From positions 1-64,000 of the forward strand of contig JAMPAG010000002.1 in assembly GCA_023667365.1 (NCBI GenBank): DNA of 64,000 bases, given 5' to 3'. The notes under the pieces were generated by a model, which saw only the letters and a program-made list of their open reading frames with translations, did no database searches and was not told where the DNA came from. The stretch comes from a bacterium. Its GTDB lineage: Bacteria > Bacillota > Clostridia > Lachnospirales > Lachnospiraceae. Within the stretch, counting starts at the first letter, position 1. Each line of letters begins with the position of its first letter. A program made the translations under genes and the position numbers. Shown here one piece after another: positions 1 through 64,000 of the stretch.

Positions 1-31
1 CTAAAAATAATGTGCGAATGCCCTCATAAAA

Positions 32-67
32 GGTTACAGAGAGGGTTACAGAGAAGGTAACAGAGAA
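32..67. repeat. Three tandem 12-bp units
   Basis: Three near-identical 12-mers of the form GGTTACAGAGAR lie head to tail at 32-43, 44-55 and 56-67 (the third has GGTAAC). The rest of 1-280 contains no gene that I can support. It does contain a perfect T6-GCGC-A6 palindrome near 165-182. Function unknown. Confidence 0.7.
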
Positions 68-280
68 ATTTCCACAATGCTAAACCTTATTCTATTGCAT
101 TTGCGCAGAATTTTTCCCACCTTTTCCGTGCCCAGATAATGATTATTTTCCATAAATCCTCTTTTTTTGCGCAAAAAACACACGCAGCACCCGTACCGTA
201 ATCAGATTTACGCGCGGCGCGCCACATGTGCCGTTTATTTCCTTATTTATTTTCAGATGACATTTTATTTCCCCGCCCGC

Positions 281-448
281 CTAAAAGCAAAGGGCAATAT
301 CCTGCACAATGGTCTTTATTGCCTCCGGCAGCACATCAAGGCCTAATATCATAATATTCTTTTCGGTTTCTTTGTCTATTGCGACCAAAAATAATTCCGG
401 CGCCTTTGCAATCCGCTCCTTCATATGCTGCACGGAGCATGCTTCATT
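281..448 (-). pseudogene. Remnant of a GNAT N-acetyltransferase
   Basis: Reading leftward directly after the amber stop of the metallophosphoesterase, and in its frame, 55 codons run to a TAG at 281-283. The peptide contains ACSVQHMKERI, APELFLVAIDKE and GLDVLPE. These resemble the start, first strand and acetyl-CoA-site strand of a GNAT family common in Clostridia. In intact proteins a stretch of some tens of residues separates the LFLVAID and GLDVLPE blocks; here they are almost adjacent (an internal deletion), and the sequence goes out of frame right after LPE. There is no good ribosome binding site; the only internal ATG is at 424. I infer a dead fragment. The family assignment rests on remembered motifs. 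Confidence 0.6.
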
Positions 449-1132
449 CTATTTTCCCCATATATCCATCCTGTCCAATACCCCCTGCACGTCAATCCCC
501 TGATGTGTTGTATAAATCTGAAGTATCTGGTTTGCCAGTTTTTCATCTATCCCGTTTCTCTTAACAATCTCGTTAACCGGCTTACCCGCATCCATCTGTT
601 TCATGATTCTGCCGATAAGCTTTGCCATATCTTTATCCGGAGGTTCTGTGCTATCAGTCATAAGCTGCGGCAAACAGTCCACCTTCTCAAAGGAAAAACT
701 CCTGTCTTCCTCGTCAATCGTCAGTATTGCCATGGTGATTTCCTGATGAAACCGCCTTGGTCCGCAGCTGCCTGGATTGAAATAACATACCTTTTCTTTG
801 TACTCCTCAGAATATTTGTGAGAATGTCCATATATCACAATATCCTTATCCGATACATCTTCCTGAATCTGTCTGCGGTTATGGATGACGAAAATTTTCA
901 ATCCAAAAAGCTCCAGTTCCCTGCTGACAGGTATCCCATCCGCCCAACTGTCCTTATCAGCGTTTCCCCTGACAAAATATGTGGTTCCAAGAGCTTTGAT
1001 TTTCTCCGCAGCTTCTTTCGAGGCAATATCCCCTGCGTGTACAATCAGCTCGCATTCCTTTATTTTTTCTGTTATCTCCGGTCGCAATAATGAATGCGTA
1101 TCGGAGATGACCGCTACCTTATGCGTTGACAT
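449..1132 (-). CDS. YfcE/MJ0936-type metallophosphoesterase
   Basis: A 227-residue calcineurin-like phosphodiesterase. The metal-binding motifs are in order: SDTH at residues 10-13, HAGD at 32-35, RGNAD at 55-59 and GHSH at 102-105. These bind two metal ions for phosphodiester hydrolysis. It has no signal peptide or membrane segment, so it should be cytosolic. The core resembles the YfcE/MJ0936 family (about 160 residues). The remaining ~70 residues form a charged helical tail ending in a segment like a small helix-turn-helix, whose role is unknown. It is transcribed leftward and followed at once by a decayed acetyltransferase. Substrate unknown. Confidence 0.85.
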   Translation of the reverse strand: MSTHKVAVISDTHSLLRPEITEKIKECELIVHAGDIASKEAAEKIKALGTTYFVRGNADKDSWADGIPVSRELELFGLKIFVIHNRRQIQEDVSDKDIVIYGHSHKYSEEYKEKVCYFNPGSCGPRRFHQEITMAILTIDEEDRSFSFEKVDCLPQLMTDSTEPPDKDMAKLIGRIMKQMDAGKPVNEIVKRNGIDEKLANQILQIYTTHQGIDVQGVLDRMDIWGK

Positions 1133-1317
1133 GCGTTTTCTTGCGCCTTTCGCTAATACCCCTTTGCGGGACTGTTTCAGACCTCTGTGCTTTCGATCCC
1201 GGCTGCTGTTTATTCAAATACCTTCTTCAAATTTATGAAAGCTTTGTTCACCCTATCATTCACCTTGTTTTTCCCTAGAATCATCACGCATTTTCTCTAA
1301 GAAATGCAGAATCCACA

Positions 1318-1352
1318 ATGGCTTGCCATACATTTCTGTATGAACAAGCCAT
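1318..1352 (-). terminator. Hairpin downstream of tRNA-Arg
   Basis: An inverted repeat ATGGCTTG...CAAGCCAT (1318-1325 / 1345-1352) extends inward through an imperfect CATACA/TGTATG pairing. It starts 13 bases past the tRNA 3' end on the minus strand. The following sequence is only moderately T-rich, so this is a plausible rather than canonical terminator or processing hairpin. Confidence 0.4.
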
Positions 1353-1365
1353 AAGGGTTTCAGAG

Positions 1366-1438
1366 CGTTGGTGAGGTGACTCGAACACCCGATCTTCCGC
1401 TTAGGAGGCGGCTGCACTATCCACTGTGCTACACCAAC
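1366..1438 (-). tRNA. tRNA-Arg (anticodon CCU)
   Basis: The reverse complement folds as a full cloverleaf. The acceptor stem is GTTGGTG/CACCAAC, the D stem GCAC/GTGC, and the anticodon loop CTCCTAA gives anticodon CCU (reads AGG). The T arm is GGGTG-TTCGAGT-CACCT and the discriminator base is G. The first anticodon-stem pair is a G-A mismatch (27-43). CCA is not encoded. A good promoter lies upstream at 1519-1547. Confidence 0.93.
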
Positions 1439-1518
1439 AAATAGGACAAATCCGCAAATACACGGATCATCCGGCTATGAAGTTATATAAAAATGAGCCG
1501 CTGCTTTTACCATCATTC

Positions 1519-1547
1519 AGTATAGCGGACGACAATCCAAACGTCAA
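1519..1547 (-). promoter_or_regulatory. Sigma-A promoter for tRNA-Arg
   Basis: On the minus strand TTGACG (1542-1547), a 17-base spacer and TATACT (1519-1524) match the housekeeping consensus. The predicted start is near 1512, giving about 75 bases of leader before the tRNA. It sits just beyond the DUF3881 stop codon, so the tRNA has its own promoter. Confidence 0.7.
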
Positions 1548-1560
1548 GCAGAACTCTTTT

Positions 1561-2445
1561 TTACCCCGGAAAGTGAAGATACCCCTGCAGCCAGATCGCG
1601 CCCTTGAAGCGTCTGCCGACGGCCGGTTCGCCAAGCAGATCGCTGCTGTTGATGCAGACGTCAAAGATCAGCTCGTTGCAATTGACCGTCAGGATATAGA
1701 TCTGCTCCGACGTAATCACATTCGCCACCGTCCGGCACTCCATGATCTCGCCCAAAAGAGAATATTGATCGCACTCGACGCCGTAGGGCATAAAATACGT
1801 GTCCACGAGCGAATAAATATCCTGCGTGTGAATCTTGCGCGAAATTGCCGTGTAGGTGTCCATATCTTCCAGAGTCAGACTTTCGATCGCTTCCTCGTCG
1901 CCCTGCCTGGCTGCCGCCAAAAGAGAATAGCGGTCGGCGGTCGCCTTTTTTACGCTCGCTTTCTGCTTTTCGCTTTTAATGATCGGCATCATAATCGTAC
2001 CGGAAATGCACAGTGCGGAAAGCGTCAGCGTTGTCCCGCGCACGGGCAGCAGGCTTAGGTTTTTTGCCCGGATATAAGGAACGATATTCTGCATATAAAA
2101 GATCAGGGTGACGCCGACTTTCATATCGTCGCAGACTCCCGCGTAGGACTCCTGCGCCGCATGGCGCTCAACGGAAACGTCCTCCTGTGTCGTAACGCCC
2201 TCTCCGCGCACATAAGGAAAATAATAATCATATGTGAAATTATTCGTCTCGTCAAACTCTCCGCGGACCGTAATCCCGATCCGTTCTCCGCATGCCATGC
2301 TGAACTCGGCAAACATAGAGTCATCCTCTGTCCCTGAGGTATAACTTTTTTCCGTTGCCCTCTGAATGGAATACGTGATCAGTTCGCGGAGCTGCTTTTT
2401 TGTCGTGATCTGGGAAAACCCGATCGCCCGTAAATATCTATGCAA
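1561..2445 (-). CDS. DUF3881 family protein
   Basis: A 294-residue protein of the uncharacterised DUF3881 family, found mainly in Lachnospiraceae. I recognise the N-terminus HRYLRAIGFS and the general composition. The reading frame is open further upstream into serS, but the family starts at the HRYLRAIGF segment. A TTG codon at 2445 lies six bases after an AGAGAGG ribosome binding site, so I place the start there. It begins 13 bases after the serS stop and is probably cotranscribed with it. No signal peptide, membrane segment or catalytic motif stands out. Function unknown. Confidence 0.75.
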   Translation of the reverse strand: MHRYLRAIGFSQITTKKQLRELITYSIQRATEKSYTSGTEDDSMFAEFSMACGERIGITVRGEFDETNNFTYDYYFPYVRGEGVTTQEDVSVERHAAQESYAGVCDDMKVGVTLIFYMQNIVPYIRAKNLSLLPVRGTTLTLSALCISGTIMMPIIKSEKQKASVKKATADRYSLLAAARQGDEEAIESLTLEDMDTYTAISRKIHTQDIYSLVDTYFMPYGVECDQYSLLGEIMECRTVANVITSEQIYILTVNCNELIFDVCINSSDLLGEPAVGRRFKGAIWLQGYLHFPG

Positions 2446-2458
2446 AACACACCTCTCT

Positions 2459-3739
2459 CTAGCGAAGCTCCGTCTTGCCGCCCATATAGGGACGAAGCAC
2501 TTCCGGAATCCGGATGGAACCGTCCGCTTGTAGATTATTTTCCAAAAATGCAATCAACATTCTCGGCGGCGCCGCCACCGTATTATTCAACGTATGCGCA
2601 TAATACTTTTTGCCGTCTTCGCCGTTTACCCGGATCTTTAATCTTCTCGCCTGCGCGTCTCCTAAATTCGAGCAGCTCCCCACTTCAAAATACTTCTGCT
2701 GCCTCGGCGACCATGCCTCCACGTCAAACGATTTCACTTTTAGATCCGCCAGGTCGCCCGAACAGCATTCCAGCGTCCGGACGGGAATATCCATGGAACG
2801 GAAAAGATCAACCGTATTCTGCCACAGCTTGTCAAACCACATCGGCGATTCCTCCGGTTTGCAGACAACGATCATCTCCTGCTTTTCAAACTGGTGGATC
2901 CGATAAATGCCGCGCTCCTCGATGCCGTGCGCTCCTTTCTCTTTTCGGAAGCAGGGAGAATAACTCGTCAATGTTTTCGGCAGCTCCTGCTCCGGAAGAA
3001 TCGTATCAATAAATTTACCAATCATGGAATGCTCGCTTGTACCGATCAGGTAAAGATCCTCTCCCTCGATCTTATACATCATCGCATCCATTTCCGCAAA
3101 ACTCATAACGCCGGTCACAACGCTGCTGCGGATCATAAACGGCGGCACACAGTACGTAAAACCGCGGTCGATCATAAAATCGCGCGCATAGGAAATGACC
3201 GCGGAATGCAGCCTCGCAATATCCCCCATCAAATAGTAGAAACCATTGCCGGCAACTTTTCTTGCACTGTCCAAATCAATTCCGTTTAAGCGCTCCATGA
3301 TCTCCGTGTGATACGGAATCTCAAAATCGGGAACAACCGGCTCGCCGTATTTTGTCACCTCGACATTTTCCGTATCATTCTTTCCGATCGGTACGGACGG
3401 ATCAATGATGTTCGGGATCGTCATCATGATCTTCGTAATCTTTTCGCCAAGCTCCGTCTCCTTTGCGGAGAGTTCCTCCAGCTGTTTTGCCTGATCGGCA
3501 ACCTGCTGTTTGACCGCTTCGGCCTCTTCTTTTTTGCCTTGTCCCATCAATGCGCCGATCTGTTTCGAAAGCTTATTGCGGTTTGCCCTAAGCGTATCCG
3601 CTTCCTGCTGCGTTTTTCTCGCCTCGCTGTCAAGCGTGATAACCTCGTCCACCAGCGGAAGTTTTTCGTCCTGAAATTTCTTTCGGATATTTTCTTTGAC
3701 TGCTTCCGGATTTTCTCTTAAAAATTTAATGTCGATCAT
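2459..3739 (-). CDS. serS: Seryl-tRNA synthetase
   Basis: A 426-residue class II aminoacyl-tRNA synthetase that charges tRNA-Ser. Residues ~38-105 form the antiparallel coiled-coil arm that grips the tRNA. Motif 2 runs from FRKEKG (264) to HQFEK (282-286), and motif 3 is at 384-402. Two blocks differ from the common bacterial enzyme. The serine-site TAE is TSEH (234-237), and motif 3 reads NNTVAAPPRMLIAFLEN where E. coli has a GTALAVGRT-type block. This variant is characteristic of many Clostridia and is not decay. The start has a strong GGAGG. It lies 87 bases downstream of the HD-GYP gene. No T-box fits in that gap. Confidence 0.95.
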   Translation of the reverse strand: MIDIKFLRENPEAVKENIRKKFQDEKLPLVDEVITLDSEARKTQQEADTLRANRNKLSKQIGALMGQGKKEEAEAVKQQVADQAKQLEELSAKETELGEKITKIMMTIPNIIDPSVPIGKNDTENVEVTKYGEPVVPDFEIPYHTEIMERLNGIDLDSARKVAGNGFYYLMGDIARLHSAVISYARDFMIDRGFTYCVPPFMIRSSVVTGVMSFAEMDAMMYKIEGEDLYLIGTSEHSMIGKFIDTILPEQELPKTLTSYSPCFRKEKGAHGIEERGIYRIHQFEKQEMIVVCKPEESPMWFDKLWQNTVDLFRSMDIPVRTLECCSGDLADLKVKSFDVEAWSPRQQKYFEVGSCSNLGDAQARRLKIRVNGEDGKKYYAHTLNNTVAAPPRMLIAFLENNLQADGSIRIPEVLRPYMGGKTELR

Positions 3740-3826
3740 TTTACTGTCTCCTCCCGATGATTCTCTTTCCGGTCTTTTATGATACGGTGATACTGATGAT
3801 TCTTATTGATTCCTGCAGACCCGCTG

Positions 3827-4879
3827 TCAGAATGTGTCCTCCACAAAAACGGATTTTTCCTGCACAAGATCCCGCTCTATCTCACTTGTGACAGTTTTTC
3901 CATTTTTATCACGGATAATGCGGACGATCGGACGGTCAGGAAACGCATGATTCTGCTTGACTACGATCGCCTCTTCTCCCGTGTTGAGCTTCACTTTTGT
4001 TCCGCCTGGGTAAATCGCAATAAAATTCAGAAAATTCTCCACCAGCTCCTGCGGAAACAATTGGTTCGCAGCTGTCCGCAAGAATTCCACCGCCTTATGA
4101 ACTTTTGTGCGTTCATACCCAATCCCGCTGATCATTTCATCGAACATATCGCAGATGGTGATGATCTGCACGGGAACCGGAATCGACGTCGCGTGCAGCG
4201 GATAGCCTGACCCATCTATGTGCTCATGGTGCATGAGGATCATATTCTTACTTTCATTTGACAGCCACGTCTCATTTTTTAACGAGGTATAGGCATATAC
4301 CGGATGCTTTTTGTATTCGGCAAACTCTAACTCTGACATTTCTGTCATATTTTTATTTCGATAGTCAATCGTCAGATACCGCAGCCCTAAGTCATGCAGC
4401 AGACACGCCAAACCCATATCATGAACCGTATCGCTTGTCAGAGAATGTTTGAGGGCGACCACCGTAACCAATGTGCACAGGCTGATCGAATGCTCATAAA
4501 TATCCGCACTCCGTTCTCTAATATCGTAAACTTTTTCGAGCACATGATTTTCCGTCAAAATTTCCGTAATGATGGCGTCCGCCGTCTGGCAAAGTTCCTG
4601 CAGCTCATCATTATGTTGATACGTATGCTTTTCAATCACATCGCGAAGCTTGTCATGAAAATCCTTTTCCATATTTTTTCGCAAAATAACAATTTCGCTG
4701 ACCGGAACTTTTAATTCCTCATGAATAAAGACTTCCTTGATCTCAAGCTCTCTCAGTTTTTCGATATATTCTTTTTTCAAGACCGTGCCGCTTCCGAGTA
4801 AGACTTGATAATTCCTTGTCATAATGTCCTGTTCCAGAACATTTCCCTCTTCCAGCTCATCCACTTTTATTAGTTTCAA
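3827..4879 (-). CDS. HD-GYP domain c-di-GMP phosphodiesterase
   Basis: A 350-residue cytosolic protein. An N-terminal ~110-residue region without a recognised sensor precedes an HD-GYP domain with H130, HD at 162-163, and an HHEHIDGSGYP block at 217-227. These are the metal ligands and the GYP signature of enzymes that degrade cyclic di-GMP. The C-terminal ~60 residues look like a small beta-rich domain. It lies 53 bases after the DUF4446 gene and upstream of serS, in what looks like one leftward operon. A large EAL protein at the other end of the window suggests c-di-GMP signalling is active in this organism. Confidence 0.88.
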   Translation of the reverse strand: MKLIKVDELEEGNVLEQDIMTRNYQVLLGSGTVLKKEYIEKLRELEIKEVFIHEELKVPVSEIVILRKNMEKDFHDKLRDVIEKHTYQHNDELQELCQTADAIITEILTENHVLEKVYDIRERSADIYEHSISLCTLVTVVALKHSLTSDTVHDMGLACLLHDLGLRYLTIDYRNKNMTEMSELEFAEYKKHPVYAYTSLKNETWLSNESKNMILMHHEHIDGSGYPLHATSIPVPVQIITICDMFDEMISGIGYERTKVHKAVEFLRTAANQLFPQELVENFLNFIAIYPGGTKVKLNTGEEAIVVKQNHAFPDRPIVRIIRDKNGKTVTSEIERDLVQEKSVFVEDTF

Positions 4880-4932
4880 TTCGCCCCAAGTCCTTTTCTG
4901 CTATCATCATTTTCATTATTAAATAAGGAAGG

Positions 4933-5451
4933 CTATTTTTTTGAAGAGTCGATCGCTATTTGAAGCGCTTCCTTTTCTTCCTCGCCGAGATCGATCGCAC
5001 ATGTGCCTGCCGTGATCTCTTTTGTGTAAGAATAACAGCCGTCGCTGCTATGAACGGAATTCAATATAAATCCGTCATTCTTATCATTCAAAAGAGCAAG
5101 ACTGAAGCTGAGCTTCCCGCCCATCTCCTTAAACGCATCATATTTTACAATACCGACCTTCTGGAACGTGAACGCCAGATTGTGATAAATTTTACGAATA
5201 TCTTTCCGATTCTGCTCGGTCGAACGCTTCAAAAATTCGTTGTCCTCTTTGATCGTAACAATATCGGACTCCAGTGATGCCGCTTTTGTGCCTTTCATAA
5301 AGCGGTTGATTCTTTTTTTCATCTTTGCTATCTGCACAAGAGAAACGATCACAAGGACCAACAGTACCAGACACAAAACTAAAATTCCTATGAGTACATA
5401 CGCAATATCTAAATTTCCCAAACCTATCCTATCCAATAATTGACTATTCAT
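4933..5451 (-). CDS. DUF4446 family membrane-anchored protein
   Basis: A 172-residue protein with a single strongly hydrophobic segment (about residues 14-40), then a basic patch, a coiled-coil region and a C-terminal globular part. This is the architecture of DUF4446, usually encoded next to parB in Firmicutes; its function is unknown. I chose the ATG at 5451 (MNSQLLDR), nine bases after a GGAG. An in-frame ATG at 5472 has no ribosome binding site. It begins 59 bases after parB. The conserved position suggests a link to chromosome segregation or the cell envelope. Confidence 0.8.
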   Translation of the reverse strand: MNSQLLDRIGLGNLDIAYVLIGILVLCLVLLVLVIVSLVQIAKMKKRINRFMKGTKAASLESDIVTIKEDNEFLKRSTEQNRKDIRKIYHNLAFTFQKVGIVKYDAFKEMGGKLSFSLALLNDKNDGFILNSVHSSDGCYSYTKEITAGTCAIDLGEEEKEALQIAIDSSKK

Positions 5452-5510
5452 TCGTATTTTCTCCGTTTCCATCCAGGCAAGTCCGGTATCCGACAGTCCG
5501 CCGTCATCTG

Positions 5511-6428
5511 CTACGGCGTGTTTGACTTGTTGAGCGTATCGAGAATTCTTTCGAGATCATCATGAGAATAAAATTCGATCTCGATTTTTCCTGTTCCGTC
5601 CCCTTTTCCGCTCACGGCAACTTTTGTTCCAAGGCGCTGTTTTAATTTTTCCTGAATATCCTGGTAAACCGCTTCCAGGCTTTCGTTTTTCTCTTTTTCT
5701 TTTTTCTCTTTGGCAGGCTTACCGATCGCCTTTACGATTTTTTCTATATCGCGCACGCTCAGCTTTTCATCAAAGATTCTCTGCGCCAGCGCATACTGCT
5801 CGTCCGCATCTTCAATCGCTAAAAGAGCACGGGCATGTCCCGTTGAGATCATGTCGCTGATCACCATTTGCTGCACTTCATCGGACAATTTCAAAAGGCG
5901 CATGGAATTGGTAACAGCGGCACGACTTTTGGAAACGCGCTCCGCAACCTCGTCCTGCTTTAAGTTGAATTCCGTCAACAGCTTTTTATATGCCTGCGCT
6001 TCCTCGATCGGATTTAAGTTTTCACGTTGAATATTTTCGATCAAAGAGATTTCGACAATTTCCTGTTCTGTCAGATTGCGGATAATCACCGGTACTTCTT
6101 TTAATCCTGCAATCTTTGCGGCGCGCCAGCGGCGCTCGCCTGCCACGATTTCATAATAGCCGTCGCGCTGCTGCACAAGGATCGGCTGCAACAGACCAAA
6201 TTGCTTGATAGAATCGGCGAGCTCCTGTAAGGCGTCCTCGTCGAAATTTTTTCTCGGCTGATCTCTGTTCGGCTCTACCATCGTAATCTTTACAAGCGTT
6301 TCCGATGATGATTCTGAATGGTCTTCTTTTTTTGCCTTATCATTCTCCGCCGTCTTCGGCTTTGCGTCTACGCCCAGCCCGCTCGGAATCAGTGCGTCCA
6401 ACCCTTTTCCCAATCTCTTTGTCGCCAT
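5511..6428 (-). CDS. parB: Chromosome partitioning protein ParB (Spo0J)
   Basis: About 305 residues. The N-terminus LGKGLDALIPS is the ParA-activating peptide typical of Spo0J. The CTPase/ParB domain carries NRDQPRKNFDED, GERRWRA and ENIQRENLNPIEEA. The helix-turn-helix region KQDEVAERVSKSRAAVTNSMRLL reads parS. The C-terminal dimerisation domain follows a lysine/glutamate-rich linker. I placed the start at the ATG four bases after the parA stop, because homologues begin there; two upstream ATGs overlap parA. It spreads from parS sites, three of which lie at 7.46-7.71 kb, and loads SMC near the origin. Confidence 0.95.
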   Translation of the reverse strand: MATKRLGKGLDALIPSGLGVDAKPKTAENDKAKKEDHSESSSETLVKITMVEPNRDQPRKNFDEDALQELADSIKQFGLLQPILVQQRDGYYEIVAGERRWRAAKIAGLKEVPVIIRNLTEQEIVEISLIENIQRENLNPIEEAQAYKKLLTEFNLKQDEVAERVSKSRAAVTNSMRLLKLSDEVQQMVISDMISTGHARALLAIEDADEQYALAQRIFDEKLSVRDIEKIVKAIGKPAKEKKEKEKNESLEAVYQDIQEKLKQRLGTKVAVSGKGDGTGKIEIEFYSHDDLERILDTLNKSNTP

Positions 6429-6432
6429 CCCC

Positions 6433-7200
6433 TTATTCATCCTTTCCGCCAATAATTTCATCCGCCAGATTCATATATGCCTCCGCTCCCGCAGATTTCG
6501 GGTCATATACGCTGATCGGCATACCATAACTCGGAGCCTCAGCCAAACGGATATTTCTTGGTATCATCGTTTCGTATACTTTTGCTTTCAGATTTGCTTT
6601 TACATTTTCGACAACCTGCATGGAAAGATTTGTCCTTGCATCAAACATTGTAAAAAGAACACCTTCCAAATCCAGATCCGGATTCAAACGTTCCTTCACC
6701 AGATTGACAGTATGGATCAACTGGCTTAAACCCTCCAAAGCATAATACTCGCATTGAATCGGAACGAGTACGGAATCTGACGTTGTCATGGCATTGATCG
6801 TCAGCATATTTAAGGATGGCGGGCAATCAATGATAATATAGTCATATTTGTCTTTCACATAATCGACTTCGTTCTTGAGAATAAATTCTTTTTTATCAAC
6901 GCCGATCAACTCAATTTCTGATGCGGCAAGATTTACATTTGATGGGATAATGTCAACACGTTCAATCACATTTTCGATCAAACAGTCCCGGATCGAACAA
7001 TCTCCCAGAATCAGTTCGTAAATCGTATTTTCTAATTCATTCTTGTCAATACCAAATCCGCTCGTTGTGTTTCCCTGCGGATCCGTATCAATCACAAGAA
7101 CTTTCTTTCCCTTTAGCGCCAATGCCGCCGACAGGTTGATGGAGGTTGTGGTCTTCCCTACTCCTCCTTTTTGATTTGCAATTGCGATAATTTTACCCAT
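6433..7200 (-). CDS. parA: Chromosome partitioning ATPase ParA (Soj)
   Basis: A 255-residue deviant Walker-A ATPase: KGGVGKTT at 11-18, VIDTDPQGN at the A' position, and IIDCPPSL as Walker B. Length and sequence match the chromosomal Soj subgroup. It binds DNA non-specifically when ATP-bound and is stimulated by the ParB N-terminus; in Bacillus it also regulates DnaA. It is first in the leftward operon with parB. The untranslated region upstream holds the parS cluster and an extended -10 promoter, so ParB may bear on its own transcription. Confidence 0.96.
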   Translation of the reverse strand: MGKIIAIANQKGGVGKTTTSINLSAALALKGKKVLVIDTDPQGNTTSGFGIDKNELENTIYELILGDCSIRDCLIENVIERVDIIPSNVNLAASEIELIGVDKKEFILKNEVDYVKDKYDYIIIDCPPSLNMLTINAMTTSDSVLVPIQCEYYALEGLSQLIHTVNLVKERLNPDLDLEGVLFTMFDARTNLSMQVVENVKANLKAKVYETMIPRNIRLAEAPSYGMPISVYDPKSAGAEAYMNLADEIIGGKDE

Positions 7201-7255
7201 TTCTATTCCTTTCTTCAGGACTTCTCTCGAATATCTCTCACAAATTCACTTTACG

Positions 7256-7284
7256 ATTATAACACTATTTGTCACGAGATTCTA
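7256..7284 (-). promoter_or_regulatory. Probable parAB promoter (extended -10)
   Basis: On the minus strand TATAAT (7256-7261) is preceded by TGT, giving an extended -10 element. The -35 hexamer at 17 bases (TAGAAT, 7279-7284) is weak. The start is predicted about 50 bases before the parA ATG. Confidence 0.55.
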
Positions 7285-7402
7285 CCATAGATTGCGGATT
7301 CTTTTGAAATTATTTTGATGGAATTTCTATTAAAACGGACAGTCACAAATAGAAAATCTATATTTTGTGGTCATTTGATTTTTTCTTTATTTTGAATAAC
7401 AA

Positions 7403-7433
7403 TGTTTCACGCCCTTTTATAAAATGTTTCACG
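7403..7433. promoter_or_regulatory. Two parS half-sites
   Basis: The motif TGTTTCACG, the left half of parS, occurs at 7403-7411 and 7425-7433 without the matching right half. The two copies face the same way and are 22 bases apart, next to the full parS sites. Confidence 0.5.
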
Positions 7434-7461
7434 AATTTTGGTCACAATATCTTGTGGAAAA

Positions 7462-7477
7462 TGTTTCACGTGAAACA
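7462..7477. promoter_or_regulatory. parS site 1 (perfect)
   Basis: TGTTTCACGTGAAACA is an exact match to the 16-bp bacterial parS palindrome bound by ParB. It lies about 260 bp upstream of parA. Confidence 0.97.
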
Positions 7478-7511
7478 TAAATATCGTGTTTGGAAAATTT
7501 TGGACGGACAA

Positions 7512-7527
7512 TGTTTCACGTGAAACA
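7512..7527. promoter_or_regulatory. parS site 2 (perfect)
   Basis: A second exact TGTTTCACGTGAAACA, 50 bp from site 1 centre to centre. Confidence 0.97.
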
Positions 7528-7634
7528 TTGTTTAACATCAAAACTAGATATAGATTAGTATAAAATAGCAAAGATTCGATAACGATACAATTATAATATA
7601 AGACTGAATTTTTTATGATAGATTCTTTATAAAT

Positions 7635-7684
7635 TCAGGTATCAAAAGCCTGCAATCAAATGTCAACAGATTGTGCAAAAGATT
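7635..7684. repeat. Diverged half-copy of the 35.3-kb palindromic element
   Basis: This stretch reads ATCAAAAGCCTGCAAT, then CAGATTGTGCAAAAGAT after a short gap. It lines up with the left arm of the 232-bp inverted repeat at 35250 (TCAAAAGCCCTGCAAT ... CAGATTGCACAAAAGAA) with a few substitutions and small gaps. No second arm is seen here. By-eye alignment only. Confidence 0.4.
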
Positions 7685-7697
7685 TTTCCTATTTCAA

Positions 7698-7713
7698 TGT
7701 TTCACATGAAACA
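7698..7713. promoter_or_regulatory. parS site 3 (one mismatch)
   Basis: TGTTTCACATGAAACA differs from parS at one central position (G to A). It is 186 bp from site 2, between parA and the SGNH hydrolase gene. Single-mismatch sites are often still bound by ParB. Confidence 0.85.
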
Positions 7714-7915
7714 TTTTCCAAGCTAAAAACGTCTAACTCATGGTGTTAGGATTTAGGTGTTAAAAATAAAGTCGAATAAGTTTTACCAGATAATACTTTT
7801 TTCTTATTCACAAATAGAACAAAAGGGGGTAAACTTGAAGTATTCAAAATGAAAAGATGTGAAAAACATTTCACACGCGACGCCTGTTAGATGCAGGGAT
7901 CAGAAAGGCATTTAC

Positions 7916-8809
7916 ATGAAAAATTTTATCAAGACTCTATTTTCTATTCTATTGTGCACATGCGTTTTTTGTAACACTACGCTTATTTCTTTAGCGGATG
8001 GAAAATCCTTTTTGGAAGTAAAAGGATTTGCAAAAGCAAAGTTTGCATATACGACTTCCCTGGAAGATGTTATTTTTCCAAGCGAAGAATCCGAACAAGC
8101 TATTGCGGACAGCATGACTTCAAAAGAATATACGGACTATTTATACCGTCAGGCAGTTGACTTTTTCTGTACTACTAAAATTGATTTGGACTGGGATCAT
8201 ATCTTATGTGTTGGCGACAGCATTACGCTCGGTGTACAGACAGGAGTGGAAGAACCCTATCCAAATAATTATCCCGAGATTGTTGCCACTTTATTCCACA
8301 CATCTGTTGAGAACGAAGGAATTGGCGGTTCAACAATCTGGGGAAGCGGCCCTTATGCCATGTGCAAGCGGATCGTAAATTATGGTCCCGCAGATGCCGT
8401 ATTCATTTTAGGTGGGACAAACGATTGGTTTTTTGGAGAAGAATGCAAACTTGGTGATCTGAACAGCCCGATTACCTTTACCTATGATTTCAATTGGCTC
8501 TGCGAAAATTTGGAATCTTACTACCCCAATGCAGAAATCTTCTTTATCATTCCAATGGATCCCGCCGAATACATTGGAGTGGAAAAGCACGATGATGATT
8601 TCGATGTTATCAGAAATGTAGAACGAACAATCGCCGCAAACCACGGCTTCCATATTATCGATCTTCCGGCGCGAAACATTCTTTCAGGACTTGACCCGGA
8701 AATAAAAAGCGCTTATTATTCCGATCATTGCCACCTCAACACGTATGGCTATGAAACATTAGGAAAAATTGTCGCGTATGAAGCGCTGAAAGAAATGTTT
8801 GCCCACTAG
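7916..8809 (+). CDS. Secreted SGNH/GDSL-family hydrolase
   Basis: A 297-residue protein. Residues 1-27 are a signal peptide (basic start, hydrophobic core, LADG cleavage region). The SGNH blocks follow: GDSIT at 100-104 (nucleophile Ser102), the GIGGST loop near 136-140 (oxyanion Gly), GGTND at 166-170, and D270-x-x-H273 completing the triad. These enzymes are esterases or acetylhydrolases acting on polysaccharide, lipid or peptidoglycan; the substrate cannot be told here. The ATG at 7916 has GAAAGG seven bases upstream; the open frame upstream of it has no such signal. It is divergent from parA, with the parS cluster between. Confidence 0.88.
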   Translation: MKNFIKTLFSILLCTCVFCNTTLISLADGKSFLEVKGFAKAKFAYTTSLEDVIFPSEESEQAIADSMTSKEYTDYLYRQAVDFFCTTKIDLDWDHILCVGDSITLGVQTGVEEPYPNNYPEIVATLFHTSVENEGIGGSTIWGSGPYAMCKRIVNYGPADAVFILGGTNDWFFGEECKLGDLNSPITFTYDFNWLCENLESYYPNAEIFFIIPMDPAEYIGVEKHDDDFDVIRNVERTIAANHGFHIIDLPARNILSGLDPEIKSAYYSDHCHLNTYGYETLGKIVAYEALKEMFAH

Positions 8810-8835
8810 TATATCTATCACTCGCAAACCCACGC

Positions 8836-8930
8836 TTTCAGCGCTTATCGTCTGATCCGTAGACGCATGACCGCTTTGGAAAGCTGTTCGTCGCGCGGTA
8901 TTTCAGCGCTCTATCGTCTGATCCGCAGAC
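8836..8930. repeat. Direct repeat pair with small hairpins
   Basis: Two ~29-bp copies (8836-8864 and 8901-8930) begin TTTCAGCGCT, then TATCGTCTGATCCG. Each ends in a small GTCTG/CAGAC-type hairpin. They fill the gap between two convergent genes (SGNH hydrolase and response regulator). Only two copies exist, 65 bp apart, so this is not a CRISPR array. It may be a weak bidirectional terminator region. Confidence 0.65.
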
Positions 8931-8962
8931 TGTTTGCTCGTTAATCGCACAGGAAAAACAAG

Positions 8963-9601
8963 TTATATCGTGATCAAATTATTCTTGATCGCAAAAACGG
9001 CTGCCTGCGTGCGGTCGGAAACATCAATCTTCCGGAAAATACTGGATATATGATTTTTTACGGTCCGCTCGCTAATATCAAGCTGGATCGCAATTTCCTT
9101 ATTAAAATGTCCTTTTGCCACTAACCTTAATACTTCCAGTTCGCGCCTTGTCAGTGCATCAATTTTTTCTCTGTCCTCATCGCGATGAACAAGCCTGGAA
9201 TTCAAAGCAGGGATCAGGTCGGGCTGAATATAAGTCTCTCCCTGATAAATATGCTTGATCGCTCTGACCAGTTCGGCGGAGCTGGAATCCTTTAGGATAT
9301 ATCCCTCAACGCCAATATCAACAAGATTCACTAAATATTCCACTTCATTATGGACAGTGAGCATCGCAACCTTGACCGGAATCCGTTCCTTGCGGATTTC
9401 CTGTAAAACTTCGATCCCATTCATGCCGATCATATTTACATCCAATAACAGAATATCCGGCACTTCCTGATGAAGCAGTTTCAGGCAATCCTCTCCGTTC
9501 GACGCCTGAGCAATGACCTGAATATCACCGTCAAATTCAATCAATTGCTTTACACCCTCGCGCACCATTTCATGATCATCTACCAGCATAATTTTAATCA
9601 T
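8963..9601 (-). CDS. NarL/FixJ (DegU-like) response regulator
   Basis: A 212-residue regulator. The receiver domain starts IKIMLVDDHEMVREG, with the acidic pocket DD at 8-9 and phosphoacceptor Asp54 in LLLDVNM. A LuxR-type helix-turn-helix occupies ~145-205 (LTRRELEVLRLVAKGHFNKE). The ATG at 9601 has AAGGGG seven bases upstream; an in-frame ATG two codons earlier is too close to it. It lies directly downstream of a cytoplasmic histidine kinase that is the obvious partner. Its targets are not evident from sequence. Confidence 0.92.
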   Translation of the reverse strand: MIKIMLVDDHEMVREGVKQLIEFDGDIQVIAQASNGEDCLKLLHQEVPDILLLDVNMIGMNGIEVLQEIRKERIPVKVAMLTVHNEVEYLVNLVDIGVEGYILKDSSSAELVRAIKHIYQGETYIQPDLIPALNSRLVHRDEDREKIDALTRRELEVLRLVAKGHFNKEIAIQLDISERTVKNHISSIFRKIDVSDRTQAAVFAIKNNLITI

Positions 9602-9612
9602 ATGCATTCCCC

Positions 9613-10761
9613 TTATTCTTTCAAAACAACTTGCGCACAGGTTCCCTCGTCCGTGCTGCCTATATGAAAGGACGCCCCGATCAGATATGCGCGCTCCTTC
9701 ACAAGTTCCAGTCCAAAATGCTTATCCGTATTATCTCTCAAAGAAAAGCCTTTTCCATTATCAACTACCTGTAACTGAATGACACCGTTTTCTCTTTTCA
9801 GCGTCATGGATACTCTGTCACCGCCTGAGTGAAAAATCGCATTTCGCAAAAGCTCCATCGCAATCCTGTAAAGAACAATACATATCTCATTAGAAATATC
9901 CGGAAGATCTTCCACATCCGCAACGATCATCATGGACGTATATTTTTGCTGTTCTTCCACCGCGTTTAACAATGCTTCCCGAAAACCAATATCATCAAAG
10001 ATCATCGGCCTCAAATCACTGATAAAATTTCTCGCCCTTTGTATGGTCTCGCGCAAATATTTTTCAACCGATACAAGCTGCAGCTTTGCCTGTACCGCAT
10101 CCTGTTCCATATATCTGCCGCAAAGTTCCAGCATATGGATCGTATGCACAAGATCCTGCACGATCGTATCATGCAGATCGTTCGCAATTCTTTTCCTGTC
10201 GCTGTCAAGCGCCTGCATAACACGAAGCATATTCGTTTCATCTTGAAATATCTCAATCCCATCCGCATCATCTGATGCAGAAATCTGCTCGTCCATTCTC
10301 GCCTCTGATTTCGAACAATAACCTGCGCTCCGGTCTCCCTGTGACAAAACCCACTGCGCATATTCCACATCATTTTTTTCATAACCGATAGAATTGACAA
10401 ATGTGTCATTTTTTATTACACGCTCATCCGAAGATGACACGTTCAATTCCTGCCACACGTCACGCAGCGCCGAAATCCGTTTTTTGATCATATTCTGCTT
10501 ATGATAGAATGCCTGATTTTCTTTTTCAAAAACACGGATCTGCTCCTTGCCCTTCGCAATATCCTCCTTGTAACGGCTTTCAATATTCCGCGGTGAAAAA
10601 ATCTTCACATCCGTATCTTCTTTTTCATAGAGAGATTCCAGATACCTTTTTGCCTGCAAAATCGCATCCTTATGTTCCTGAATCTGCCTTTCGATCTCTA
10701 TCTGCTCCGACTCCAGATCTAAGATCACCTGATGGAGTTTTTCTTTTATCATTTTTTCCAT
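9613..10761 (-). CDS. DegS-like cytoplasmic sensor histidine kinase
   Basis: About 382 residues with no transmembrane segment. The first ~105 residues are charged coiled coil, as in DegS. A HisKA_3 domain has RIANDLHDTIVQDL with phosphoacceptor His197. The HATPase domain has ELLRNAIFHS (N box), DNGKGF (G1) and FGLELVKERA (G2). It should phosphorylate the response regulator encoded 11 bases downstream. Start uncertain: ATG at 10761 has GGAG nine bases upstream; another in-frame ATG at 10776 lacks one. A soluble kinase of this type senses an internal cue. Confidence 0.9.
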   Translation of the reverse strand: MEKMIKEKLHQVILDLESEQIEIERQIQEHKDAILQAKRYLESLYEKEDTDVKIFSPRNIESRYKEDIAKGKEQIRVFEKENQAFYHKQNMIKKRISALRDVWQELNVSSSDERVIKNDTFVNSIGYEKNDVEYAQWVLSQGDRSAGYCSKSEARMDEQISASDDADGIEIFQDETNMLRVMQALDSDRKRIANDLHDTIVQDLVHTIHMLELCGRYMEQDAVQAKLQLVSVEKYLRETIQRARNFISDLRPMIFDDIGFREALLNAVEEQQKYTSMMIVADVEDLPDISNEICIVLYRIAMELLRNAIFHSGGDRVSMTLKRENGVIQLQVVDNGKGFSLRDNTDKHFGLELVKERAYLIGASFHIGSTDEGTCAQVVLKE

Positions 10762-10884
10762 GAAGCCCGACTCCATTTCTTAACTTATAAAAAGAGACTA
10801 CATACATCTAGCATAATCACAAAACAAATATTATAATAAAAAAAGATACACAATCAGTTTTTGATTCAAAAAAGAAATATGTAT

Positions 10885-10913
10885 TTGAATGATACCATAT
10901 AATCCAGTATAAT
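10885..10913 (+). promoter_or_regulatory. Promoter of the alpha/beta-hydrolase-like gene
   Basis: TTGAAT (10885-10890), 17 bases, TATAAT (10908-10913). The predicted start near 10920 leaves a ~70-base leader to the ATG at 10990. The surrounding 200 bp between divergent genes is strongly AT-rich and otherwise empty. Confidence 0.65.
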
Positions 10914-10989
10914 AATATCAGTATTTTATCAATCTGACCAAAAAATCATAAAATGTACCTACATTACACAGGCGGGAGTCGTGACATTT

Positions 10990-11937
10990 ATGAAAAAAAA
11001 CAAAAAAATCCTCTTAACTCTGTCCGGTTTGGTTCTGGCAACCATGCATGGTATGAATCGCATGGAATGCAGCGCATGTTTATCCAAAAATATACTGCCG
11101 GCAGATCATATTCAAAATTTCCAATGGCGGTTCGGAAACGTGAAATACCGCAAAACAGGAACGGGCGCTCCGCTGCTGCTCATTCATGACTTAACGCCCG
11201 GCTCCAGCTCCTATGAATTTTCTCATATAGAGGAGCTGCTCGCGCAGACAAACACCGTCTATGCCATCGATCTGCTTGGTTACGGAAGATCGGATAAACC
11301 GAATATGACCTACACCAATTATCTTTACGTCCAGCTCATCACAGATTTCGTAGGAAAAGTGATCGGTAAAAAAACAAGTATCATCGCGACCGGGTCAAGC
11401 GCCGTGTCCGCTATCATGGCTGTACATAACGACGCGGAATTGATCGATAAACTGATCCTCATTCATCCGCAGGATCTGTACGAGGGCAACCAGATTCCTT
11501 CCACACAATTAAAGCTGCTTAAATTTTTGATCGATTTTCCGATCATCGGCACTTTTATTTACAATCTTCACACAAACAAGGCTTCCTTCCACACGCAGTT
11601 TCTCTATGAATATTTTTGCCGGCCGACCGTGGATCTGAATGCGATCATCGACGCATACGCGGAAGCCGCGCATATCGATTTTTACAAAGGAAAATACGCT
11701 TACTCAAGTTTCCTCGCAAAATACGGAAACAGCAATTGCATTTTTGCTCTGAAAAATATCAATAACAGTATCCTCATGATTTCCGGAGAAAAGTCCACGC
11801 TCTCCGAGACAAACGAAGGAAATTACACATATTTTAATCGTTCCATTGAAACGATACGCATCGCTAATTCCAAGAATCTCCCGCAATTGGAGAATCCGAG
11901 GGAGACCGCCGCAAGAATTCAAGATTTCTTAGCGTGA
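10990..11937 (+). CDS. Alpha/beta-hydrolase-fold protein, triad incomplete
   Basis: A 315-residue protein with a hydrophobic N-terminus (residues 7-20) that may be a signal or anchor. The fold blocks are clear: LLLIHDLTPGSSSYEF (oxyanion loop), YAIDLLGYGRSDKP, and a nucleophile elbow reading IIATGSSAVSA (Ser137 where G-x-S-x-G is expected, last Gly missing). Where homologues have G-H-x-P before the final helix this protein has K-N-L-P (Asn296), so the usual catalytic His is absent. It could be a non-catalytic member, or use another residue. The ATG is 11 bases after GGGAG; a nearer GTG at 10981 is too close. Convergent with rsmG. Confidence 0.75.
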   Translation: MKKNKKILLTLSGLVLATMHGMNRMECSACLSKNILPADHIQNFQWRFGNVKYRKTGTGAPLLLIHDLTPGSSSYEFSHIEELLAQTNTVYAIDLLGYGRSDKPNMTYTNYLYVQLITDFVGKVIGKKTSIIATGSSAVSAIMAVHNDAELIDKLILIHPQDLYEGNQIPSTQLKLLKFLIDFPIIGTFIYNLHTNKASFHTQFLYEYFCRPTVDLNAIIDAYAEAAHIDFYKGKYAYSSFLAKYGNSNCIFALKNINNSILMISGEKSTLSETNEGNYTYFNRSIETIRIANSKNLPQLENPRETAARIQDFLA

Positions 11938-11993
11938 AATTAAAATTCTTTGCAAAACGCCCATCGGCGTAAATATGAGATTTTCTTCGCATA

Positions 11994-12731
11994 TTATAGC
12001 GGTTCTTTAGCGGGGAGTCCCGCTTTCCGCGGATATTTTTTCGGCGTCGTATTTTGTTTTTCGATCACGATCAGTTTACGGAATATGTCGGAACCGGGTA
12101 AATAAAAATCTGCCTCCCGCATAATCTGTCCGCCCAAAACAGAAAGCGCATGTGCCGCCTCGGCAAGCTCGCTTTCTGTTTTTTCGGATTTATAAGCGAC
12201 AAAATATCCGTTTTTCTTTACAAAAGGAATACAATATTCCGATAACGTGGAAAGCCGCGCGACCGCACGGGATACGCAAAGATCATAGTTTTCCCGAAGT
12301 TCTTCTTTCCTTGCGGCATCCTCCGCACGCCCGTGGATCGCCGTGATTTTCTTTAGTCCAAGCCGTGCGATCACTTCATTCAAAAATTGAACGCGTTTAT
12401 TCAGGGAATCCAGCATCGTAATGTTCCAATTCGGAAAGGCGATTTTGAGGGGAAGCGCCGGAAAACCGGCTCCCGTCCCGACGTCGATCACAGAAAGTTC
12501 CCGCCCGGATAAAAAATCATGATCCGGAAATGCTTTCACCAGAGAAAGACTATCCGTAAAATGCTTCAGAACCACTTCCTCATAATCTGTGATCGCCGTC
12601 AGATTCATAAAGGAATTCCATTCTAGGAGCAATTCATAATAACGGAGAAATTGTTCGTATTGTTCGCCGCTCAAAGAAATCTGCAGCGCATCCATGTTGT
12701 TTTTGAATGTTGTAAGAGAATATTTCTGCAT
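11994..12731 (-). CDS. rsmG: 16S rRNA m7G527 methyltransferase RsmG
   Basis: A 245-residue SAM-dependent methyltransferase that makes 7-methylguanosine at position 527 of 16S rRNA. Motif I is VIDVGTGAGFPALPLKIAFP. The family segment MNLTAITDYEEVVLKHFTDSL precedes it, and CVSRAVARL, the catalytic-loop block, follows. The C-terminal ~25 residues are basic and variable. It lies 97 bases downstream of mnmG, the standard origin-region order. Loss of this enzyme gives low-level streptomycin resistance in other bacteria (family knowledge). Confidence 0.96.
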   Translation of the reverse strand: MQKYSLTTFKNNMDALQISLSGEQYEQFLRYYELLLEWNSFMNLTAITDYEEVVLKHFTDSLSLVKAFPDHDFLSGRELSVIDVGTGAGFPALPLKIAFPNWNITMLDSLNKRVQFLNEVIARLGLKKITAIHGRAEDAARKEELRENYDLCVSRAVARLSTLSEYCIPFVKKNGYFVAYKSEKTESELAEAAHALSVLGGQIMREADFYLPGSDIFRKLIVIEKQNTTPKKYPRKAGLPAKEPL

Positions 12732-12828
12732 ACATCCCCCGGCTTTTTATGATTGACCGACATAACCCGTATACCGTTTCATCATTCTTTCGTATAAGAA
12801 ATCAGCTTCCTTTATTGACAGCTTCTTC

Positions 12829-14769
12829 CTATATCTCTGTTTCCAGTTTCGTCTTCTCCCGCGCATGATGCTCCAAATAAACCAACAGCACGGAAATATC
12901 CGAAGGGGACACGCCCGATATTCTGGAAGCCTGTCCGACATTGATCGGACGGAACTGTTTTAATTTCTGTCTTGCTTCCAGACGCAGACTGCCCACATCA
13001 TCATAATCCATGTCTTCGGGAAGTTTCTTTTTTTCCATTTTGTGGAACTGTTCTACCTGCCGCAGTTGTCTTGCAATATAACCTTCGTATTTTATTTCGA
13101 TCTCCACCTGCTCAATCACAGCGTCCGGCAAAGGCTTCCGCTCCCGGTCTAAGGACCCGAGTGTCTCATAAGAAAGTTCCGGTCTGCACATCAGCTCCGC
13201 CAAAGAGGCAGCTGTTTTTAACGGCGCGCTGCCATGCGCCTCCAGAAATTCCTGCACCGCTTTATTCGCGCCGACCATGGTATTCTTTAATCGCTTACTT
13301 TCTTCTTTGATCTGTTTTTCTTTCAGAAGAACCGCGTCATATTGCTCTTTTGTAATGAGTCCCGCCTGAAATCCATACTTGCGCAGACGAAGATCCGCGT
13401 TATCCTGACGCAGTAAAAGGCGATATTCTGCGCGCGACGTCATCATGCGGTACGGCTCAAAATTTTCTTTTGTCACAAGATCGTCCACAAGCACGCCGAG
13501 ATACCCTTCCGAGCGGTCGATGACAAGCTGTTCTTTTCCGAGCGCATGATTCGCCGCATTGATTCCCGCAAGCAGTCCCTGCGCCGCCGCTTCCTCATAG
13601 CCGCTGCTTCCGTTTAACTGACCGCCGCTGTAAAGCCCCTCGATATTCTTAAATTGTAACGTCGGATAAAGCTGCTGCGGATCAATGCAGTCATATTCGA
13701 TCGCATAGGCATTGCGCACAATCTTACAATGCTCCAAACCCGGCACGGTCCGGTACATGGCAAGCTGCACGTCCTCCGGAAGAGAAGACGACATGCCGCC
13801 CACATACATTTCGTTGGTATGCAGTCCCTCCGGCTCAATAAAAACCTGATGCCGTTCTTTATCCGCAAATTTCACGACCTTATCCTCGATCGACGGACAA
13901 TAGCGCGGTCCCGTTCCTTCAATGACACCCGCATAAATCGGCGAACGGTCGAGATTTCCGCGGATAATTTCATGCGTCTGCTCATTCGTATAAGTCAGAT
14001 AGCAGGATACCTGTTCAATCTGCACCGTTTCCGGATCGGTGGAAAAAGAAAACGGCACAATGCGTTCGTCCCCCTTCTGCTCCTCCATCCTAGAATAATC
14101 AAGCGTCCGCCCGTCCATCCGTGCAGGTGTTCCCGTCTTAAAACGGCGCATCTTAATACCGAGTTTCTTCATGGAATCCGTTAAATGCGTTGCCGGCTGT
14201 AACCCGTTCGGTCCGGTATACGTGATTGCTTCCCCGCAGAGACAGCGCGCGTTCAGGTATGTTCCCGTACAAAGCACAACCGCTTTTGCCTCATAAATCG
14301 CTCCCGTCAAAATGCGGACGCCGGTGATGCGCTTTTTTACCGAATCATCTGCTGCGGAATTTTTTGCCGCATCCTCTGCAAGCAGCTCGACAACCTCCGC
14401 CTGCTTGATCGTCAAATGTTCCTGATTTTCTAACATTTTCCGCATGGAACGCGTATATTCCGCTTTATCCGCCTGCGCGCGCAGAGAATGTACCGCAGGT
14501 CCCTTCGAGCGGTTTAACATTTTTGACTGAATAAAAGTTCTATCAATATTTTTTCCCATTTCGCCGCCGAGCGCATCGACTTCCCGCACAAGATGTCCTT
14601 TTGACGAACCGCCGATATTCGGATTGCACGGCATTAAAGCAATACTGTCTACACTAACCGTAAAAATAACGGTTTCCAATCCCATTCGCGCACATGCAAG
14701 AGCCGCCTCACAGCCGGCATGTCCCGCTCCGACGACACATATATCTACCTGTTCCCTGATCTGTGACAT
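12829..14769 (-). CDS. mnmG: tRNA uridine-5-carboxymethylaminomethyl modification enzyme MnmG
   Basis: A 646-residue FAD protein which, with MnmE, installs the cmnm5 group on U34 of certain tRNAs. The N-terminal Rossmann motif is [14 protein letters not shown]. Further signatures are [24 protein letters not shown], the Cys loop ARCLCGEAI, and [21 protein letters not shown]. The C-terminal helical domain ends with [19 protein letters not shown]. The start MSQIREQVD at 14769 is six bases after GGGG; upstream in-frame ATGs overlap that site. mnmE lies about 1 kb away, with a small divergent gene pair inserted between. Confidence 0.97.
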
Positions 14770-14979
14770 TGTTATCCCCATCATCTGCTTTTTTTAAGCT
14801 GTCTGCTCATTCTTCTCACTTTCGCTCATTATATCACAGTTATCTTTTAGTCTCAATCACACCAGTTCTTATTTCATCAAAAAAACCGCCTCATCATCAG
14901 CACTTCTATGCCTTATTTGCATATCTGCTTTCGATTCGACAGTCTTTTTTCATTTTCTTATATTTTTTATTCTGTTTTA

Positions 14980-15372
14980 TTATGGTATTAACATTTTCAA
15001 TGATTTAGCTTGAAAACCTTCACCATTTTTTAGAAGAATCTCAGTTTCCAGATTAGAAGAATTTAACTCTATCAGTAAATTTCGTAAATGACATGACGGA
15101 ATATCGAATGTAGTATCATTCCACATACATACAACATACTTTATCTCTTTATCTCCACTTTTTTCAAGAATCTTTACAAAATTATTTTCATCCTCCACAT
15201 TACCAGACATAATACTATGATTAGCAAAAGAAAATATGTTACCTTTAGAAGTCCATACTGCAACAGCCTGTTCAGCGGATAAATCAGATCTGATAAGTTC
15301 TTCTGCCTGTTTTACTAATTTTTCAAATTGCAGGATAGCATTTTTTCTACACAAATCAACATTACTTTCCAT
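14980..15372 (-). CDS. Small cytidine-deaminase-fold protein without zinc ligands
   Basis: A 130-residue protein not recognised by name. Its second half follows the cytidine deaminase pattern: AVAVWTSKGNIFSFANH resembles the substrate strand, NVEDENNFV sits where C-A-E-R is expected, IPSCHLRNLLIEL where P-C-x-x-C-R-x-x-L-x-E-F is expected, and it ends KSLKMLIP like T-L-x-E-L-L-P. The zinc-binding cysteines are replaced (Asn, Ser, Leu), although the Glu may remain, so I infer a non-catalytic member. Start: ATG at 15372 with GGAGG six bases upstream. AT-rich relative to its neighbours and divergent from DUF378. The fold call is by eye. Confidence 0.6.
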   Translation of the reverse strand: MESNVDLCRKNAILQFEKLVKQAEELIRSDLSAEQAVAVWTSKGNIFSFANHSIMSGNVEDENNFVKILEKSGDKEIKYVVCMWNDTTFDIPSCHLRNLLIELNSSNLETEILLKNGEGFQAKSLKMLIP

Positions 15373-15455
15373 ATTTGTCCTCCGTATCCATCTTTTAACA
15401 TGGATGATTTTTTGTGTTCTTGAAACAATAATAACAGAAAAGGAGGAAAAAAGAT

Positions 15456-15683
15456 ATGAATAATAAATTTTTAGATTGTTCTGCATTGACAATCGTTATC
15501 ATAGGCGCAATCAACTGGGCACTGATCGGATTTTTCCGATTTGACCTGGTAGCAAAGGTTTTTGGAAATATGTCCTGGGTTTCCAGAATCATTTACGATC
15601 TTGTCGGCATCTGCGGAATTTATCTGATCACATTTTATCTTTACTGCGGCGGCAAATCGCAGCGCGATGCAAAAAATGCATAA
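15456..15683 (+). CDS. DUF378 family small membrane protein
   Basis: A 75-residue protein with two hydrophobic segments (about 10-28 and 45-64) and the family block GAINWALIGFFRFDLV. This matches DUF378 (YuzA-like) inner-membrane proteins of unknown function. A strong AAAGGAGG precedes the ATG. It is a single gene ending in a tandem-hairpin terminator at 15689-15732 and lies between mnmG and mnmE, where many relatives have no gene. Confidence 0.88.
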   Translation: MNNKFLDCSALTIVIIGAINWALIGFFRFDLVAKVFGNMSWVSRIIYDLVGICGIYLITFYLYCGGKSQRDAKNA

Positions 15684-15688
15684 AAAAT

Positions 15689-15732
15689 CGTGCTTCGCAC
15701 GCTTTCAAAGAACTGCCTTTGGCAGTTCTTTT
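15689..15732. terminator. Tandem-hairpin terminator, copy 1
   Basis: Just after the DUF378 stop come hairpin CGTGC-TTC-GCACG (15689-15701), a CTTTC linker, then hairpin AAAGAACTGCC-TTT-GGCAGTTCTTT (15707-15731) followed by T. The second hairpin also serves convergent mnmE, whose stop is at 15740. The same module follows rpmH and dnaN. Confidence 0.8.
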
Positions 15733-15739
15733 GATTTCA

Positions 15740-17242
15740 CTATTTTCCCATACAAAACTTAGAAAAAATCTCATTCACCAGATCGTCGCCGATTTCTTCC
15801 CCGATGATCCTGCCAAGCGAGGAATATGCGCTCATGAGATCGATCGAATAAAAATCTTCCGGCATTTCCGCAGCGATACTCTGCATGACTTGCTGCAAAC
15901 TGTCATACGCTTCCATCAGTCCCTCTTTATGCCGAATATTTGTAATCATGACTTCAGAATTTGCGGAAATATCTCCGTCAATAAACATTTGACGAATTTG
16001 TTCTTCCAATTCCTGCATTCCACTTTTTATAAAAGCCGAATCAGAAGAAAAAGAAGAAGCTGCGGTAGAAGTTTTGATGATCGCAAAGTCCTGTTTTTGA
16101 CTGCCTGCAGGATTCCCTTCATTTTCATGCTTCTTTTCTTTTTCCGTATGTTTTTCTCTTTTCTCTGTACGGAATGAGCCGGTCGTTATTGCATCTTTTA
16201 ATTCATTTTCTGTGATTACCGACTCTAAATCCGATTTATTCATGAGTACGATCACTTTTTTATTTTGTAAAAGAGGAAGAATTTCTTCATCATTCTCATC
16301 AAGAGGAACAGAAGAATCCACAACATAAATGAGCAGATCCGCGTCCGCCGCATAGGATTTTGCGCGCTCGACGCCGATTTTTTCCACCTTATCCCGCGTA
16401 TCCCTGATACCCGCGGTATCGACGATGTGTAACTGCACGCCGCCAATCGTCAGGCTCTCTTCTAACGCGTCGCGCGTCGTTCCTGCAATATCGGTTACGA
16501 TCGCTTTTTCTTCGCCAAGCAGCAGATTTAGCAGAGAAGATTTTCCGGCGTTTGGTTTTCCGACAATAACGGTGCGAATGCCTTCTCTGACAATCTTTCC
16601 CTGATCCGCGGAACGAATCAGATGCATACAATCATCTGAAAGACGTTTTATTTTTGCAGAAAGCTGTTCCGGGTACCCGTCTAAACTGATATGTTCCGGA
16701 TCATCCAGCGCCGACTCGATAAAAGCAATTTCATGCAAGATACCCGCGCGGATTTCTTTTATTTTTACAGAAACAGATCCTCTAAGCTGTGCCATGGACA
16801 CCTTCAAGGCAAGATCGTTCTGAGAGCGCAGAATATCCATGACCGCTTCCGCTTCCGCCAGATCGATTCTTCCGTTCAAAAAAGCACGCTTCGTAAATTC
16901 TCCGGGCTCGGCAAGACGCGCCCCATGCGCTAATACGAGGGACAGGATCCGGTTCATGATATAAATACCGCCGTGGCAGTTGATTTCAACCGTATCTTCC
17001 TTTGTATAGGTATGGGGCGCTTTCATAACCGACACCATAACTTCATCTACAATATCGCTGCCGTCGCAGATAAAACCATAGTGAATGGTGTGCGTCTGAT
17101 AATGAATTAACGTATGTTCTTTTTTGCGATTACAATAAATCGGATGAACAACGGAAACGGCATCCTCCCCGCTTACCCGGATGATGCCGATTCCGCCGTT
17201 CCCGACAGGCGTTGCGATCGCTGCGATCGTTTCTGTCTGCAT
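15740..17242 (-). CDS. mnmE: tRNA modification GTPase MnmE
   Basis: A 500-residue partner of MnmG in U34 modification. The N-terminal tetrahydrofolate-binding domain starts DTIAAIA-style (ETIAAIATPVGNGGIGIIRVSG). The G domain has GKPNAGKS at 228-235, TDIAGTTRD at 250-258, DTAG at 275-278 and NKSD at 335-338. The C-terminus FCMGK retains the catalytic Cys of the CxGK box. Unusually, residues ~353-384 are a very hydrophilic Lys/Glu-rich insert just after NKSD, which makes the protein ~45 residues longer than typical. The ATG is four bases after the jag stop, so translation is probably coupled. Confidence 0.96.
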   Translation of the reverse strand: MQTETIAAIATPVGNGGIGIIRVSGEDAVSVVHPIYCNRKKEHTLIHYQTHTIHYGFICDGSDIVDEVMVSVMKAPHTYTKEDTVEINCHGGIYIMNRILSLVLAHGARLAEPGEFTKRAFLNGRIDLAEAEAVMDILRSQNDLALKVSMAQLRGSVSVKIKEIRAGILHEIAFIESALDDPEHISLDGYPEQLSAKIKRLSDDCMHLIRSADQGKIVREGIRTVIVGKPNAGKSSLLNLLLGEEKAIVTDIAGTTRDALEESLTIGGVQLHIVDTAGIRDTRDKVEKIGVERAKSYAADADLLIYVVDSSVPLDENDEEILPLLQNKKVIVLMNKSDLESVITENELKDAITTGSFRTEKREKHTEKEKKHENEGNPAGSQKQDFAIIKTSTAASSFSSDSAFIKSGMQELEEQIRQMFIDGDISANSEVMITNIRHKEGLMEAYDSLQQVMQSIAAEMPEDFYSIDLMSAYSSLGRIIGEEIGDDLVNEIFSKFCMGK

Positions 17243-17246
17243 TTTC

Positions 17247-17882
17247 TCAAAACTTTCTTAATGTGACAACTACGCGGCGGAACGGTTCTTCGCCTTCGCT
17301 GTGTGTGGTTACATATTTATCATTTTGAAGCGCGGAATGAATAATGCGTCTCTCATAAGGATTCATCGGCTCTAATGAAACGGAACGTTTTGTTCTTTTT
17401 ACCTTATAAGAAATATTCTTTGCCAGATTTTCCAGCGTTTCTTTTCTTCTCTTGCGGTAATTTTCCGTATCCACTTTTACGCGGATATAGTCTTCCGTCC
17501 CTTTATTGACAACGAGAGATACCAGATATTGAAGGGAATCGAGAGTCTGTCCTCTTTTTCCGATCAAAATTCCCATTTCGTCGCCCTTTAAGTCAACATC
17601 CAGCGTTTTTTCATTTTCATCATAAAACGCGTCGATGTCAACGGCATAATTCATTGCATGAAATACGTCCGTTAAGAAATTTTTTGCCGTCTGGTCGATG
17701 CTGAGTTCTTCTTCTTTTACTTTTGCCTCAATCTTCGCCAGTTTTGAGCCGATTCCCAAAAATCCGCTGGAACCTTCTTCCACTACATGATAATCCAGCT
17801 TATCACTCGGTACGCCGTATGCTTCGCATGCTTCCGTAATCGCATCATTGACTGTTTTTCCGGTATATTCTTTATATTCCAT
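17247..17882 (-). CDS. jag: RNA-binding protein Jag/KhpB
   Basis: About 211 residues with three parts. An N-terminal Jag domain reads EYTGKTVNDAITEACEAYG and SSGFLGIGSKLAKIE. A KH domain carries GILIGKRGQTLDSLQYLVSLVVNK, and a C-terminal R3H domain carries MNPYERRIIHSALQ. Jag/KhpB is encoded after yidC in most Firmicutes and binds RNA with KhpA, affecting cell-wall synthesis and sporulation genes. The start at 17882 (MEYKEYTGK) matches the family; an ATG four codons upstream is too close to AAAGGG. Confidence 0.94.
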   Translation of the reverse strand: MEYKEYTGKTVNDAITEACEAYGVPSDKLDYHVVEEGSSGFLGIGSKLAKIEAKVKEEELSIDQTAKNFLTDVFHAMNYAVDIDAFYDENEKTLDVDLKGDEMGILIGKRGQTLDSLQYLVSLVVNKGTEDYIRVKVDTENYRKRRKETLENLAKNISYKVKRTKRSVSLEPMNPYERRIIHSALQNDKYVTTHSEGEEPFRRVVVTLRKF

Positions 17883-17915
17883 TTTCAATCCCATACCCTT
17901 TCTTTACAAAATTTC

Positions 17916-19193
17916 TTACTTACTGTTTCTTTCATTATACTGCTTTACCATATTTGCCTTTGCAGTCAGACTGCCCGGCTTTGCATTGCTGTTATAATAT
18001 TCCGTCGCTTTTTTGATTGCCGCTTCTTTTTCTTCTTTGGAGCGCTCCGGCTTTTGCGACTGCACATTTTTTGTGCTGAGCTTCGCGTTATTATTGAGCT
18101 GCTGGGGAGGCATACCGGCGCGTTTTAATTTTTCGTTGTATTTTTCAATATTCTTTTTCATCATCTCATCCACATCGATCTTATTCAGATGTTTATTGAT
18201 GACGATCTGCTGTACCGTACGGACGAGTGCACTCGCAATCCAGTAAATACCCATACCTGCGGGAAGCGTATAACAAAAGATCGCAGACATGATCGGCATA
18301 ATCATATTCATGGTCTTCATGGAAGCCATCATCGGACTTTGTTCCTGGCCGTTGTTATTTATCTCCGGCTGAGGAGCAAGCTTTACATTCACCCATTGCG
18401 TAATCGCAGAAAGGATCGGAATAAGCGCCGCCAAAACAACAAGCAGCCACGCCCCGCTGCTGATCGCATTACGAATGATAGTAGATGGCGAATCTCCGAT
18501 ATTCAGTCCGAGGAAATTGTTATATTTCATCAGACTTTCATTAACGTTTGCCGCAGAATTTCCATACTGCTCAATAATCTTTTCCCAATCCGAACTGCTT
18601 GCTCTGTTTAATACGTCAATAAAACTGTTCTGGATATTGCTGTATTTTGTTCCCGCAAGAGCGGATTCTGTAAATTGCTTTCTGTAATAAGCATAGCTGC
18701 TGATGTTTTCCTGAAAAAAAGGAATATCCGCAGTTCCAAGATTTTCCACAAAACCGTCGAAACAGGATCGGATCTTTGTCACATAAGCAGGCATCTGATA
18801 AATGACGCGGTAAAGCGCGAATAATACAGGCATCTGAATCAATAATTGTAAACAGCTCCCCGAAGGAGATACGCCGTATTTTGCATAAATGGCGCGCGTT
18901 TCCTGATTCATTTCCATCATGGACTGCTGATCGCTTTTTCCTTTATATTTTTTTTGAATTGCCTGAATTTCGGGATTCATTCTTGCAGACAATTTGGAAA
19001 ATTTCTGCTGCTTAACGGTAAGCGGCATCATCAGCATATAAATTACGATTGTAAAAAGAACAATAGCAAGACCAATATTCGGAATCCGTATCAGATACAG
19101 AAATTCAAAAATAATATTGATGATCTTACCGAGCACCCACACGATATACTTAAAGATCGGTGTGGAGTTCGAGGTTAATAAAATATCTGCCAC
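17916..19193 (-). CDS. yidC: Membrane protein insertase YidC/OxaA
   Basis: A 425-residue polytopic insertase. Hydrophobic segments lie at about 15-60, 100-125, 235-260 and 280-320. Family blocks include NIGLAIVLFTIVIYMLMMPLT, GVSPSGSCLQLLIQMPVLFALYRVI and LPAGMGIYWIASALVRTVQQ. The N-terminus lacks the lipoprotein Cys seen in Bacillus SpoIIIJ. An extended luminal loop (~130-220) separates segments 2 and 3, and the C-terminus is a Lys-rich tail that can contact ribosomes. The start codon is GTG with AGGAGG seven bases upstream. It works with YidD, encoded immediately upstream. Confidence 0.96.
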   Translation of the reverse strand: MADILLTSNSTPIFKYIVWVLGKIINIIFEFLYLIRIPNIGLAIVLFTIVIYMLMMPLTVKQQKFSKLSARMNPEIQAIQKKYKGKSDQQSMMEMNQETRAIYAKYGVSPSGSCLQLLIQMPVLFALYRVIYQMPAYVTKIRSCFDGFVENLGTADIPFFQENISSYAYYRKQFTESALAGTKYSNIQNSFIDVLNRASSSDWEKIIEQYGNSAANVNESLMKYNNFLGLNIGDSPSTIIRNAISSGAWLLVVLAALIPILSAITQWVNVKLAPQPEINNNGQEQSPMMASMKTMNMIMPIMSAIFCYTLPAGMGIYWIASALVRTVQQIVINKHLNKIDVDEMMKKNIEKYNEKLKRAGMPPQQLNNNAKLSTKNVQSQKPERSKEEKEAAIKKATEYYNSNAKPGSLTAKANMVKQYNERNSK

Positions 19194-19216
19194 TTGTTTT
19201 CCTCCTGTCGGACTGA

Positions 19217-19429
19217 TCAGGGTACCGGATCATAACCTCCTTTTGAAAAAGGATTGCACCTTAAAATTCTCCATGCGGCAAGCGCCCCTCCTTTGAACGC
19301 CCCGTATTTTTCCACTGCCTGAAGTCCGTATTCGGAGCAGGACGGATAATAAGGACATTTTGTGCGCTTGAGCGGAGAAAGATATTTCCTGTAAAGTTTG
19401 ATCAGTCCAATCAATATTTTTTTCATCAT
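19217..19429 (-). CDS. yidD: Membrane protein insertion efficiency factor YidD
   Basis: A 70-residue protein. The family signature is complete: [35 protein letters not shown] and [17 protein letters not shown], with three conserved Cys. It is a small membrane-associated factor that assists YidC. The gene begins 14 bases after the rnpA stop. Two consecutive ATG codons are possible starts and the ribosome binding site is weak, which suggests translational coupling to rnpA. Confidence 0.95.
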
Positions 19430-19443
19430 GATTACGAATTACT

Positions 19444-19782
19444 TCACTTTAATATTTTGTGAAGCTTTGCAAGATGAAGTACGGCACTTTCCATATCCGT
19501 GTATAATATGGATTTCGCATTCACTCGTGCCACGACTACCATGTCTAAACCACTATTAAACATTTCTTCGTGTAGTCTGTAAACCTCGCGGATCAAGCGC
19601 GTCAGGCGATGCCTTACCACACTGTTTCCGACTTTTTTACTGACAGAGATTCCTATCCGGTTCCTACCAAGATTGTTTTTCAATATATACATAACCAGAT
19701 ACTTGTTGGCATAAGATTTGCCGTTTTGGTAGACATTTTGGAAATCCCTGTTCTTTTTTAAGGAATCCGAAAACTTCATCAT
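19444..19782 (-). CDS. rnpA: Ribonuclease P protein component
   Basis: A 112-residue basic protein that assists the RNase P RNA in maturing tRNA 5' ends. It has the N-terminal SLKKNRDFQNVYQNGKSYANKYLVMY and the RNR-type motif RNRIGISVSKKVGNSVVRHRLTRLIRE. The start at 19782 has AGGAAA seven bases upstream; an upstream in-frame ATG at 19818 lies within the hairpin at 19817-19843. It follows rpmH after 163 bases that contain two terminator-like structures, so expression is probably attenuated relative to rpmH. Confidence 0.95.
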   Translation of the reverse strand: MMKFSDSLKKNRDFQNVYQNGKSYANKYLVMYILKNNLGRNRIGISVSKKVGNSVVRHRLTRLIREVYRLHEEMFNSGLDMVVVARVNAKSILYTDMESAVLHLAKLHKILK

Positions 19783-19816
19783 TTTACGCTTTCCTGTTTT
19801 TTCCGTTTTCTTTAAC

Positions 19817-19843
19817 AAAAAAGAGTGCTTTGCACTCTTTTTT
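19817..19843. terminator. Hairpin between rpmH and rnpA
   Basis: A perfect A6-GAGTGC-TTT-GCACTC-T6 hairpin, symmetrical and so able to act in either direction. It lies 35 bases upstream of the rnpA start. Together with the tandem hairpin after rpmH it should limit read-through into rnpA-yidD-yidC. Confidence 0.75.
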
Positions 19844-19890
19844 ACTTATAAGAAATTCACAACCTCAGAAGAATCTGCAAAACGGATTCA

Positions 19891-19940
19891 AAAGAACTGC
19901 CTTTGGCAGTTCTTTGAAAGAGTTTCGCGTCAGCGAAATT
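19891..19940 (-). terminator. Tandem-hairpin terminator, copy 2 (after rpmH)
   Basis: On the minus strand, directly after the rpmH stop: TTTCGC-TGAC-GCGAAA (19923-19938), the linker CTTTC, then AAAGAACTGCC-AAA-GGCAGTTCTTT (19891-19915). The layout is the same as the modules after DUF378 and dnaN. Confidence 0.75.
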
Positions 19941-19945
19941 CTTTT

Positions 19946-20080
19946 TTATGCTGACAGTCTCTTTCTTCCTTTTGCGCGGCGGGCTGCCAGAACTTTTCTT
20001 CCGCCCGGCGTGCTCATTCTGGAACGAAAACCATGCACTTTCTTTCTCTGTCTATTCTTAGGCTGAAACGTCATCTTCAT
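19946..20080 (-). CDS. rpmH: 50S ribosomal protein L34
   Basis: A 44-residue very basic protein: [19 protein letters not shown] then a conserved [15 protein letters not shown]-type core, ending KGRKRLSA. This is the standard L34 sequence and length. AAGGAGG precedes the ATG by 11 bases; an in-frame second ATG (Met3) is the alternative start. It has a near-consensus promoter at 20163-20191 and marks the left border of oriC. Confidence 0.97.
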
Positions 20081-20162
20081 AATGGAATACACCTCCTTAT
20101 CCTGTTACCTCTTCTATAAAAATAGGTAAACTATTTTGCGATATTGAAAAACAATCGTTACA

Positions 20163-20191
20163 ATTATATAAGAAGAAAATATCCACGTCAA
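20163..20191 (-). promoter_or_regulatory. rpmH promoter
   Basis: Minus strand TTGACG (20186-20191), 17 bases, TATAAT (20163-20168): nearly the full sigma-A consensus. Its predicted start is about 75 bases before the rpmH ATG. Confidence 0.8.
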
Positions 20192-20308
20192 TACAATTTC
20201 TTCAAATTTTAGAATTTATAAAAACCACGAAAAAGCCCTTAAAAATTCGTGATTTTGTATAATTTCCATATTTAGTGATTCATAATCATTTTTTATCTAA
20301 ATATTGCG

Positions 20309-20338
20309 TTGACGATAAAAAATGCCGCTTTACATAAT
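20309..20338 (+). promoter_or_regulatory. Candidate dnaA promoter
   Basis: TTGACG (20309-20314), 18 bases, CATAAT (20333-20338). Two DnaA boxes begin two bases after the -10, where bound DnaA would block transcription, consistent with autorepression. The leader to the dnaA ATG would be nearly 300 bases. Confidence 0.55.
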
Positions 20339-20339
20339 A

Positions 20340-20348
20340 TTATCCACA
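20340..20348 (+). promoter_or_regulatory. DnaA box 1
   Basis: Exact TTATCCACA. It overlaps the predicted dnaA transcription start. Confidence 0.88.
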
Positions 20349-20362
20349 ATTTGTTTATATCT

Positions 20363-20371
20363 TGTGGATAA
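20363..20371 (-). promoter_or_regulatory. DnaA box 2
   Basis: Exact TTATCCACA on the minus strand, 23 bp from box 1 and facing it. Confidence 0.88.
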
Positions 20372-20470
20372 CTTTTTCATTCACCGTGTAAAACAAATAA
20401 TTCATAAAAAGAAACCTCTTTATACATTTACTTTACTCATAGTGGAAACTGTTCATCTTTTTGTGAAACA

Positions 20471-20479
20471 TTATACACA
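20471..20479 (+). promoter_or_regulatory. DnaA box 3
   Basis: TTATACACA fits the relaxed consensus TTATNCACA. Confidence 0.7.
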
Positions 20480-20636
20480 AATGAAACATAATTTATCACT
20501 ATTATGTAAACTTGATGTTTTATCCGTCAGACATAATCCAAATCATTCTTTGCGATTGCTTTTTTTCGTGCTTTCATTTAATATGATAGATAAGGATATG
20601 AAGACGGTCGATCGAAATAGAAAGTATAGGTATGAA

Positions 20637-22034
20637 ATGGCTTCTCGTACGGATAATGAAAAGAAATTAAAAGAAAACTGGGAACAGATTAAGGAAACGA
20701 TCAAAACAGAGTACAATGTATCGAATATCGCATATAACACATGGATTTCCCCTCTCTCATTCCATCATGAGGAAAATGATGTAATCACTGCTCTCATCAC
20801 AGGAACCAACGCCGATAATTCTCTTGCACTGGAATACATCAATAATAAGTACAAAACCTTTTTTCAGGTAACCATATCGGAATTTATGAACCACGAATAC
20901 GATATTAAATTCGTTCTGGAAAAAGATATTCAGCCCGAAGAAGGCAAAGAATTGTCCGGTCATGCCGAAAAAGGCAATATCTACAATATTAAATATGAAA
21001 ACGCACACTTAAATTCCAAGTACACATTCGATACATTTGTTGTCGGAAATAACAACAAACTTGCGCAGTCCGCTGCGCTTGCCGTTGCGGAATCTCCGGG
21101 AAAAGCATATAATCCGCTTTATCTTTACGGCGGACCGGGACTTGGCAAGACCCACCTCATGCATTCGATCGGACATTTTATCTTGGAGCAGAGTCCGAAC
21201 ATGACCGTGCTCTATGTCACATCGGAACAGTTTATGAACGAAGTGATCCAGTCTATCCGAAGCGGTAACGCCAACATGATGACAAAGCTGCGGGATAAAT
21301 ACCGCACGGTCGATGTTCTTTTAATTGACGATATTCAGTTTATTATCGGAAAAGAAAGTACGCAGGAAGAATTTTTCCATACGTTTAACGTCCTTCATGA
21401 AGCGGGAAAGCAGATTGTCATTTCCTCGGACAAACCTCCAAAAGATATGGAAACCCTGGACGAACGTTTCCGCTCCCGCTTTGTATCCGGTCTTTCCGCA
21501 GATATTGGCGCTCCCGATTATGAGACACGCGTCGCTATTTTACAGAAAAACGCGGAAAACTATTATCATAAGATAGACGATTCCATCATCCGCTACATTG
21601 CGGAGAATGTGACTTCCAATATCAGGGAATTGGAAGGATCCCTCAATAAAGTTATCGCCTACTCTAAGATCAGAAAAGAAGAGCTCACATTAGAGCTTGC
21701 CAAAAATGCATTAAAAGACATTATCTCACCGGAACAGAATCGCGATATTACTCCTTCTTATATTATAGAAGTCGTCGCGGAACATTTTTCCATCAGCCCG
21801 GATGATATTATGTCCAAAAAACGAAACTCAGAATTTGTACTTCCCAGGCAGATTTGTATGTACCTGTGTCGTACGATGACGGCGACATCTTTGGAAGCCA
21901 CCGCGAAGCTGTTATGTAAAAAAGATCACACGACTGTGATCCACGGCGTCAACAAAATCACGAAAGAAATTACGACAAACAGCGAACTGGCGTCCAAAAT
22001 CGACATCATCAAAAAAAAGTTGAACCCTATTTAA
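20637..22034 (+). CDS. dnaA: Chromosomal replication initiator DnaA
   Basis: About 465 residues. Domain I begins LKENWEQIKETIKTEYN; a short variable domain II follows. The AAA+ domain III carries LYGGPGLGKTHLMHSIG (Walker A) and VLLIDDIQFI (Walker B). Domain IV ends with a DnaA-box-binding helix region, LCKKDHTTVIHGVNKI. The chosen start is the ATG at 20637, six bases after a weak TAGG; an ATG 13 codons earlier (20598) is possible. The frame is open back to 20322 across oriC, which I do not regard as coding. It is followed by dnaN after 251 bases of box-containing DNA. Confidence 0.97.
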   Translation: MASRTDNEKKLKENWEQIKETIKTEYNVSNIAYNTWISPLSFHHEENDVITALITGTNADNSLALEYINNKYKTFFQVTISEFMNHEYDIKFVLEKDIQPEEGKELSGHAEKGNIYNIKYENAHLNSKYTFDTFVVGNNNKLAQSAALAVAESPGKAYNPLYLYGGPGLGKTHLMHSIGHFILEQSPNMTVLYVTSEQFMNEVIQSIRSGNANMMTKLRDKYRTVDVLLIDDIQFIIGKESTQEEFFHTFNVLHEAGKQIVISSDKPPKDMETLDERFRSRFVSGLSADIGAPDYETRVAILQKNAENYYHKIDDSIIRYIAENVTSNIRELEGSLNKVIAYSKIRKEELTLELAKNALKDIISPEQNRDITPSYIIEVVAEHFSISPDDIMSKKRNSEFVLPRQICMYLCRTMTATSLEATAKLLCKKDHTTVIHGVNKITKEITTNSELASKIDIIKKKLNPI

Positions 22035-22109
22035 GCTTGAAAATAAAGGAAAACGTGAATAAAAATCTCTTAATCACATAAATTGTGGTCTATTTTCACA
22101 ACTTTAACG

Positions 22110-22138
22110 TGGAAATTTTGTTAGAGATTTAGTATAAT
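22110..22138 (+). promoter_or_regulatory. Candidate dnaN promoter
   Basis: TGGAAA (22110-22115), 17 bases, TATAAT (22133-22138). A DnaA box starts nine bases downstream, so DnaA could regulate dnaN-recF-gyrBA from here. Confidence 0.55.
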
Positions 22139-22146
22139 AGAATAGG

Positions 22147-22155
22147 TTATCCACA
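22147..22155 (+). promoter_or_regulatory. DnaA box 4 (oriC right part)
   Basis: Exact TTATCCACA in the 251-bp AT-rich dnaA-dnaN spacer, the counterpart of the right half of a bipartite origin. I saw no further exact box in this spacer. Confidence 0.85.
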
Positions 22156-22285
22156 TTTCCACATTCATTATTACTATTTTTACGAAATAAATCTTTTTAT
22201 TTATTATTTTATTTATCGCGCTTGCGCGGGCTGACGATGACGGATGCATCGTTATGCAAGCACTCAAAGAAGGGAGTTTTTAGAA

Positions 22286-23395
22286 ATGAAATTCATATGT
22301 TCAAAAGCAAACCTCTTAGCCGGTGTGCAGACAGTCTCCAAAGCGGTGCCGAATAAGACGACCATGTCCATTCTGGAATGCATTCTCGTAGATACGACAA
22401 AAGGAAATATCACGCTGACAGCGAATGATATGGAGCTTGGTATTGAAACAGTCATTCAGGGTAATATCGTGGAACGGGGAATCATTGCATTGGACGCAAA
22501 AATATTCTTGGATATTGTGCGTAAGCTTCCCGACAATGACATTACCGTTGAGACGGATCCAAATTATAAGACAACGATCACATGTGAAAAGGCAAAATTT
22601 AACATTATCGGAAAATCAGGCGAAGATTTTTCCTATCTTCCGTCGATCGAGAGAAACGATTCCATCGTATTATCTCAGTTTTCTTTGAAAGAAGTAGTCA
22701 GACAGACGATCTTTTCGATTTCTGATAATGATACGAATAAGATCATGAGCGGAGAATTATTTGAAATCACGGATGACAGGTTAAAAGTCGTATCTCTTGA
22801 CGGCCACCGCGTATCCATCCGCAATATTGTATTAAAAAATTCTTATCCTCACAAAAAAGTGATCGTTCCGGGAAAAACGTTGAGCGAAATCAGCAAGATT
22901 CTTCCCGGAGACGTAGATAAAGACGTTCATATTTTCTTTATGGACAGACATATCGTGTTTGAATTTGACAAAACCGTTGTGGTATCGAGACTGATCGAAG
23001 GAGAATATCTCCGGATCGAGCAGATGCTCAGCAACGATTACGAGACGAAAGTGACGGTTAATAAACGTGTTTTACTGGAATGTATCGACCGCGCGACGCT
23101 GCTCGTCAAAGAAGGCGATAAAAAGCCGATCATTATTAACATTCTGGATGGCGTAATGGAGTTAAAGATTAACTCCATCATCGGAAGTATGAACGAAGAT
23201 ATTGATATTCAAAAGACAGGAAAGGATATGATGATCGGATTTAATCCGAATTTTCTGATCGATGCGCTGAAAGTCATCGATGACGATGATATTGATATTT
23301 ATTTAGTCAGCGCAAAGGCGCCCTGCTTTATCAGGGATGTAAAGGAAAATTATATTTACATGATTCTTCCGGTAAACTTTACAACGGTTCAATAA
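22286..23395 (+). CDS. dnaN: DNA polymerase III beta subunit (sliding clamp)
   Basis: A 369-residue clamp protein that forms the dimeric ring tethering polymerase and many repair proteins to DNA. Typical blocks are MKFICSKANLLAGVQTVSKAV at the start, the segment LPDNDITVETD, and the C-terminal end YIYMILPV in the partner-binding pocket region. The ATG at 22286 has GGGAG nine bases upstream; the frame is open further back without a start signal. At least two proteins in this window carry clamp-binding QLSLF motifs (rarA and the radical SAM protein). It is followed by a tandem-hairpin terminator yet is close to yaaA. Confidence 0.97.
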   Translation: MKFICSKANLLAGVQTVSKAVPNKTTMSILECILVDTTKGNITLTANDMELGIETVIQGNIVERGIIALDAKIFLDIVRKLPDNDITVETDPNYKTTITCEKAKFNIIGKSGEDFSYLPSIERNDSIVLSQFSLKEVVRQTIFSISDNDTNKIMSGELFEITDDRLKVVSLDGHRVSIRNIVLKNSYPHKKVIVPGKTLSEISKILPGDVDKDVHIFFMDRHIVFEFDKTVVVSRLIEGEYLRIEQMLSNDYETKVTVNKRVLLECIDRATLLVKEGDKKPIIINILDGVMELKINSIIGSMNEDIDIQKTGKDMMIGFNPNFLIDALKVIDDDDIDIYLVSAKAPCFIRDVKENYIYMILPVNFTTVQ

Positions 23396-23400
23396 AAAAT

Positions 23401-23441
23401 CGCGCTTCGCGCGCTTTCAAAGAATTGCAAAGCAATTCTTT
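23401..23441 (+). terminator. Tandem-hairpin terminator, copy 3 (after dnaN)
   Basis: Five bases after the dnaN stop: CGCGC-TTC-GCGCG (23401-23413), then CTTTC and the hairpin AAAGAATTGC-AAA-GCAATTCTTT (23419-23441). Both stems differ from copy 1 by compensating changes, so the structure, not the sequence, is kept. Confidence 0.75.
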
Positions 23442-23484
23442 CAGGTGATAAAAACGGGCAGGGAAAAGAATAAACAGGAAAAAA

Positions 23485-23703
23485 ATGGAAAAAATTACGA
23501 TCAACGATACGTTTATTAAGCTGGGACAGGCGATGAAACTTGCCGGTCTTGTCGATTCCGGATTAGACGCCAAGATAGAGATTCAGGACGGAAATGTGAA
23601 AGTGGGCGGGGAAGTCTGTTTACAGCGCGGCAAAAAATTATATGACGGCGATACGTTTTCTTTTAACGGAAAAGAAGTCGTAGTGTCTTCAAGCGTCAGA
23701 TAA
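23485..23703 (+). CDS. yaaA: S4-domain RNA-binding protein YaaA/RlbA
   Basis: A 72-residue protein that is essentially one S4 domain: FIKLGQAMKLAGLVDSG, VKVGGEVCLQRGKKLYDGDTF, then a beta strand. It is the small gene always found between dnaN and recF in Firmicutes and has been linked to ribosome assembly. It starts about 90 bases after dnaN and is 21 bases before recF. Confidence 0.93.
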   Translation: MEKITINDTFIKLGQAMKLAGLVDSGLDAKIEIQDGNVKVGGEVCLQRGKKLYDGDTFSFNGKEVVVSSSVR

Positions 23704-23724
23704 GAGAGCGGGATTGATTTTTAT

Positions 23725-24810
23725 ATGGTCATTAAAGCGTTAGAATTAAATCAGTTTCGTAATTACGAACAATTAGAGCTTTCCTTTGATGAAGGAACGA
23801 ATATTTTATACGGCGATAACGCGCAGGGAAAAACCAATATTTTAGAGGCGATTTATCTTTCTGCAACGACAAAATCTCACAAAGGAAGCAAAGATAAAGA
23901 TATGATCCGCTTCGGCGAAGAAGAAGCGCATATCAGAACAATCCTTACAAAAAACGGAATGGATCAGCGTATCGATATGCATCTTCGCAGCAGTAAGACA
24001 AAGGGAATTGCAATCGACGGCACAAAAATCAAGAAGGCGGCACAACTTTTAGGAATTTTGAATGTTGTCTTTTTTTCGCCGGAGGATCTCTCGATCATCA
24101 AAAACGGTCCCGCCGAGCGAAGGCATTTTATAGACATGGAGCTTTGTCAGCTGGATTCCTTTTATCTTTACAATCTCAATCATTACAATAAGATTGTAAA
24201 TCAGAGAAATTCTCTGTTAAAAGATTTATTTATGAATCCGGATCTGCGGGATACGCTTTCCATTTGGGATTCGCAGCTTCTTTCTTACGGAAGTAAGATC
24301 ATAGAACGCAGAAAATTATTTATAGAGCAGCTTAACGAGATCATTTATGAAATACATAGGCAGCTTTCAGGCGACCATGAACATATTCAGATTTATTATG
24401 AGCCGAACGTGGAAGCTGCGGATTATGAAAAAAAGATGAAATCCCGTCAGGAGGTCGATATTCGCTTAAAGCAGACAACGGTCGGTCCGCACAGGGATGA
24501 TTTTTCTTTTATGGCGGATCATGTGGATATTCGTAAATTTGGTTCGCAGGGACAGCAGAGGACAGCGGCATTATCACTAAAGCTGTCGGAAATCGAGCTG
24601 GTCAAAAAAATAACGGGAGACACCCCGGTTCTGTTGTTAGACGATGTTCTTTCCGAATTGGACAGCAGCCGGCAGAATTACCTGTTAAATTATATCAAAG
24701 ATATTCAGACGATCGTCACCTGTACGGGTCTTGACGATTTTGTAAATAACCGTTTTACGATCAATAAAGTATTTCAGATCGTAAAAGGAACAGTGGCGGA
24801 AAGCAACTGA
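23725..24810 (+). CDS. recF: DNA replication and repair protein RecF
   Basis: A 361-residue SMC-like ATPase that helps load RecA at gaps and forks. Walker A is GDNAQGKTNILEAIY (from residue 30), the ABC-type signature is FGSQGQQRTAALSLKL, and Walker B is PVLLLDDVLSELD. Length and order are standard. It starts 21 bases after yaaA and ends 48 bases before gyrB. Confidence 0.97.
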   Translation: MVIKALELNQFRNYEQLELSFDEGTNILYGDNAQGKTNILEAIYLSATTKSHKGSKDKDMIRFGEEEAHIRTILTKNGMDQRIDMHLRSSKTKGIAIDGTKIKKAAQLLGILNVVFFSPEDLSIIKNGPAERRHFIDMELCQLDSFYLYNLNHYNKIVNQRNSLLKDLFMNPDLRDTLSIWDSQLLSYGSKIIERRKLFIEQLNEIIYEIHRQLSGDHEHIQIYYEPNVEAADYEKKMKSRQEVDIRLKQTTVGPHRDDFSFMADHVDIRKFGSQGQQRTAALSLKLSEIELVKKITGDTPVLLLDDVLSELDSSRQNYLLNYIKDIQTIVTCTGLDDFVNNRFTINKVFQIVKGTVAESN

Positions 24811-24834
24811 AGATGAAGGAAAACGGAAGCATAG

Positions 24835-26781
<1,947 letters not shown>

Positions 26782-26827
26782 ACAGATTTTTTAGCTTGCA
26801 GTGAACAGAAAGGCATGGTTTGTAAAT

Positions 26828-29425
26828 ATGGATGAACAGATTTTTGATAAAATCGAGGAAGTAGACCTCAAAAAGAAAATGGAGGACTCCTACATCGATT
26901 ATGCGATGAGCGTCATCGCGGCAAGAGCGCTTCCCGACGTCAGAGACGGCTTAAAGCCGGTGCAGAGACGTGTGCTTTATTCCATGATCGAGTTAAATAA
27001 CGGTCCCGACAAGCCACATCGTAAGTGTGCGCGTATCGTCGGCGATACGATGGGTAAATACCACCCGCACGGAGACAGCTCCATTTATGGCGCCTTAGTC
27101 AATATGGCGCAGGAATGGTCTACCCATTATCCGCTTGTGGACGGACACGGAAATTTCGGATCGGTGGACGGCGACGGCGCCGCGGCAATGCGATATACGG
27201 AAGCAAGACTTTCCAAAATATCCATGGAGCTTTTGGCGGACATCAACAAAGACACGGTTGATTTCGTACCGAACTTTGACGATACGGAAAAAGAACCTTC
27301 CGTTCTTCCAAGCCGCTATCCGAACCTGCTGGTGAACGGCACGTCAGGAATTGCAGTCGGTATGGCGACAAATATACCGCCTCATAATCTTCGAGAGGTT
27401 GTAAAAGCGGTCGTTAAGATCATTGATAACCGCATTGAAGAAAACCGCGATACGGATATAGAAGAAATCCTTTCTATCATAAAAGCGCCGGATTTTCCGA
27501 CAGGCGGAATTATCCTTGGCACGAGGGGAAGCGAACAGGCATACCGCACGGGACGCGGAAAAGTCAGAGTGCGCGCCGTGACGGATATTGAAGCGATGGC
27601 AAACGGCAAAAACCGGATCATTGTCACAGAGCTTCCTTATATGGTCAATAAGGCGAATCTGATCTTAAAAATTGCCGAACTTGTCAAATTAAAGAAAATT
27701 GACGGTATCACAGATCTTCGTGATGAATCAAACAGAGAAGGTATGCGGATCGTCATTGAGCTGCGTCGCGACGTGAATCCGAATATCATCATGAATCAGC
27801 TTTATAAGCATACGCAGATGCAGGATTCCTTCGGTGTGATCATGCTCGCGCTTGTGGATAATCAGCCGAAAGTCATGAATCTTTTGGATATGCTCGGTTA
27901 TTATCTTGCGCATCAGGAAGAAGTCGTTACCAGAAGAACCAAATACGACTTAAACAAAGCGGAGGAGCGCGATCATATTTTGCAGGGTCTGCTCATTGCG
28001 CTTGATTATATTGATGAAGTGATCAAAATTATCAGAGGAAGCGCAAATACGCAGGAGGCAAAGGATAATCTGATTGCGCGTTTCGGCTTGGACGACGTAC
28101 AGGCGCAGGCAATCGTCGATATGCGTCTGCGCGCTCTGACCGGTTTGGAAAGGGAGAAACTGGAAAAAGAGCATGAGGAACTGATGGCAAAAATCACAGA
28201 ATTAAAAGCAATCCTTGCTGATAAAAAGCTTCTTCTCGGCGTCATCAAGACAGAGATTACACTGATCGCGGATAAATACGGGGATGACAGAAAGAGTAAG
28301 ATCGGATATGACGCGTTTGATATTGACGCAGAAGATATGATCCCGAATGAGAATACTGTCATTGCCATGACGAGCATCGGCTATATCAAGAGAATGACCG
28401 TTGATAATTTCCGTGCGCAGAACAGGGGCGGAAAAGGCATTCAGGGCATGAAGACGATCGACGACGATTATATCGAAGATCTGCTTATGACAACGACGCA
28501 TACATACGTCATGTTTTTTACCAATTACGGAAGAGTATACCGCTTAAAGGCGTATGAGATTCCGGAAGCGGGAAGAATGGCAAGGGGAACGGCGATCATC
28601 AATCTGTTACAGCTTTCTCCGGGTGAAAAGATCAGCGCGATCATACCGATTTCCGGTTATGAAGAGGATAAAAATCTCTTCATGGTAACAAAAACCGGCA
28701 TTGTAAAGAAAACGCCGATCATGGAATTCCAGAATGTGCGCAAGAACGGACTGATCGCGATCAATCTGCGGGATGACGATGAACTGATCGAAGTAAAGAC
28801 GACCGACCGGAATACAGAAATTTTCCTTGTCACAAAATACGGCATGTGTATCCGCTTTAAGGAAACGGACGTCCGGGCGACGGGAAGAAGTTCCATGGGC
28901 GTGATCGGTATGAATCTGGAGGCCAATGATGAGGTCGTTGGTATGCAGTTAGATCATCAGGGGGATTCTCTTTTGATCGTATCCGAAAATGGTTACGGAA
29001 AACGGACATATTTGGATGAATTTACCGTACAGCGCCGCGGCGGCAAAGGTGTGAAGTGTTATAAGATCGTTGAAAAGACCGGCGAGGTCGTGGGCGTGAA
29101 GGCAGTCAACGACGATCATGAGATCATGATGATCACGGACGGCGGCACGATCATACAACTCCGCATGAATGAAATTTCCATTTTGAAACGGATCACGTCG
29201 GGCGTCAAAATGATCGACTTAGACGGGAGCGTCAAAGTTGCAAAGATCGCCAAAGTAAGGGAAAAGATCAGCGACGGCGAGCAGGAATATGATAATATTG
29301 AGGATGCGATGCAGAATATTCCGAAAGATGAAATAGAAGATACGGATGAAGTAACATATCCGGAAGAAACAGATGAGGATATGAACGAAGCAGAAGAATA
29401 CATGGATCAGACAGAGGAACCGTAA
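26828..29425 (+). CDS. gyrA: DNA gyrase subunit A
   Basis: About 865 residues. The start region reads [21 protein letters not shown]; the active-site Tyr lies in [12 protein letters not shown]. The C-terminal beta-pinwheel has the GyrA box QRRGGKG, which separates gyrase from topoisomerase IV. An earlier blade has NRGGKG. The last ~50 residues are an acidic tail rich in Glu and Asp. I chose the ATG at 26828 because homologues start there; an upstream in-frame GTG at 26801 is less likely. Confidence 0.97.
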
Positions 29426-29496
29426 CATTTTGCAGACATAGCGGTTAAAAGAGCAAATGTAAGAATAAGGAAAGCGGAAAAGGAGGATGAAGACGT

Positions 29497-30081
29497 ATGA
29501 AAACATTAAAAAAATTGAAATGGAATGTGATTATTTCCTCGGTCATTTATGTTGCGCTTGGCGTGATCTTATTAATCTGGCCGGAAATGACGGCAAAAAA
29601 CATCTGTTATGTAGTCGGTGTGATCTGTGTTGCGGTCGGAATCGTCAATCTGATCGATTACATACGGAAAGATTATTCCGTGGATGCGTACCGTTATAAT
29701 CTGGTGTACGGATTGGTATTTGTTTTGCTCGGTGTCGTGATTTTTGTCAAGGTGGAGACCGTCATTTCCATTATTCCGTTTCTGCTCGGTTTTGCGGTGA
29801 CGATCAGCGGTCTTTTGAAATTTCAAAATGCAGTCGATCTGATCCGCATGAAATACAGCGGCTGGGGAATCGTTATGATCGTTTCCATTTTGAATATTGC
29901 GTTTGGCGTTGTGCTGATCATGAATCCGTTTACGTCTGCAATGATACTCTTTGTCTGTATCGGTATTGGCATGATCTACAGCGGCGTTTCCGATCTGATC
30001 GCGACGATTATGCTTTCCAGAAGCATTAAGAATATCGGCAAGGAAATCGTAAAGGCAAGTGAACAGGATGTTGTCAATTAA
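29497..30081 (+). CDS. DUF308 (HdeD-like) membrane protein
   Basis: A 194-residue protein with six predicted membrane helices in three similar pairs, the internal-repeat pattern of DUF308/HdeD proteins. Examples are VIYVALGVILLIWPEMT, LVYGLVFVLLGVVIFVKVE and ILNIAFGVVLIMNPFT, each a helix ending in Pro or Glu. Function unknown; HdeD relates to acid resistance in E. coli but that cannot be assumed here. GGAGG lies upstream of the ATG. A strong terminator follows at 30139-30182. Confidence 0.85.
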   Translation: MKTLKKLKWNVIISSVIYVALGVILLIWPEMTAKNICYVVGVICVAVGIVNLIDYIRKDYSVDAYRYNLVYGLVFVLLGVVIFVKVETVISIIPFLLGFAVTISGLLKFQNAVDLIRMKYSGWGIVMIVSILNIAFGVVLIMNPFTSAMILFVCIGIGMIYSGVSDLIATIMLSRSIKNIGKEIVKASEQDVVN

Positions 30082-30138
30082 GGGAACAGAATAGAAACGT
30101 CGGGCAGACGTAAAAAAATTCACTTCTTGCGTTCAAAA

Positions 30139-30182
30139 ACAAACCGCTTGGTGTAAACATATTTACACCGGGTGGTTTTTTC
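30139..30182 (+). terminator. Rho-independent terminator after DUF308
   Basis: AAACCGCTTGGTGTAAA pairs with TTTACACCGGGTGGTTT around a CATA loop, followed by a T run. The 3' arm and T run also contain the -35 of the next promoter. Confidence 0.9.
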
Positions 30183-30190
30183 TTTATGAT
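30162..30190 (+). promoter_or_regulatory. LytTR-gene promoter overlapping the terminator
   Basis: TTTACA (30162-30167), 17 bases, TATGAT (30185-30190). The -35 lies in the terminator's 3' arm. The expected start, about seven bases after the -10, coincides with the A of the ATG at 30197, so the mRNA would have no leader. Confidence 0.6.
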
Positions 30191-30196
30191 AAGCGT

Positions 30197-30664
30197 ATGA
30201 AAATCAAGATTGAAATCGACGGACAACTGAATGAAGACGAGATCACGATCCGATGCAAGGAATTAAACGATCAGATCGAACAGCTTCAAAAAGCGGTGCG
30301 CGAGATCAGCGCTTCCTCTCAGCGGTATGTATTTCAAAAAGGAGAATCGCAGTATTATCTTTCTCTTGATGAAATCTTATTTTTTGAAGCAGACGACCAT
30401 CGCATTTATGCGCATACGAAAAAAGATGTGTATGAAACGCGCTATAAGCTGTACGAGCTGGAAAAGCTTCTGCCGTATTATTTTTTGCGGGTTTCCAAAT
30501 CAACCGTGATCAATATGCGCAGCGTGTTGAGCATTAAGAAGAACCTGACGTCGGCAAGTCTGATTGAATTTCGAAACTCGGATAAGGTAACCTATGCGTC
30601 CCGTTCCTATTATAAAGTGCTGGAAATGCGGATGCAGGAATTGTATTTGAGAGGTCCGAATTAA
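30197..30664 (+). CDS. LytTR-family DNA-binding regulator
   Basis: A 155-residue protein. The N-terminal ~45 residues resemble a small helical domain (NDQIEQLQKAVREI); residues ~50-150 are a LytTR DNA-binding domain (LDEILFFEADDHRIYAHT, FLRVSKSTVINMRSVLSI, VTYASRSYYKVLEMRMQEL). It has no receiver domain. Stand-alone LytTR proteins of this kind usually regulate the membrane protein and transporter next to them, here the LiaF-like gene and the ABC exporter. There is no Shine-Dalgarno sequence before the ATG, which fits the leaderless prediction. Confidence 0.88.
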   Translation: MKIKIEIDGQLNEDEITIRCKELNDQIEQLQKAVREISASSQRYVFQKGESQYYLSLDEILFFEADDHRIYAHTKKDVYETRYKLYELEKLLPYYFLRVSKSTVINMRSVLSIKKNLTSASLIEFRNSDKVTYASRSYYKVLEMRMQELYLRGPN

Positions 30665-30668
30665 AAAA

Positions 30669-30699
30669 GAATTTGCGCCTGCGGCACAAAATTCGCAGG
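30669..30699 (+). repeat. Intergenic hairpin repeat, copy A
   Basis: GAATTTGCGCC...GGCACAAAATTC forms an imperfect hairpin, and CCTGCG/CGCAGG offers a competing stem. A close relative lies at 42642-42675. Both sit just before a downstream gene's ribosome binding site. Confidence 0.6.
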
Positions 30700-30725
30700 T
30701 TGCGGGAAAGGTATGGGTCATTAAA

Positions 30726-31463
30726 ATGAGTAAAGAATGGAATTGGAACTGGGGAGATGGTCACGAAAACGGATGGAGTGGGGATGACAATGATGACAGA
30801 AATAAGCGCCGCAGGAAAAAAGCGCGGTTTACCAAATTATTCTGGGGATTGCTGCTCATTTTAATGACGGTCTTTCTCATTATCAGTAAATTGGGTCTGG
30901 TTACGGGAATCAGCGTATGGTCGGTATTTTTTACCGTCATTTTTGCGACATTGTTAATCCGCGGTATCATCAAAAGAAGCTTTTTTTCCATCTTTTTTTC
31001 CGCCGCGTTTTTGTGCATTATTTATGATGATCAGCTCGGCATTACCGCTCTGACGCCGTGGACCGTACTGTTTGCGGCGCTGCTGCTCAGTATCGGAATG
31101 GAGATTCTGTTCCATAAAAAAAATTCTTATCAGAAATTATATCAGAGCAACCATTTTTCCACGTGTTCTAAGTATATCAATCCGGAAACATTTGAAAAGG
31201 GGATGCTGGAAAATAATTTTGGCAGTCTGAATGTATTTTTTGAAAATGTCGCTACTCAAAAAAAAGAAGGATTTCTGGAAATTGATAATTCGTTTGGAGA
31301 AATGAATATTTATGTTCCGTCCTCATGGATGGTAGATATGGAAGTAGCGGACAATTTTGGAAGCAATTCCGGTGTCAAAGGGCATTCGGACGGAACAAAG
31401 AGTTTTCTGCTTCACATCAGGGGCGATAATTCGTTCGGATCGGTTTCCGTGATTTATCAATAA
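30726..31463 (+). CDS. LiaF-like membrane protein
   Basis: A 245-residue protein. A hydrophilic N-terminus rich in Trp, Asn and Asp and a basic stretch precede four hydrophobic segments (about 39-55, 60-80, 84-98, 105-122). The C-terminal soluble half has repeated NNFGSLNVFF, NSFGEMNIYVP, DNFGSNSGV and NSFGSVSVIY strands. That is the pattern of the LiaF C-terminal (cell-wall-active antibiotic response) domain. LiaF-type proteins restrain envelope-stress signalling. It follows the LytTR regulator and precedes an ABC exporter pair. Confidence 0.78.
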   Translation: MSKEWNWNWGDGHENGWSGDDNDDRNKRRRKKARFTKLFWGLLLILMTVFLIISKLGLVTGISVWSVFFTVIFATLLIRGIIKRSFFSIFFSAAFLCIIYDDQLGITALTPWTVLFAALLLSIGMEILFHKKNSYQKLYQSNHFSTCSKYINPETFEKGMLENNFGSLNVFFENVATQKKEGFLEIDNSFGEMNIYVPSSWMVDMEVADNFGSNSGVKGHSDGTKSFLLHIRGDNSFGSVSVIYQ

Positions 31464-31510
31464 AAAGAAAGAAATTGGGACATTTGGAGATAAAAAATGA
31501 GGTGAGAAAA

Positions 31511-33481
31511 ATGCCGAAAGACAAGAAAAAGGAAGACCAAAATAAAAAAAATCCTTATCATCACGAATACAGCATGTTTTCCAATGTACTTTATATCATG
31601 AAAAAAATCCGCCGTTATTGTCCGATCTTAGGCATTCTGATGATCGTCGGCATGTTCAGTCAGTCCATCGCGCAATATCTGGCGAGCTTTATCGGTAAAT
31701 TTGTCATTGATATTGTGCAAGTGCAGGCAGGGAGCGCGCAAAAGGATTTTGCGCCGCTGATCCGCGTTTTGTTGATCGCATGTGCAGTTGAACTTGTGAT
31801 TATGCTTCTCAATGCGGTCACGGGAAACAGATGCTGGTATTATATGATTCATACGCGCATGAAGGTCATCACGGAACGCGTGCAGAAGGCGCTTTCCATG
31901 AATTATCAGATGTTCGAGGAACCGGATGCGCTGGATATGGAAGAAAAAGCATTGGAGGCGACCGGAGGGAACACGAACGGCATAGAAGGAATGATGCATA
32001 ACATTTATGATTTTGGCATCAATGCGGTTCTATTACTTATTTCGCTCACCACGGTCGTTGTGCTCGATTGGCGTATGCTGATCGTGTTAGGAATTATCAG
32101 CGCAGTCCAGCATCTTTTTTTCCTTCACACGGTAAAAAAGGACAGGCGGGAGGTCTGGGATAAATTAGCGCCGATATGGCGGAAGACCCATTACATGGAG
32201 CAGTCGATGCAGAATTTCGATTATGCGAAGGATATTCGTCTGTTTTCCATGAAAAACTGGCTTTCTAAAAAGCAGCATGAGATTTTGATGGAAAAGCAGG
32301 ATAAGATGCTCTACAGCCGGACGCTTTGGATTTACAATACGGCGTTTGCGCACGGTTTGTCCGTCATTACCACAGCGGTCATTTATGCGGTCATGATCTT
32401 TGCGGTCGTGGACCGGGATTTATCCATCGGTAATTTTACGCTGTATCTGGGTCTGGCAATGAATTTTACCATGGCGATGGGAAAGACGTTCAATACGCTT
32501 GGAGACATCAAAGAAAATTCTCATGAGGTCAGTTATTTCCGCTCGTTTATCGACATGCCGACCGCGGACCGTCCGGGGGAGTCGTATACTTCTCCCAGTG
32601 CCTCGTCTGATTTAACAGAGAAAAGGACAGACGCTGATTTGTCTGTTTCGACGAAAGAGAAAGCAGATGCAGATCAATTTCTCCCGATCCCTCAAACGGA
32701 CGGTTATACCTTTACATTCCGAAATGTGTGCTTCCGTTACGCAGGTGCGAAAGAAGACGCGCTTCACAACTTAAACCTTACTTTTTCCGCGGGAGAGCGG
32801 CTTGCGATCGTCGGCTTAAACGGCGCGGGAAAAACAACATTCGTGAAGCTGCTTTGCAGACTGTATGATCCGACAAGGGGAGAAATTCTTCTAAACGGCG
32901 TTGACATCCGGATGTTTGAGAGAAACGAGTATTTCCGCCTATTTGCGCCCGTGTTTCAAAATGTGGAGCTGTTTGCATTTCCGATGGCGGAAAACGTATC
33001 CATGATGCCGCCCGGAAAGACAGATCGGGAAAAGAGCAGAGAATGTCTGATACAGGCGGGACTTTCCGATAAGCTTGCCGAATTAAAAAACGGCGTTGAT
33101 ACAGAGCTGTTAAAAATCATTCATGACGACGGCATTGACTTGTCCGGCGGTGAGAAACAAAAACTCGCGCTTGCCCGCGCGCTGTATAAGAATGCGCCGG
33201 TCATGGTACTTGACGAGCCGACCGCCGCGCTGGATGCATTGGCGGAATATCGTCTATATTGCAATTTTGATAAGATCATCGGAAAGAAATCTGCGGTCTA
33301 CATATCGCACCGTCTTTCTTCCACGCGGTTCTGCCATCATATCGCGATGTTTCAGAACGGGGAAATGGTGGAATACGGGACGCATGAAGAATTGCTCGAA
33401 AAAGGCGGCGCTTATGCTGAAATGTTTCAAATTCAGTCGCAATATTATCAGGAAGAGGGAGAGGAGGCAGTATTCGAATGA
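31511..33481 (+). CDS. ABC exporter half-transporter, subunit 1
   Basis: About 656 residues: a six-helix transmembrane domain, then an ATPase domain. Walker A is GLNGAGKTTFVKLL, the signature DLSGGEKQKLALARAL and Walker B PVMVLDEPTAALDALAEY, all intact. A ~40-residue polar Ser/Asp/Lys-rich linker (SPSASSDLTEKRTDADLSV) lies between the domains and is not usual. The start at 31511 is preceded by GAGGTGAG; the frame is open for 12 more codons upstream. It overlaps the next half-transporter by four bases (ATGA), so the two should form a heterodimer. Substrate unknown; the neighbours suggest a peptide or drug. Confidence 0.9.
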   Translation: MPKDKKKEDQNKKNPYHHEYSMFSNVLYIMKKIRRYCPILGILMIVGMFSQSIAQYLASFIGKFVIDIVQVQAGSAQKDFAPLIRVLLIACAVELVIMLLNAVTGNRCWYYMIHTRMKVITERVQKALSMNYQMFEEPDALDMEEKALEATGGNTNGIEGMMHNIYDFGINAVLLLISLTTVVVLDWRMLIVLGIISAVQHLFFLHTVKKDRREVWDKLAPIWRKTHYMEQSMQNFDYAKDIRLFSMKNWLSKKQHEILMEKQDKMLYSRTLWIYNTAFAHGLSVITTAVIYAVMIFAVVDRDLSIGNFTLYLGLAMNFTMAMGKTFNTLGDIKENSHEVSYFRSFIDMPTADRPGESYTSPSASSDLTEKRTDADLSVSTKEKADADQFLPIPQTDGYTFTFRNVCFRYAGAKEDALHNLNLTFSAGERLAIVGLNGAGKTTFVKLLCRLYDPTRGEILLNGVDIRMFERNEYFRLFAPVFQNVELFAFPMAENVSMMPPGKTDREKSRECLIQAGLSDKLAELKNGVDTELLKIIHDDGIDLSGGEKQKLALARALYKNAPVMVLDEPTAALDALAEYRLYCNFDKIIGKKSAVYISHRLSSTRFCHHIAMFQNGEMVEYGTHEELLEKGGAYAEMFQIQSQYYQEEGEEAVFE

Positions 33482-35247
33482 ATCGAAAGACGATACGTTA
33501 CTTTTTCCCGATCGCATGGAAATTTCAAAAAAAATACTTTTTTATCGGCATAGCGAAAGCCGTGCTGGAAGCGGTGCATCCGTTTGTGAGTATTCTTGTT
33601 GCGCCCCTCATTATTGACGAGCTTTTGGGCGCGCGCGATCTGACGAAAATGTTTATCTACGTCGCGGTCATTGCCGTTGTCGGCACGCTGATTTCTTTGA
33701 CGGCCTCCGTACTTGGCTGTCAGATGGAAAAATGCGACGAAAAATTCAAAAATTACTTCACGGAACAGATGAGCCGCCGCGTCATGGAACTGGATTTCCA
33801 GCTTACGGAGGATAAGGAAGCGCTGGATCAGATCGAGCTCGCCCGGACGGGAATGGATTGGTATTCGGGCGGTGTGCATGGAATTTTTGAGCAGGTGCTC
33901 AATATGTTTTCGGCATTTCTGCGTGTCGGCGGCGTTGTTGTGTTGATCGCGATCCATGCGCCGATCCTGTTTGTTTTGGTTTTTATTACGCTGGCGATCA
34001 GTATGCTTCTGAACCGCAGGGATAATGCGATCGAGCTTCGGTTTCATAAGGCGCTTTCCAAAGTAAACCGTGTGTTCGGTTACAGCGGTTACGAATTGAT
34101 GGAAATTCGCTATGCGAAGGATGTCAGATTGTATCACGCACAGGAAATGTTAGTGACGAAATGGGAAACCTACACGGAAGAATCGTTAGGTTATTGGAAA
34201 TCCGAGGGGGACGGCCATCTTCCGACTTCCTGTATCAGTGCGGTGACAACGACGGCGAGGGATTTTTGCATGTATCTGTACCTCGGCATTCTTGTGATCA
34301 GAGGAAGCATTACGATCGGAATTTTTTCCCAGATGATCTCCTCATGTAAAGAGCTTACGGATTCCGTTGTCAGTATCGGCAGATGTATGCAGGAGATCAC
34401 AAAGCGTTGCAATTATGCATATGAATATGTGAAATTCATGCATTATCCTGCCGCGATTGAAAAGGGCAGCCGCCCGGTCGGACCGGGGGAGCATATGATC
34501 GAGTTCCGGGATGTTTCTTTTGCCTATCCCAAAACGGAAGTTCAGGTACTGCAGCATGTGAACTTGAAATTAAAGGCGGGCGAACATCTTTCGGTTGTCG
34601 GCTTAAACGGTGCGGGAAAAACAACGTTTGTGAAGCTTCTGTGCAGATTATACGATCCGACGGAGGGGGAAATCCTTCTGGATAATATCAATATTAAAGA
34701 ATATGATTATGAGCAGTACATGAATCTGTTTTCCCCTGTATTTCAGGATTTTAAGCTGTTTGCATTCTCGATCCGGGAGAATATTCTGATGGGAGAAAAG
34801 GAAACAGACGGAACGGAAAACGCTCTGCGCGGTCTGTTTGAGCAGGTCGGATTTTCGGATAAGCTGGCGGCGTTGGAGCATGGGATGGATACGATGCTGT
34901 TTAAGTTCTTTGATAAAGAAGGAATCGAGGCGTCGGGCGGGGAACAGCAAAAGATTGCGATCGCGCGGGCGCTTTACAAGCACGCGCCGGTCGTGATCCT
35001 CGACGAGCCGACGGCGGCGCTCGACCCGGTTGCGGAATATGAGATTTACCGCCAGTTTCATTCCTTAGTCGGCGGAAAGACGGCAATTTATATCTCGCAC
35101 CGGCTTTCTTCCTGCCGTTTCTGCGATCATATTGCCGTTTTCAGCGACGGGCGCGTGGCGGAATACGGCACGCATGATACGCTGGTTCATAAGGAAAACG
35201 GCATTTATGCGGAAATGTTTGCCGCGCAGGCGCAGTATTACCAATAA
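33478..35247 (+). CDS. ABC exporter half-transporter, subunit 2
   Basis: A 589-residue partner of the preceding gene with the same layout: six membrane helices, then Walker A GLNGAGKTTFVKLL, signature EASGGEQQKIAIARAL, Walker B PVVILDEPTAALDPVAEY and switch His in YISHRLSS. The ATPase domains of the two subunits are very alike, which points to duplication. The ATG overlaps the upstream stop in ATGA, indicating coupled translation. It is the last gene before a 232-bp palindromic element. Confidence 0.92.
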   Translation: MNRKTIRYFFPIAWKFQKKYFFIGIAKAVLEAVHPFVSILVAPLIIDELLGARDLTKMFIYVAVIAVVGTLISLTASVLGCQMEKCDEKFKNYFTEQMSRRVMELDFQLTEDKEALDQIELARTGMDWYSGGVHGIFEQVLNMFSAFLRVGGVVVLIAIHAPILFVLVFITLAISMLLNRRDNAIELRFHKALSKVNRVFGYSGYELMEIRYAKDVRLYHAQEMLVTKWETYTEESLGYWKSEGDGHLPTSCISAVTTTARDFCMYLYLGILVIRGSITIGIFSQMISSCKELTDSVVSIGRCMQEITKRCNYAYEYVKFMHYPAAIEKGSRPVGPGEHMIEFRDVSFAYPKTEVQVLQHVNLKLKAGEHLSVVGLNGAGKTTFVKLLCRLYDPTEGEILLDNINIKEYDYEQYMNLFSPVFQDFKLFAFSIRENILMGEKETDGTENALRGLFEQVGFSDKLAALEHGMDTMLFKFFDKEGIEASGGEQQKIAIARALYKHAPVVILDEPTAALDPVAEYEIYRQFHSLVGGKTAIYISHRLSSCRFCDHIAVFSDGRVAEYGTHDTLVHKENGIYAEMFAAQAQYYQ

Positions 35248-35249
35248 AA

Positions 35250-35481
35250 ATTCGAGTGTCAAAAGCCCTGCAATGAAATCGGTGTTGCAGATTGCACAAA
35301 AGAAATCTGTGCGCACTTCATTGCACAAAGCATTCCAATGAGCCTCAAAGCAAACATCGTGTTCAGCAGAGGCTTCCACGATGTTAGAGTCTCATTTCCA
35401 TTGTGCAAAAGTCGTTTGCCCTGATTTCTTTTGTGCAATCTGCCAAGTAAAATTTACAGGCAGGGCTTTGGACACCCGAAT
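35250..35481. repeat. 232-bp long inverted repeat (palindromic element)
   Basis: Arms of about 112 and 105 bp (35250-35361 and 35377-35481) are imperfect reverse complements around a 15-base loop. Matching segments include ATTCGRGTGTC at the tips, AAAGCCCTGC, CAGATTGCACAAAAGAAATC, TTGCACAA, CAATGAG or AAATGAG, and CATCGTG at the loop. It fills the gap between the convergent ABC and TIGR03915-type genes. There is no open reading frame in it. It could be a miniature mobile element or a structured RNA/terminator; a half-copy lies at 7635. Confidence 0.8.
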
Positions 35482-35495
35482 TCTAACAGAATATG

Positions 35496-36266
35496 TCACG
35501 CGCTGTCGAATTCGAGCATGTAGTCCCGGTAGCGGATGGCGCAGAGGGTGCGCTGGCAGCGATAGTTTTCGCGTTCTTTGATGGCGATTGTGCGGAAGAA
35601 GGTTTTCCACATGTGCTCGTACTCTGCGCTTTCGCCGCTGTTCCAGATACGGTCCATCACTTCCTCGCTTAACGGTGCAAGAAACCATTGCCGTCTTCGT
35701 TCATGAAAAGCGCCCATATGATGTGTTTCGTCAAGGATCACGAAATGTTCTTCTGGAAAGCGGTCCGCAAAATGCGGCGCAAGAAGCGGAAGGGGCTGGT
35801 TTTTTGGTTGGATCTTGGCGATCAGGATTCCCTGTTCGGAATCATGAAAGCGGATAAAGCCCCGAAGTAAATGCGCCTCGTTTGCCACATTGCGCTGAAG
35901 ATCAAAAAGGCGGCAGACGGTTTCGTCCGCCTGCAGATCGACAACCGATCTTCCGCGTGGAAAGCCGAGTTTTAAGAAGCGGTAAATGACGTCTATTTTA
36001 TCCGGTTCCTTAGAGAGGGTGGCAAGATAGACCATATCGTAGGCTTCTCTGCTGATCTTTCCGGCGATGGAGCGCGCGACCTTGACGGCTTTCTCTAAAT
36101 CGGTCTGCACATACACATAGTCCGTAAACAGCTCAAAGCAGTAGCCTTCTTCCACGGATAATCTTAACTGTCCGTCCGGGATCCGTGCCGCCCACGCATC
36201 ATAGATCGCCGTAAAGATACCGTCAGGCGTATCCTCGCAAAGGTAGGTTGTGAATAAAGTGTTCAT
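35496..36266 (-). CDS. TIGR03915-type putative DNA metabolism protein
   Basis: A 256-residue protein of the family linked to TIGR03916 radical SAM proteins, recognised from EDTPDGIFTAIYDAW near the start, the middle segment HLLRGFIRFHD, PHFADRFPEEHFVILDETH, and the end YEHMWKTFFRTIAIKERENYRCQ. In some bacteria this domain is fused to a uracil-DNA-glycosylase-like domain, hence a proposed role in DNA repair. No enzymatic activity is established. The start codon overlaps the upstream stop (TGATG), so it is translationally coupled to the radical SAM gene and shares its LexA-like promoter. Confidence 0.87.
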   Translation of the reverse strand: MNTLFTTYLCEDTPDGIFTAIYDAWAARIPDGQLRLSVEEGYCFELFTDYVYVQTDLEKAVKVARSIAGKISREAYDMVYLATLSKEPDKIDVIYRFLKLGFPRGRSVVDLQADETVCRLFDLQRNVANEAHLLRGFIRFHDSEQGILIAKIQPKNQPLPLLAPHFADRFPEEHFVILDETHHMGAFHERRRQWFLAPLSEEVMDRIWNSGESAEYEHMWKTFFRTIAIKERENYRCQRTLCAIRYRDYMLEFDSA

Positions 36267-37912
36267 CAGATGATACTCCTTTGTTGATCGTCAAACAGGG
36301 AGAGTTGACGGTAGCTCATACCGTACGCGATCTCCCAGTTTTTCTTTTTGTCTAAGTCAATGAGGTTCCGGGTGATATAATCCTCGTCAATCTTAGTGGG
36401 ATACATCATCTTTCCGTTGCAGGTGATAAAGTAGTGCGCGCGCTTTAGGACGACGCCGATGCGTTTTAATCCGTCAAAATCAAGCTTCATGCCCCTGCGT
36501 GCGCGGACGATGCGTTTCGCCGATTTGACGCCGACGCCGGGAATACGGAGCAGTAATTGATAGGGCGCACGGTTGATCTCCACCGGAAAATATTCCAGAT
36601 GACGCAGCGCCCACTCACATTTCGGATCGAGAAAGACGTTGAAATTCGGGCGCTCCGGTGTTAAAAGTTCGTTTGCCTGAAATCCGTAAAAGCGCAGCAG
36701 CCAGTCCGCCTGATACAGACGGTGCTCGCGTAAGAGCGGCGGTTTCGTGCCGAGTGCGGGCAGGGAGCTGTCGTCGTTTAAGGCGACGTAGGCAGAGTAA
36801 AAAACGCGTTTTAAGTCAAAGCGCTGATATAACGCTTCCGCGACGGACAGAACCTGATAATCGTCCTCCGGCGTTGCGCCGACGATCATCTGCGTGCTCT
36901 GTCCCGCCGGGACAAAGAGCTGCCTTTTTGTCCGCTCCGGCGAATGCATTCTCCCGGACGAAGTATCCGGTAATGGACCGGGTAACGTGCCGGGCATATC
37001 GTTATATGTTGTATCCGACAGATAGCCGGATGGTGCGTGCGATAACGTATCTGACATAGAGCCGGACAGGGTATCCGAGGGAATATGCGGCAAAGAGGGA
37101 ACCGCAGAGTCCGTAGTCTGTATCAGCATGGCAGCAGGAGAAGGCGCAGGGGCGGCATTTTGCGTTAAGCCAGCGGGGGACAACGCAGGATCGGGAGCAG
37201 AAAATCCCCACGGCGCTGTGCCGGAACGGCGAATCTGTTCCGCAATGCCTGTACTCCCGCTTAATTGACTGATGCGAAGCGTCTCCCCTTGTTTTGCGTG
37301 CGCGATGCCAAGCTGGATCTGGCGCATGGGCTTTAAGATCGTTTCCCGTGTCTTGTTTGGCGCAAGCCGGCGCAATCCTTCGGCGGTCGGCAGTTCGAGA
37401 TTGGTGCTCATGCGGTCGGCAAGCAGACCGACTGCCGCCACAATTTCCGGAGCCGCTCCGGGTATTGCCTTTACATGAATGTAGCCGTTAAAGTGGTGCT
37501 TTTCTCGAAGAAGTCTGAGCGCAATATAAATCTGTTCCATGGTTTCGGTCGGATTATGACGGACGCCGGAGCTTAAAAATAATCCTTCGATATAATTGCG
37601 CCGATAAAACTGCATGGTCAGTTCGCTTACTTCTTCGGGCGTGAACGAGGTGCGCACCGTATCGTTGGAGCGCCGGTTCAGACAGTATTTGCAGTCATAG
37701 ACGCACTCGTTTGTATAGAGGATTTTGAGCAGAGAGATACAGCGTCCGTCCGCCGCGAAAGAATGGCAGATCCCGCATGCCGCCGTATTTCCCATGCCGC
37801 CGCTTGTTCCTTTGCGCTCCACACCGCTTGAGGTGCAGGCAACGTCATATTTTGCCGCATCGGAAAGAATTTCTAATTTACGTTCCAGCGGAAGCTGTTC
37901 CATTACTATCAA
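36266..37912 (-). CDS. TIGR03916-type radical SAM protein, putative DNA repair
   Basis: About 548 residues. The start LERKLEILSDAAKYDVACTSSG is typical. ACGICHSF is followed by the radical-SAM cluster motif C-x3-C-x2-C in NECVYDCKYC (about residues 70-77). A helix-hairpin-helix LLRIPGVGVKSAKRIV near residue 450 suggests DNA binding. The extreme C-terminus has QLSLF (36293-36307), the sliding-clamp-binding pentapeptide. An unusual ~120-residue Pro/Ser/Thr-rich insert (DNA about 36931-37291) separates the core from the C-terminal part; the family is normally near 420 residues. Start uncertain: TTG at 37912 is six bases after AGGAG, an ATG follows at 37903. Promoter with two LexA-like boxes at 38035-38090. 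Confidence 0.88.
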   Translation of the reverse strand: MIVMEQLPLERKLEILSDAAKYDVACTSSGVERKGTSGGMGNTAACGICHSFAADGRCISLLKILYTNECVYDCKYCLNRRSNDTVRTSFTPEEVSELTMQFYRRNYIEGLFLSSGVRHNPTETMEQIYIALRLLREKHHFNGYIHVKAIPGAAPEIVAAVGLLADRMSTNLELPTAEGLRRLAPNKTRETILKPMRQIQLGIAHAKQGETLRISQLSGSTGIAEQIRRSGTAPWGFSAPDPALSPAGLTQNAAPAPSPAAMLIQTTDSAVPSLPHIPSDTLSGSMSDTLSHAPSGYLSDTTYNDMPGTLPGPLPDTSSGRMHSPERTKRQLFVPAGQSTQMIVGATPEDDYQVLSVAEALYQRFDLKRVFYSAYVALNDDSSLPALGTKPPLLREHRLYQADWLLRFYGFQANELLTPERPNFNVFLDPKCEWALRHLEYFPVEINRAPYQLLLRIPGVGVKSAKRIVRARRGMKLDFDGLKRIGVVLKRAHYFITCNGKMMYPTKIDEDYITRNLIDLDKKKNWEIAYGMSYRQLSLFDDQQRSII

Positions 37913-38034
37913 AAGCTGCTCCTGTCTGCGCGTCGGTAAGCGCATAAAAACGATCATGAAAAAAAGTACATGCGGCAGACATGATCGTATGCGTGTGAAT
38001 AGTGCGCGCGAAAAAAAATGAACGGGACCAAAAC

Positions 38035-38048
38035 AGAACAAATGTTCC
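38035..38048. promoter_or_regulatory. LexA-like (SOS) box 1
   Basis: AGAACAAATGTTCC: GAAC-N4-GTTC with the RNRY centre of the Gram-positive SOS box (CGAACRNRYGTTYC); only the first base differs. It lies immediately after the -10 of the radical SAM promoter. Confidence 0.75.
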
Positions 38049-38061
38049 GAATGTATGTTCT
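38048..38061. promoter_or_regulatory. LexA-like (SOS) box 2
   Basis: CGAATGTATGTTCT abuts box 1 and the -10 element. It matches the SOS box except for GAAT in place of GAAC and the last base. Confidence 0.6.
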
Positions 38062-38090
38062 ATTATAACCAGAGAAAACAGGAATTGCAA
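38062..38090 (-). promoter_or_regulatory. Promoter of the radical SAM / TIGR03915 operon
   Basis: Minus strand TTGCAA (38085-38090), 17 bases, TATAAT (38062-38067). The predicted start lies inside the two LexA-like boxes, an arrangement for repression by LexA. Confidence 0.75.
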
Positions 38091-38127
38091 GAGAAATTTT
38101 TTTACGTTATCTTTACCTTTTCTTAAA

Positions 38128-38157
38128 TTCATTTTATTTATCATATGATAAAATGAA
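38128..38157. promoter_or_regulatory. Perfect inverted repeat in divergent intergenic region
   Basis: TTCATTTTAT / ATAAAATGAA arms (10 bp each) surround a centre that is itself part of the palindrome TTATCATATGATAA. It lies between the radical SAM promoter and the M48 protease gene and could be an operator or part of the protease promoter. Confidence 0.5.
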
Positions 38158-38226
38158 GGTTGGATAAAGTAACAAAAGAACAAAATAGCAGTGCCTGCAA
38201 AAAACGGGCGCAGAAAAGGAGAATGT

Positions 38227-39453
38227 ATGAATTACAAATGGATCGCACTTATCATCATCGCACTGGCGTTTCTCTTCCGGACGTACATGGAATGGCTGGA
38301 AATGAAATCGGCGGATCTGCCGACGCCGGATAATGTAAAAGACATTTATGATGCGGAGGCTTACGGGAAATGGCTGCAATATCACAAGGAAAAAACGCGG
38401 CTTTCCCTGATGCGTCATCTGGTTTCTTATTTATTCACGTTTCTTCTGATCGGCGGGAACATCTATGCGTTCATCATAAAAGGACTGTCGCTTTCGGGAG
38501 ATTACGCCGCCGCGGTCGGCGTGTTGGCGGCGGATACCCTGATCTGTCTTTTGTATGTGATCCCGTTTGAATATGTGGATTCCATGGTGATCGAGCAAAA
38601 ATACGGTTTTAACCGGATGACGAAAAAGACCTTTGTGACCGACCAGATCAAAAGCGTTCTCATTGATCTGATTCTGACATGCGGGCTCTGCTGTCTGTTC
38701 ATTTTAATTCATAAAGCGCTCGGAAACTGGTTACTCGTGGTATTCAGCGCGGTGATGTTCGGCGTCATTCTTCTGGTATCGTTTTTGTTTCCGATCTTTT
38801 CCAAGATTTTTAATCACTTTGACCCTCTGCCGGAGGGCGAGCTGCGGGAGCGGCTTTGCAGGCTGTTAGAAAAAAACAACTGCACGGTCAAGGAGATCAA
38901 GGTCATGGACGGATCGAAACGTTCCAGCAAGGCGAACGCCTATTTCACCGGATTTGGAAAAATGAAGACGATCGTTTTATACGACACGCTGTTAGAGCAG
39001 ATGTCTACGGATGAGATCGTGGCGGTTTTCGCGCATGAAATGGGACATAATAAGCATAAAGACACGCTGAAAATGCAGTTCATGAATATCGTCAATATTG
39101 TGGTGATGGTACTGTCTTTGTGGGCGCTTGTTTCTGTCCCGGAGATTTACCCGGATTTTGGATTTGCGGGTTTGAATTACGGATTTGCGTTTCTGCTTCT
39201 TTTTTCCGTCTGTCTTGCGATTTTGTCACCGCTTGTGGGACTTTTTACAGGTGTGGCGTCGCGCCGCATGGAATATCAGGCGGACCGCTTTGCGGCACAG
39301 AACGGACACGGTCAGGCTTTGATCTCGGCATTGAAGGTATTGTCGCGCAATTCCTTTATCTGTCTGTCCCCGCATCCGATATTGGTAACGTTGACTTACG
39401 ATCATCCGACGGTCAGTCAGCGGATCGAGGCGCTGGAAAAATGGAAGCAGTAA
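38227..39453 (+). CDS. M48 (Ste24-type) membrane metalloprotease
   Basis: A 408-residue polytopic protein with about six hydrophobic segments. The zinc site is HEMGH at 270-274, with the third ligand Glu in the RRMEYQADRFAA block near 347. The N-terminal IEQKYGFNRMTKKTF and the C-terminal HPTVSQRIEALEKW are Ste24/CaaX-protease family hallmarks. In bacteria these proteases act in membrane-protein quality control; the substrate is unknown. The start MNYKWIA has AAGGAG about seven bases upstream. It is divergent from the SOS-type operon. Confidence 0.92.
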   Translation: MNYKWIALIIIALAFLFRTYMEWLEMKSADLPTPDNVKDIYDAEAYGKWLQYHKEKTRLSLMRHLVSYLFTFLLIGGNIYAFIIKGLSLSGDYAAAVGVLAADTLICLLYVIPFEYVDSMVIEQKYGFNRMTKKTFVTDQIKSVLIDLILTCGLCCLFILIHKALGNWLLVVFSAVMFGVILLVSFLFPIFSKIFNHFDPLPEGELRERLCRLLEKNNCTVKEIKVMDGSKRSSKANAYFTGFGKMKTIVLYDTLLEQMSTDEIVAVFAHEMGHNKHKDTLKMQFMNIVNIVVMVLSLWALVSVPEIYPDFGFAGLNYGFAFLLLFSVCLAILSPLVGLFTGVASRRMEYQADRFAAQNGHGQALISALKVLSRNSFICLSPHPILVTLTYDHPTVSQRIEALEKWKQ

Positions 39454-39605
39454 AAGCGCACCGGAAAACCCGGCTGACAGAGTAGCAGATCAAGGTATGC
39501 AACGGAAAGTAGCATAAAAAAATAAAATGTATAAAACTGTTGGTAGCGCAGGGAACGCTTTTCCGCTATGGTTATCTCATAATTTAAGAGAAAGGCGGTC
39601 ATGTA

Positions 39606-40367
39606 ATGAGCGGACAGACAGTTATATCGGCAAAGCATTTGAAAAAAGCGTTTGGCAAAGGCGAAAGTATGCAGGTGATCTATTCCGACCTGAATATTGA
39701 TATTTACAAAGGAGATTTCACCGTTATCATGGGTTCATCGGGAGCAGGAAAATCGACCCTGATGTATTCCCTTTCGGGAATGGATAAACCGGATGGCGGG
39801 GAAATCTTTTTTGACGGAACGGACATCACGAAGTTAAATAACGATAAGTTAGCGGTATTCCGGCGCAAAGAGTGCGGCTTCGTATTCCAGCAGATTTATC
39901 TGATCGAAAAAATGAATCTGATGGACAATGTCGTTGCGGCGGGCGTGCTGACAAGCAAGGATAAGGAGAACATCAAAAAGCGTGCAAAGGAATTGTTTTC
40001 TTTGGTAAACATTCCTGAGAAAACGTGGAAAAAAACATCTTCCCAAATTTCCGGAGGCGAGGCGCAGAGAGCAGGGATTGTCCGGGCGGTAATTAACAGC
40101 CCGAACGTGCTTTTTGCGGACGAGCCGACGGGAGCGTTAAATTCCGCCAATTCGGGCGCAGTCCTTGACGTGTTTACTTCTCTTCATCAAAAGGGACAGA
40201 GTATCGTCATGGTTACGCACGACAAAAAATCAGCCCTGCGCGGAAACCGTATTATCTATATTAAAGACGGCAAAATTTTTGGTGAGTGTGATCTGGGAAA
40301 ATTTGAGCAGGACGATACCGAAAGAAGTGAAAAACTCGATCAATTCATTAAAGAAATGGGTTGGTAA
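39606..40367 (+). CDS. ABC transporter ATPase (MacB/BceA type)
   Basis: A 253-residue ATPase: Walker A MGSSGAGKSTLMYSLSG, the Q loop CGFVFQQIYL, signature QISGGEAQRAGIVRA, Walker B VLFADEPTGALNS and switch MVTHDKKSALRG. The ADEPTGALN block is typical of the LolD/MacB/BceA group, which pairs with FtsX-like permeases and often acts by mechanotransmission against antimicrobial peptides. The permease gene starts 14 bases downstream. No histidine kinase or regulator pair is adjacent, but an XRE gene follows. Confidence 0.93.
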   Translation: MSGQTVISAKHLKKAFGKGESMQVIYSDLNIDIYKGDFTVIMGSSGAGKSTLMYSLSGMDKPDGGEIFFDGTDITKLNNDKLAVFRRKECGFVFQQIYLIEKMNLMDNVVAAGVLTSKDKENIKKRAKELFSLVNIPEKTWKKTSSQISGGEAQRAGIVRAVINSPNVLFADEPTGALNSANSGAVLDVFTSLHQKGQSIVMVTHDKKSALRGNRIIYIKDGKIFGECDLGKFEQDDTERSEKLDQFIKEMGW

Positions 40368-40381
40368 CAGGGAGGATGTAT

Positions 40382-42616
40382 ATGAAAAAAATATCCACGC
40401 TTATCATACATAATTTGAAGAAGGCAAAGGGGCAGTATTTGTCTTTTGGGGTGTTTATCTGCCTGACGGCATTTATCATCAATATTGCTCTTGTGCTTGC
40501 TTTTCAGACGTTCAGCGCCTATGACAGCCTGTTCGATCAGCTTCATGCGGCGGACGTGAATTTTATCATTCCACAGATTCAGGATCAGGAGGAGCTGCTC
40601 GCGGAAGTGGAAGGAATCGACGGCGTGACCTTTGCGGAAACGCACGGCGGGGTAATGATCCCGGTAACGGTCCGTGAATTTGCGGGGTCTGATTTTGACA
40701 TGAACACGGTTTTTTATGATCTGGATGCGGAAAGGACGCTGAATCTGCTCGATGTTACGGAATATTCCGAAAAGAGCGACGGCGCTGTCTATATTCCCGT
40801 GTATATGAAAGAATTAGGCGGCTTTACGGAGGGCGGCAGTATCACTTATTCCATCGACGGCAAAGATCATACTTATGAGATCGGCGGAACTTTATTGGAA
40901 ATGCAGTATGGCAATTACGGCACCGGATTGATCGGCGGGTATTTTCCGAAAAGCGTTTATGAAGCGTTTGCACAGGAATATCCGGATCGTGCTATCGCAG
41001 AATATTCCCTAAAAACGACCGGCTCCGCCGATCTGAGCAAAATAGAAAATACCGTATCCGAAATGCTAAAAGAGAAAGGGATCGCATTATTAAATATCAA
41101 TGACAAGGATACCGCAAAGCAGACCAGAACGATGGTTTGTACCCTGCTTATCGTGATCTTCCTGGCGCTTGCCGCGATCATACTGGTAGTGAGCATTTTC
41201 CTCAGCAACTTCCGGATACGGAGCGCGATCGAAGACGAACTGGCGCAGATGGGCGTATTAAAAGCGATCGGCTATACAAGCAATATGATTATTGCGTCCG
41301 CCGTGATGCCGTACGTGCTTGTCGGCGTGGTTTCCACATTGGCGGGGACCGCCCTGTCTTATGCGGTTCTGCCCTTTATCGCAAAGATTCTGGCAATCCA
41401 GTCGGGATTTTCCTATACGCCCGGTTTTGACGTCCCGGCATTGCTGCTCGTCGTCCTGATCCTGACATTTGCGATCGCCTTTTTCTCCTATATTTCAGCG
41501 AGGAAAATCTATCGTCTGGAACCGATCAATGCCATAAGAGGTATTACCGGAGAGGAATCGGCGGGACAAAATGTATTACTGTTTATTGTCGCGTTCGGTA
41601 TCATGGTACTGCTGTCATTTGCAGGGACGCTGTTATATAATGTCAATATCAAACCGGATCATTTTATGAATACGCTTTCGGAAGAACTGCCGTCCGTCAT
41701 TTTTACGGCGGAAGATGAAAAAATGACGGAACTGGAAGGACTTCTTCAGAACGATGACAGGGTAGCGCTCTTTCTGGAATATGCTTCCGTGTCCGTGAGC
41801 TATGCGGACGGAAGCCTGACTGCGTTTGTGTGTGAAGATTTTTCAAAGGTGACAAACGATATTTGTTATGAGGGCGTAAGTCCTGCGGGCGATAATGAAA
41901 TCGCGGTGGGAAGCGCGCTTGCGGACAATTATCCGATCGGCAGTGAAATAGAGATCACCGCAGGCTCGAAATCGGCGGTCTATGTTGTGACCGGCTATAT
42001 TCAAAGCGTGAATCATGCCGGGGAAGTATGCCAGATCACAAGCGAAGGATACGAAAAGATCGGGGAACGGATTCAATCTGTCAATGTTTATTTATCGGAT
42101 AAAATTGCGGGGGCATTTATAGAAGAATATGAAGAACATTACGATACGGTCATTCAATCGTCGGTAAATTTTGAACAGATGAATGAAAACGGCATGAAGA
42201 TGTATACGGGTATCGTTTCCGTCATTGTGATGATCCTGTTCGTAATCTCCGTTTTGATGGTATTGCTCGTGATGTATGTAATCATCCATTCCATGATCAG
42301 CAGACGCAGACAGGAATTTGGCATCTATAAGGCGGTCGGATACACAAACAGACAGCTCACGATCAAAACGGCGCTCAGCTTTATCCCTGTTGTGGCGGTC
42401 GCGTCGGTTATCTCAGCGATCGCCGGGCTGTGGTACCTTCCCGCGATCGATCAAGTGATTTTTTCCCTGATCGGGGCGGTAAAAAATCATTTTGAAGTGG
42501 CAGTCTGGATTTTGATCGTATTCGCTTTTCTGTTCACTGCCACAGCATTTTTGATCGGCATCCTTCTTTGTGCGCCGATCAAAAAGATCACCGCGTACTC
42601 GCTTTTGAGAGATTAA
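40382..42616 (+). CDS. FtsX-like ABC permease
   Basis: About 744 residues. An N-terminal membrane helix precedes a ~230-residue extracytoplasmic domain, then three helices with an FtsX core (LAQMGVLKAIGYTSNMIIASAV), a further soluble domain (~440-600), and a final FtsX block (FGIYKAVGYTNRQLTIKTAL). The two FtsX units and ~8 helices resemble BceB/MacB-type permeases. The ATG has GGGAGG six bases upstream. It works with the preceding ATPase. A perfect hairpin and a repeated intergenic hairpin follow the stop codon. Confidence 0.92.
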   Translation: MKKISTLIIHNLKKAKGQYLSFGVFICLTAFIINIALVLAFQTFSAYDSLFDQLHAADVNFIIPQIQDQEELLAEVEGIDGVTFAETHGGVMIPVTVREFAGSDFDMNTVFYDLDAERTLNLLDVTEYSEKSDGAVYIPVYMKELGGFTEGGSITYSIDGKDHTYEIGGTLLEMQYGNYGTGLIGGYFPKSVYEAFAQEYPDRAIAEYSLKTTGSADLSKIENTVSEMLKEKGIALLNINDKDTAKQTRTMVCTLLIVIFLALAAIILVVSIFLSNFRIRSAIEDELAQMGVLKAIGYTSNMIIASAVMPYVLVGVVSTLAGTALSYAVLPFIAKILAIQSGFSYTPGFDVPALLLVVLILTFAIAFFSYISARKIYRLEPINAIRGITGEESAGQNVLLFIVAFGIMVLLSFAGTLLYNVNIKPDHFMNTLSEELPSVIFTAEDEKMTELEGLLQNDDRVALFLEYASVSVSYADGSLTAFVCEDFSKVTNDICYEGVSPAGDNEIAVGSALADNYPIGSEIEITAGSKSAVYVVTGYIQSVNHAGEVCQITSEGYEKIGERIQSVNVYLSDKIAGAFIEEYEEHYDTVIQSSVNFEQMNENGMKMYTGIVSVIVMILFVISVLMVLLVMYVIIHSMISRRRQEFGIYKAVGYTNRQLTIKTALSFIPVVAVASVISAIAGLWYLPAIDQVIFSLIGAVKNHFEVAVWILIVFAFLFTATAFLIGILLCAPIKKITAYSLLRD

Positions 42617-42618
42617 AG

Positions 42619-42640
42619 TGTGAAAAATAAATTTTTCACA
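42619..42640. terminator. Hairpin after the FtsX permease gene
   Basis: TGTGAAAAAT-AA-ATTTTTCACA, a perfect 10-bp stem with a 2-base gap, three bases after the stop codon. The stem is AT-rich and has no T run beyond it, so its strength as a terminator is uncertain. Confidence 0.5.
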
Positions 42641-42641
42641 T

Positions 42642-42675
42642 GCGAATTTGTGCCTGCGTCACAAAGTTCGCAGGT
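42642..42675 (+). repeat. Intergenic hairpin repeat, copy B
   Basis: GCGAATTTGTG-CCTGCGT-CACAAAGTTCGC is a hairpin with one bulge, followed by AGG. The CCTGCG in the loop can instead pair with the CGCAGG at the end, giving two exclusive folds. The relative is at 30669-30699. It sits 20 bases upstream of the XRE gene's start. Confidence 0.65.
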
Positions 42676-42696
42676 TGAGTAAAAGTGGAGGTTTTT

Positions 42697-43575
42697 ATGA
42701 ATTTTTCTGAAAAATTAAAAGAAATACGAAAAAACGAAGGGATTTCACAGGAACAGCTTGCCGAAAGGATCGGGGTTTCCAGACAGGCAATCACGAAGTG
42801 GGAAACCGGAAAAGGACTGCCGGATGTTGAAAATATGATGATTATCGCAGAAATTTTCAAGACGACCATCGACGAGCTGCTCATGGACTCCATCAAAAAA
42901 GAGCCGCAGGAAAGTAATGTGTATACCAGCGAGACGATCTATGATATTGACTGTGAAAAACATTTTGACGTCAATATCGGCAGTGCCGCCGCGATCCTGT
43001 TATCAACGGGCGATGATGAAAAAATGCACATCAAGCTGTCCTCGGAAACACTGAAAAATCTGGACTCGATGTTTAAGATCAAGCTGGACGATAAGAAAAA
43101 TAAGCTGGATGTGATCTGCCTTAATAAGAATAAATTAAGCCGCTATGAAGCGGAGGAGGCGCTGACCGTTGAGATCACGCTTCCGAATAAATACTCGGAT
43201 CACTGTGAGATCGCCGCCAGCGTGAAACTGCTTGCAATCAAAAATCTTCATCTGAACCGTTTAGAATATGACGGCGACGCAGAGCAGGTTCTGATCTCGA
43301 ACAGCAGCGGGAGTCTGGAATTTACGGCAAAGACGGACTATGAGATCACGATCGATCAGGTGACGGGAAGGTTGGATATGAACCAATGGAAGGCAAAGGC
43401 GGTCGTCCACATTCCGGAGGAGAATATGGTCAATGTCGTAAATAAGGGCAGAAAATGTAAGGTTTATTATGTAAAAGAAGGAAAAGCGGCGGAGTGCGGA
43501 AATATCGCCGATACGGAAAATGAAATCCGCATTTCGGGAATCTTTTCCGAGCTGGTCGTGGATCTGATCAAGTAA
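42697..43575 (+). CDS. XRE-family regulator with C-terminal beta-helix domain
   Basis: A 292-residue protein. Residues 3-58 are an XRE helix-turn-helix (SEKLKEIRKNEGISQEQLAE, GVSRQAITKWETGKGLPD). The rest is a strand-rich domain like the DUF4097 adhesin-like repeats (VKLLAIKNLHLNRLEYDG, VLISNSSGSLEFTAKTDYE). GGAGG stands five bases before the ATG. It follows the ABC system in the same direction and may regulate it or respond to its substrate. Its last bases overlap a possible small gene on the other strand. Confidence 0.85.
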   Translation: MNFSEKLKEIRKNEGISQEQLAERIGVSRQAITKWETGKGLPDVENMMIIAEIFKTTIDELLMDSIKKEPQESNVYTSETIYDIDCEKHFDVNIGSAAAILLSTGDDEKMHIKLSSETLKNLDSMFKIKLDDKKNKLDVICLNKNKLSRYEAEEALTVEITLPNKYSDHCEIAASVKLLAIKNLHLNRLEYDGDAEQVLISNSSGSLEFTAKTDYEITIDQVTGRLDMNQWKAKAVVHIPEENMVNVVNKGRKCKVYYVKEGKAAECGNIADTENEIRISGIFSELVVDLIK

Positions 43576-43675
43576 TGATCATTTTCCGCACATTTCCGAA
43601 CAATATCAAAATAGCGATAAGGATACAGCGCAGCGTGAGCACCGGTCCCGCTGCATACCAGTGCGGGGAGTCCAT
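43568..43675 (-). CDS. Possible 35-residue single-helix membrane peptide
   Basis: The ATG overlaps the stop of the preceding membrane-protein gene (TGATG), the classic layout for coupled translation. The frame gives MDSPHWYAAGPVLTLRCILI then a hydrophobic stretch and a basic end (FGNVRKMIIT). It is a short leader plus one transmembrane helix. It overlaps the XRE gene's stop by eight bases. It may instead be the detached C-terminal helix of the upstream protein after a frameshift. Confidence 0.45.
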   Translation of the reverse strand: MDSPHWYAAGPVLTLRCILIAILILFGNVRKMIIT

Positions 43676-44349
43676 CAAAAAGGATGGATTTCCCGCCATT
43701 CTTTAATTTTATACTGCATCAGCTTGAGAATAACGAGAATACAGTTGACGGAATACAGGTTCAGATAGAAATAGCCCCACAACTGAACGATCCAAAGAAT
43801 TGCTTCCCCTATTCCGATACAGAGCGTGGCAAAGCACAGCACGGTAACAGGCGGGGGCAGTTTTTTCAGCGGAACAAAGGACAGGACCAGATACCCGGCG
43901 AGCGCTATGCACAGCAGTACGATGACCGTCGGAGCGGCCTGCGTAAAAATCAGCGTATGCTGCCCGGTATTTTGAAGCTGCACATTCCTGTCCGCAGAAA
44001 ACGGAATCTCACAAAACCACAGATAAATTGCCGTGCAGAATCCGCCCCAGCCTAACGTGATCAGTTCGATTGGAACGATCCGTTTTTTTGGGAAAAAAAG
44101 AAGAATCACATTCATAACGGATAAGATCAGCGGATAGATCATAAAAAATCCCGCGATCACACCGGCTACCGCAACCTGAACGGTCTCCGGAAAAAAATAT
44201 CGGAAGTCTTTCGTGGAAAAAAGAAGTAGGATATACAACACAAACGCGCATCCAAGCCCCATGATAAACGCGAGGAGCGCAGACGCTGTGACCGGCTTTT
44301 CCTTATAATATGTGATAATTCTTTTTAACCAGTTTTTGATATAATTCAT
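43675..44349 (-). CDS. Membrane protein of unknown function
   Basis: About 224 residues with six hydrophobic segments (near 22-43, 58-82, 95-113, 130-155, 165-185, 190-212). I do not recognise the family. It begins 14 bases after the ABC exporter gene in the same direction, so it is probably an accessory membrane protein of that transporter. ATG at 44349 has GGGG seven bases upstream; a TTG two codons earlier is possible. Its stop overlaps the start of a possible 35-residue peptide. Confidence 0.7.
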   Translation of the reverse strand: MNYIKNWLKRIITYYKEKPVTASALLAFIMGLGCAFVLYILLLFSTKDFRYFFPETVQVAVAGVIAGFFMIYPLILSVMNVILLFFPKKRIVPIELITLGWGGFCTAIYLWFCEIPFSADRNVQLQNTGQHTLIFTQAAPTVIVLLCIALAGYLVLSFVPLKKLPPPVTVLCFATLCIGIGEAILWIVQLWGYFYLNLYSVNCILVILKLMQYKIKEWREIHPF

Positions 44350-44363
44350 CTTCAAACCCCACG

Positions 44364-46124
44364 TTATTTCATCCGATCCGCCATCGTATAAAATTCATAA
44401 TACATGCCATGAAGCGCCATCAGGGATTCATGATTTCCCTCTTCCACAATGCCGTCTTCCGTCAAAACAAGAATGCGGTCAGAGTTTTTGATGCTGGAGA
44501 GCCGGTGCGCGATCGTGATCGTCGTTCTGCCCTCGGAAAGCCGGTTCAAGGATTTTGCAACCGCAAATTCGCTCTCATTGTCAAGCGCGGAGGTTGCCTC
44601 GTCTAAGATCATGATGGGCGGGTTTTTCAGAAAGACGCGCGCGATGCTGATGCGCTGTTTCTGACCGCCGGAAAGCTTCACGCCGCGCTCACCGACATAC
44701 GTGTCATAACCATCCTTCAATTCGCTGATAAATTCATGCGCGCCTGCCTGTCTGGCGGCCTCAATCGCCTCCTCGCGGGAAGCGTCCGGCGCGCCGTAAA
44801 GAATATTTTCCATCACCGTTCCGGAAAACAGGTAGACGTCCTGCTGTACGATCCCGATATTTCCGCGCAGACTTTTTAAGGTATAGTGCTTAATGTCCGT
44901 GCCGTCGATCAGAATGGTTCCCTCCGTCACGTCGTAAAAGCGCGGGATCAGGTTGCAGAGCGTTGTCTTGCCGCCGCCCGACGGACCGACAATGGCAAGC
45001 TTTTCACCCGGATGGACGCATAAGTTTAAGTTGCGGAATACTTTATTGTGATCGTCGGGATACTCAAAGGAAACATGGTCGAATGTGATCTCGCCCTGCG
45101 GTTTTGGCATCGCGACCGCATCCGGCTCGTCAAAAATCTCAATGTCGGCGTCCATGATCTGCAAAAAGCGCTCAATTCCGGTCATGCCGCGCTGAAACTG
45201 TTCCGCAAATTCAATGATCCGGCGGATCGTGGCAATGAGCGTCGAGACATACATTGTATAAGCAACCAGATCGCCCGCCGTAATCAGACCTTTGTTTAGG
45301 AACAATCCGCCGCCTAAAATGACAATGAGATACATGAGTCCGTCAAACGCCCGCGTGGATGTGCCGAACGCCGCCATATATTTGTAGGTTTCTTCTTTGA
45401 TCTCTAAGAATTTCTGATTGCCGGTCTCGAATTTGGCGCATTCCATCTCTTCGTTCGTAAAGGCTTTGACAACCTTTTGTCCGAGCAGGCTGTCCTCGAT
45501 GCTCGCGTTTAATTCACCGATCTGGACGCGCTGTTTGGCGAATGCACGCCTGCTGCGCCGGTTGAGTTTGATACAGACGAACGCCATGACGGGAACAATG
45601 ACAAATACCATCAAGGTCAGCGGGATATTTACGGCGGCCAATATGATAAAGGCGACGACCGCCTTGATCCCCGCGATAAAAAATTCTTCGGGACAATGAT
45701 GCGCAAACTCCGTCACGTCAAAGAGGTCGTTGGTGATACGTCCCATGATCTGTCCGACTTTCGTATTATTATAGTAGGTATTGGAAAGCTGCTGTAAATG
45801 GCTGTATGCGTCGCGCCGCATGTCTGTTTCCATTTTTGCACCCATGACATGTCCCGTATCCGCCATATAATAGTTGGCGAGACAGTCGATCACCTTGAGC
45901 ACAAGATATAAAAGGCTCATTCTTCCGATCAGTGCAAACGTAAGACTTGCCGCACTTTTCAGTCCCGTGTTGGTGATCTGCCGGATGATCATAGGCAGCA
46001 CCAGCTCGCAGATCGTCGTGAGCGATGCGCAGAATAAATCCGTGATCATGACGAGCTTATGTTTTTTATAATAAGGAAGAAACCGCTTCAGCAGTTCTCC
46101 CGTGCGATATTCACGATTGTTCAT
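44364..46124 (-). CDS. ABC exporter (fused membrane and ATPase domains)
   Basis: A 586-residue type IV ABC exporter. Six membrane helices span 1-310; coupling-helix segments such as YNNTKVGQIMGRITNDLFDV are visible. The ATPase has Walker A VGPSGGGKTTLCNLIPRFY, signature KLSGGQKQRISIARVFL, Walker B PIMILDEATSALDNESEF and IAHRLSS. All catalytic residues are intact, so it can act as a homodimer. It resembles MsbA/BmrA-like multidrug or lipid exporters. A small membrane protein gene follows 14 bases later. Confidence 0.93.
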   Translation of the reverse strand: MNNREYRTGELLKRFLPYYKKHKLVMITDLFCASLTTICELVLPMIIRQITNTGLKSAASLTFALIGRMSLLYLVLKVIDCLANYYMADTGHVMGAKMETDMRRDAYSHLQQLSNTYYNNTKVGQIMGRITNDLFDVTEFAHHCPEEFFIAGIKAVVAFIILAAVNIPLTLMVFVIVPVMAFVCIKLNRRSRRAFAKQRVQIGELNASIEDSLLGQKVVKAFTNEEMECAKFETGNQKFLEIKEETYKYMAAFGTSTRAFDGLMYLIVILGGGLFLNKGLITAGDLVAYTMYVSTLIATIRRIIEFAEQFQRGMTGIERFLQIMDADIEIFDEPDAVAMPKPQGEITFDHVSFEYPDDHNKVFRNLNLCVHPGEKLAIVGPSGGGKTTLCNLIPRFYDVTEGTILIDGTDIKHYTLKSLRGNIGIVQQDVYLFSGTVMENILYGAPDASREEAIEAARQAGAHEFISELKDGYDTYVGERGVKLSGGQKQRISIARVFLKNPPIMILDEATSALDNESEFAVAKSLNRLSEGRTTITIAHRLSSIKNSDRILVLTEDGIVEEGNHESLMALHGMYYEFYTMADRMK

Positions 46125-46233
46125 GGTGTTCTCCTTTTGCTTCGGTTGTTTTCGGCAATGGTAAAACGCATGGGAAAACGGTTATGATGCAATTTGCCAC
46201 TGTCTTTGCCGGTTTTCATCGGTTGCCAAGGGT

Positions 46234-47559
46234 TCAGCCCCGCTTCCACGCTTTGATTTCTGCGAGGCGTTTTGCGACGGCGGCCTCCTGCCCCTGTGAG
46301 GTCGGTTCGTAGTAGGTTCTGTCCGCAAGAACATCCGGCAGGCAGGTCATTTTCGTTAATTTTTCTTCGGTGTCATGCGCGTATTCATAGCCCTTGCCGT
46401 AATCTAAATCCGCCATCAGCTTGGTGGGTGCATTGCGGATTTGCAGCGGCACGGGCGCAGCGGGAAGTTCCCGGATGTCCTTTTTTGCCTGTTCGCAGGC
46501 GGTATAGAGCGCGTTGGACTTCGGCGCCATGGAAAGGTAGACGACCGCCTGTGTCAGATTGACGTCGCATTCGGGCATACCGTTAAAGTGGCACGCCTGA
46601 TAGACGGAAACGGCAAGCGGAAGCGCCTGCGGATCCGCCATACCGACGTCCTCGCTTGCAAAGCGGATGAGCCGTCTTGCAATATAGAGCGGTTCCTCGC
46701 CGCCGTCAAGCATCCGGCAGAGCCAGTAGACAGCCGCGTCGGGATCGCTGTTACGCATAGATTTATGCAGGGCGGAAATCATGTTATAATGCTCTTCGCC
46801 GTTTTTATCATATAAAAGAGAACGCTTTGTGATGCATTGGGAGAGTCCTTCGTCCGTCACCGTGATCTTTTCGGCGCTCATCTCTCCATTTAGGACGGCG
46901 GTTTCCAATGTGTTCAGCGCCGTCCGCGCGTCGCCGTTCGCAAACCTTGCGATCGCCAGAAGCTGCGCGTCGGAAATCTCCACGCGCGCGTTTCCGTAAC
47001 CGAGCGGATTGTGAAGCGCACGTTTCAGCATGCAGACGAGGTCGTCCTCCTCCAATGCCTTCAGGACAAAGACGCGGCAGCGGGACAAGAGAGCGGCGTT
47101 GATCTCAAAGGACGGGTTTTCCGTCGTTGCGCCGATCAAAATAATGCTCCCCTTTTCCACATACGGCAAAAAAGCATCCTGCTGCGCTTTATTAAAACGG
47201 TGGATCTCGTCTACAAACAACACGGTGCGCACGCCCATATGACGGCTGTTCTCGGCGCGCGCCATCACTTCCTTGATCTCTTTGATGCCGCTTGTCACGG
47301 CGCTGAAATCCACAAAGTCCGCCTTTGTTTTGCCCGCGAGAATGCGTGCGAGCGTCGTCTTGCCGACGCCGGGCGGTCCCCAGAAGATCATGGAGGAAAC
47401 CTGGTCGTTGTCAATGAGCCGGCGGAGCATTTTTCCTTCGCCGAGCAGATGCGTCTGACCGACGTATTCTTCCAGCGTCTGCGGGCGCAGTCTGCTTGCT
47501 AACGGGGTATATGCCCCCGCGTTTCCTGTTCCTATATCAAATAAGGAAAGCTGTTCCAT
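46234..47559 (-). CDS. rarA: Replication-associated recombination protein RarA (MgsA)
   Basis: A 441-residue AAA+ ATPase that acts at stalled replication forks. Walker A is GPPGVGKTT (61-69), Walker B VLFVDEIHRF (113-122), and sensor 1 is ATTENPSFEI. The C-terminal half has the RarA-specific NMISALHKSMRNSDPDAAVYWL and RLIRFASEDVGMADP. The N-terminus MEQLSLFD contains QLSLF, the beta-clamp-binding motif, at DNA 47539-47553. It is apparently a single gene. Confidence 0.96.
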   Translation of the reverse strand: MEQLSLFDIGTGNAGAYTPLASRLRPQTLEEYVGQTHLLGEGKMLRRLIDNDQVSSMIFWGPPGVGKTTLARILAGKTKADFVDFSAVTSGIKEIKEVMARAENSRHMGVRTVLFVDEIHRFNKAQQDAFLPYVEKGSIILIGATTENPSFEINAALLSRCRVFVLKALEEDDLVCMLKRALHNPLGYGNARVEISDAQLLAIARFANGDARTALNTLETAVLNGEMSAEKITVTDEGLSQCITKRSLLYDKNGEEHYNMISALHKSMRNSDPDAAVYWLCRMLDGGEEPLYIARRLIRFASEDVGMADPQALPLAVSVYQACHFNGMPECDVNLTQAVVYLSMAPKSNALYTACEQAKKDIRELPAAPVPLQIRNAPTKLMADLDYGKGYEYAHDTEEKLTKMTCLPDVLADRTYYEPTSQGQEAAVAKRLAEIKAWKRG

Positions 47560-47873
47560 TGGATGACACTGCTCCTTTTCGATTTCTCATTCAGCAGACA
47601 ACGGCATCATATCATTGCCTGTACTACTTGATGCAACGGGTGCATTTCGTAAGAATCCGGATTTGGTACTTATCTAAGAAGCATATCACATTTGCCTTGA
47701 TTTTGCGACGGATTTGTGCGGATTTCCGCAAAAAATGCCTGCGGCGTGCGGGCAGAAAAGCAAAAGATATGGAAAAGCGGAGGAAATTATGCTAAAATTC
47801 ATCATAAGATTTTGCTGAAAGAGCAGCAATCGGATACCTATCCCGAATAGAGGAATAACAATGGGGGATCATC
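47560..47873. other. Intergenic region, rarA to YkgJ gene
   Basis: 314 bp between divergent genes. I see no conserved gene. Before the YkgJ gene there is a nine-codon open frame (ATG at 47789, preceded by GGAGG, peptide MLKFIIRFC) and a TTGCTG/CAGCAA hairpin overlapping its end. Together they could be a leader-peptide arrangement, but this is weak. Confidence 0.35.
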
Positions 47874-48548
47874 ATGAACGCAGAGGAAAACTTGAAACGA
47901 ATTTCGGACGGCAGGCTCTATGGCATTCATGATATGGCAAAGGTCGGCTGCCACGACTGCGCGGGCTGTTCCCGCTGCTGCCGCGGCATGGGCGAGTCCG
48001 TTGTGCTTGATCCGTATGACGCGTATCAATTGACGAAACACTTAGGGCAGACGTTTGAGCAGCTCCTCTCTTCATGCGTGGAACTTCATGTGGCGGACGG
48101 GCTGATCGTGCCGAATCTTGTCATGCGCGCCGATACGGACGCGTGTACGTTTCTCGATGAAAACGGACGCTGCCGCATTCATGCGTTCCGCCCCGGATTG
48201 TGCCGCATTTTTCCGCTTGGACGCAATTATGAGGGCGGGACGCTTACTTATTTTGTGTTAAAAGAAGAATGTCCGATGCCGAACAAAACCAAGGTAAAGA
48301 TCGAGAAGTGGCTGGATACGCCGGATTTACAGGAAAAGCAGGCGTTTCTGACCGCATGGCACGCATTACTCAAACGCGTCCGCAGAGTGATCGCAGAGGG
48401 CGGGGACGATAAGGCGCGCGCCGCCAATGTCGCGCTTTTGCAGACTTTTTATTTCAAGCCCTATCGCGCAACGGGAGAATCGGCGGCACATGAATTTTAT
48501 GAAGAATTTTATGAGCGGCTTGCTACGAAATATCCCCATTGCGGGTAA
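47874..48548 (+). CDS. YkgJ-family Fe-S cluster protein
   Basis: A 224-residue protein. The cysteine cluster C26-x2-C29-x2-C32-x2-C35-C36 (HDCAGCSRCCRGMG) and the later CRIHAFRPGLCRIFPLG block define the YkgJ/UPF0153 family, thought to bind an iron-sulfur or zinc site. The biochemical role is unknown. No membrane segments. Its end overlaps a broken XRE gene on the other strand by 26 bases. Confidence 0.88.
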   Translation: MNAEENLKRISDGRLYGIHDMAKVGCHDCAGCSRCCRGMGESVVLDPYDAYQLTKHLGQTFEQLLSSCVELHVADGLIVPNLVMRADTDACTFLDENGRCRIHAFRPGLCRIFPLGRNYEGGTLTYFVLKEECPMPNKTKVKIEKWLDTPDLQEKQAFLTAWHALLKRVRRVIAEGGDDKARAANVALLQTFYFKPYRATGESAAHEFYEEFYERLATKYPHCG

Positions 48549-48758
48549 CGGAGCCGCCCGCATTGACCGTGCCATTCGTATTACCCTTGCAGGAAATGTC
48601 ACCGCCGGCGGAAGCGTTGCCGTTAATATCGCCGTTACAGGTGATACTGTAGTCCATTTGCTGACCGCCTGCGTCGTGATGCCGAGCTGTTCGGCGAGTT
48701 GTTCCTGACTAAGCTGTTTTTGTTTCCGATATAACATCAGTTGAATCTCCGAAAACAA
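48523..48758 (-). pseudogene. Broken XRE regulator with beta-roll C-terminus
   Basis: The first part reads a good helix-turn-helix (EIQLMLYRKQKQLSQEQLAE, GITTQAVSKW). Right after KW the frame changes. In another frame 43 codons follow with a regular pattern of glycine-rich repeats: GDINGNASAGGDISC, GTVNAGGSVTRNGDIS, then TAG at 48523. Proteins with an XRE domain followed by such repeats are common in Clostridia, so this looks like one gene after a deletion plus frameshift. Start: TTG at 48758, or ATG seven codons on with GGAG. A neighbouring intact XRE gene may be its relative. Confidence 0.7.
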
Positions 48759-48760
48759 AA

Positions 48761-48777
48761 ATCAACCAATAGTTGAT
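48761..48777. promoter_or_regulatory. Inverted repeat, candidate XRE operator
   Basis: ATCAAC-N5-GTTGAT lies just upstream of the broken XRE gene. TCAACC-type half-sites recur upstream of the intact XRE gene (49761-49766, 49791-49796) and GTTGAA at 49730-49735, suggesting a shared operator motif. Confidence 0.45.
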
Positions 48778-48791
48778 GCCATAAAGGGCGC

Positions 48792-49691
48792 TCAATCGCG
48801 GTCTTTTTTTCCCGAATCCGGCGTATTTCGGTAGGTCGCGTTCGAAAAAAGTGGTTTGGTGCGGTGAAAAGAGCAGAAACAAAAATAGTAAGCCGGATTT
48901 AAGAGCGCATGTGCAAACGTCATGAAAGCAACAAAATGATGACCAGCAGTATAAACATAAATAGGTTCCTTTTTTTCACCAATATCCAGAGTCCTTTTGC
49001 TAATCAGGGAGACCGATAAAAGCTTTTGGATGATCTCTTTTGCATGGGCAGTCTCTATGGAAAGCGCATAGGCGAGCGTCTGTTCCGTAAAGAAAAGTGC
49101 CGCATATTCGGAAGAGGTCTGACCGTCGTTCGTTTCCGCCAAAAAGTATAGCGCGCGCAATGCGTCCGGAAAAGCAAGAATTTCAAAAAGCTCCACATAA
49201 CGTTTATCATAAGCAAGAAAGCCGTCATAACCGTTTTCCGGTTCCTGCAGCAGGAGAAAATACGGCAGGGAACCATTTACCCTTGCCTGCAAAACGCCGT
49301 TGTTATTGATAATCTGCACATATTGATCGCGCGTTTCCTGCGGATCTTGGTCCGGGAGCGGATCAAAATGCAGACGATTCATAAACACCTGACAGATCAT
49401 CCAGCAGAGATCAAAGGCGCGCTGGGTTCGTTCTTCCGGTGGGAAGGATAAAAGATATTGTAGGATCTGATCGAACGGCCCGGACGTATCCTGTCCCCTG
49501 CCGAACAATGCGTCGATGGACACGTCCAGACTGTCTGCGATAGCGGAAAGAAGCGGCGTGTCGGGAAATCCGTTCTGTTCCCATTTACTGACCGCCTGCG
49601 CGGATACGCCGACCGCATCGGCGAGCTGTTCCTGTGTCCAACCCTTTTGCTTGCGCAGTCTGCGCAGATTTGCGTTAAAATCCTGTTCCAT
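48792..49691 (-). CDS. XRE-family transcriptional regulator
   Basis: A 299-residue protein. Residues 5-62 are an XRE helix-turn-helix (NLRRLRKQKGWTQEQLADAV, VSAQAVSKWEQNGFPDTPL). The remainder, about 230 residues, is a mostly alpha-helical domain I do not recognise, with an ArsR-like stretch near 205-245 (ETAHAKEIIQKLLSVSLISK). AAAGGAGG lies eight bases before the ATG. Downstream of it is a related broken gene. No obvious target operon apart from TCAAC-type repeats in its own upstream region. Confidence 0.82.
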   Translation of the reverse strand: MEQDFNANLRRLRKQKGWTQEQLADAVGVSAQAVSKWEQNGFPDTPLLSAIADSLDVSIDALFGRGQDTSGPFDQILQYLLSFPPEERTQRAFDLCWMICQVFMNRLHFDPLPDQDPQETRDQYVQIINNNGVLQARVNGSLPYFLLLQEPENGYDGFLAYDKRYVELFEILAFPDALRALYFLAETNDGQTSSEYAALFFTEQTLAYALSIETAHAKEIIQKLLSVSLISKRTLDIGEKKEPIYVYTAGHHFVAFMTFAHALLNPAYYFCFCSFHRTKPLFSNATYRNTPDSGKKDRD

Positions 49692-49966
49692 TTGTCATTC
49701 CTCCTTTTTTTACCATAGCACAAACAAAAGTTGAATAAAAGGGAAATATATTTGGAAAAATCAACCGCTGTATGCGAAAAGAGCAATATTTCAACCGTGG
49801 GCTGAGTGCCGGCAGTGATAAGGGCAAAAAGGCTTTGCCGTGTATCGGGATATATGATAAAGTGGATTCCATACAAGAGTGATACGCGGAGACGTTGGAG
49901 ATTGCAGACTTTTTTTGTTGAAAAGGGCAGAAACTGACAGACGCAAAGAGAAAGGAACGGCACATT

Positions 49967-50662
49967 ATGAGATACGATACGGTTCTTTGGGACATTGACA
50001 ATACGCTGCTTGATTTTACAGCGGCGCAGCGCCGGGGAATCATAGAAAGCATGAAACGCTTCGGCAGACATGCGGATGATGCGCAGGTTGCGGTCTATGC
50101 CCGTATCAACCAGAAATATTGGGAAATGCTGGAGCGCGGCGAGGTGACGAAGGAACAGTTGGAAGCGGGACGGTTTCGCGAGTTTTTGGCTGCGGTCGGC
50201 GCGGAGGACGTCGATGTGCAGGAACTCAACGAGATTTATAAAGAGCAGCTTGCCTATGAGCCGGTGCTGATCGGGGGCGCGCAGGAAATCTGTGCGGCGC
50301 TGCGGGAAATGGGCGTGCGGCAGTATGCGGTGACAAACGGGGACCCGTTTACCCAGCGCCATAAGATTGAGCTGTCCGCACTGAACGGCTATTTTGAGGA
50401 GCTGTTCATTTCCGAGGAGCTTGGCGCTGTAAAGCCGAAAAAAGAATTTTTTGAAAAAGCGGCAGCGCAAATCCCGCATTACTGCGCGGAGCGCACCCTT
50501 ATCATAGGGGATTCGCTCACGAGCGACATGCGGGGCGGTATGAATGCGGGCATTGACCGCTGCTGGTATAATCCCATGCGCGTTCCGTGTACGGCGGATT
50601 TCCCGATTCAGTATGAGATTGCGCGTTTAGAAGACGCGGCGGAAATCATTCGGGAAAAATAA
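49967..50662 (+). CDS. YjjG-type HAD phosphatase
   Basis: A 231-residue HAD-superfamily hydrolase. Motif I is LWDIDNTLLDF with Asp9 and Asp11, motif II VTNGDP, motif III Lys in GAVKPKKEFF and motif IV IIGDSLTSDMRGG. The overall match is to the YjjG/YfnB family, which hydrolyses pyrimidine nucleoside monophosphates including non-canonical ones. The 275-bp upstream region also carries the XRE gene's control sequences. Convergent with the histidine kinase gene at 50684. Confidence 0.9.
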   Translation: MRYDTVLWDIDNTLLDFTAAQRRGIIESMKRFGRHADDAQVAVYARINQKYWEMLERGEVTKEQLEAGRFREFLAAVGAEDVDVQELNEIYKEQLAYEPVLIGGAQEICAALREMGVRQYAVTNGDPFTQRHKIELSALNGYFEELFISEELGAVKPKKEFFEKAAAQIPHYCAERTLIIGDSLTSDMRGGMNAGIDRCWYNPMRVPCTADFPIQYEIARLEDAAEIIREK

Positions 50663-50683
50663 GCAGAAAAGGAAGAATATTCC

Positions 50684-51586
50684 TTATGCATCCGCCGCAA
50701 ACACGATGATAATGTCCAGTATACCGTCTGCATAGGAAGCGCTCATAGAGCCGCCCATATTCTCCGCAAGCGTGCGCGCGATCGAAAGACCGAGTCCGGT
50801 CGCCCCCTGCGGGCGGGCGCTTTCCACCGTATAAAAGCGGTCGAAGAGTTTGGCGGTGGAGAGCGCGTCCAATCCGGGCGCAGGATTGCGAAAATGCAGT
50901 TCCCCGCTTTCCGTAAGGACGATGCGGAGATCGCCGGCGCTGTATTTGAGGGCATTTGAGATCACATTCGAAAAAATGCGCATGAGCGCCTGTTTGTTCA
51001 GCGTGCGGACGATCTGCTGTTCGGGAATCTGAATGTCCGGTTCGATACCGGCTTTTTTTAACGCCGCGTAATAGCCGGCAATGCTTTCTTCCAGCGCGCT
51101 GTTTAAGGAGAGCGGTTCGCGCTCATAATAGGAGTCCACGGAAAGAAGAATGGAGTAGCGGAACAGCTCTTCCGTAAGATGCTTTAACGCCGCAACCCGG
51201 TTGTCAATGATGGAAAGATATTCTTTCACGGCAGGGGAAGCGGGCTCTTTTGCGAGCAGATCCATGTAACCGCAGATCGCGGTCAGCGGCGTGCGCAGGT
51301 CATGGGAAATATTGGTGACGGCGTTTTTTAACTCATGGTCGCCGTGCGTATAGCGCAGATATTCTTTTCGTAAAAGATGAAGCTGCCTGTCCATATCCGC
51401 CGCGAGCAGCCGCATGCGGCGGTCGCGGACGGAAAGATCAATCCCGACATTCGTGTCTGCGCCGATGCGCGCGGCAAACTCCTGCCTGAGCTCATCCGCC
51501 GCCCGGTGAAGAGCGGCGATTTTCAGCGCAAGCAGGAGGACACAGCAAGCCAGTACGATACAAAGCACAATCAGAAAAGAGATCAT
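50684..51586 (-). CDS. Sensor histidine kinase
   Basis: A 300-residue kinase. A single N-terminal helix (4-26) is followed directly by a linker and the HisKA domain, with His95 in NISHDLRTPL. HATPase blocks are NVISNALKYS and GATGLGLSIA. The DxGxG (G1) box is replaced by NPAPGLDAL, a pattern common in small kinases beside BcrA-type ABC genes. There is no extracellular sensor domain, so the transporter may supply the signal. It is the last gene of the leftward cluster regulator-ATPase-permease-kinase. Confidence 0.88.
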   Translation of the reverse strand: MISFLIVLCIVLACCVLLLALKIAALHRAADELRQEFAARIGADTNVGIDLSVRDRRMRLLAADMDRQLHLLRKEYLRYTHGDHELKNAVTNISHDLRTPLTAICGYMDLLAKEPASPAVKEYLSIIDNRVAALKHLTEELFRYSILLSVDSYYEREPLSLNSALEESIAGYYAALKKAGIEPDIQIPEQQIVRTLNKQALMRIFSNVISNALKYSAGDLRIVLTESGELHFRNPAPGLDALSTAKLFDRFYTVESARPQGATGLGLSIARTLAENMGGSMSASYADGILDIIIVFAADA

Positions 51587-51640
51587 AGGCGCTCCTTGGA
51601 GAGAAAATGAATGGAAAGTTTTGTAAGAAAGATTTGCGTG

Positions 51641-52483
51641 TCAGCGCAAGTCTTTTTTCTTAAAAAAGTAAAGTCCGGCAAGCGTGACCGCGCCTGTGAT
51701 CCCGATGGAATACAGGATGCACTGACAGGGATGAGGAACATTTAAGTCGGCAATCTGTACCGCCTGACCGCCGGGGAGAAAATCATAGCAAAACGTAAGG
51801 AGCTGTCGTTTGATACCCGTCAAGTATAGGGGATTCTTTATGAGCTCGCCGGGAACAATATCCGCTGTGCCTTCAGCTGTTATCCAGTATTCATAATCAA
51901 CGTAATATTCCGGTTCTAACAGCCGCGACTGGCAATACATGCCGAAAAAGAGCAGGAGGAACGTAAGAATCATAACGGAAATTAACGCAAAAGAACGATT
52001 GTGGATCAGCATGGCAAGCAGCGTACACAATGCGGCGTAGACCGCGCAGAGCAGCAGTCCGATCAAGCCGAACAGAAAGAGCTGCGGCAGGGCGGAGGAC
52101 AGATGATCCGGCAGACCGGAAAGGGGAATGCCAACAATCAGGGTCGTCAAAATCGTAAGCAGCCAAAAAAACACCGTGGCGAAAAAGCAGGTGAGCAGAT
52201 GAGCAAGATAAACCGTCGTTCGTGATTGTCCGCAGATAAATTTATTGCGCATCGTGCCGTCATGATACTCCGTTCCGATAAACATGGCAGTCATCAGCGC
52301 TGTCATCAATCCGATCGGAGGGGTCATATTATAAAGAAGATGTATGGCTGTTGTATTATTGTAGATATTTGCCAATGCCGGAAAAATATTGAGATAGGTG
52401 GCGAAAACAGCGCATATCGCAATCGCCCAAAAAAGCTTATTCTTTTTTAACCGGATCCAATTTGCCGTTAATAATTTATGCAT
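51641..52483 (-). CDS. ABC-2 type permease
   Basis: A 280-residue permease with six hydrophobic segments. It resembles the EG-type subunits of bacitracin/lantibiotic self-protection transporters (IGTEYHDGTMRNKFICGQSR is the typical cytosolic loop). The ATG overlaps the ATPase gene's stop by eight bases. It pairs with the ATPase upstream. Only one permease gene is present, so it may homodimerise. Confidence 0.85.
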   Translation of the reverse strand: MHKLLTANWIRLKKNKLFWAIAICAVFATYLNIFPALANIYNNTTAIHLLYNMTPPIGLMTALMTAMFIGTEYHDGTMRNKFICGQSRTTVYLAHLLTCFFATVFFWLLTILTTLIVGIPLSGLPDHLSSALPQLFLFGLIGLLLCAVYAALCTLLAMLIHNRSFALISVMILTFLLLFFGMYCQSRLLEPEYYVDYEYWITAEGTADIVPGELIKNPLYLTGIKRQLLTFCYDFLPGGQAVQIADLNVPHPCQCILYSIGITGAVTLAGLYFFKKKDLR

Positions 52484-53411
52484 GTGACGCACCATCCTTT
52501 CCGTCTGTTCCGCCGCCGATCAATCGGATATAGTAGCTTTCTAAGTTTTCGTCATGCTCCTGCATCGAGAGAAGCTCGCCTCCGGCATCCTTTAGGCGCA
52601 GGACAAGTTCACTGACGGACGGCTCGCCGTAAATATCCGCTTCCGTGTCGGAGAGAATGCGGTATTCTAAGGAAAGCGCGTCAAGCACGTGGGACAGCGC
52701 GGCGGTATGGGAGACCTTTACATGAACGCACTTGCGGCACGCCGCCTCCAATTCTTCGGCGCGGATCTCTTTTACCATATGTCCCGCGTCGATAAAGCCG
52801 TAGTGTGTCGCAAGGCGGGAAAGTTCATCCAAAATATGACTGGAAATGAGCACGGTGATCTGATGCTCGCGGTTCAACTTTAAGATGAGCTCGCGGATCT
52901 CGATGATTCCTTCCGGATCCAATCCGTTGACCGGTTCGTCCAGAACAAGAAAATCGGGATCCCCGGCGAGCGCGATCGCAATGCCCAGACGCTGGCGCAT
53001 TCCTAAAGAAAAATTTTTTGCTTTTTTCGATCCGGTATCGGAAAGTCCGACCAGAGTAAGCAGCTCGTCGATGCCGTCATAAGAAGGGCGTCCGAGAATG
53101 AGATACTGCTGGCGCAGGTTTTCCCTTGCCGTCATATCCAGATAGATGGAAGGAGTCTCGACAACGGCGCCGATCCGCCTGCGCGCTTTTAAGATCAGCG
53201 GCGCGCTGTAATCGGTGTCATAGAGCGAATAGCTCCCCGAAGTCGGGGACTGTAAGCCGCAGATGATGCGGATGAGCGTTGTTTTTCCGGCGCCGTTTTT
53301 GCCGACAAAACCATAAATGGAGCCTTTGGGAACATTCATGGTGAGGTTAGAAAGCGCCTTGAAATGCCGATACTGTTTGGAGAGGGCATTTGTCTGTAAC
53401 ACATATTCCAT
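52476..53411 (-). CDS. ABC transporter ATPase (BcrA type)
   Basis: A 311-residue ATPase: Walker A GKNGAGKTTLIRIICG, signature NFSLGMRQRLGIAIALA, Walker B FLVLDEPVNGLDPEG and HILDELSRLA. LGMRQRLG is typical of BcrA/LanF-like drug and bacteriocin resistance ATPases. The C-terminal ~90 residues are the usual extension. The direct-repeat operator and -10 at 53442-53498 lie immediately upstream, pointing to control by the response regulator encoded before it. Confidence 0.92.
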   Translation of the reverse strand: MEYVLQTNALSKQYRHFKALSNLTMNVPKGSIYGFVGKNGAGKTTLIRIICGLQSPTSGSYSLYDTDYSAPLILKARRRIGAVVETPSIYLDMTARENLRQQYLILGRPSYDGIDELLTLVGLSDTGSKKAKNFSLGMRQRLGIAIALAGDPDFLVLDEPVNGLDPEGIIEIRELILKLNREHQITVLISSHILDELSRLATHYGFIDAGHMVKEIRAEELEAACRKCVHVKVSHTAALSHVLDALSLEYRILSDTEADIYGEPSVSELVLRLKDAGGELLSMQEHDENLESYYIRLIGGGTDGKDGASHA

Positions 53412-53441
53412 ATGATACCTCCTTTGTGATCTGATAAGGCT

Positions 53442-53498
53442 ATCATATTGTGTGCGGGTTAAGAAAGCGGTAAAGAAAAACGTAAAGAAAATGTTAAG
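53442..53498 (-). promoter_or_regulatory. Response-regulator operator and -10 upstream of ABC genes
   Basis: GTWAAGAAA-type units start at 53458, 53470, 53482 and 53493, spaced 12, 12 and 11 bp, roughly one helix turn apart. The nearest ends 11 bases from a -10, TATGAT (53442-53447, minus strand). No -35 consensus exists, so the regulator would activate. The repeats overlap the end of the regulator gene itself. Confidence 0.65.
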
Positions 53499-54186
53499 AT
53501 TCCTCGGATTTTAGCTGAAAGCCGATGCCCCAGACCGCTTCTATATAATCTTTTCCGCTGACGGACCGCAGTTTGCTTCTTAGATTGCTGATATGAACTT
53601 TTAAGGAGCTTTCCGTGCAGTCCGGCGTGTCCGCGCTGATGCGTTCCAAAAGCAGGGAGCGCGTGATGATCTGACGCGGGTTTTGAAAGAGCAGTTTCAA
53701 GATGGCATATTCGGTTTTGGTTAAATGTGCGGAAGCGTCCGCCGCAAAAACTTCATGTGTATCACAGTCTAAGGTTAGTTCTTCAAAGCACAGCAGAGCG
53801 TGCTGCTGCGGGATGGTACCGTCTTTTTTTGCCGGACGGCGCATACGGAGCTGAACGTCGATGCGCGCGAGAAGTTCCTCTGTGTCAAACGGCTTGGTGA
53901 GATAATCCGCCGCGCCGCCGCGAAGCAGGGAAACCTTATCCTGAATATCCGTCTTGGCGCTGATCACAATGACGGGCGTGTCAGAAATATCTGCAAGGAC
54001 TTTCTCGCCGGAGAGTCCCGGCAGCATTAAGTCCAATAAGATCAGATCGGGTTTCTGCGTGGAAAGCAGGAGCTTTGCCTCCGTTCCCGAATAGGCGCGC
54101 AGCACCTTATAGCTGCTGCCGCGAAGAAGCCGTTCGAGCAGATCGCCAATATAAATATCATCGTCAATGACTGCAATGGTTGTCAT
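53494..54186 (-). CDS. OmpR/PhoB-family response regulator
   Basis: A 230-residue regulator. The receiver has IAVIDDD, phosphoacceptor Asp52 (LILLDLMLPG) and VIVISAK. The winged-helix domain includes LTKTEYAILKLLFQNPRQIITR and SSLKVHISNLRSKL. The ATG at 54186 has GGAGG six bases upstream; the frame is open 19 codons further back. It likely controls the ABC genes immediately downstream through the direct repeats at 53458-53498; the kinase is at the end of the cluster. Confidence 0.93.
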   Translation of the reverse strand: MTTIAVIDDDIYIGDLLERLLRGSSYKVLRAYSGTEAKLLLSTQKPDLILLDLMLPGLSGEKVLADISDTPVIVISAKTDIQDKVSLLRGGAADYLTKPFDTEELLARIDVQLRMRRPAKKDGTIPQQHALLCFEELTLDCDTHEVFAADASAHLTKTEYAILKLLFQNPRQIITRSLLLERISADTPDCTESSLKVHISNLRSKLRSVSGKDYIEAVWGIGFQLKSEES

Positions 54187-54203
54187 GGGAATCCTCCGTT
54201 CAT

Positions 54204-54290
54204 TTATATCATGAGCGCGAGCGGCGAGAATGAGCCCGTTCATCCGGCGGACGGCGAATGCCGCTCATGAATCACAGCTTCATGATATAA
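54204..54290. promoter_or_regulatory. Inverted repeats between divergent operons
   Basis: TTATATCATGA (54204-54214) is repeated in perfect inverse at 54280-54290. Inside it, TCATGAA/TTCATGA (54265-54271, 54279-54285) form a second 7-bp pair. This may be a two-site operator for the flanking regulator and cupin operons. Confidence 0.5.
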
Positions 54291-54351
54291 CAAGCGGAAA
54301 GAAAAAACAAGCGGCAGAGAGGCGGGCAAGGCAGCAGGCGCCATTTTCCGG

Positions 54352-54380
54352 TTGCCCGCCCGGAAAATGTTTGTTATAGT
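54352..54380 (+). promoter_or_regulatory. Promoter of the cupin-ABC operon
   Basis: TTGCCC (54352-54357), 17 bases, TATAGT (54375-54380). The predicted start is about 50 bases before the cupin ATG. Confidence 0.65.
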
Positions 54381-54437
54381 AAGCGTAGGGATGACTCGGC
54401 AATGAAAGTATGGAAGATCAGGCAGGAGGACACAGAG

Positions 54438-54767
54438 ATGATCATTGATTTTACAAAGATGGAAGAAACGGTCTTGCCCGCGTTCAAGGGCGGAGAAAAG
54501 GAAATGCGCGCCCATATGTATGTGGATGAGTCAAACCGCATCATGCGCTGCCGGTTAATTCCGGGCGCGTCGATCGGGCTGCATACGCACGAGGAGAGCA
54601 GCGAGGTTCTTTTTATTCTGGAAGGAAGCGGAAAAGCGGTTTATGACGGCGCAGAGGAGCGCGTCAGCGCCGGAATGTGTCATTACTGTCCGAAAGGGCA
54701 CAGTCATATGCTGGTAAATGACACGGACGAGGATCTTATTTTCTATGCGGTCGTGCCGCAGCAGTAG
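54438..54767 (+). CDS. Small cupin-domain protein
   Basis: A 109-residue single cupin barrel. Motif 1 has GLHTHEESSEVLFILEG (metal ligands likely H49, H51, E56) and motif 2 PKGHSHMLVND. Function unknown; cupins with this layout bind a metal and small ligands or act as sensors. The ATG has AGGAGG eight bases upstream. It is the first gene of an operon with two ABC half-exporters, starting 15 bases before the first of them. Confidence 0.85.
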   Translation: MIIDFTKMEETVLPAFKGGEKEMRAHMYVDESNRIMRCRLIPGASIGLHTHEESSEVLFILEGSGKAVYDGAEERVSAGMCHYCPKGHSHMLVNDTDEDLIFYAVVPQQ

Positions 54768-54781
54768 GCAGGAGTATCCCC

Positions 54782-56659
54782 ATGAAACAAGCAAGATCAT
54801 CCTGCAATTACATTCGGCTGAGTATGCAGGCGGCTCCACTCGAAACAGCGTGGAAGCTGCTGTTTTTGCTGGCGTCGGGCGTTTATCCGAGCGCGCTGGT
54901 GCTGGTGTCCGGTCATATGATTGATACCGGCTTAGGGGTGTTGCTGCGGGAAACGGCGCAGGGGCAGATGATAAAGAGCGTGCTTTTTTTGTGTGCGCTG
55001 ATGCTGGCATGGTATTTATTAGAAGCGTTGGATAAGCTGATCGCCGTCCGATATGCGGCAAAGCTGACCGAATGCATCAACCTTGCGGCGGCTGAAAAAC
55101 GCGCGCGTGTTAAGTATGCATATATTGAGCAGGAGCCGGTGCAGAAGCTGTTTGCACGTATTTCCGAGAACCCGGCGGAGCATGTGAAGGAAGGCGCGGA
55201 CAATCTGCTTTCTTTGGGGGCGTTTGCACTGGAAGCTGCCGGAATGCTTGTGGTGATCGCTGCACGTTCGGGATGGATTGCCCTGCTGTACTGTACCTGC
55301 TGTGTTCCGCTTGTGTTATTGTCGCTTAAATGCGGCGCATACGATTATGAGATTTTTGAGCAGACCTCCGATCTGGAACGGCGGAGAGCGTACTACGAGC
55401 AGATATTGACGGCAAGAGAGCTGACAGAAGAAAGGGAACTGTTTGGATATACGCCGCAGATCAATCAAAAATGGGACGCGGTATGCGCGAAGATCGTGCG
55501 GATGACGGCGCGCATCAACGCGAAAGTTTCCCTGCGGCTGACATCGGCTGCCATGCTGATGGCGCTGCTCCAAGTCCTTGTTATGCTGCTTTTATTATTT
55601 CCGCTTCAGGCGGGCACGCTTTCGATCGGTGTGTATCTGACGATCGTAAAACAGCAGAACCGGTTAGAGCAGAAAATCGCATGGGAACTGATGGAAAAAA
55701 CAGAAACCTTTGAAAACTGTAGAAGATATGGGAAGGATTATGCAGAGTTTCTGGCGCTCGAAGAAGACGCGGACGCTTTATGCAGTCGTACGGCATGGCG
55801 TTTTCCCATGAAGGAAGCCGCGATAAGCGGCGCGGCGGCATTGCGGCAGGAACCGCAGCAAAGCGCCGCGTGCCCAACTGTGGCTTGCGCCGGAGACGGT
55901 GTCCTGCCGCCGCTGCGTTTTGAGCAGGTGACATTCTGCTATGAAGGGCGGGAAAAGCCGGCATTGTCCGATGTCAGTGTTTCCCTGGAGCCGGGAAAAA
56001 GCTATGCGCTTGTCGGGGAAAACGGTGCGGGAAAGACGACGCTTGTTAAGCTGCTTTTGGGAATGTATGATTCCTATCGCGGAAATATTTACATAGGAGA
56101 CCGTGAACTCCGCTCCATAGAGACACAGGAAAAGAAAGCGTGTCTGACGGTGTTATTTCAGGACTTTTTTCATTATGAGATTTCCGTGCGTGATTATCTG
56201 AATCTGGGAAAAGAACAGCCGTATGAGGAAGCGCGTCTGCATCAGGCGCTTGCGGGCGTCGGGCTTGCAGAGCAGGTGGAAGCGCTGCCGGACGGTCTGG
56301 ATACGCGGCTTGGGAAATTGCAGGAAGGCGTTGATCTTTCCGGCGGACAGTGGCAAAAGCTGGCGGCGGCGCGGTGTATGCTGGATGATGCGCCGCTGTT
56401 GATCTTAGACGAGCCAACTTCCGCGATGGATGCGCTCAGCGAGAAATCCTTTTATCAGGTGCTTACGGAAGCGGCGCAGGGAAGAACGGTGCTGTTTATT
56501 ACACACCGCCTCGGATTGGCGCTTTATGCGGATGAGATTCTCGTGATGGAAGGCGGCAGGCTGTGCGAGCGCGGAACGCGCGAGGATCTGATGGCGTTGA
56601 GAGGACGGTATTACCAAATGTATGAGGCACAGAGGAGCTGGTATCAGGATGAAGCATAA
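54782..56659 (+). CDS. ABC exporter half-transporter A
   Basis: A 625-residue membrane-ATPase fusion. Hydrophobic segments lie in about 20-45, 60-85, 140-180 and 250-295. Walker A is GENGAGKTTLVKLLLG, signature DLSGGQWQKLAAARCML, Walker B PLLILDEPTSAMDALSEK and ITHRLGL. The domains are joined by an unconserved Ala/Gln-rich linker. It is upstream of and overlaps a second half-transporter by 11 bases, so they should heterodimerise. Both have the SGGQWQ variant of the signature, common in Lachnospiraceae exporters. Substrate unknown. Confidence 0.9.
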   Translation: MKQARSSCNYIRLSMQAAPLETAWKLLFLLASGVYPSALVLVSGHMIDTGLGVLLRETAQGQMIKSVLFLCALMLAWYLLEALDKLIAVRYAAKLTECINLAAAEKRARVKYAYIEQEPVQKLFARISENPAEHVKEGADNLLSLGAFALEAAGMLVVIAARSGWIALLYCTCCVPLVLLSLKCGAYDYEIFEQTSDLERRRAYYEQILTARELTEERELFGYTPQINQKWDAVCAKIVRMTARINAKVSLRLTSAAMLMALLQVLVMLLLLFPLQAGTLSIGVYLTIVKQQNRLEQKIAWELMEKTETFENCRRYGKDYAEFLALEEDADALCSRTAWRFPMKEAAISGAAALRQEPQQSAACPTVACAGDGVLPPLRFEQVTFCYEGREKPALSDVSVSLEPGKSYALVGENGAGKTTLVKLLLGMYDSYRGNIYIGDRELRSIETQEKKACLTVLFQDFFHYEISVRDYLNLGKEQPYEEARLHQALAGVGLAEQVEALPDGLDTRLGKLQEGVDLSGGQWQKLAAARCMLDDAPLLILDEPTSAMDALSEKSFYQVLTEAAQGRTVLFITHRLGLALYADEILVMEGGRLCERGTREDLMALRGRYYQMYEAQRSWYQDEA

Positions 56660-58463
56660 AAAGAAAGACGGCATCCTCTTTTCCACGATGCTGCGCTTAA
56701 TCGGTGAAAAAAAGAAGGACGTTTTCATTTGGAATTATGTTGTGGCGGTGATGGCGGGCGCGTTTGCGGGCGGCGCGGTCGTTTTTTTACAGAACGTGCT
56801 GGATGCGGTGACGGCGTACGCGGCAAAAGAAGCAGGGCTTGGCGCGGTATTGCGGGCGTTTGTGATTTTTTTGCTTATCAAACTCGGCGATCAGGTGTGC
56901 ACCGGAGTTTATAATACGCTTGGCGAAACGCACAGTGAGATTTCCATACGAAATCTGGGGAACCGGATTCATCAAAAGATCGCGCGGACAGAGGCGGTCC
57001 GGTTTGAGGAAAAGGAACGCCTCTTAGCGGTCCAGAAAGCGTACCGTGGGGCGCAAAACGGCAGAAATTATGTGAATACTTACCTGACATTACTGTTTCT
57101 GTATGTTCCGTATTACGGGATATTGTCGGCATTTCTTTTTTTGCAGGAACCGATTCTGTGTCTGCTGTTGTTTCTGATCTTTCTGCCGGGCATTTTTTCG
57201 CAGGTCTTAAAGAGCAGATCGTTTGCGGTAATGGAGAAAAAAACGGCGCAGGCGGATCGCGAAATGCGATATATGACGCGCTGTATCGGATCGAAGGAGG
57301 CGTTTGCCGAGACGAGGCAGCTTGGCGCGTTTCCGTATTTCAGGGAGTGCCTGACGCAGAGCATTCACGGTCTTAATCTGGCGAAAAAAGAGGCATACCG
57401 CGCCGCCGTATGGCTTGATTTTATCATGGGCGCGGGTTCCCTTCTTGCGTATGCGGGCGTGATCTTAGTCCTGTTCCGGGCGCTTGTGAGCGGGCAGATC
57501 AGCTTCGGCGCGTTTGGCGCGATGTTCTGCTCGCTTGACAGCATTTATGAGATGACGCAGGAAGTGATCTTAGAGACGGTAAGCTATAGCGTGGAGCTGA
57601 AAGAGAGTATTCGCAATTTTGTGCGCTTTCTGCGCGGCGAAGAAAAAGAGCAGGGGGATGGGCAGCTTGACCGGCACGGGGAGATCGTATGTTCCCATGT
57701 TTCTTTCAAGTATCCGGAAAGCGCGGAGGAAGCGCTGACAGATGTGAATTTGACGCTCCGCGAGGGGGAGACCTTAGCGGTGGTCGGAGAAAACGGATCC
57801 GGCAAAACGACGCTTGCGCGTCTTCTTTTGGGAATCTATCTGCCGGACAGCGGAACGGTCAGTCACAACGGCGTCCCCGTGCGGGCATATCGGCGCGACG
57901 CACTGTATCAAAAAAGCACGGCGGTGTTTCAGCGTTTCGGGCGTTATCGGATGACGCTGGAAGAAAACATAACCGTCAGCGATGGGAAAGCAGACAGGTT
58001 AGACCGGGAAGGCGGCGGCAAAGGAAGAAACGGTAGAATGTTGACGGCGCTCGAAAGGGCAGGGCTTGGACAGAATGGGAATGTAGGGCAGGCGCTTTTT
58101 CCGCAGGGAGAAAAAACCATGCTCGGAAATGAGTTCGGCGGCGTCGATCTCTCCGGCGGACAATGGCAGAGAGTGGCGATTGCCCGCGGTTTCTACCGTG
58201 AATATGAGCTGATCGTTTTAGACGAGCCGACCGCTGCGATTGATCCGATCGAGGAAAAGGAGATTTTGACGCGGTTTTTGGAGCTTGCGGCGGATAAAAC
58301 GGCAGTGATCATTACGCACAGGCTTGCGAGCGTCAGAAAGGCGGACCGCATAGCGGTCATGAGCGGCAGCAGGCTTATCGCGTGCGATACGCACGAGAGA
58401 CTGTTGGAAAGCTGCGAGCTGTACCGCAGTATGTGGGAGGCGCAGGCGGGGCAGTATGTGTAA
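56649..58463 (+). CDS. ABC exporter half-transporter B
   Basis: A 604-residue partner of the preceding gene. About five to six membrane helices, then Walker A GENGSGKTTLARLLLG, signature DLSGGQWQRVAIARGF, Walker B LIVLDEPTAAIDPIEEK and ITHRLAS. A Gly/Arg-rich stretch (DREGGGKGRNGR) lies between the Q loop and the signature. The ATG at 56649 overlaps the upstream gene by 11 bases. A hairpin terminator follows at 58469. Confidence 0.9.
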   Translation: MKHKKKDGILFSTMLRLIGEKKKDVFIWNYVVAVMAGAFAGGAVVFLQNVLDAVTAYAAKEAGLGAVLRAFVIFLLIKLGDQVCTGVYNTLGETHSEISIRNLGNRIHQKIARTEAVRFEEKERLLAVQKAYRGAQNGRNYVNTYLTLLFLYVPYYGILSAFLFLQEPILCLLLFLIFLPGIFSQVLKSRSFAVMEKKTAQADREMRYMTRCIGSKEAFAETRQLGAFPYFRECLTQSIHGLNLAKKEAYRAAVWLDFIMGAGSLLAYAGVILVLFRALVSGQISFGAFGAMFCSLDSIYEMTQEVILETVSYSVELKESIRNFVRFLRGEEKEQGDGQLDRHGEIVCSHVSFKYPESAEEALTDVNLTLREGETLAVVGENGSGKTTLARLLLGIYLPDSGTVSHNGVPVRAYRRDALYQKSTAVFQRFGRYRMTLEENITVSDGKADRLDREGGGKGRNGRMLTALERAGLGQNGNVGQALFPQGEKTMLGNEFGGVDLSGGQWQRVAIARGFYREYELIVLDEPTAAIDPIEEKEILTRFLELAADKTAVIITHRLASVRKADRIAVMSGSRLIACDTHERLLESCELYRSMWEAQAGQYV

Positions 58464-58468
58464 CAGGC

Positions 58469-58493
58469 GGTTTTTCCCATAAAAGGAAAAACC
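58469..58493. terminator. Bidirectional hairpin between convergent genes
   Basis: GGTTTTTCC / GGAAAAACC stem with a 7-base loop, between the ABC operon and the histidine phosphatase gene. Confidence 0.65.
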
Positions 58494-58498
58494 ACCCC

Positions 58499-59341
58499 CT
58501 ACCCTTGAAACGGCATAGCGAACCCCCCGTAATAGGAGACCGGTTCGCCCGCGATCCGGAAATGGGAAGTATCGCCGGCTGTCTGCACGCGGAAATATAC
58601 CTGCCCGGGAATCCGTTCCTCGGCGGAGAGGATCGTCACGGACGCGGGAGGGACAAAAAAGCCGTGGAGCATGGCGTGCGGCGCCGTATTGATCAGGTGG
58701 GAGAGCATCATCATCATGACGCCGAGGTGGCAGAAAAAGACAAGCACCTCCTCCTCCCCGTCAGCCTCTTTCATGCAGGCGACGGAAGTACCGTCATATT
58801 TCATAAAATAGTTGCTCGTCCCATGCGTTCCGTCCGTGCGATAGCAGAAGCCGTCCCGCCGATAGCCGTGCAGTGCGAGCAGTCCGTCTAAGCGGTCATA
58901 AATCCAGTCCGCCTGATTCCCCAGATCGCAGTGTGTCATCAACTCTGCCTCTCTCCAGCGGTCTTTATCAAGCAATAACGGATGATCGTTAAAGTAAGCG
59001 GGCGTTAAGTCCCACGGAATAAAGCGGTGGTCGGGATGTAATTCGACGTCAACGGGTGCATGAAGTTCGCGCAGCCACGGGTAAACGATCGCCTTGGCGG
59101 CATCCGGCGCGTGGAGTGTATCGGGCGCGGGTTCCGGGAAAACGGTTGTCAGGCTGACATGATGCGCGGCAAGTGTCGGTGCCGCGGTCGCCTGCGCCCG
59201 TCCCAACGGAGAACAGTAAAACTGGCTGACATGCCAGTTTTTCGCGCGTTCTGCGACAAGTTCCGCCTCGCGGAAGCCTTTTTCTGTTAAAGAATCTTTT
59301 GTGTAATCCGGTTCTGCATGTCTGATAAAAATAAGTTTCAT
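58499..59341 (-). CDS. Histidine phosphatase family protein
   Basis: A 280-residue phosphoglycerate-mutase-like protein. The catalytic RHAE is at residues 7-10 (His8 nucleophile), with SPLGRAQATA downstream and the second His in VLVFFCHLGV. The C-terminal ~100 residues make it longer than a minimal domain. The substrate could be a sugar phosphate or other phosphoester. I place the start at MKLIFIRHAEP; the frame is open 26 codons upstream without a start signal. Convergent with the ABC operon. Confidence 0.87.
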   Translation of the reverse strand: MKLIFIRHAEPDYTKDSLTEKGFREAELVAERAKNWHVSQFYCSPLGRAQATAAPTLAAHHVSLTTVFPEPAPDTLHAPDAAKAIVYPWLRELHAPVDVELHPDHRFIPWDLTPAYFNDHPLLLDKDRWREAELMTHCDLGNQADWIYDRLDGLLALHGYRRDGFCYRTDGTHGTSNYFMKYDGTSVACMKEADGEEEVLVFFCHLGVMMMMLSHLINTAPHAMLHGFFVPPASVTILSAEERIPGQVYFRVQTAGDTSHFRIAGEPVSYYGGFAMPFQG

Positions 59342-59488
59342 AAGGATACCCGGTCTCTTTCCGTAAAGATGAGTTTGCTTGAGGATATTATAGCATATTC
59401 TTGTATCAATACAAAGCAATCCTTATCCGACATTTTTTTAAGAACGATTCTTTGCTTATAAGTTAAATGCTTAAATGTACGCCCATTA

Positions 59489-60343
59489 TTATTCGTCTTC
59501 GCGGTTTTTATCTTCGATTAAATTGTTTTTCAGTTTTTGGACCGCTTTGCTATTTGTCAAAGACTGCATTTGATAATATGCAAGGCGGCGTAATCTTTTT
59601 AATCGTTCGCTTTGGGGAAAGCCTTCTCTGATTAAATCTGCGTTCATGCTCTCGATATTAACCAAAATAATCAATTGTTCCACAGTAGCATAGTCACGCA
59701 TATTCTCTTTGATATTTCCAGTTTCTTCACGCCATTGTTTTGCTGTTTTTCCAAACAACGCCATATTCAGCATATCAGCTTCAGATGCGTATTTGTAGGT
59801 CATTTCCTGTGGTGTCAGTTCAGGTGTGATTAAAAATTCTTTTACTGCGTCTGTATGGATGCGGTAATTGATTTTGGATAATTCACGTTTGGAATCCCAG
59901 CCTAAAGCTAACTTTTCAGCTTCGTCTTTCTTTAGACGTTGATAATCTTTAATAATATACAGCTTAAATTCGGGAGAAATCCAAGAAGCAAATTCAAATG
60001 CAATATCTGAATGGGCATATGTACCGCCATATCGCCCTGACTTTGAAATAATACCAATGGCATTGGTAGCTTCAATCCAGCGCTGTGGCGATAAGGTAAA
60101 TGCATTTGAGCCAGCCTCGTTCTTAAAGGACTCGAATTCGAGCCCTTTAAAATCAGGGTTGTTTAACTGCTCCCACAAACCAAGATATTCTATGGTTGAA
60201 CGGGAACGCATCCAGTTTGCAACGACTGCTTTCGGTTCAAGCGGATTTTTCTTTCATGCTATGTCTGTCAGGCTTATATAATCGTTTTTACTGTCTTCAT
60301 CCGTATAATAAGCTATTTCTGTTCCATTTGCATTTATTTTCAT
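59489..60343 (-). pseudogene. KilA-N domain gene interrupted by an in-frame TGA
   Basis: From ATG at 60343 (GGGGAG upstream) the frame reads MKINANGTEIAYYTDEDSK, NDYISLTDIA, then TGA at 60254-60256, then continues in the same frame KKNPLEPKAVVANWMRSRST and on to 59489, 284 codons in all. Intact KilA-N proteins have Arg or Lys at the stop position, so a single AGA-to-TGA change explains it. KilA-N is a phage and mobile-element DNA-binding domain; EFASWISPEFKLYIIKDYQ is the typical middle. Translation could restart at ATG 60211 and give 240 residues without the first strands. The promoter has a LexA-like box. Confidence 0.8.
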
Positions 60344-60413
60344 GATGTTTGCTCCCCACTACTTCGTAATAATGTTTCCCGTGTTCTCGTCTGGAATCCT
60401 CCTGCTCAAGTTT

Positions 60414-60442
60414 ATTATAACAAACAAACGTTCGAATAGCAA
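60414..60442 (-). promoter_or_regulatory. KilA-N gene promoter
   Basis: Minus strand TTGCTA (60437-60442), 17 bases, TATAAT (60414-60419). A LexA-like box fills the spacer. Confidence 0.7.
60421..60434. promoter_or_regulatory. LexA-like (SOS) box in the KilA-N promoter
   Basis: On the minus strand CGAACGTTTGTTTG, i.e. GAAC-N4-GTTT, the form reported for clostridial SOS boxes. It lies between -35 and -10, where bound LexA would block RNA polymerase. Confidence 0.6.
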
Positions 60443-60463
60443 CAACTAAATGGGAGGACTTTG

Positions 60464-60577
60464 ATGAATGAAAAGAAAATTTATGGATATGTGTGGGTAT
60501 ACTTTGCACAATCTAAGGCATATCTGTACTTGCATCACACCCATATCTGTTATAAAATTGATATAACTATGACATAG
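60464..60577 (+). pseudogene. N-terminal stub of a serine recombinase
   Basis: A 37-codon frame with GGGAGGA five bases before the ATG. It begins MNEKKIYGYV, the usual start of resolvase/invertase-type serine recombinases (KIYGYVRVS), and then diverges (WVYFAQSKAYLYLHH) where the catalytic Ser should be. The original Arg and Ser are gone. I infer the stub left after deletion of the rest. The adjacent KilA-N gene and SOS-type promoter support a mobile-element scar. It could also be a short real peptide. Confidence 0.5.
60530..60558 (+). promoter_or_regulatory. Candidate promoter of the PAS-GGDEF-EAL gene
   Basis: TTGCAT (60530-60535), 17 bases, TAAAAT (60553-60558). It lies within the recombinase stub, about 40 bases before the ATG. 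Confidence 0.4.
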
Positions 60578-60595
60578 CGTTCGAGGGGGAAAAGC

Positions 60596-63500
60596 ATGGA
60601 GCAGAATGAGAGCAGGATTGTATTTGGAGAGCAGGATGAAAAACTGTTCAAGCAATACTGCGAAACCTTGCGGATACTGAATGAGAGCACGGATGACTAT
60701 CTGTATATCGCGAGACTGGATACAGGGCGTTTTTATTTTTGGGGAAATCTTGCGGGGCGCTATCCGCTGCCGAGGAATCCGGAGAACGGTTATAGTCTGG
60801 AAGAATATTCCAAGGCGGTTTACGATCATGATGCGGCGGCATTGGAGCAGGACATCCGCTATGTATTGGAGGGCAGGCAGGACACGCATGACATGGAATA
60901 CCGTCTGGTTGACCGTGAGGGGAATCAGGTATGGATCAGCTGCCGCGGTAAGGTCGTGTATGATGAAGCGGGAAGACGGCTCTTTATGATGGGGCGTATT
61001 TCCGATACGGTGCTGCTCGGCAAGACGGATTCTTTGACGGCGCTGTTTAATATATCGAAATTCATGGAGGATTTTGAGGACACGCTGCGCCAGAATAAAG
61101 AGGGAACGCTTCTTGTTCTCGGCGTAGATAATTTCAAATATATCAACAAGAAGTACGGCAGAGCGCACGGGAACCGTATTTTGAAAAATGTGACCGTGAT
61201 GATGGAGGACTGCATTGACGATAAATTCCGTATTTACCGCTTGGACGGAGATCATTTTGCCGTCAATTTTGTCGGCTATCAGCGCGAAATGGTAGCGTCC
61301 GTTTATGAGAGCATCCGCAGACAGCTCGGCGAGGACTGTACTTTTTCTGCGGGTGCCGTTACCTATCCGCTGACCGATATATCGGACGCCAATACGATCT
61401 ATATGTACGCGGAGAGTACGCTTGACCGCGCGAAAAAAGCAGGAAAAAATCAGCTGGTATTCTTTTCGGTGGAGGATTATACAAAGCAGTTGTATCTGAT
61501 CGATCTTGCAGATGAAATGCGGCGCAGCATTCAGAATCATTGCGACGGTTTTTTCCTGTGCTATCAGCCCAAGGTCGCGGCGCAGACGATGGAGGTCGTC
61601 GGCGCGGAGGCGCTTTTGCGCTACCGCTCGGCGTATCACGGCGTTGTTCTGCCGGGTGTATTTATCAGTATTCTGGAGCAGAACGGCATGATTGTTCCTG
61701 TTGGAAACTGGGTGCTGCAGGAGGCGATGCGTCAGTGTAAGGAGTGGCGGAAGTTAAACCCGAAGTTCACCATGAGCATCAATCTTTCCTATGTGCAGCT
61801 CCAGCAAAAAGAATTGAGCGATACGATCTACGAAATGCTTGACCGGTTCCAGCTGCCGGGAGACGCGGTTGTCATGGAATTGACGGAAAGTATGCCGCTG
61901 CAGGATTTTACAAACTTTAACCAACTGTTTTATCAGTGGGGCAGGCGCGGGATCCAGGTTTCCGTGGATGATTTCGGGACCGGATATTCAGGGTTGAGTT
62001 ACCTGAAGGGACTGGCAGTTGACGAAGTGAAGATTGACAGAAGCTTTATCAGCAGCATCCAGTTGAGCGCCTACAACTACCGCCTGCTCCAGAATGTATT
62101 AGAGCTGGCGCACAGTGTGCAGATCCGTGTCTGCTGCGAGGGCGTGGAGACCGCTGACGAGATGCGCACGTTAAAAGGGCTGAGACCGGAGCTGATGCAG
62201 GGGTATTATTTCAGCAAGCCGGTCGGCGCCGAGGAGTTTGAGCGGCGCTATCTCTATGACAGCAAGGAGCAGGAGGACTGGAAAAAAGATGCGCAGACCG
62301 CATTAGAACAATCGGATAAAGCGGACAGTCTGGAATGGCGCGCAGAGGGATGTCCGGAGGATGCGTATAAGACCGTACTTGATCAGCTTGAGGAAGTCGT
62401 CTATGTCAGTGATGCGGACAGTTATGAGCTTTATTATATGAACACGGCGGCAAAACGCTTTGTCGGAATAAACGATTACGAGGGAAAGCCGTGTTATCAG
62501 GTGTGCCGTAAAGCGGATCAGCCCTGTGCGGAATGCCTGCACCGGAAACTGGATACAACCAAATTTATGACATCCGTGTGGGACAGTCAGACGCAGGGAA
62601 AAATGTTTGTGCGGGATAAGCTCATTCACTGGAACGGAAAACCGGCACGCTTAGAGATCGCCTATGATCTGTCCGCCATGGGACAGCTGCAGGCGGAAAT
62701 GGAGGCGCGGTTAGAGGTCAGCGAGCAGGCGGTCCGGAGCATTGCCGCTTTGATCGAAAACAGGGATTTCGATACGGCGATCCGGGAATGCTTATGTGAG
62801 ACAGGGACGTTTTATAAAGCGGACCGCTGCTATTTATTTTTATATTCCGAGAATCATCATACATGGAGTAATTTATACGAATGGTGTGAAAATCAGGTAG
62901 AGAGTATGCAGGCGGAGCTGCTTTCCCTGCCGGAGGATCTGGTCGGGCCGTGGATGAAAAAGTTCGCCGCGGGCAAGGCGGAGATCGTTCCCGATATTGA
63001 TGTCTATAAGGAATCTGCGCCGAAGATGTGGAAGACGCTGTATGAACAGAATATCCGCAGGCTCATTGTCGTACCGTTTTTGCATGGCGGAAAGGTGATC
63101 GGCTTTATCGGCGTTGATAATCCCAAAAAGAATTCTTATCACGAGGAGCTTTTGGCCCGCGTCGCGCCGATGATGGGAGCGGTGTTATTGCAAAAAGGCA
63201 TGATGACGGCGGATGAAAAGGGCGATGTGATTTCCGAAACGCTAAATCTCGTGCGCGAAGCAGATATTTTGAAGGATATGCGTATCGGCATGTGGATGAT
63301 CGAGACGGACACGAACGCGGACGAGAGCCGCATGTATGCCGATAAGGGCATGAAGGAGCTGCTCGGCGAGGAGGAACGGCAGGAACTGAGCGGCGAGGAG
63401 TGCTATGCGCACTGGCACGGCAATATTGTCGGCGGCTATCAGAGCTATGTCGAGGACGCCGTGCGCGATATGATGCTGACCGGAAAGATTGTGGAGCTGG

Positions 63501-64000
63501 AATATCCGTGGCAGCATCCGGTTTTGGGTGAGGTTCCCGTCCGATGCGTGGGGCGTCTGAGTAAGGCAAAGGATGGTGTTTATACTTATAAAGGATACCA
63601 TCTGATCACGAAAGACATGCTTTATAAGCATCTGCCCAGAGGAGAGGCGATCAAGCGCCAGTATGTGCGGAAAGAAGATTTTTATCAGGCGATCCTTTCC
63701 GAGACGAGCGCTTATGCCGAGGTTGACATGGATACCGGTATGATGCTTTCCGGCGGCGGTTTCTGGGAGAAGTATCTGACGATCGGAAGACAGCAGCACC
63801 TGACGTTCCAGCGTATGCAGGACGCCTATGCGCGCGACGTTGTGGCGGAGGAGGATTACAAAAACTATTACAGCCATATCAACGTCGATCATGTCCGCCA
63901 GTCGTACGAGAACGGAGCCGCAACGGTCAATCTGCAGTTCCGCAGAAAAAATGAGGATGAGTATCACTGGATGGAGCTGTTTGTCCATGCGTTTAAGGAG
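60596..64000 (+). CDS. PAS-GGDEF-EAL-PAS-GAF signalling protein (3' end beyond window)
   Basis: An open frame of 1135 codons that runs off the window. An N-terminal PAS domain occupies ~25-140. The GGDEF domain has the signature site changed to DGDHF near residue 216, so diguanylate cyclase activity is doubtful. The EAL domain is intact, with EAL at ~337, DDFGTGYSGLSYL at ~458, KIDRSFI and CEGVET, predicting c-di-GMP hydrolysis. A second PAS (~590-700) has a Cys-rich stretch (CYQVCRKADQPCAEC). A GAF-like domain follows (~710-880), then another PAS-like region. No membrane segment seen. GGGGGAAAAGC precedes the ATG. Confidence 0.9.
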   Translation, partial: MEQNESRIVFGEQDEKLFKQYCETLRILNESTDDYLYIARLDTGRFYFWGNLAGRYPLPRNPENGYSLEEYSKAVYDHDAAALEQDIRYVLEGRQDTHDMEYRLVDREGNQVWISCRGKVVYDEAGRRLFMMGRISDTVLLGKTDSLTALFNISKFMEDFEDTLRQNKEGTLLVLGVDNFKYINKKYGRAHGNRILKNVTVMMEDCIDDKFRIYRLDGDHFAVNFVGYQREMVASVYESIRRQLGEDCTFSAGAVTYPLTDISDANTIYMYAESTLDRAKKAGKNQLVFFSVEDYTKQLYLIDLADEMRRSIQNHCDGFFLCYQPKVAAQTMEVVGAEALLRYRSAYHGVVLPGVFISILEQNGMIVPVGNWVLQEAMRQCKEWRKLNPKFTMSINLSYVQLQQKELSDTIYEMLDRFQLPGDAVVMELTESMPLQDFTNFNQLFYQWGRRGIQVSVDDFGTGYSGLSYLKGLAVDEVKIDRSFISSIQLSAYNYRLLQNVLELAHSVQIRVCCEGVETADEMRTLKGLRPELMQGYYFSKPVGAEEFERRYLYDSKEQEDWKKDAQTALEQSDKADSLEWRAEGCPEDAYKTVLDQLEEVVYVSDADSYELYYMNTAAKRFVGINDYEGKPCYQVCRKADQPCAECLHRKLDTTKFMTSVWDSQTQGKMFVRDKLIHWNGKPARLEIAYDLSAMGQLQAEMEARLEVSEQAVRSIAALIENRDFDTAIRECLCETGTFYKADRCYLFLYSENHHTWSNLYEWCENQVESMQAELLSLPEDLVGPWMKKFAAGKAEIVPDIDVYKESAPKMWKTLYEQNIRRLIVVPFLHGGKVIGFIGVDNPKKNSYHEELLARVAPMMGAVLLQKGMMTADEKGDVISETLNLVREADILKDMRIGMWMIETDTNADESRMYADKGMKELLGEEERQELSGEECYAHWHGNIVGGYQSYVEDAVRDMMLTGKIVELEYPWQHPVLGEVPVRCVGRLSKAKDGVYTYKGYHLITKDMLYKHLPRGEAIKRQYVRKEDFYQAILSETSAYAEVDMDTGMMLSGGGFWEKYLTIGRQQHLTFQRMQDAYARDVVAEEDYKNYYSHINVDHVRQSYENGAATVNLQFRRKNEDEYHWMELFVHAFKE

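Follow-up and report, generated by a model that had tools for sequence, protein, structure and literature searches.

In bacterial MITEs the ends are recognised and the middle drifts. They are non-autonomous derivatives of DDE transposons (PMC10969869). The palindromic element analysed here is likewise short, non-coding and dispersed, with terminal inverted repeats, internal deletions and, at some copies of its own genome, 7-bp repeats, whereas its folded centre and not its ends is conserved, its arms vary between copies and genera, and no autonomous partner was identified. With REPINs/RAYT (PMC3116915) it shares intergenic mobile hairpins and many copies per genome; it differs in carrying a conserved apex and not a conserved foot. 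In IS1272 transposition stem-loops are replaced, with inverted repeats serving as targets (PMC5678879). Finally, template switching renders the arms of imperfect inverted repeats identical, which is termed quasipalindrome correction (PMC7202029, PMC3820800). The combination found in our element, a conserved tip with copy-specific, always self-matching arms, was described nowhere in the literature searched, and a literature search with the terminal loop sequence yielded no matching paper.

The palindrome between two convergent genes

The window, i.e. the whole stretch of 64,000 nucleotides that was analysed, is part of a 3.29-Mb draft genome (own genome, G000). The following features were assigned:

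35249..35482, no strand: whole palindromic element, one copy of a dispersed family (inverted-repeat mapping, folding, genome copies)
35249..35271, plus strand: left terminal inverted repeat, AATTCGAGTGTCAAAAGCCCTGC (family consensus GATTCGGGTGTCAAAAGCCCTGC)
35460..35482, minus strand: right terminal inverted repeat
35288..35442, minus strand: conserved folded core (match of covariance model R1, 186 bits; at least 16 genera)
35319..35409, minus strand: apical part of the core (compensatory helices, conserved GGA/GRA internal loop, A.G mismatch)
35361..35377, minus strand: conserved terminal loop GGAAGCCTCTGCTGAAC
33478..35247, plus strand: ABC transporter gene, context outside the element, ending 1 base before it
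35496..36266, minus strand: TIGR03915/DUF4130 gene, context outside the element, converging on it with its end at 35496

The palindrome is far beyond chance. Its RNA fold reached -99.9 kcal/mol on the plus strand (shuffles -57.9, z -8.7) and -111.2 kcal/mol on the minus strand (z -10.0), and 0 of 200 shuffles attained the native folding energy on either strand. An earlier sequence-only reading had described a 232-bp palindrome between convergent genes with a 15-base loop and differences between the arms. All of this was recovered, with one more base on each side (35249-35482). Its statement that the arms match over their full length had to be corrected: conserved internal loops and bulges interrupt the pairing of the arms, and the element is 69% identical to its own reverse complement across 234 bases. 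The centre as a conserved folded core had been missed.

Window positions 34400-36600 were used as query for the orthologous site in three sister species (G001, G002, G003). In all three the flanks were intact with 83-88% identity and the palindrome was missing. A short terminator-like hairpin, AGCGCATAAA...TTTATGCGCT, occupies the site in G001 and G003, and only something resembling its right arm remains in the own genome. One arm of this hairpin was lost at the window site without a duplication, while other copies of the own genome carry duplications. After the species split the element was either gained at the window site or lost in G001, G002 and G003, a triple loss being less likely. The insertion would have displaced the older terminator-like hairpin, and the element may now terminate transcription as a side effect.

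Copies in the own genome and candidate movers

A total of 11 near-full copies with 85-96% identity were found in the own genome, in addition to numerous fragments and one copy with a partial deletion. The fragments were mostly shorter palindromes with outer arms kept and the centre missing; the tabulated palindromes comprised ten of about 63-96 bp, with TCGGG and CCCGA as the limits of the measurement, and 12 of greater length. Full and short copies carry GATTCGGGTGTCAAAAGCCCTGC at both ends, a terminal repeat not found in the copies of other genera. Direct repeats of 7 bp, of the type CTNNNAG or CTNNNTG, flank four copies (CTATAAG/CTATAAG, CTATAAG/CTGTAAG, CTGCATG/CTGTATG, CTTGTAG/CTTGGAG). 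Clear target duplications were seen at these four copies of the own genome only, and inspection of the flanks of the window copy gave no clear 7-bp direct repeat. As apex-less short copies occupy separate loci, the apex is either dispensable for movement here or was lost after insertion. The motif CTTATAGGAAATTTC occurred 30 times in the own genome with at most one mismatch (L286-L315; reversed control 0). It usually opens a repeated double-hairpin unit, GAAGAATYGC..GCRATTCTTC followed by AGAGTTTGCGG..CGCAAACTCTTTTTT, and it also serves as palindrome target.

The search for further copies suggested by the sequence-only reading was productive, with roughly a dozen full copies and some ten shorter ones in the genome and the core in at least 16 genera. 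A single-copy sequence lacking signs of mobility, named there as the contrary outcome, disagrees with these copies, the other genera, the 7-bp repeats and the empty sites. The proposed miniature inverted-repeat element describes the shell in the own genome well (common ends, deletions, 7-bp repeats, empty sites) but not the family-wide folded centre, and the target-site duplications to be looked for exist at four copies but not at the window copy.

With respect to the mover, a Y1 (PF01797) transposase is encoded in G000 and G211 and was missing in 6 of 8 multi-copy carriers (G127, G252, G102, G196, G218, G116). REPIN/RAYT and IS200/605 were therefore excluded as general mover, and the lack of the Y1 domain in these carriers also separates the element from REPINs/RAYT (PMC3116915). 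Two lone ends 5 kb apart on contig C34 (L040) and one lone end on C95 (L043) were considered as autonomous elements and rejected, as both places hold ordinary genes with no transposase among the ORFs.

An insertion sequence with ends ATGATGTTGGGG breaks the assembly of the own genome at the contig ends of C3, C12, C40, C46, C64, C71, C73, C79, C88 and C99. It adjoins a palindrome at five of the ten ends. An intact relative in G196 (L401 612-2234) encodes an IS1182-like transposase, which scored below the NCBIfam cut-off with DDE domains present. The end of this IS1182-like element, GATGTTGGGGTCAAAT, is only vaguely similar to that of the palindrome; the target CTTATAG is common to both. Comparison of the two gave no match of ends, and no transposase could be tied to the palindromic element. 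That the IS1182-like element moves the palindromes is a guess. A stem-loop replacement of the type of IS1272, which we take to belong to the IS1182 family, agrees with the loss of the terminator arm and with an insertion sequence adjoining palindromes. Both IS1272 (PMC5678879) and our element have inverted-repeat targets, in line with the partly replaced terminator-like hairpin at the window site and the IS1182-like element at palindromes (5/10 ends). Unlike IS1272 (PMC5678879), our element is non-coding, and four of its copies show 7-bp duplications, which stem-loop replacement does not give. In the own genome the core would be carried in a MITE-like shell with ends GATTCGGGTGTCAAAAGCC; a DDE transposase, for which the resident IS1182-like enzyme is a possible candidate, would be able to move this shell.

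The folded core across Lachnospiraceae

Some copies in G002, G003 and another genus (G016) matched in the centre only. Alignment of the centres yielded a rod with many compensated changes, and the covariance model R1 was built from this alignment. Within the family, sampled with one genome per genus, 13 of 299 genomes gave R1 matches; in an order-wide sample 9 of 392 genomes did, all from the same family and with three new genera among them. Over both samples at least 16 genera of a single family, Lachnospiraceae as assigned from record titles, carry the core. A fixed-pattern search of GTDB contigs gave at least 115 stretches; nearly all of the listed match titles belonged to Lachnospiraceae (Coprococcus comes, Roseburia and Blautia among them) or to unnamed gut bacteria. 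Two contigs titled Alistipes (L210, L214) held copies scoring like those of the own genome; they are probably mis-binned. Core rows per genome amounted to 55 in G127, 46 in G319 (C. comes), 30 in G252 (one contig), 15 in G102 and 7 in G211 (one contig), some of these rows being second-strand or partial matches. A single genome thus holds at most about 50 copies. The core was missing from viral contigs, phages and plasmids at the sensitivity used.

Neighbouring copies pair as minus then plus, 72-398 bp apart, at L112, L116, L151, L166, L173, L179, L221 and L239, with L112 and L221 representing one locus in two genomes; the reverse order was never found among the cases seen. Such a pair as the two ends of a larger element was rejected, since the 72-398 bp spacers contain no convincing gene.

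For the covariation analysis 26 sequences, mostly one per genome, were aligned by sequence alone. The 28-pair core structure was paired in 94.9% of cells, compared to 33-44% for slid control structures. Changes on both sides with pairing kept were observed for 24 of the 28 core pairs, and two-sided cells numbered 112 versus 29 in shuffles. Unpaired positions were kept in at least 22 of the 26 sequences, namely the GGA/GRA internal loop, the A.G mismatch and parts of the terminal loop, which follows the pattern GA-AGC-CNNT-GCT-GA. The core has covarying helices with conserved loops, as a structured RNA would. We regard the existence of the element family and of its conserved core as virtually certain.

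In other genera the centre is the conserved part, with completely different ends and arms. A family-wide folded core in unrelated outer arms cannot be sufficiently explained by a plain MITE. An ordinary MITE, with neutral filler as its centre and with family-wide similarity due only to descent from one ancestral element, would agree with the common ends, the internally deleted versions and the 7-bp duplications of the own genome, but not with a centre conserved elsewhere while ends and arms differ completely between genera, nor with unpaired loops that persist despite homogenisation of the arms. We regard this already disfavoured explanation as quite unlikely.

Self-matching arms and action as DNA or RNA

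The arms in G127 form a near-perfect palindrome of more than 100 bp. Over 60 bp their identity was 96.5% within a copy versus 74.6% between copies, and G252 and G102 showed a similar pattern. Among the copies fetched, a new arm sequence recurred at another locus rarely, if ever; arms as sequences common to several loci were rejected, as sharing is rare. Arm evolution was followed with 16 orthologous copies of G252 and G319, alignable with their flanks. The apex border was mis-set in a few copies (L125, L129, L158), so that the following per-region rates are approximate. In 12 of the 16 orthologues 0-4 arm substitutions each were counted, summing up to 20 of about 954 arm sites, while about 9% of their 100-bp flanks had changed, more than the arms. 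Many copies keep their place between related genomes, and arms better conserved than the flanks of the same loci look like useful sequence and not like a passive passenger, a point against the mobile-hairpin explanation. In the other four (L096/L334, L121/L340, L159/L372, L163/L363) 12-33 arm sites were altered, with the change symmetrical on both arms, self-complementarity kept and flanks still aligning. At L163/L363 apex and inner stem were almost unchanged, which rules out a swap of the whole element there. Between a further orthologous pair, L083:1501-1657 and L223:1647-1804, a single G:C to C:G change was found on both arms, the intermediate not being seen.

Judged from the sequences, the matching arms may be explained by template switching across the hairpin, which would erase arm mismatches. 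Quasipalindrome correction (PMC7202029, PMC3820800) fits self-matched arms without G-U excess; alone, it leaves the near-frozen arms of most orthologues and the four two-arm rewritings unexplained. The symmetrical rewriting could reflect replacement by copies not seen in the sample. A new kind of DNA hairpin, with the apex as recognition module and locus-specific self-complementary arms rewritten in one step by copying arm onto arm with unchanged flanks, is a possibility that we rate low.

Pairing at the RNA level would let G-U far exceed A-C among sense-strand mismatches. In the arms of 169 copies 100 G-U were counted versus 103 A-C (9 and 21 in G127 alone). As a control, tRNAs at the same loci, only 10 in number, gave 17 G-U and 0 A-C in 214 pairs. 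Within the apex 11 G-U and 5 A-C mismatches were found among 723 cells (p 0.21), which are too few to settle the strand; given this slight surplus, the tip may act as RNA. Apical G-U was rarer than in the tRNAs of the same loci (1.5% vs 7.9% of pairs, p 2e-5). No promoter enrichment was found on either side of the copies. T-runs followed the arm in 18 of 164 copies and, on the other strand, in 23 of 165, which is no excess. A GC-rich stem followed by a T-run, as asked of a terminator, was not detected beyond chance, including the hit of the window scan. By crude ORF calling the neighbour genes of 146 contexts were oriented head/tail in 58, tail/head in 36, convergent in 28 and divergent in 24 cases, with a median gap of about 50 bp to the gene ending on the 3' side of the hairpin. 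Neither the contexts and orientations nor the promoter and T-run counts speak for an RNA gene or a terminator.

Two further explanations have to be judged by these data. In a structured RNA family the core strand would be transcribed, acting as sRNA, RNase III substrate or 3' UTR element, with duplication as the source of the paralogues. In favour of such a family are compensated substitutions in almost all apical helices, conserved tandem purine mismatches as in RNA internal loops and orthologous copies better conserved than their flanks. It is nevertheless unlikely: a search of Rfam with permissive thresholds gave chance matches only and no credible family, G-U excess in the arms is missing and apical G-U low, promoters and T-runs are not enriched, and both orientations to the neighbour genes occur. 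A bidirectional terminator or insulator that was recruited to intergenic sites and kept by selection would suit the convergent genes at the window site, the partly replaced terminator-like hairpin of G001 and G003, the intergenic position of the copies and their short distance to the gene ending at the hairpin's 3' side, but the few convergent contexts, about as many as divergent ones, the absence of an adjacent T-run from most copies and a conserved apex that is unnecessary for termination make it quite improbable. Accordingly, of the long structured RNA stopping transcription from both sides that had been suggested for this locus, the RNA part was not supported by mismatches, orientation and signals; at the window site the element may still act as a stopper of convergent transcription.

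The element probably acts mainly as DNA. Our best explanation, held with slightly better than even confidence, is a mobile DNA hairpin that does not move autonomously, with recognition of its folded tip and homogenisation of its arms as DNA. A trans-acting protein would recognise the folded apex of one strand, and we lean, with some reserve, towards classical mobility of the element with its apex read by such a protein. In contrast to MITEs, evolution here keeps the middle. For other elements it follows as a caution that strong covariation can come from DNA and need not imply RNA. With up to about 50 near-perfect, seldom-repeated hairpins per genome, common gut bacteria offer a natural system for palindrome tolerance, correction and rewriting, and the hairpin family may point to a transposase or hairpin-binding protein not recognised so far.
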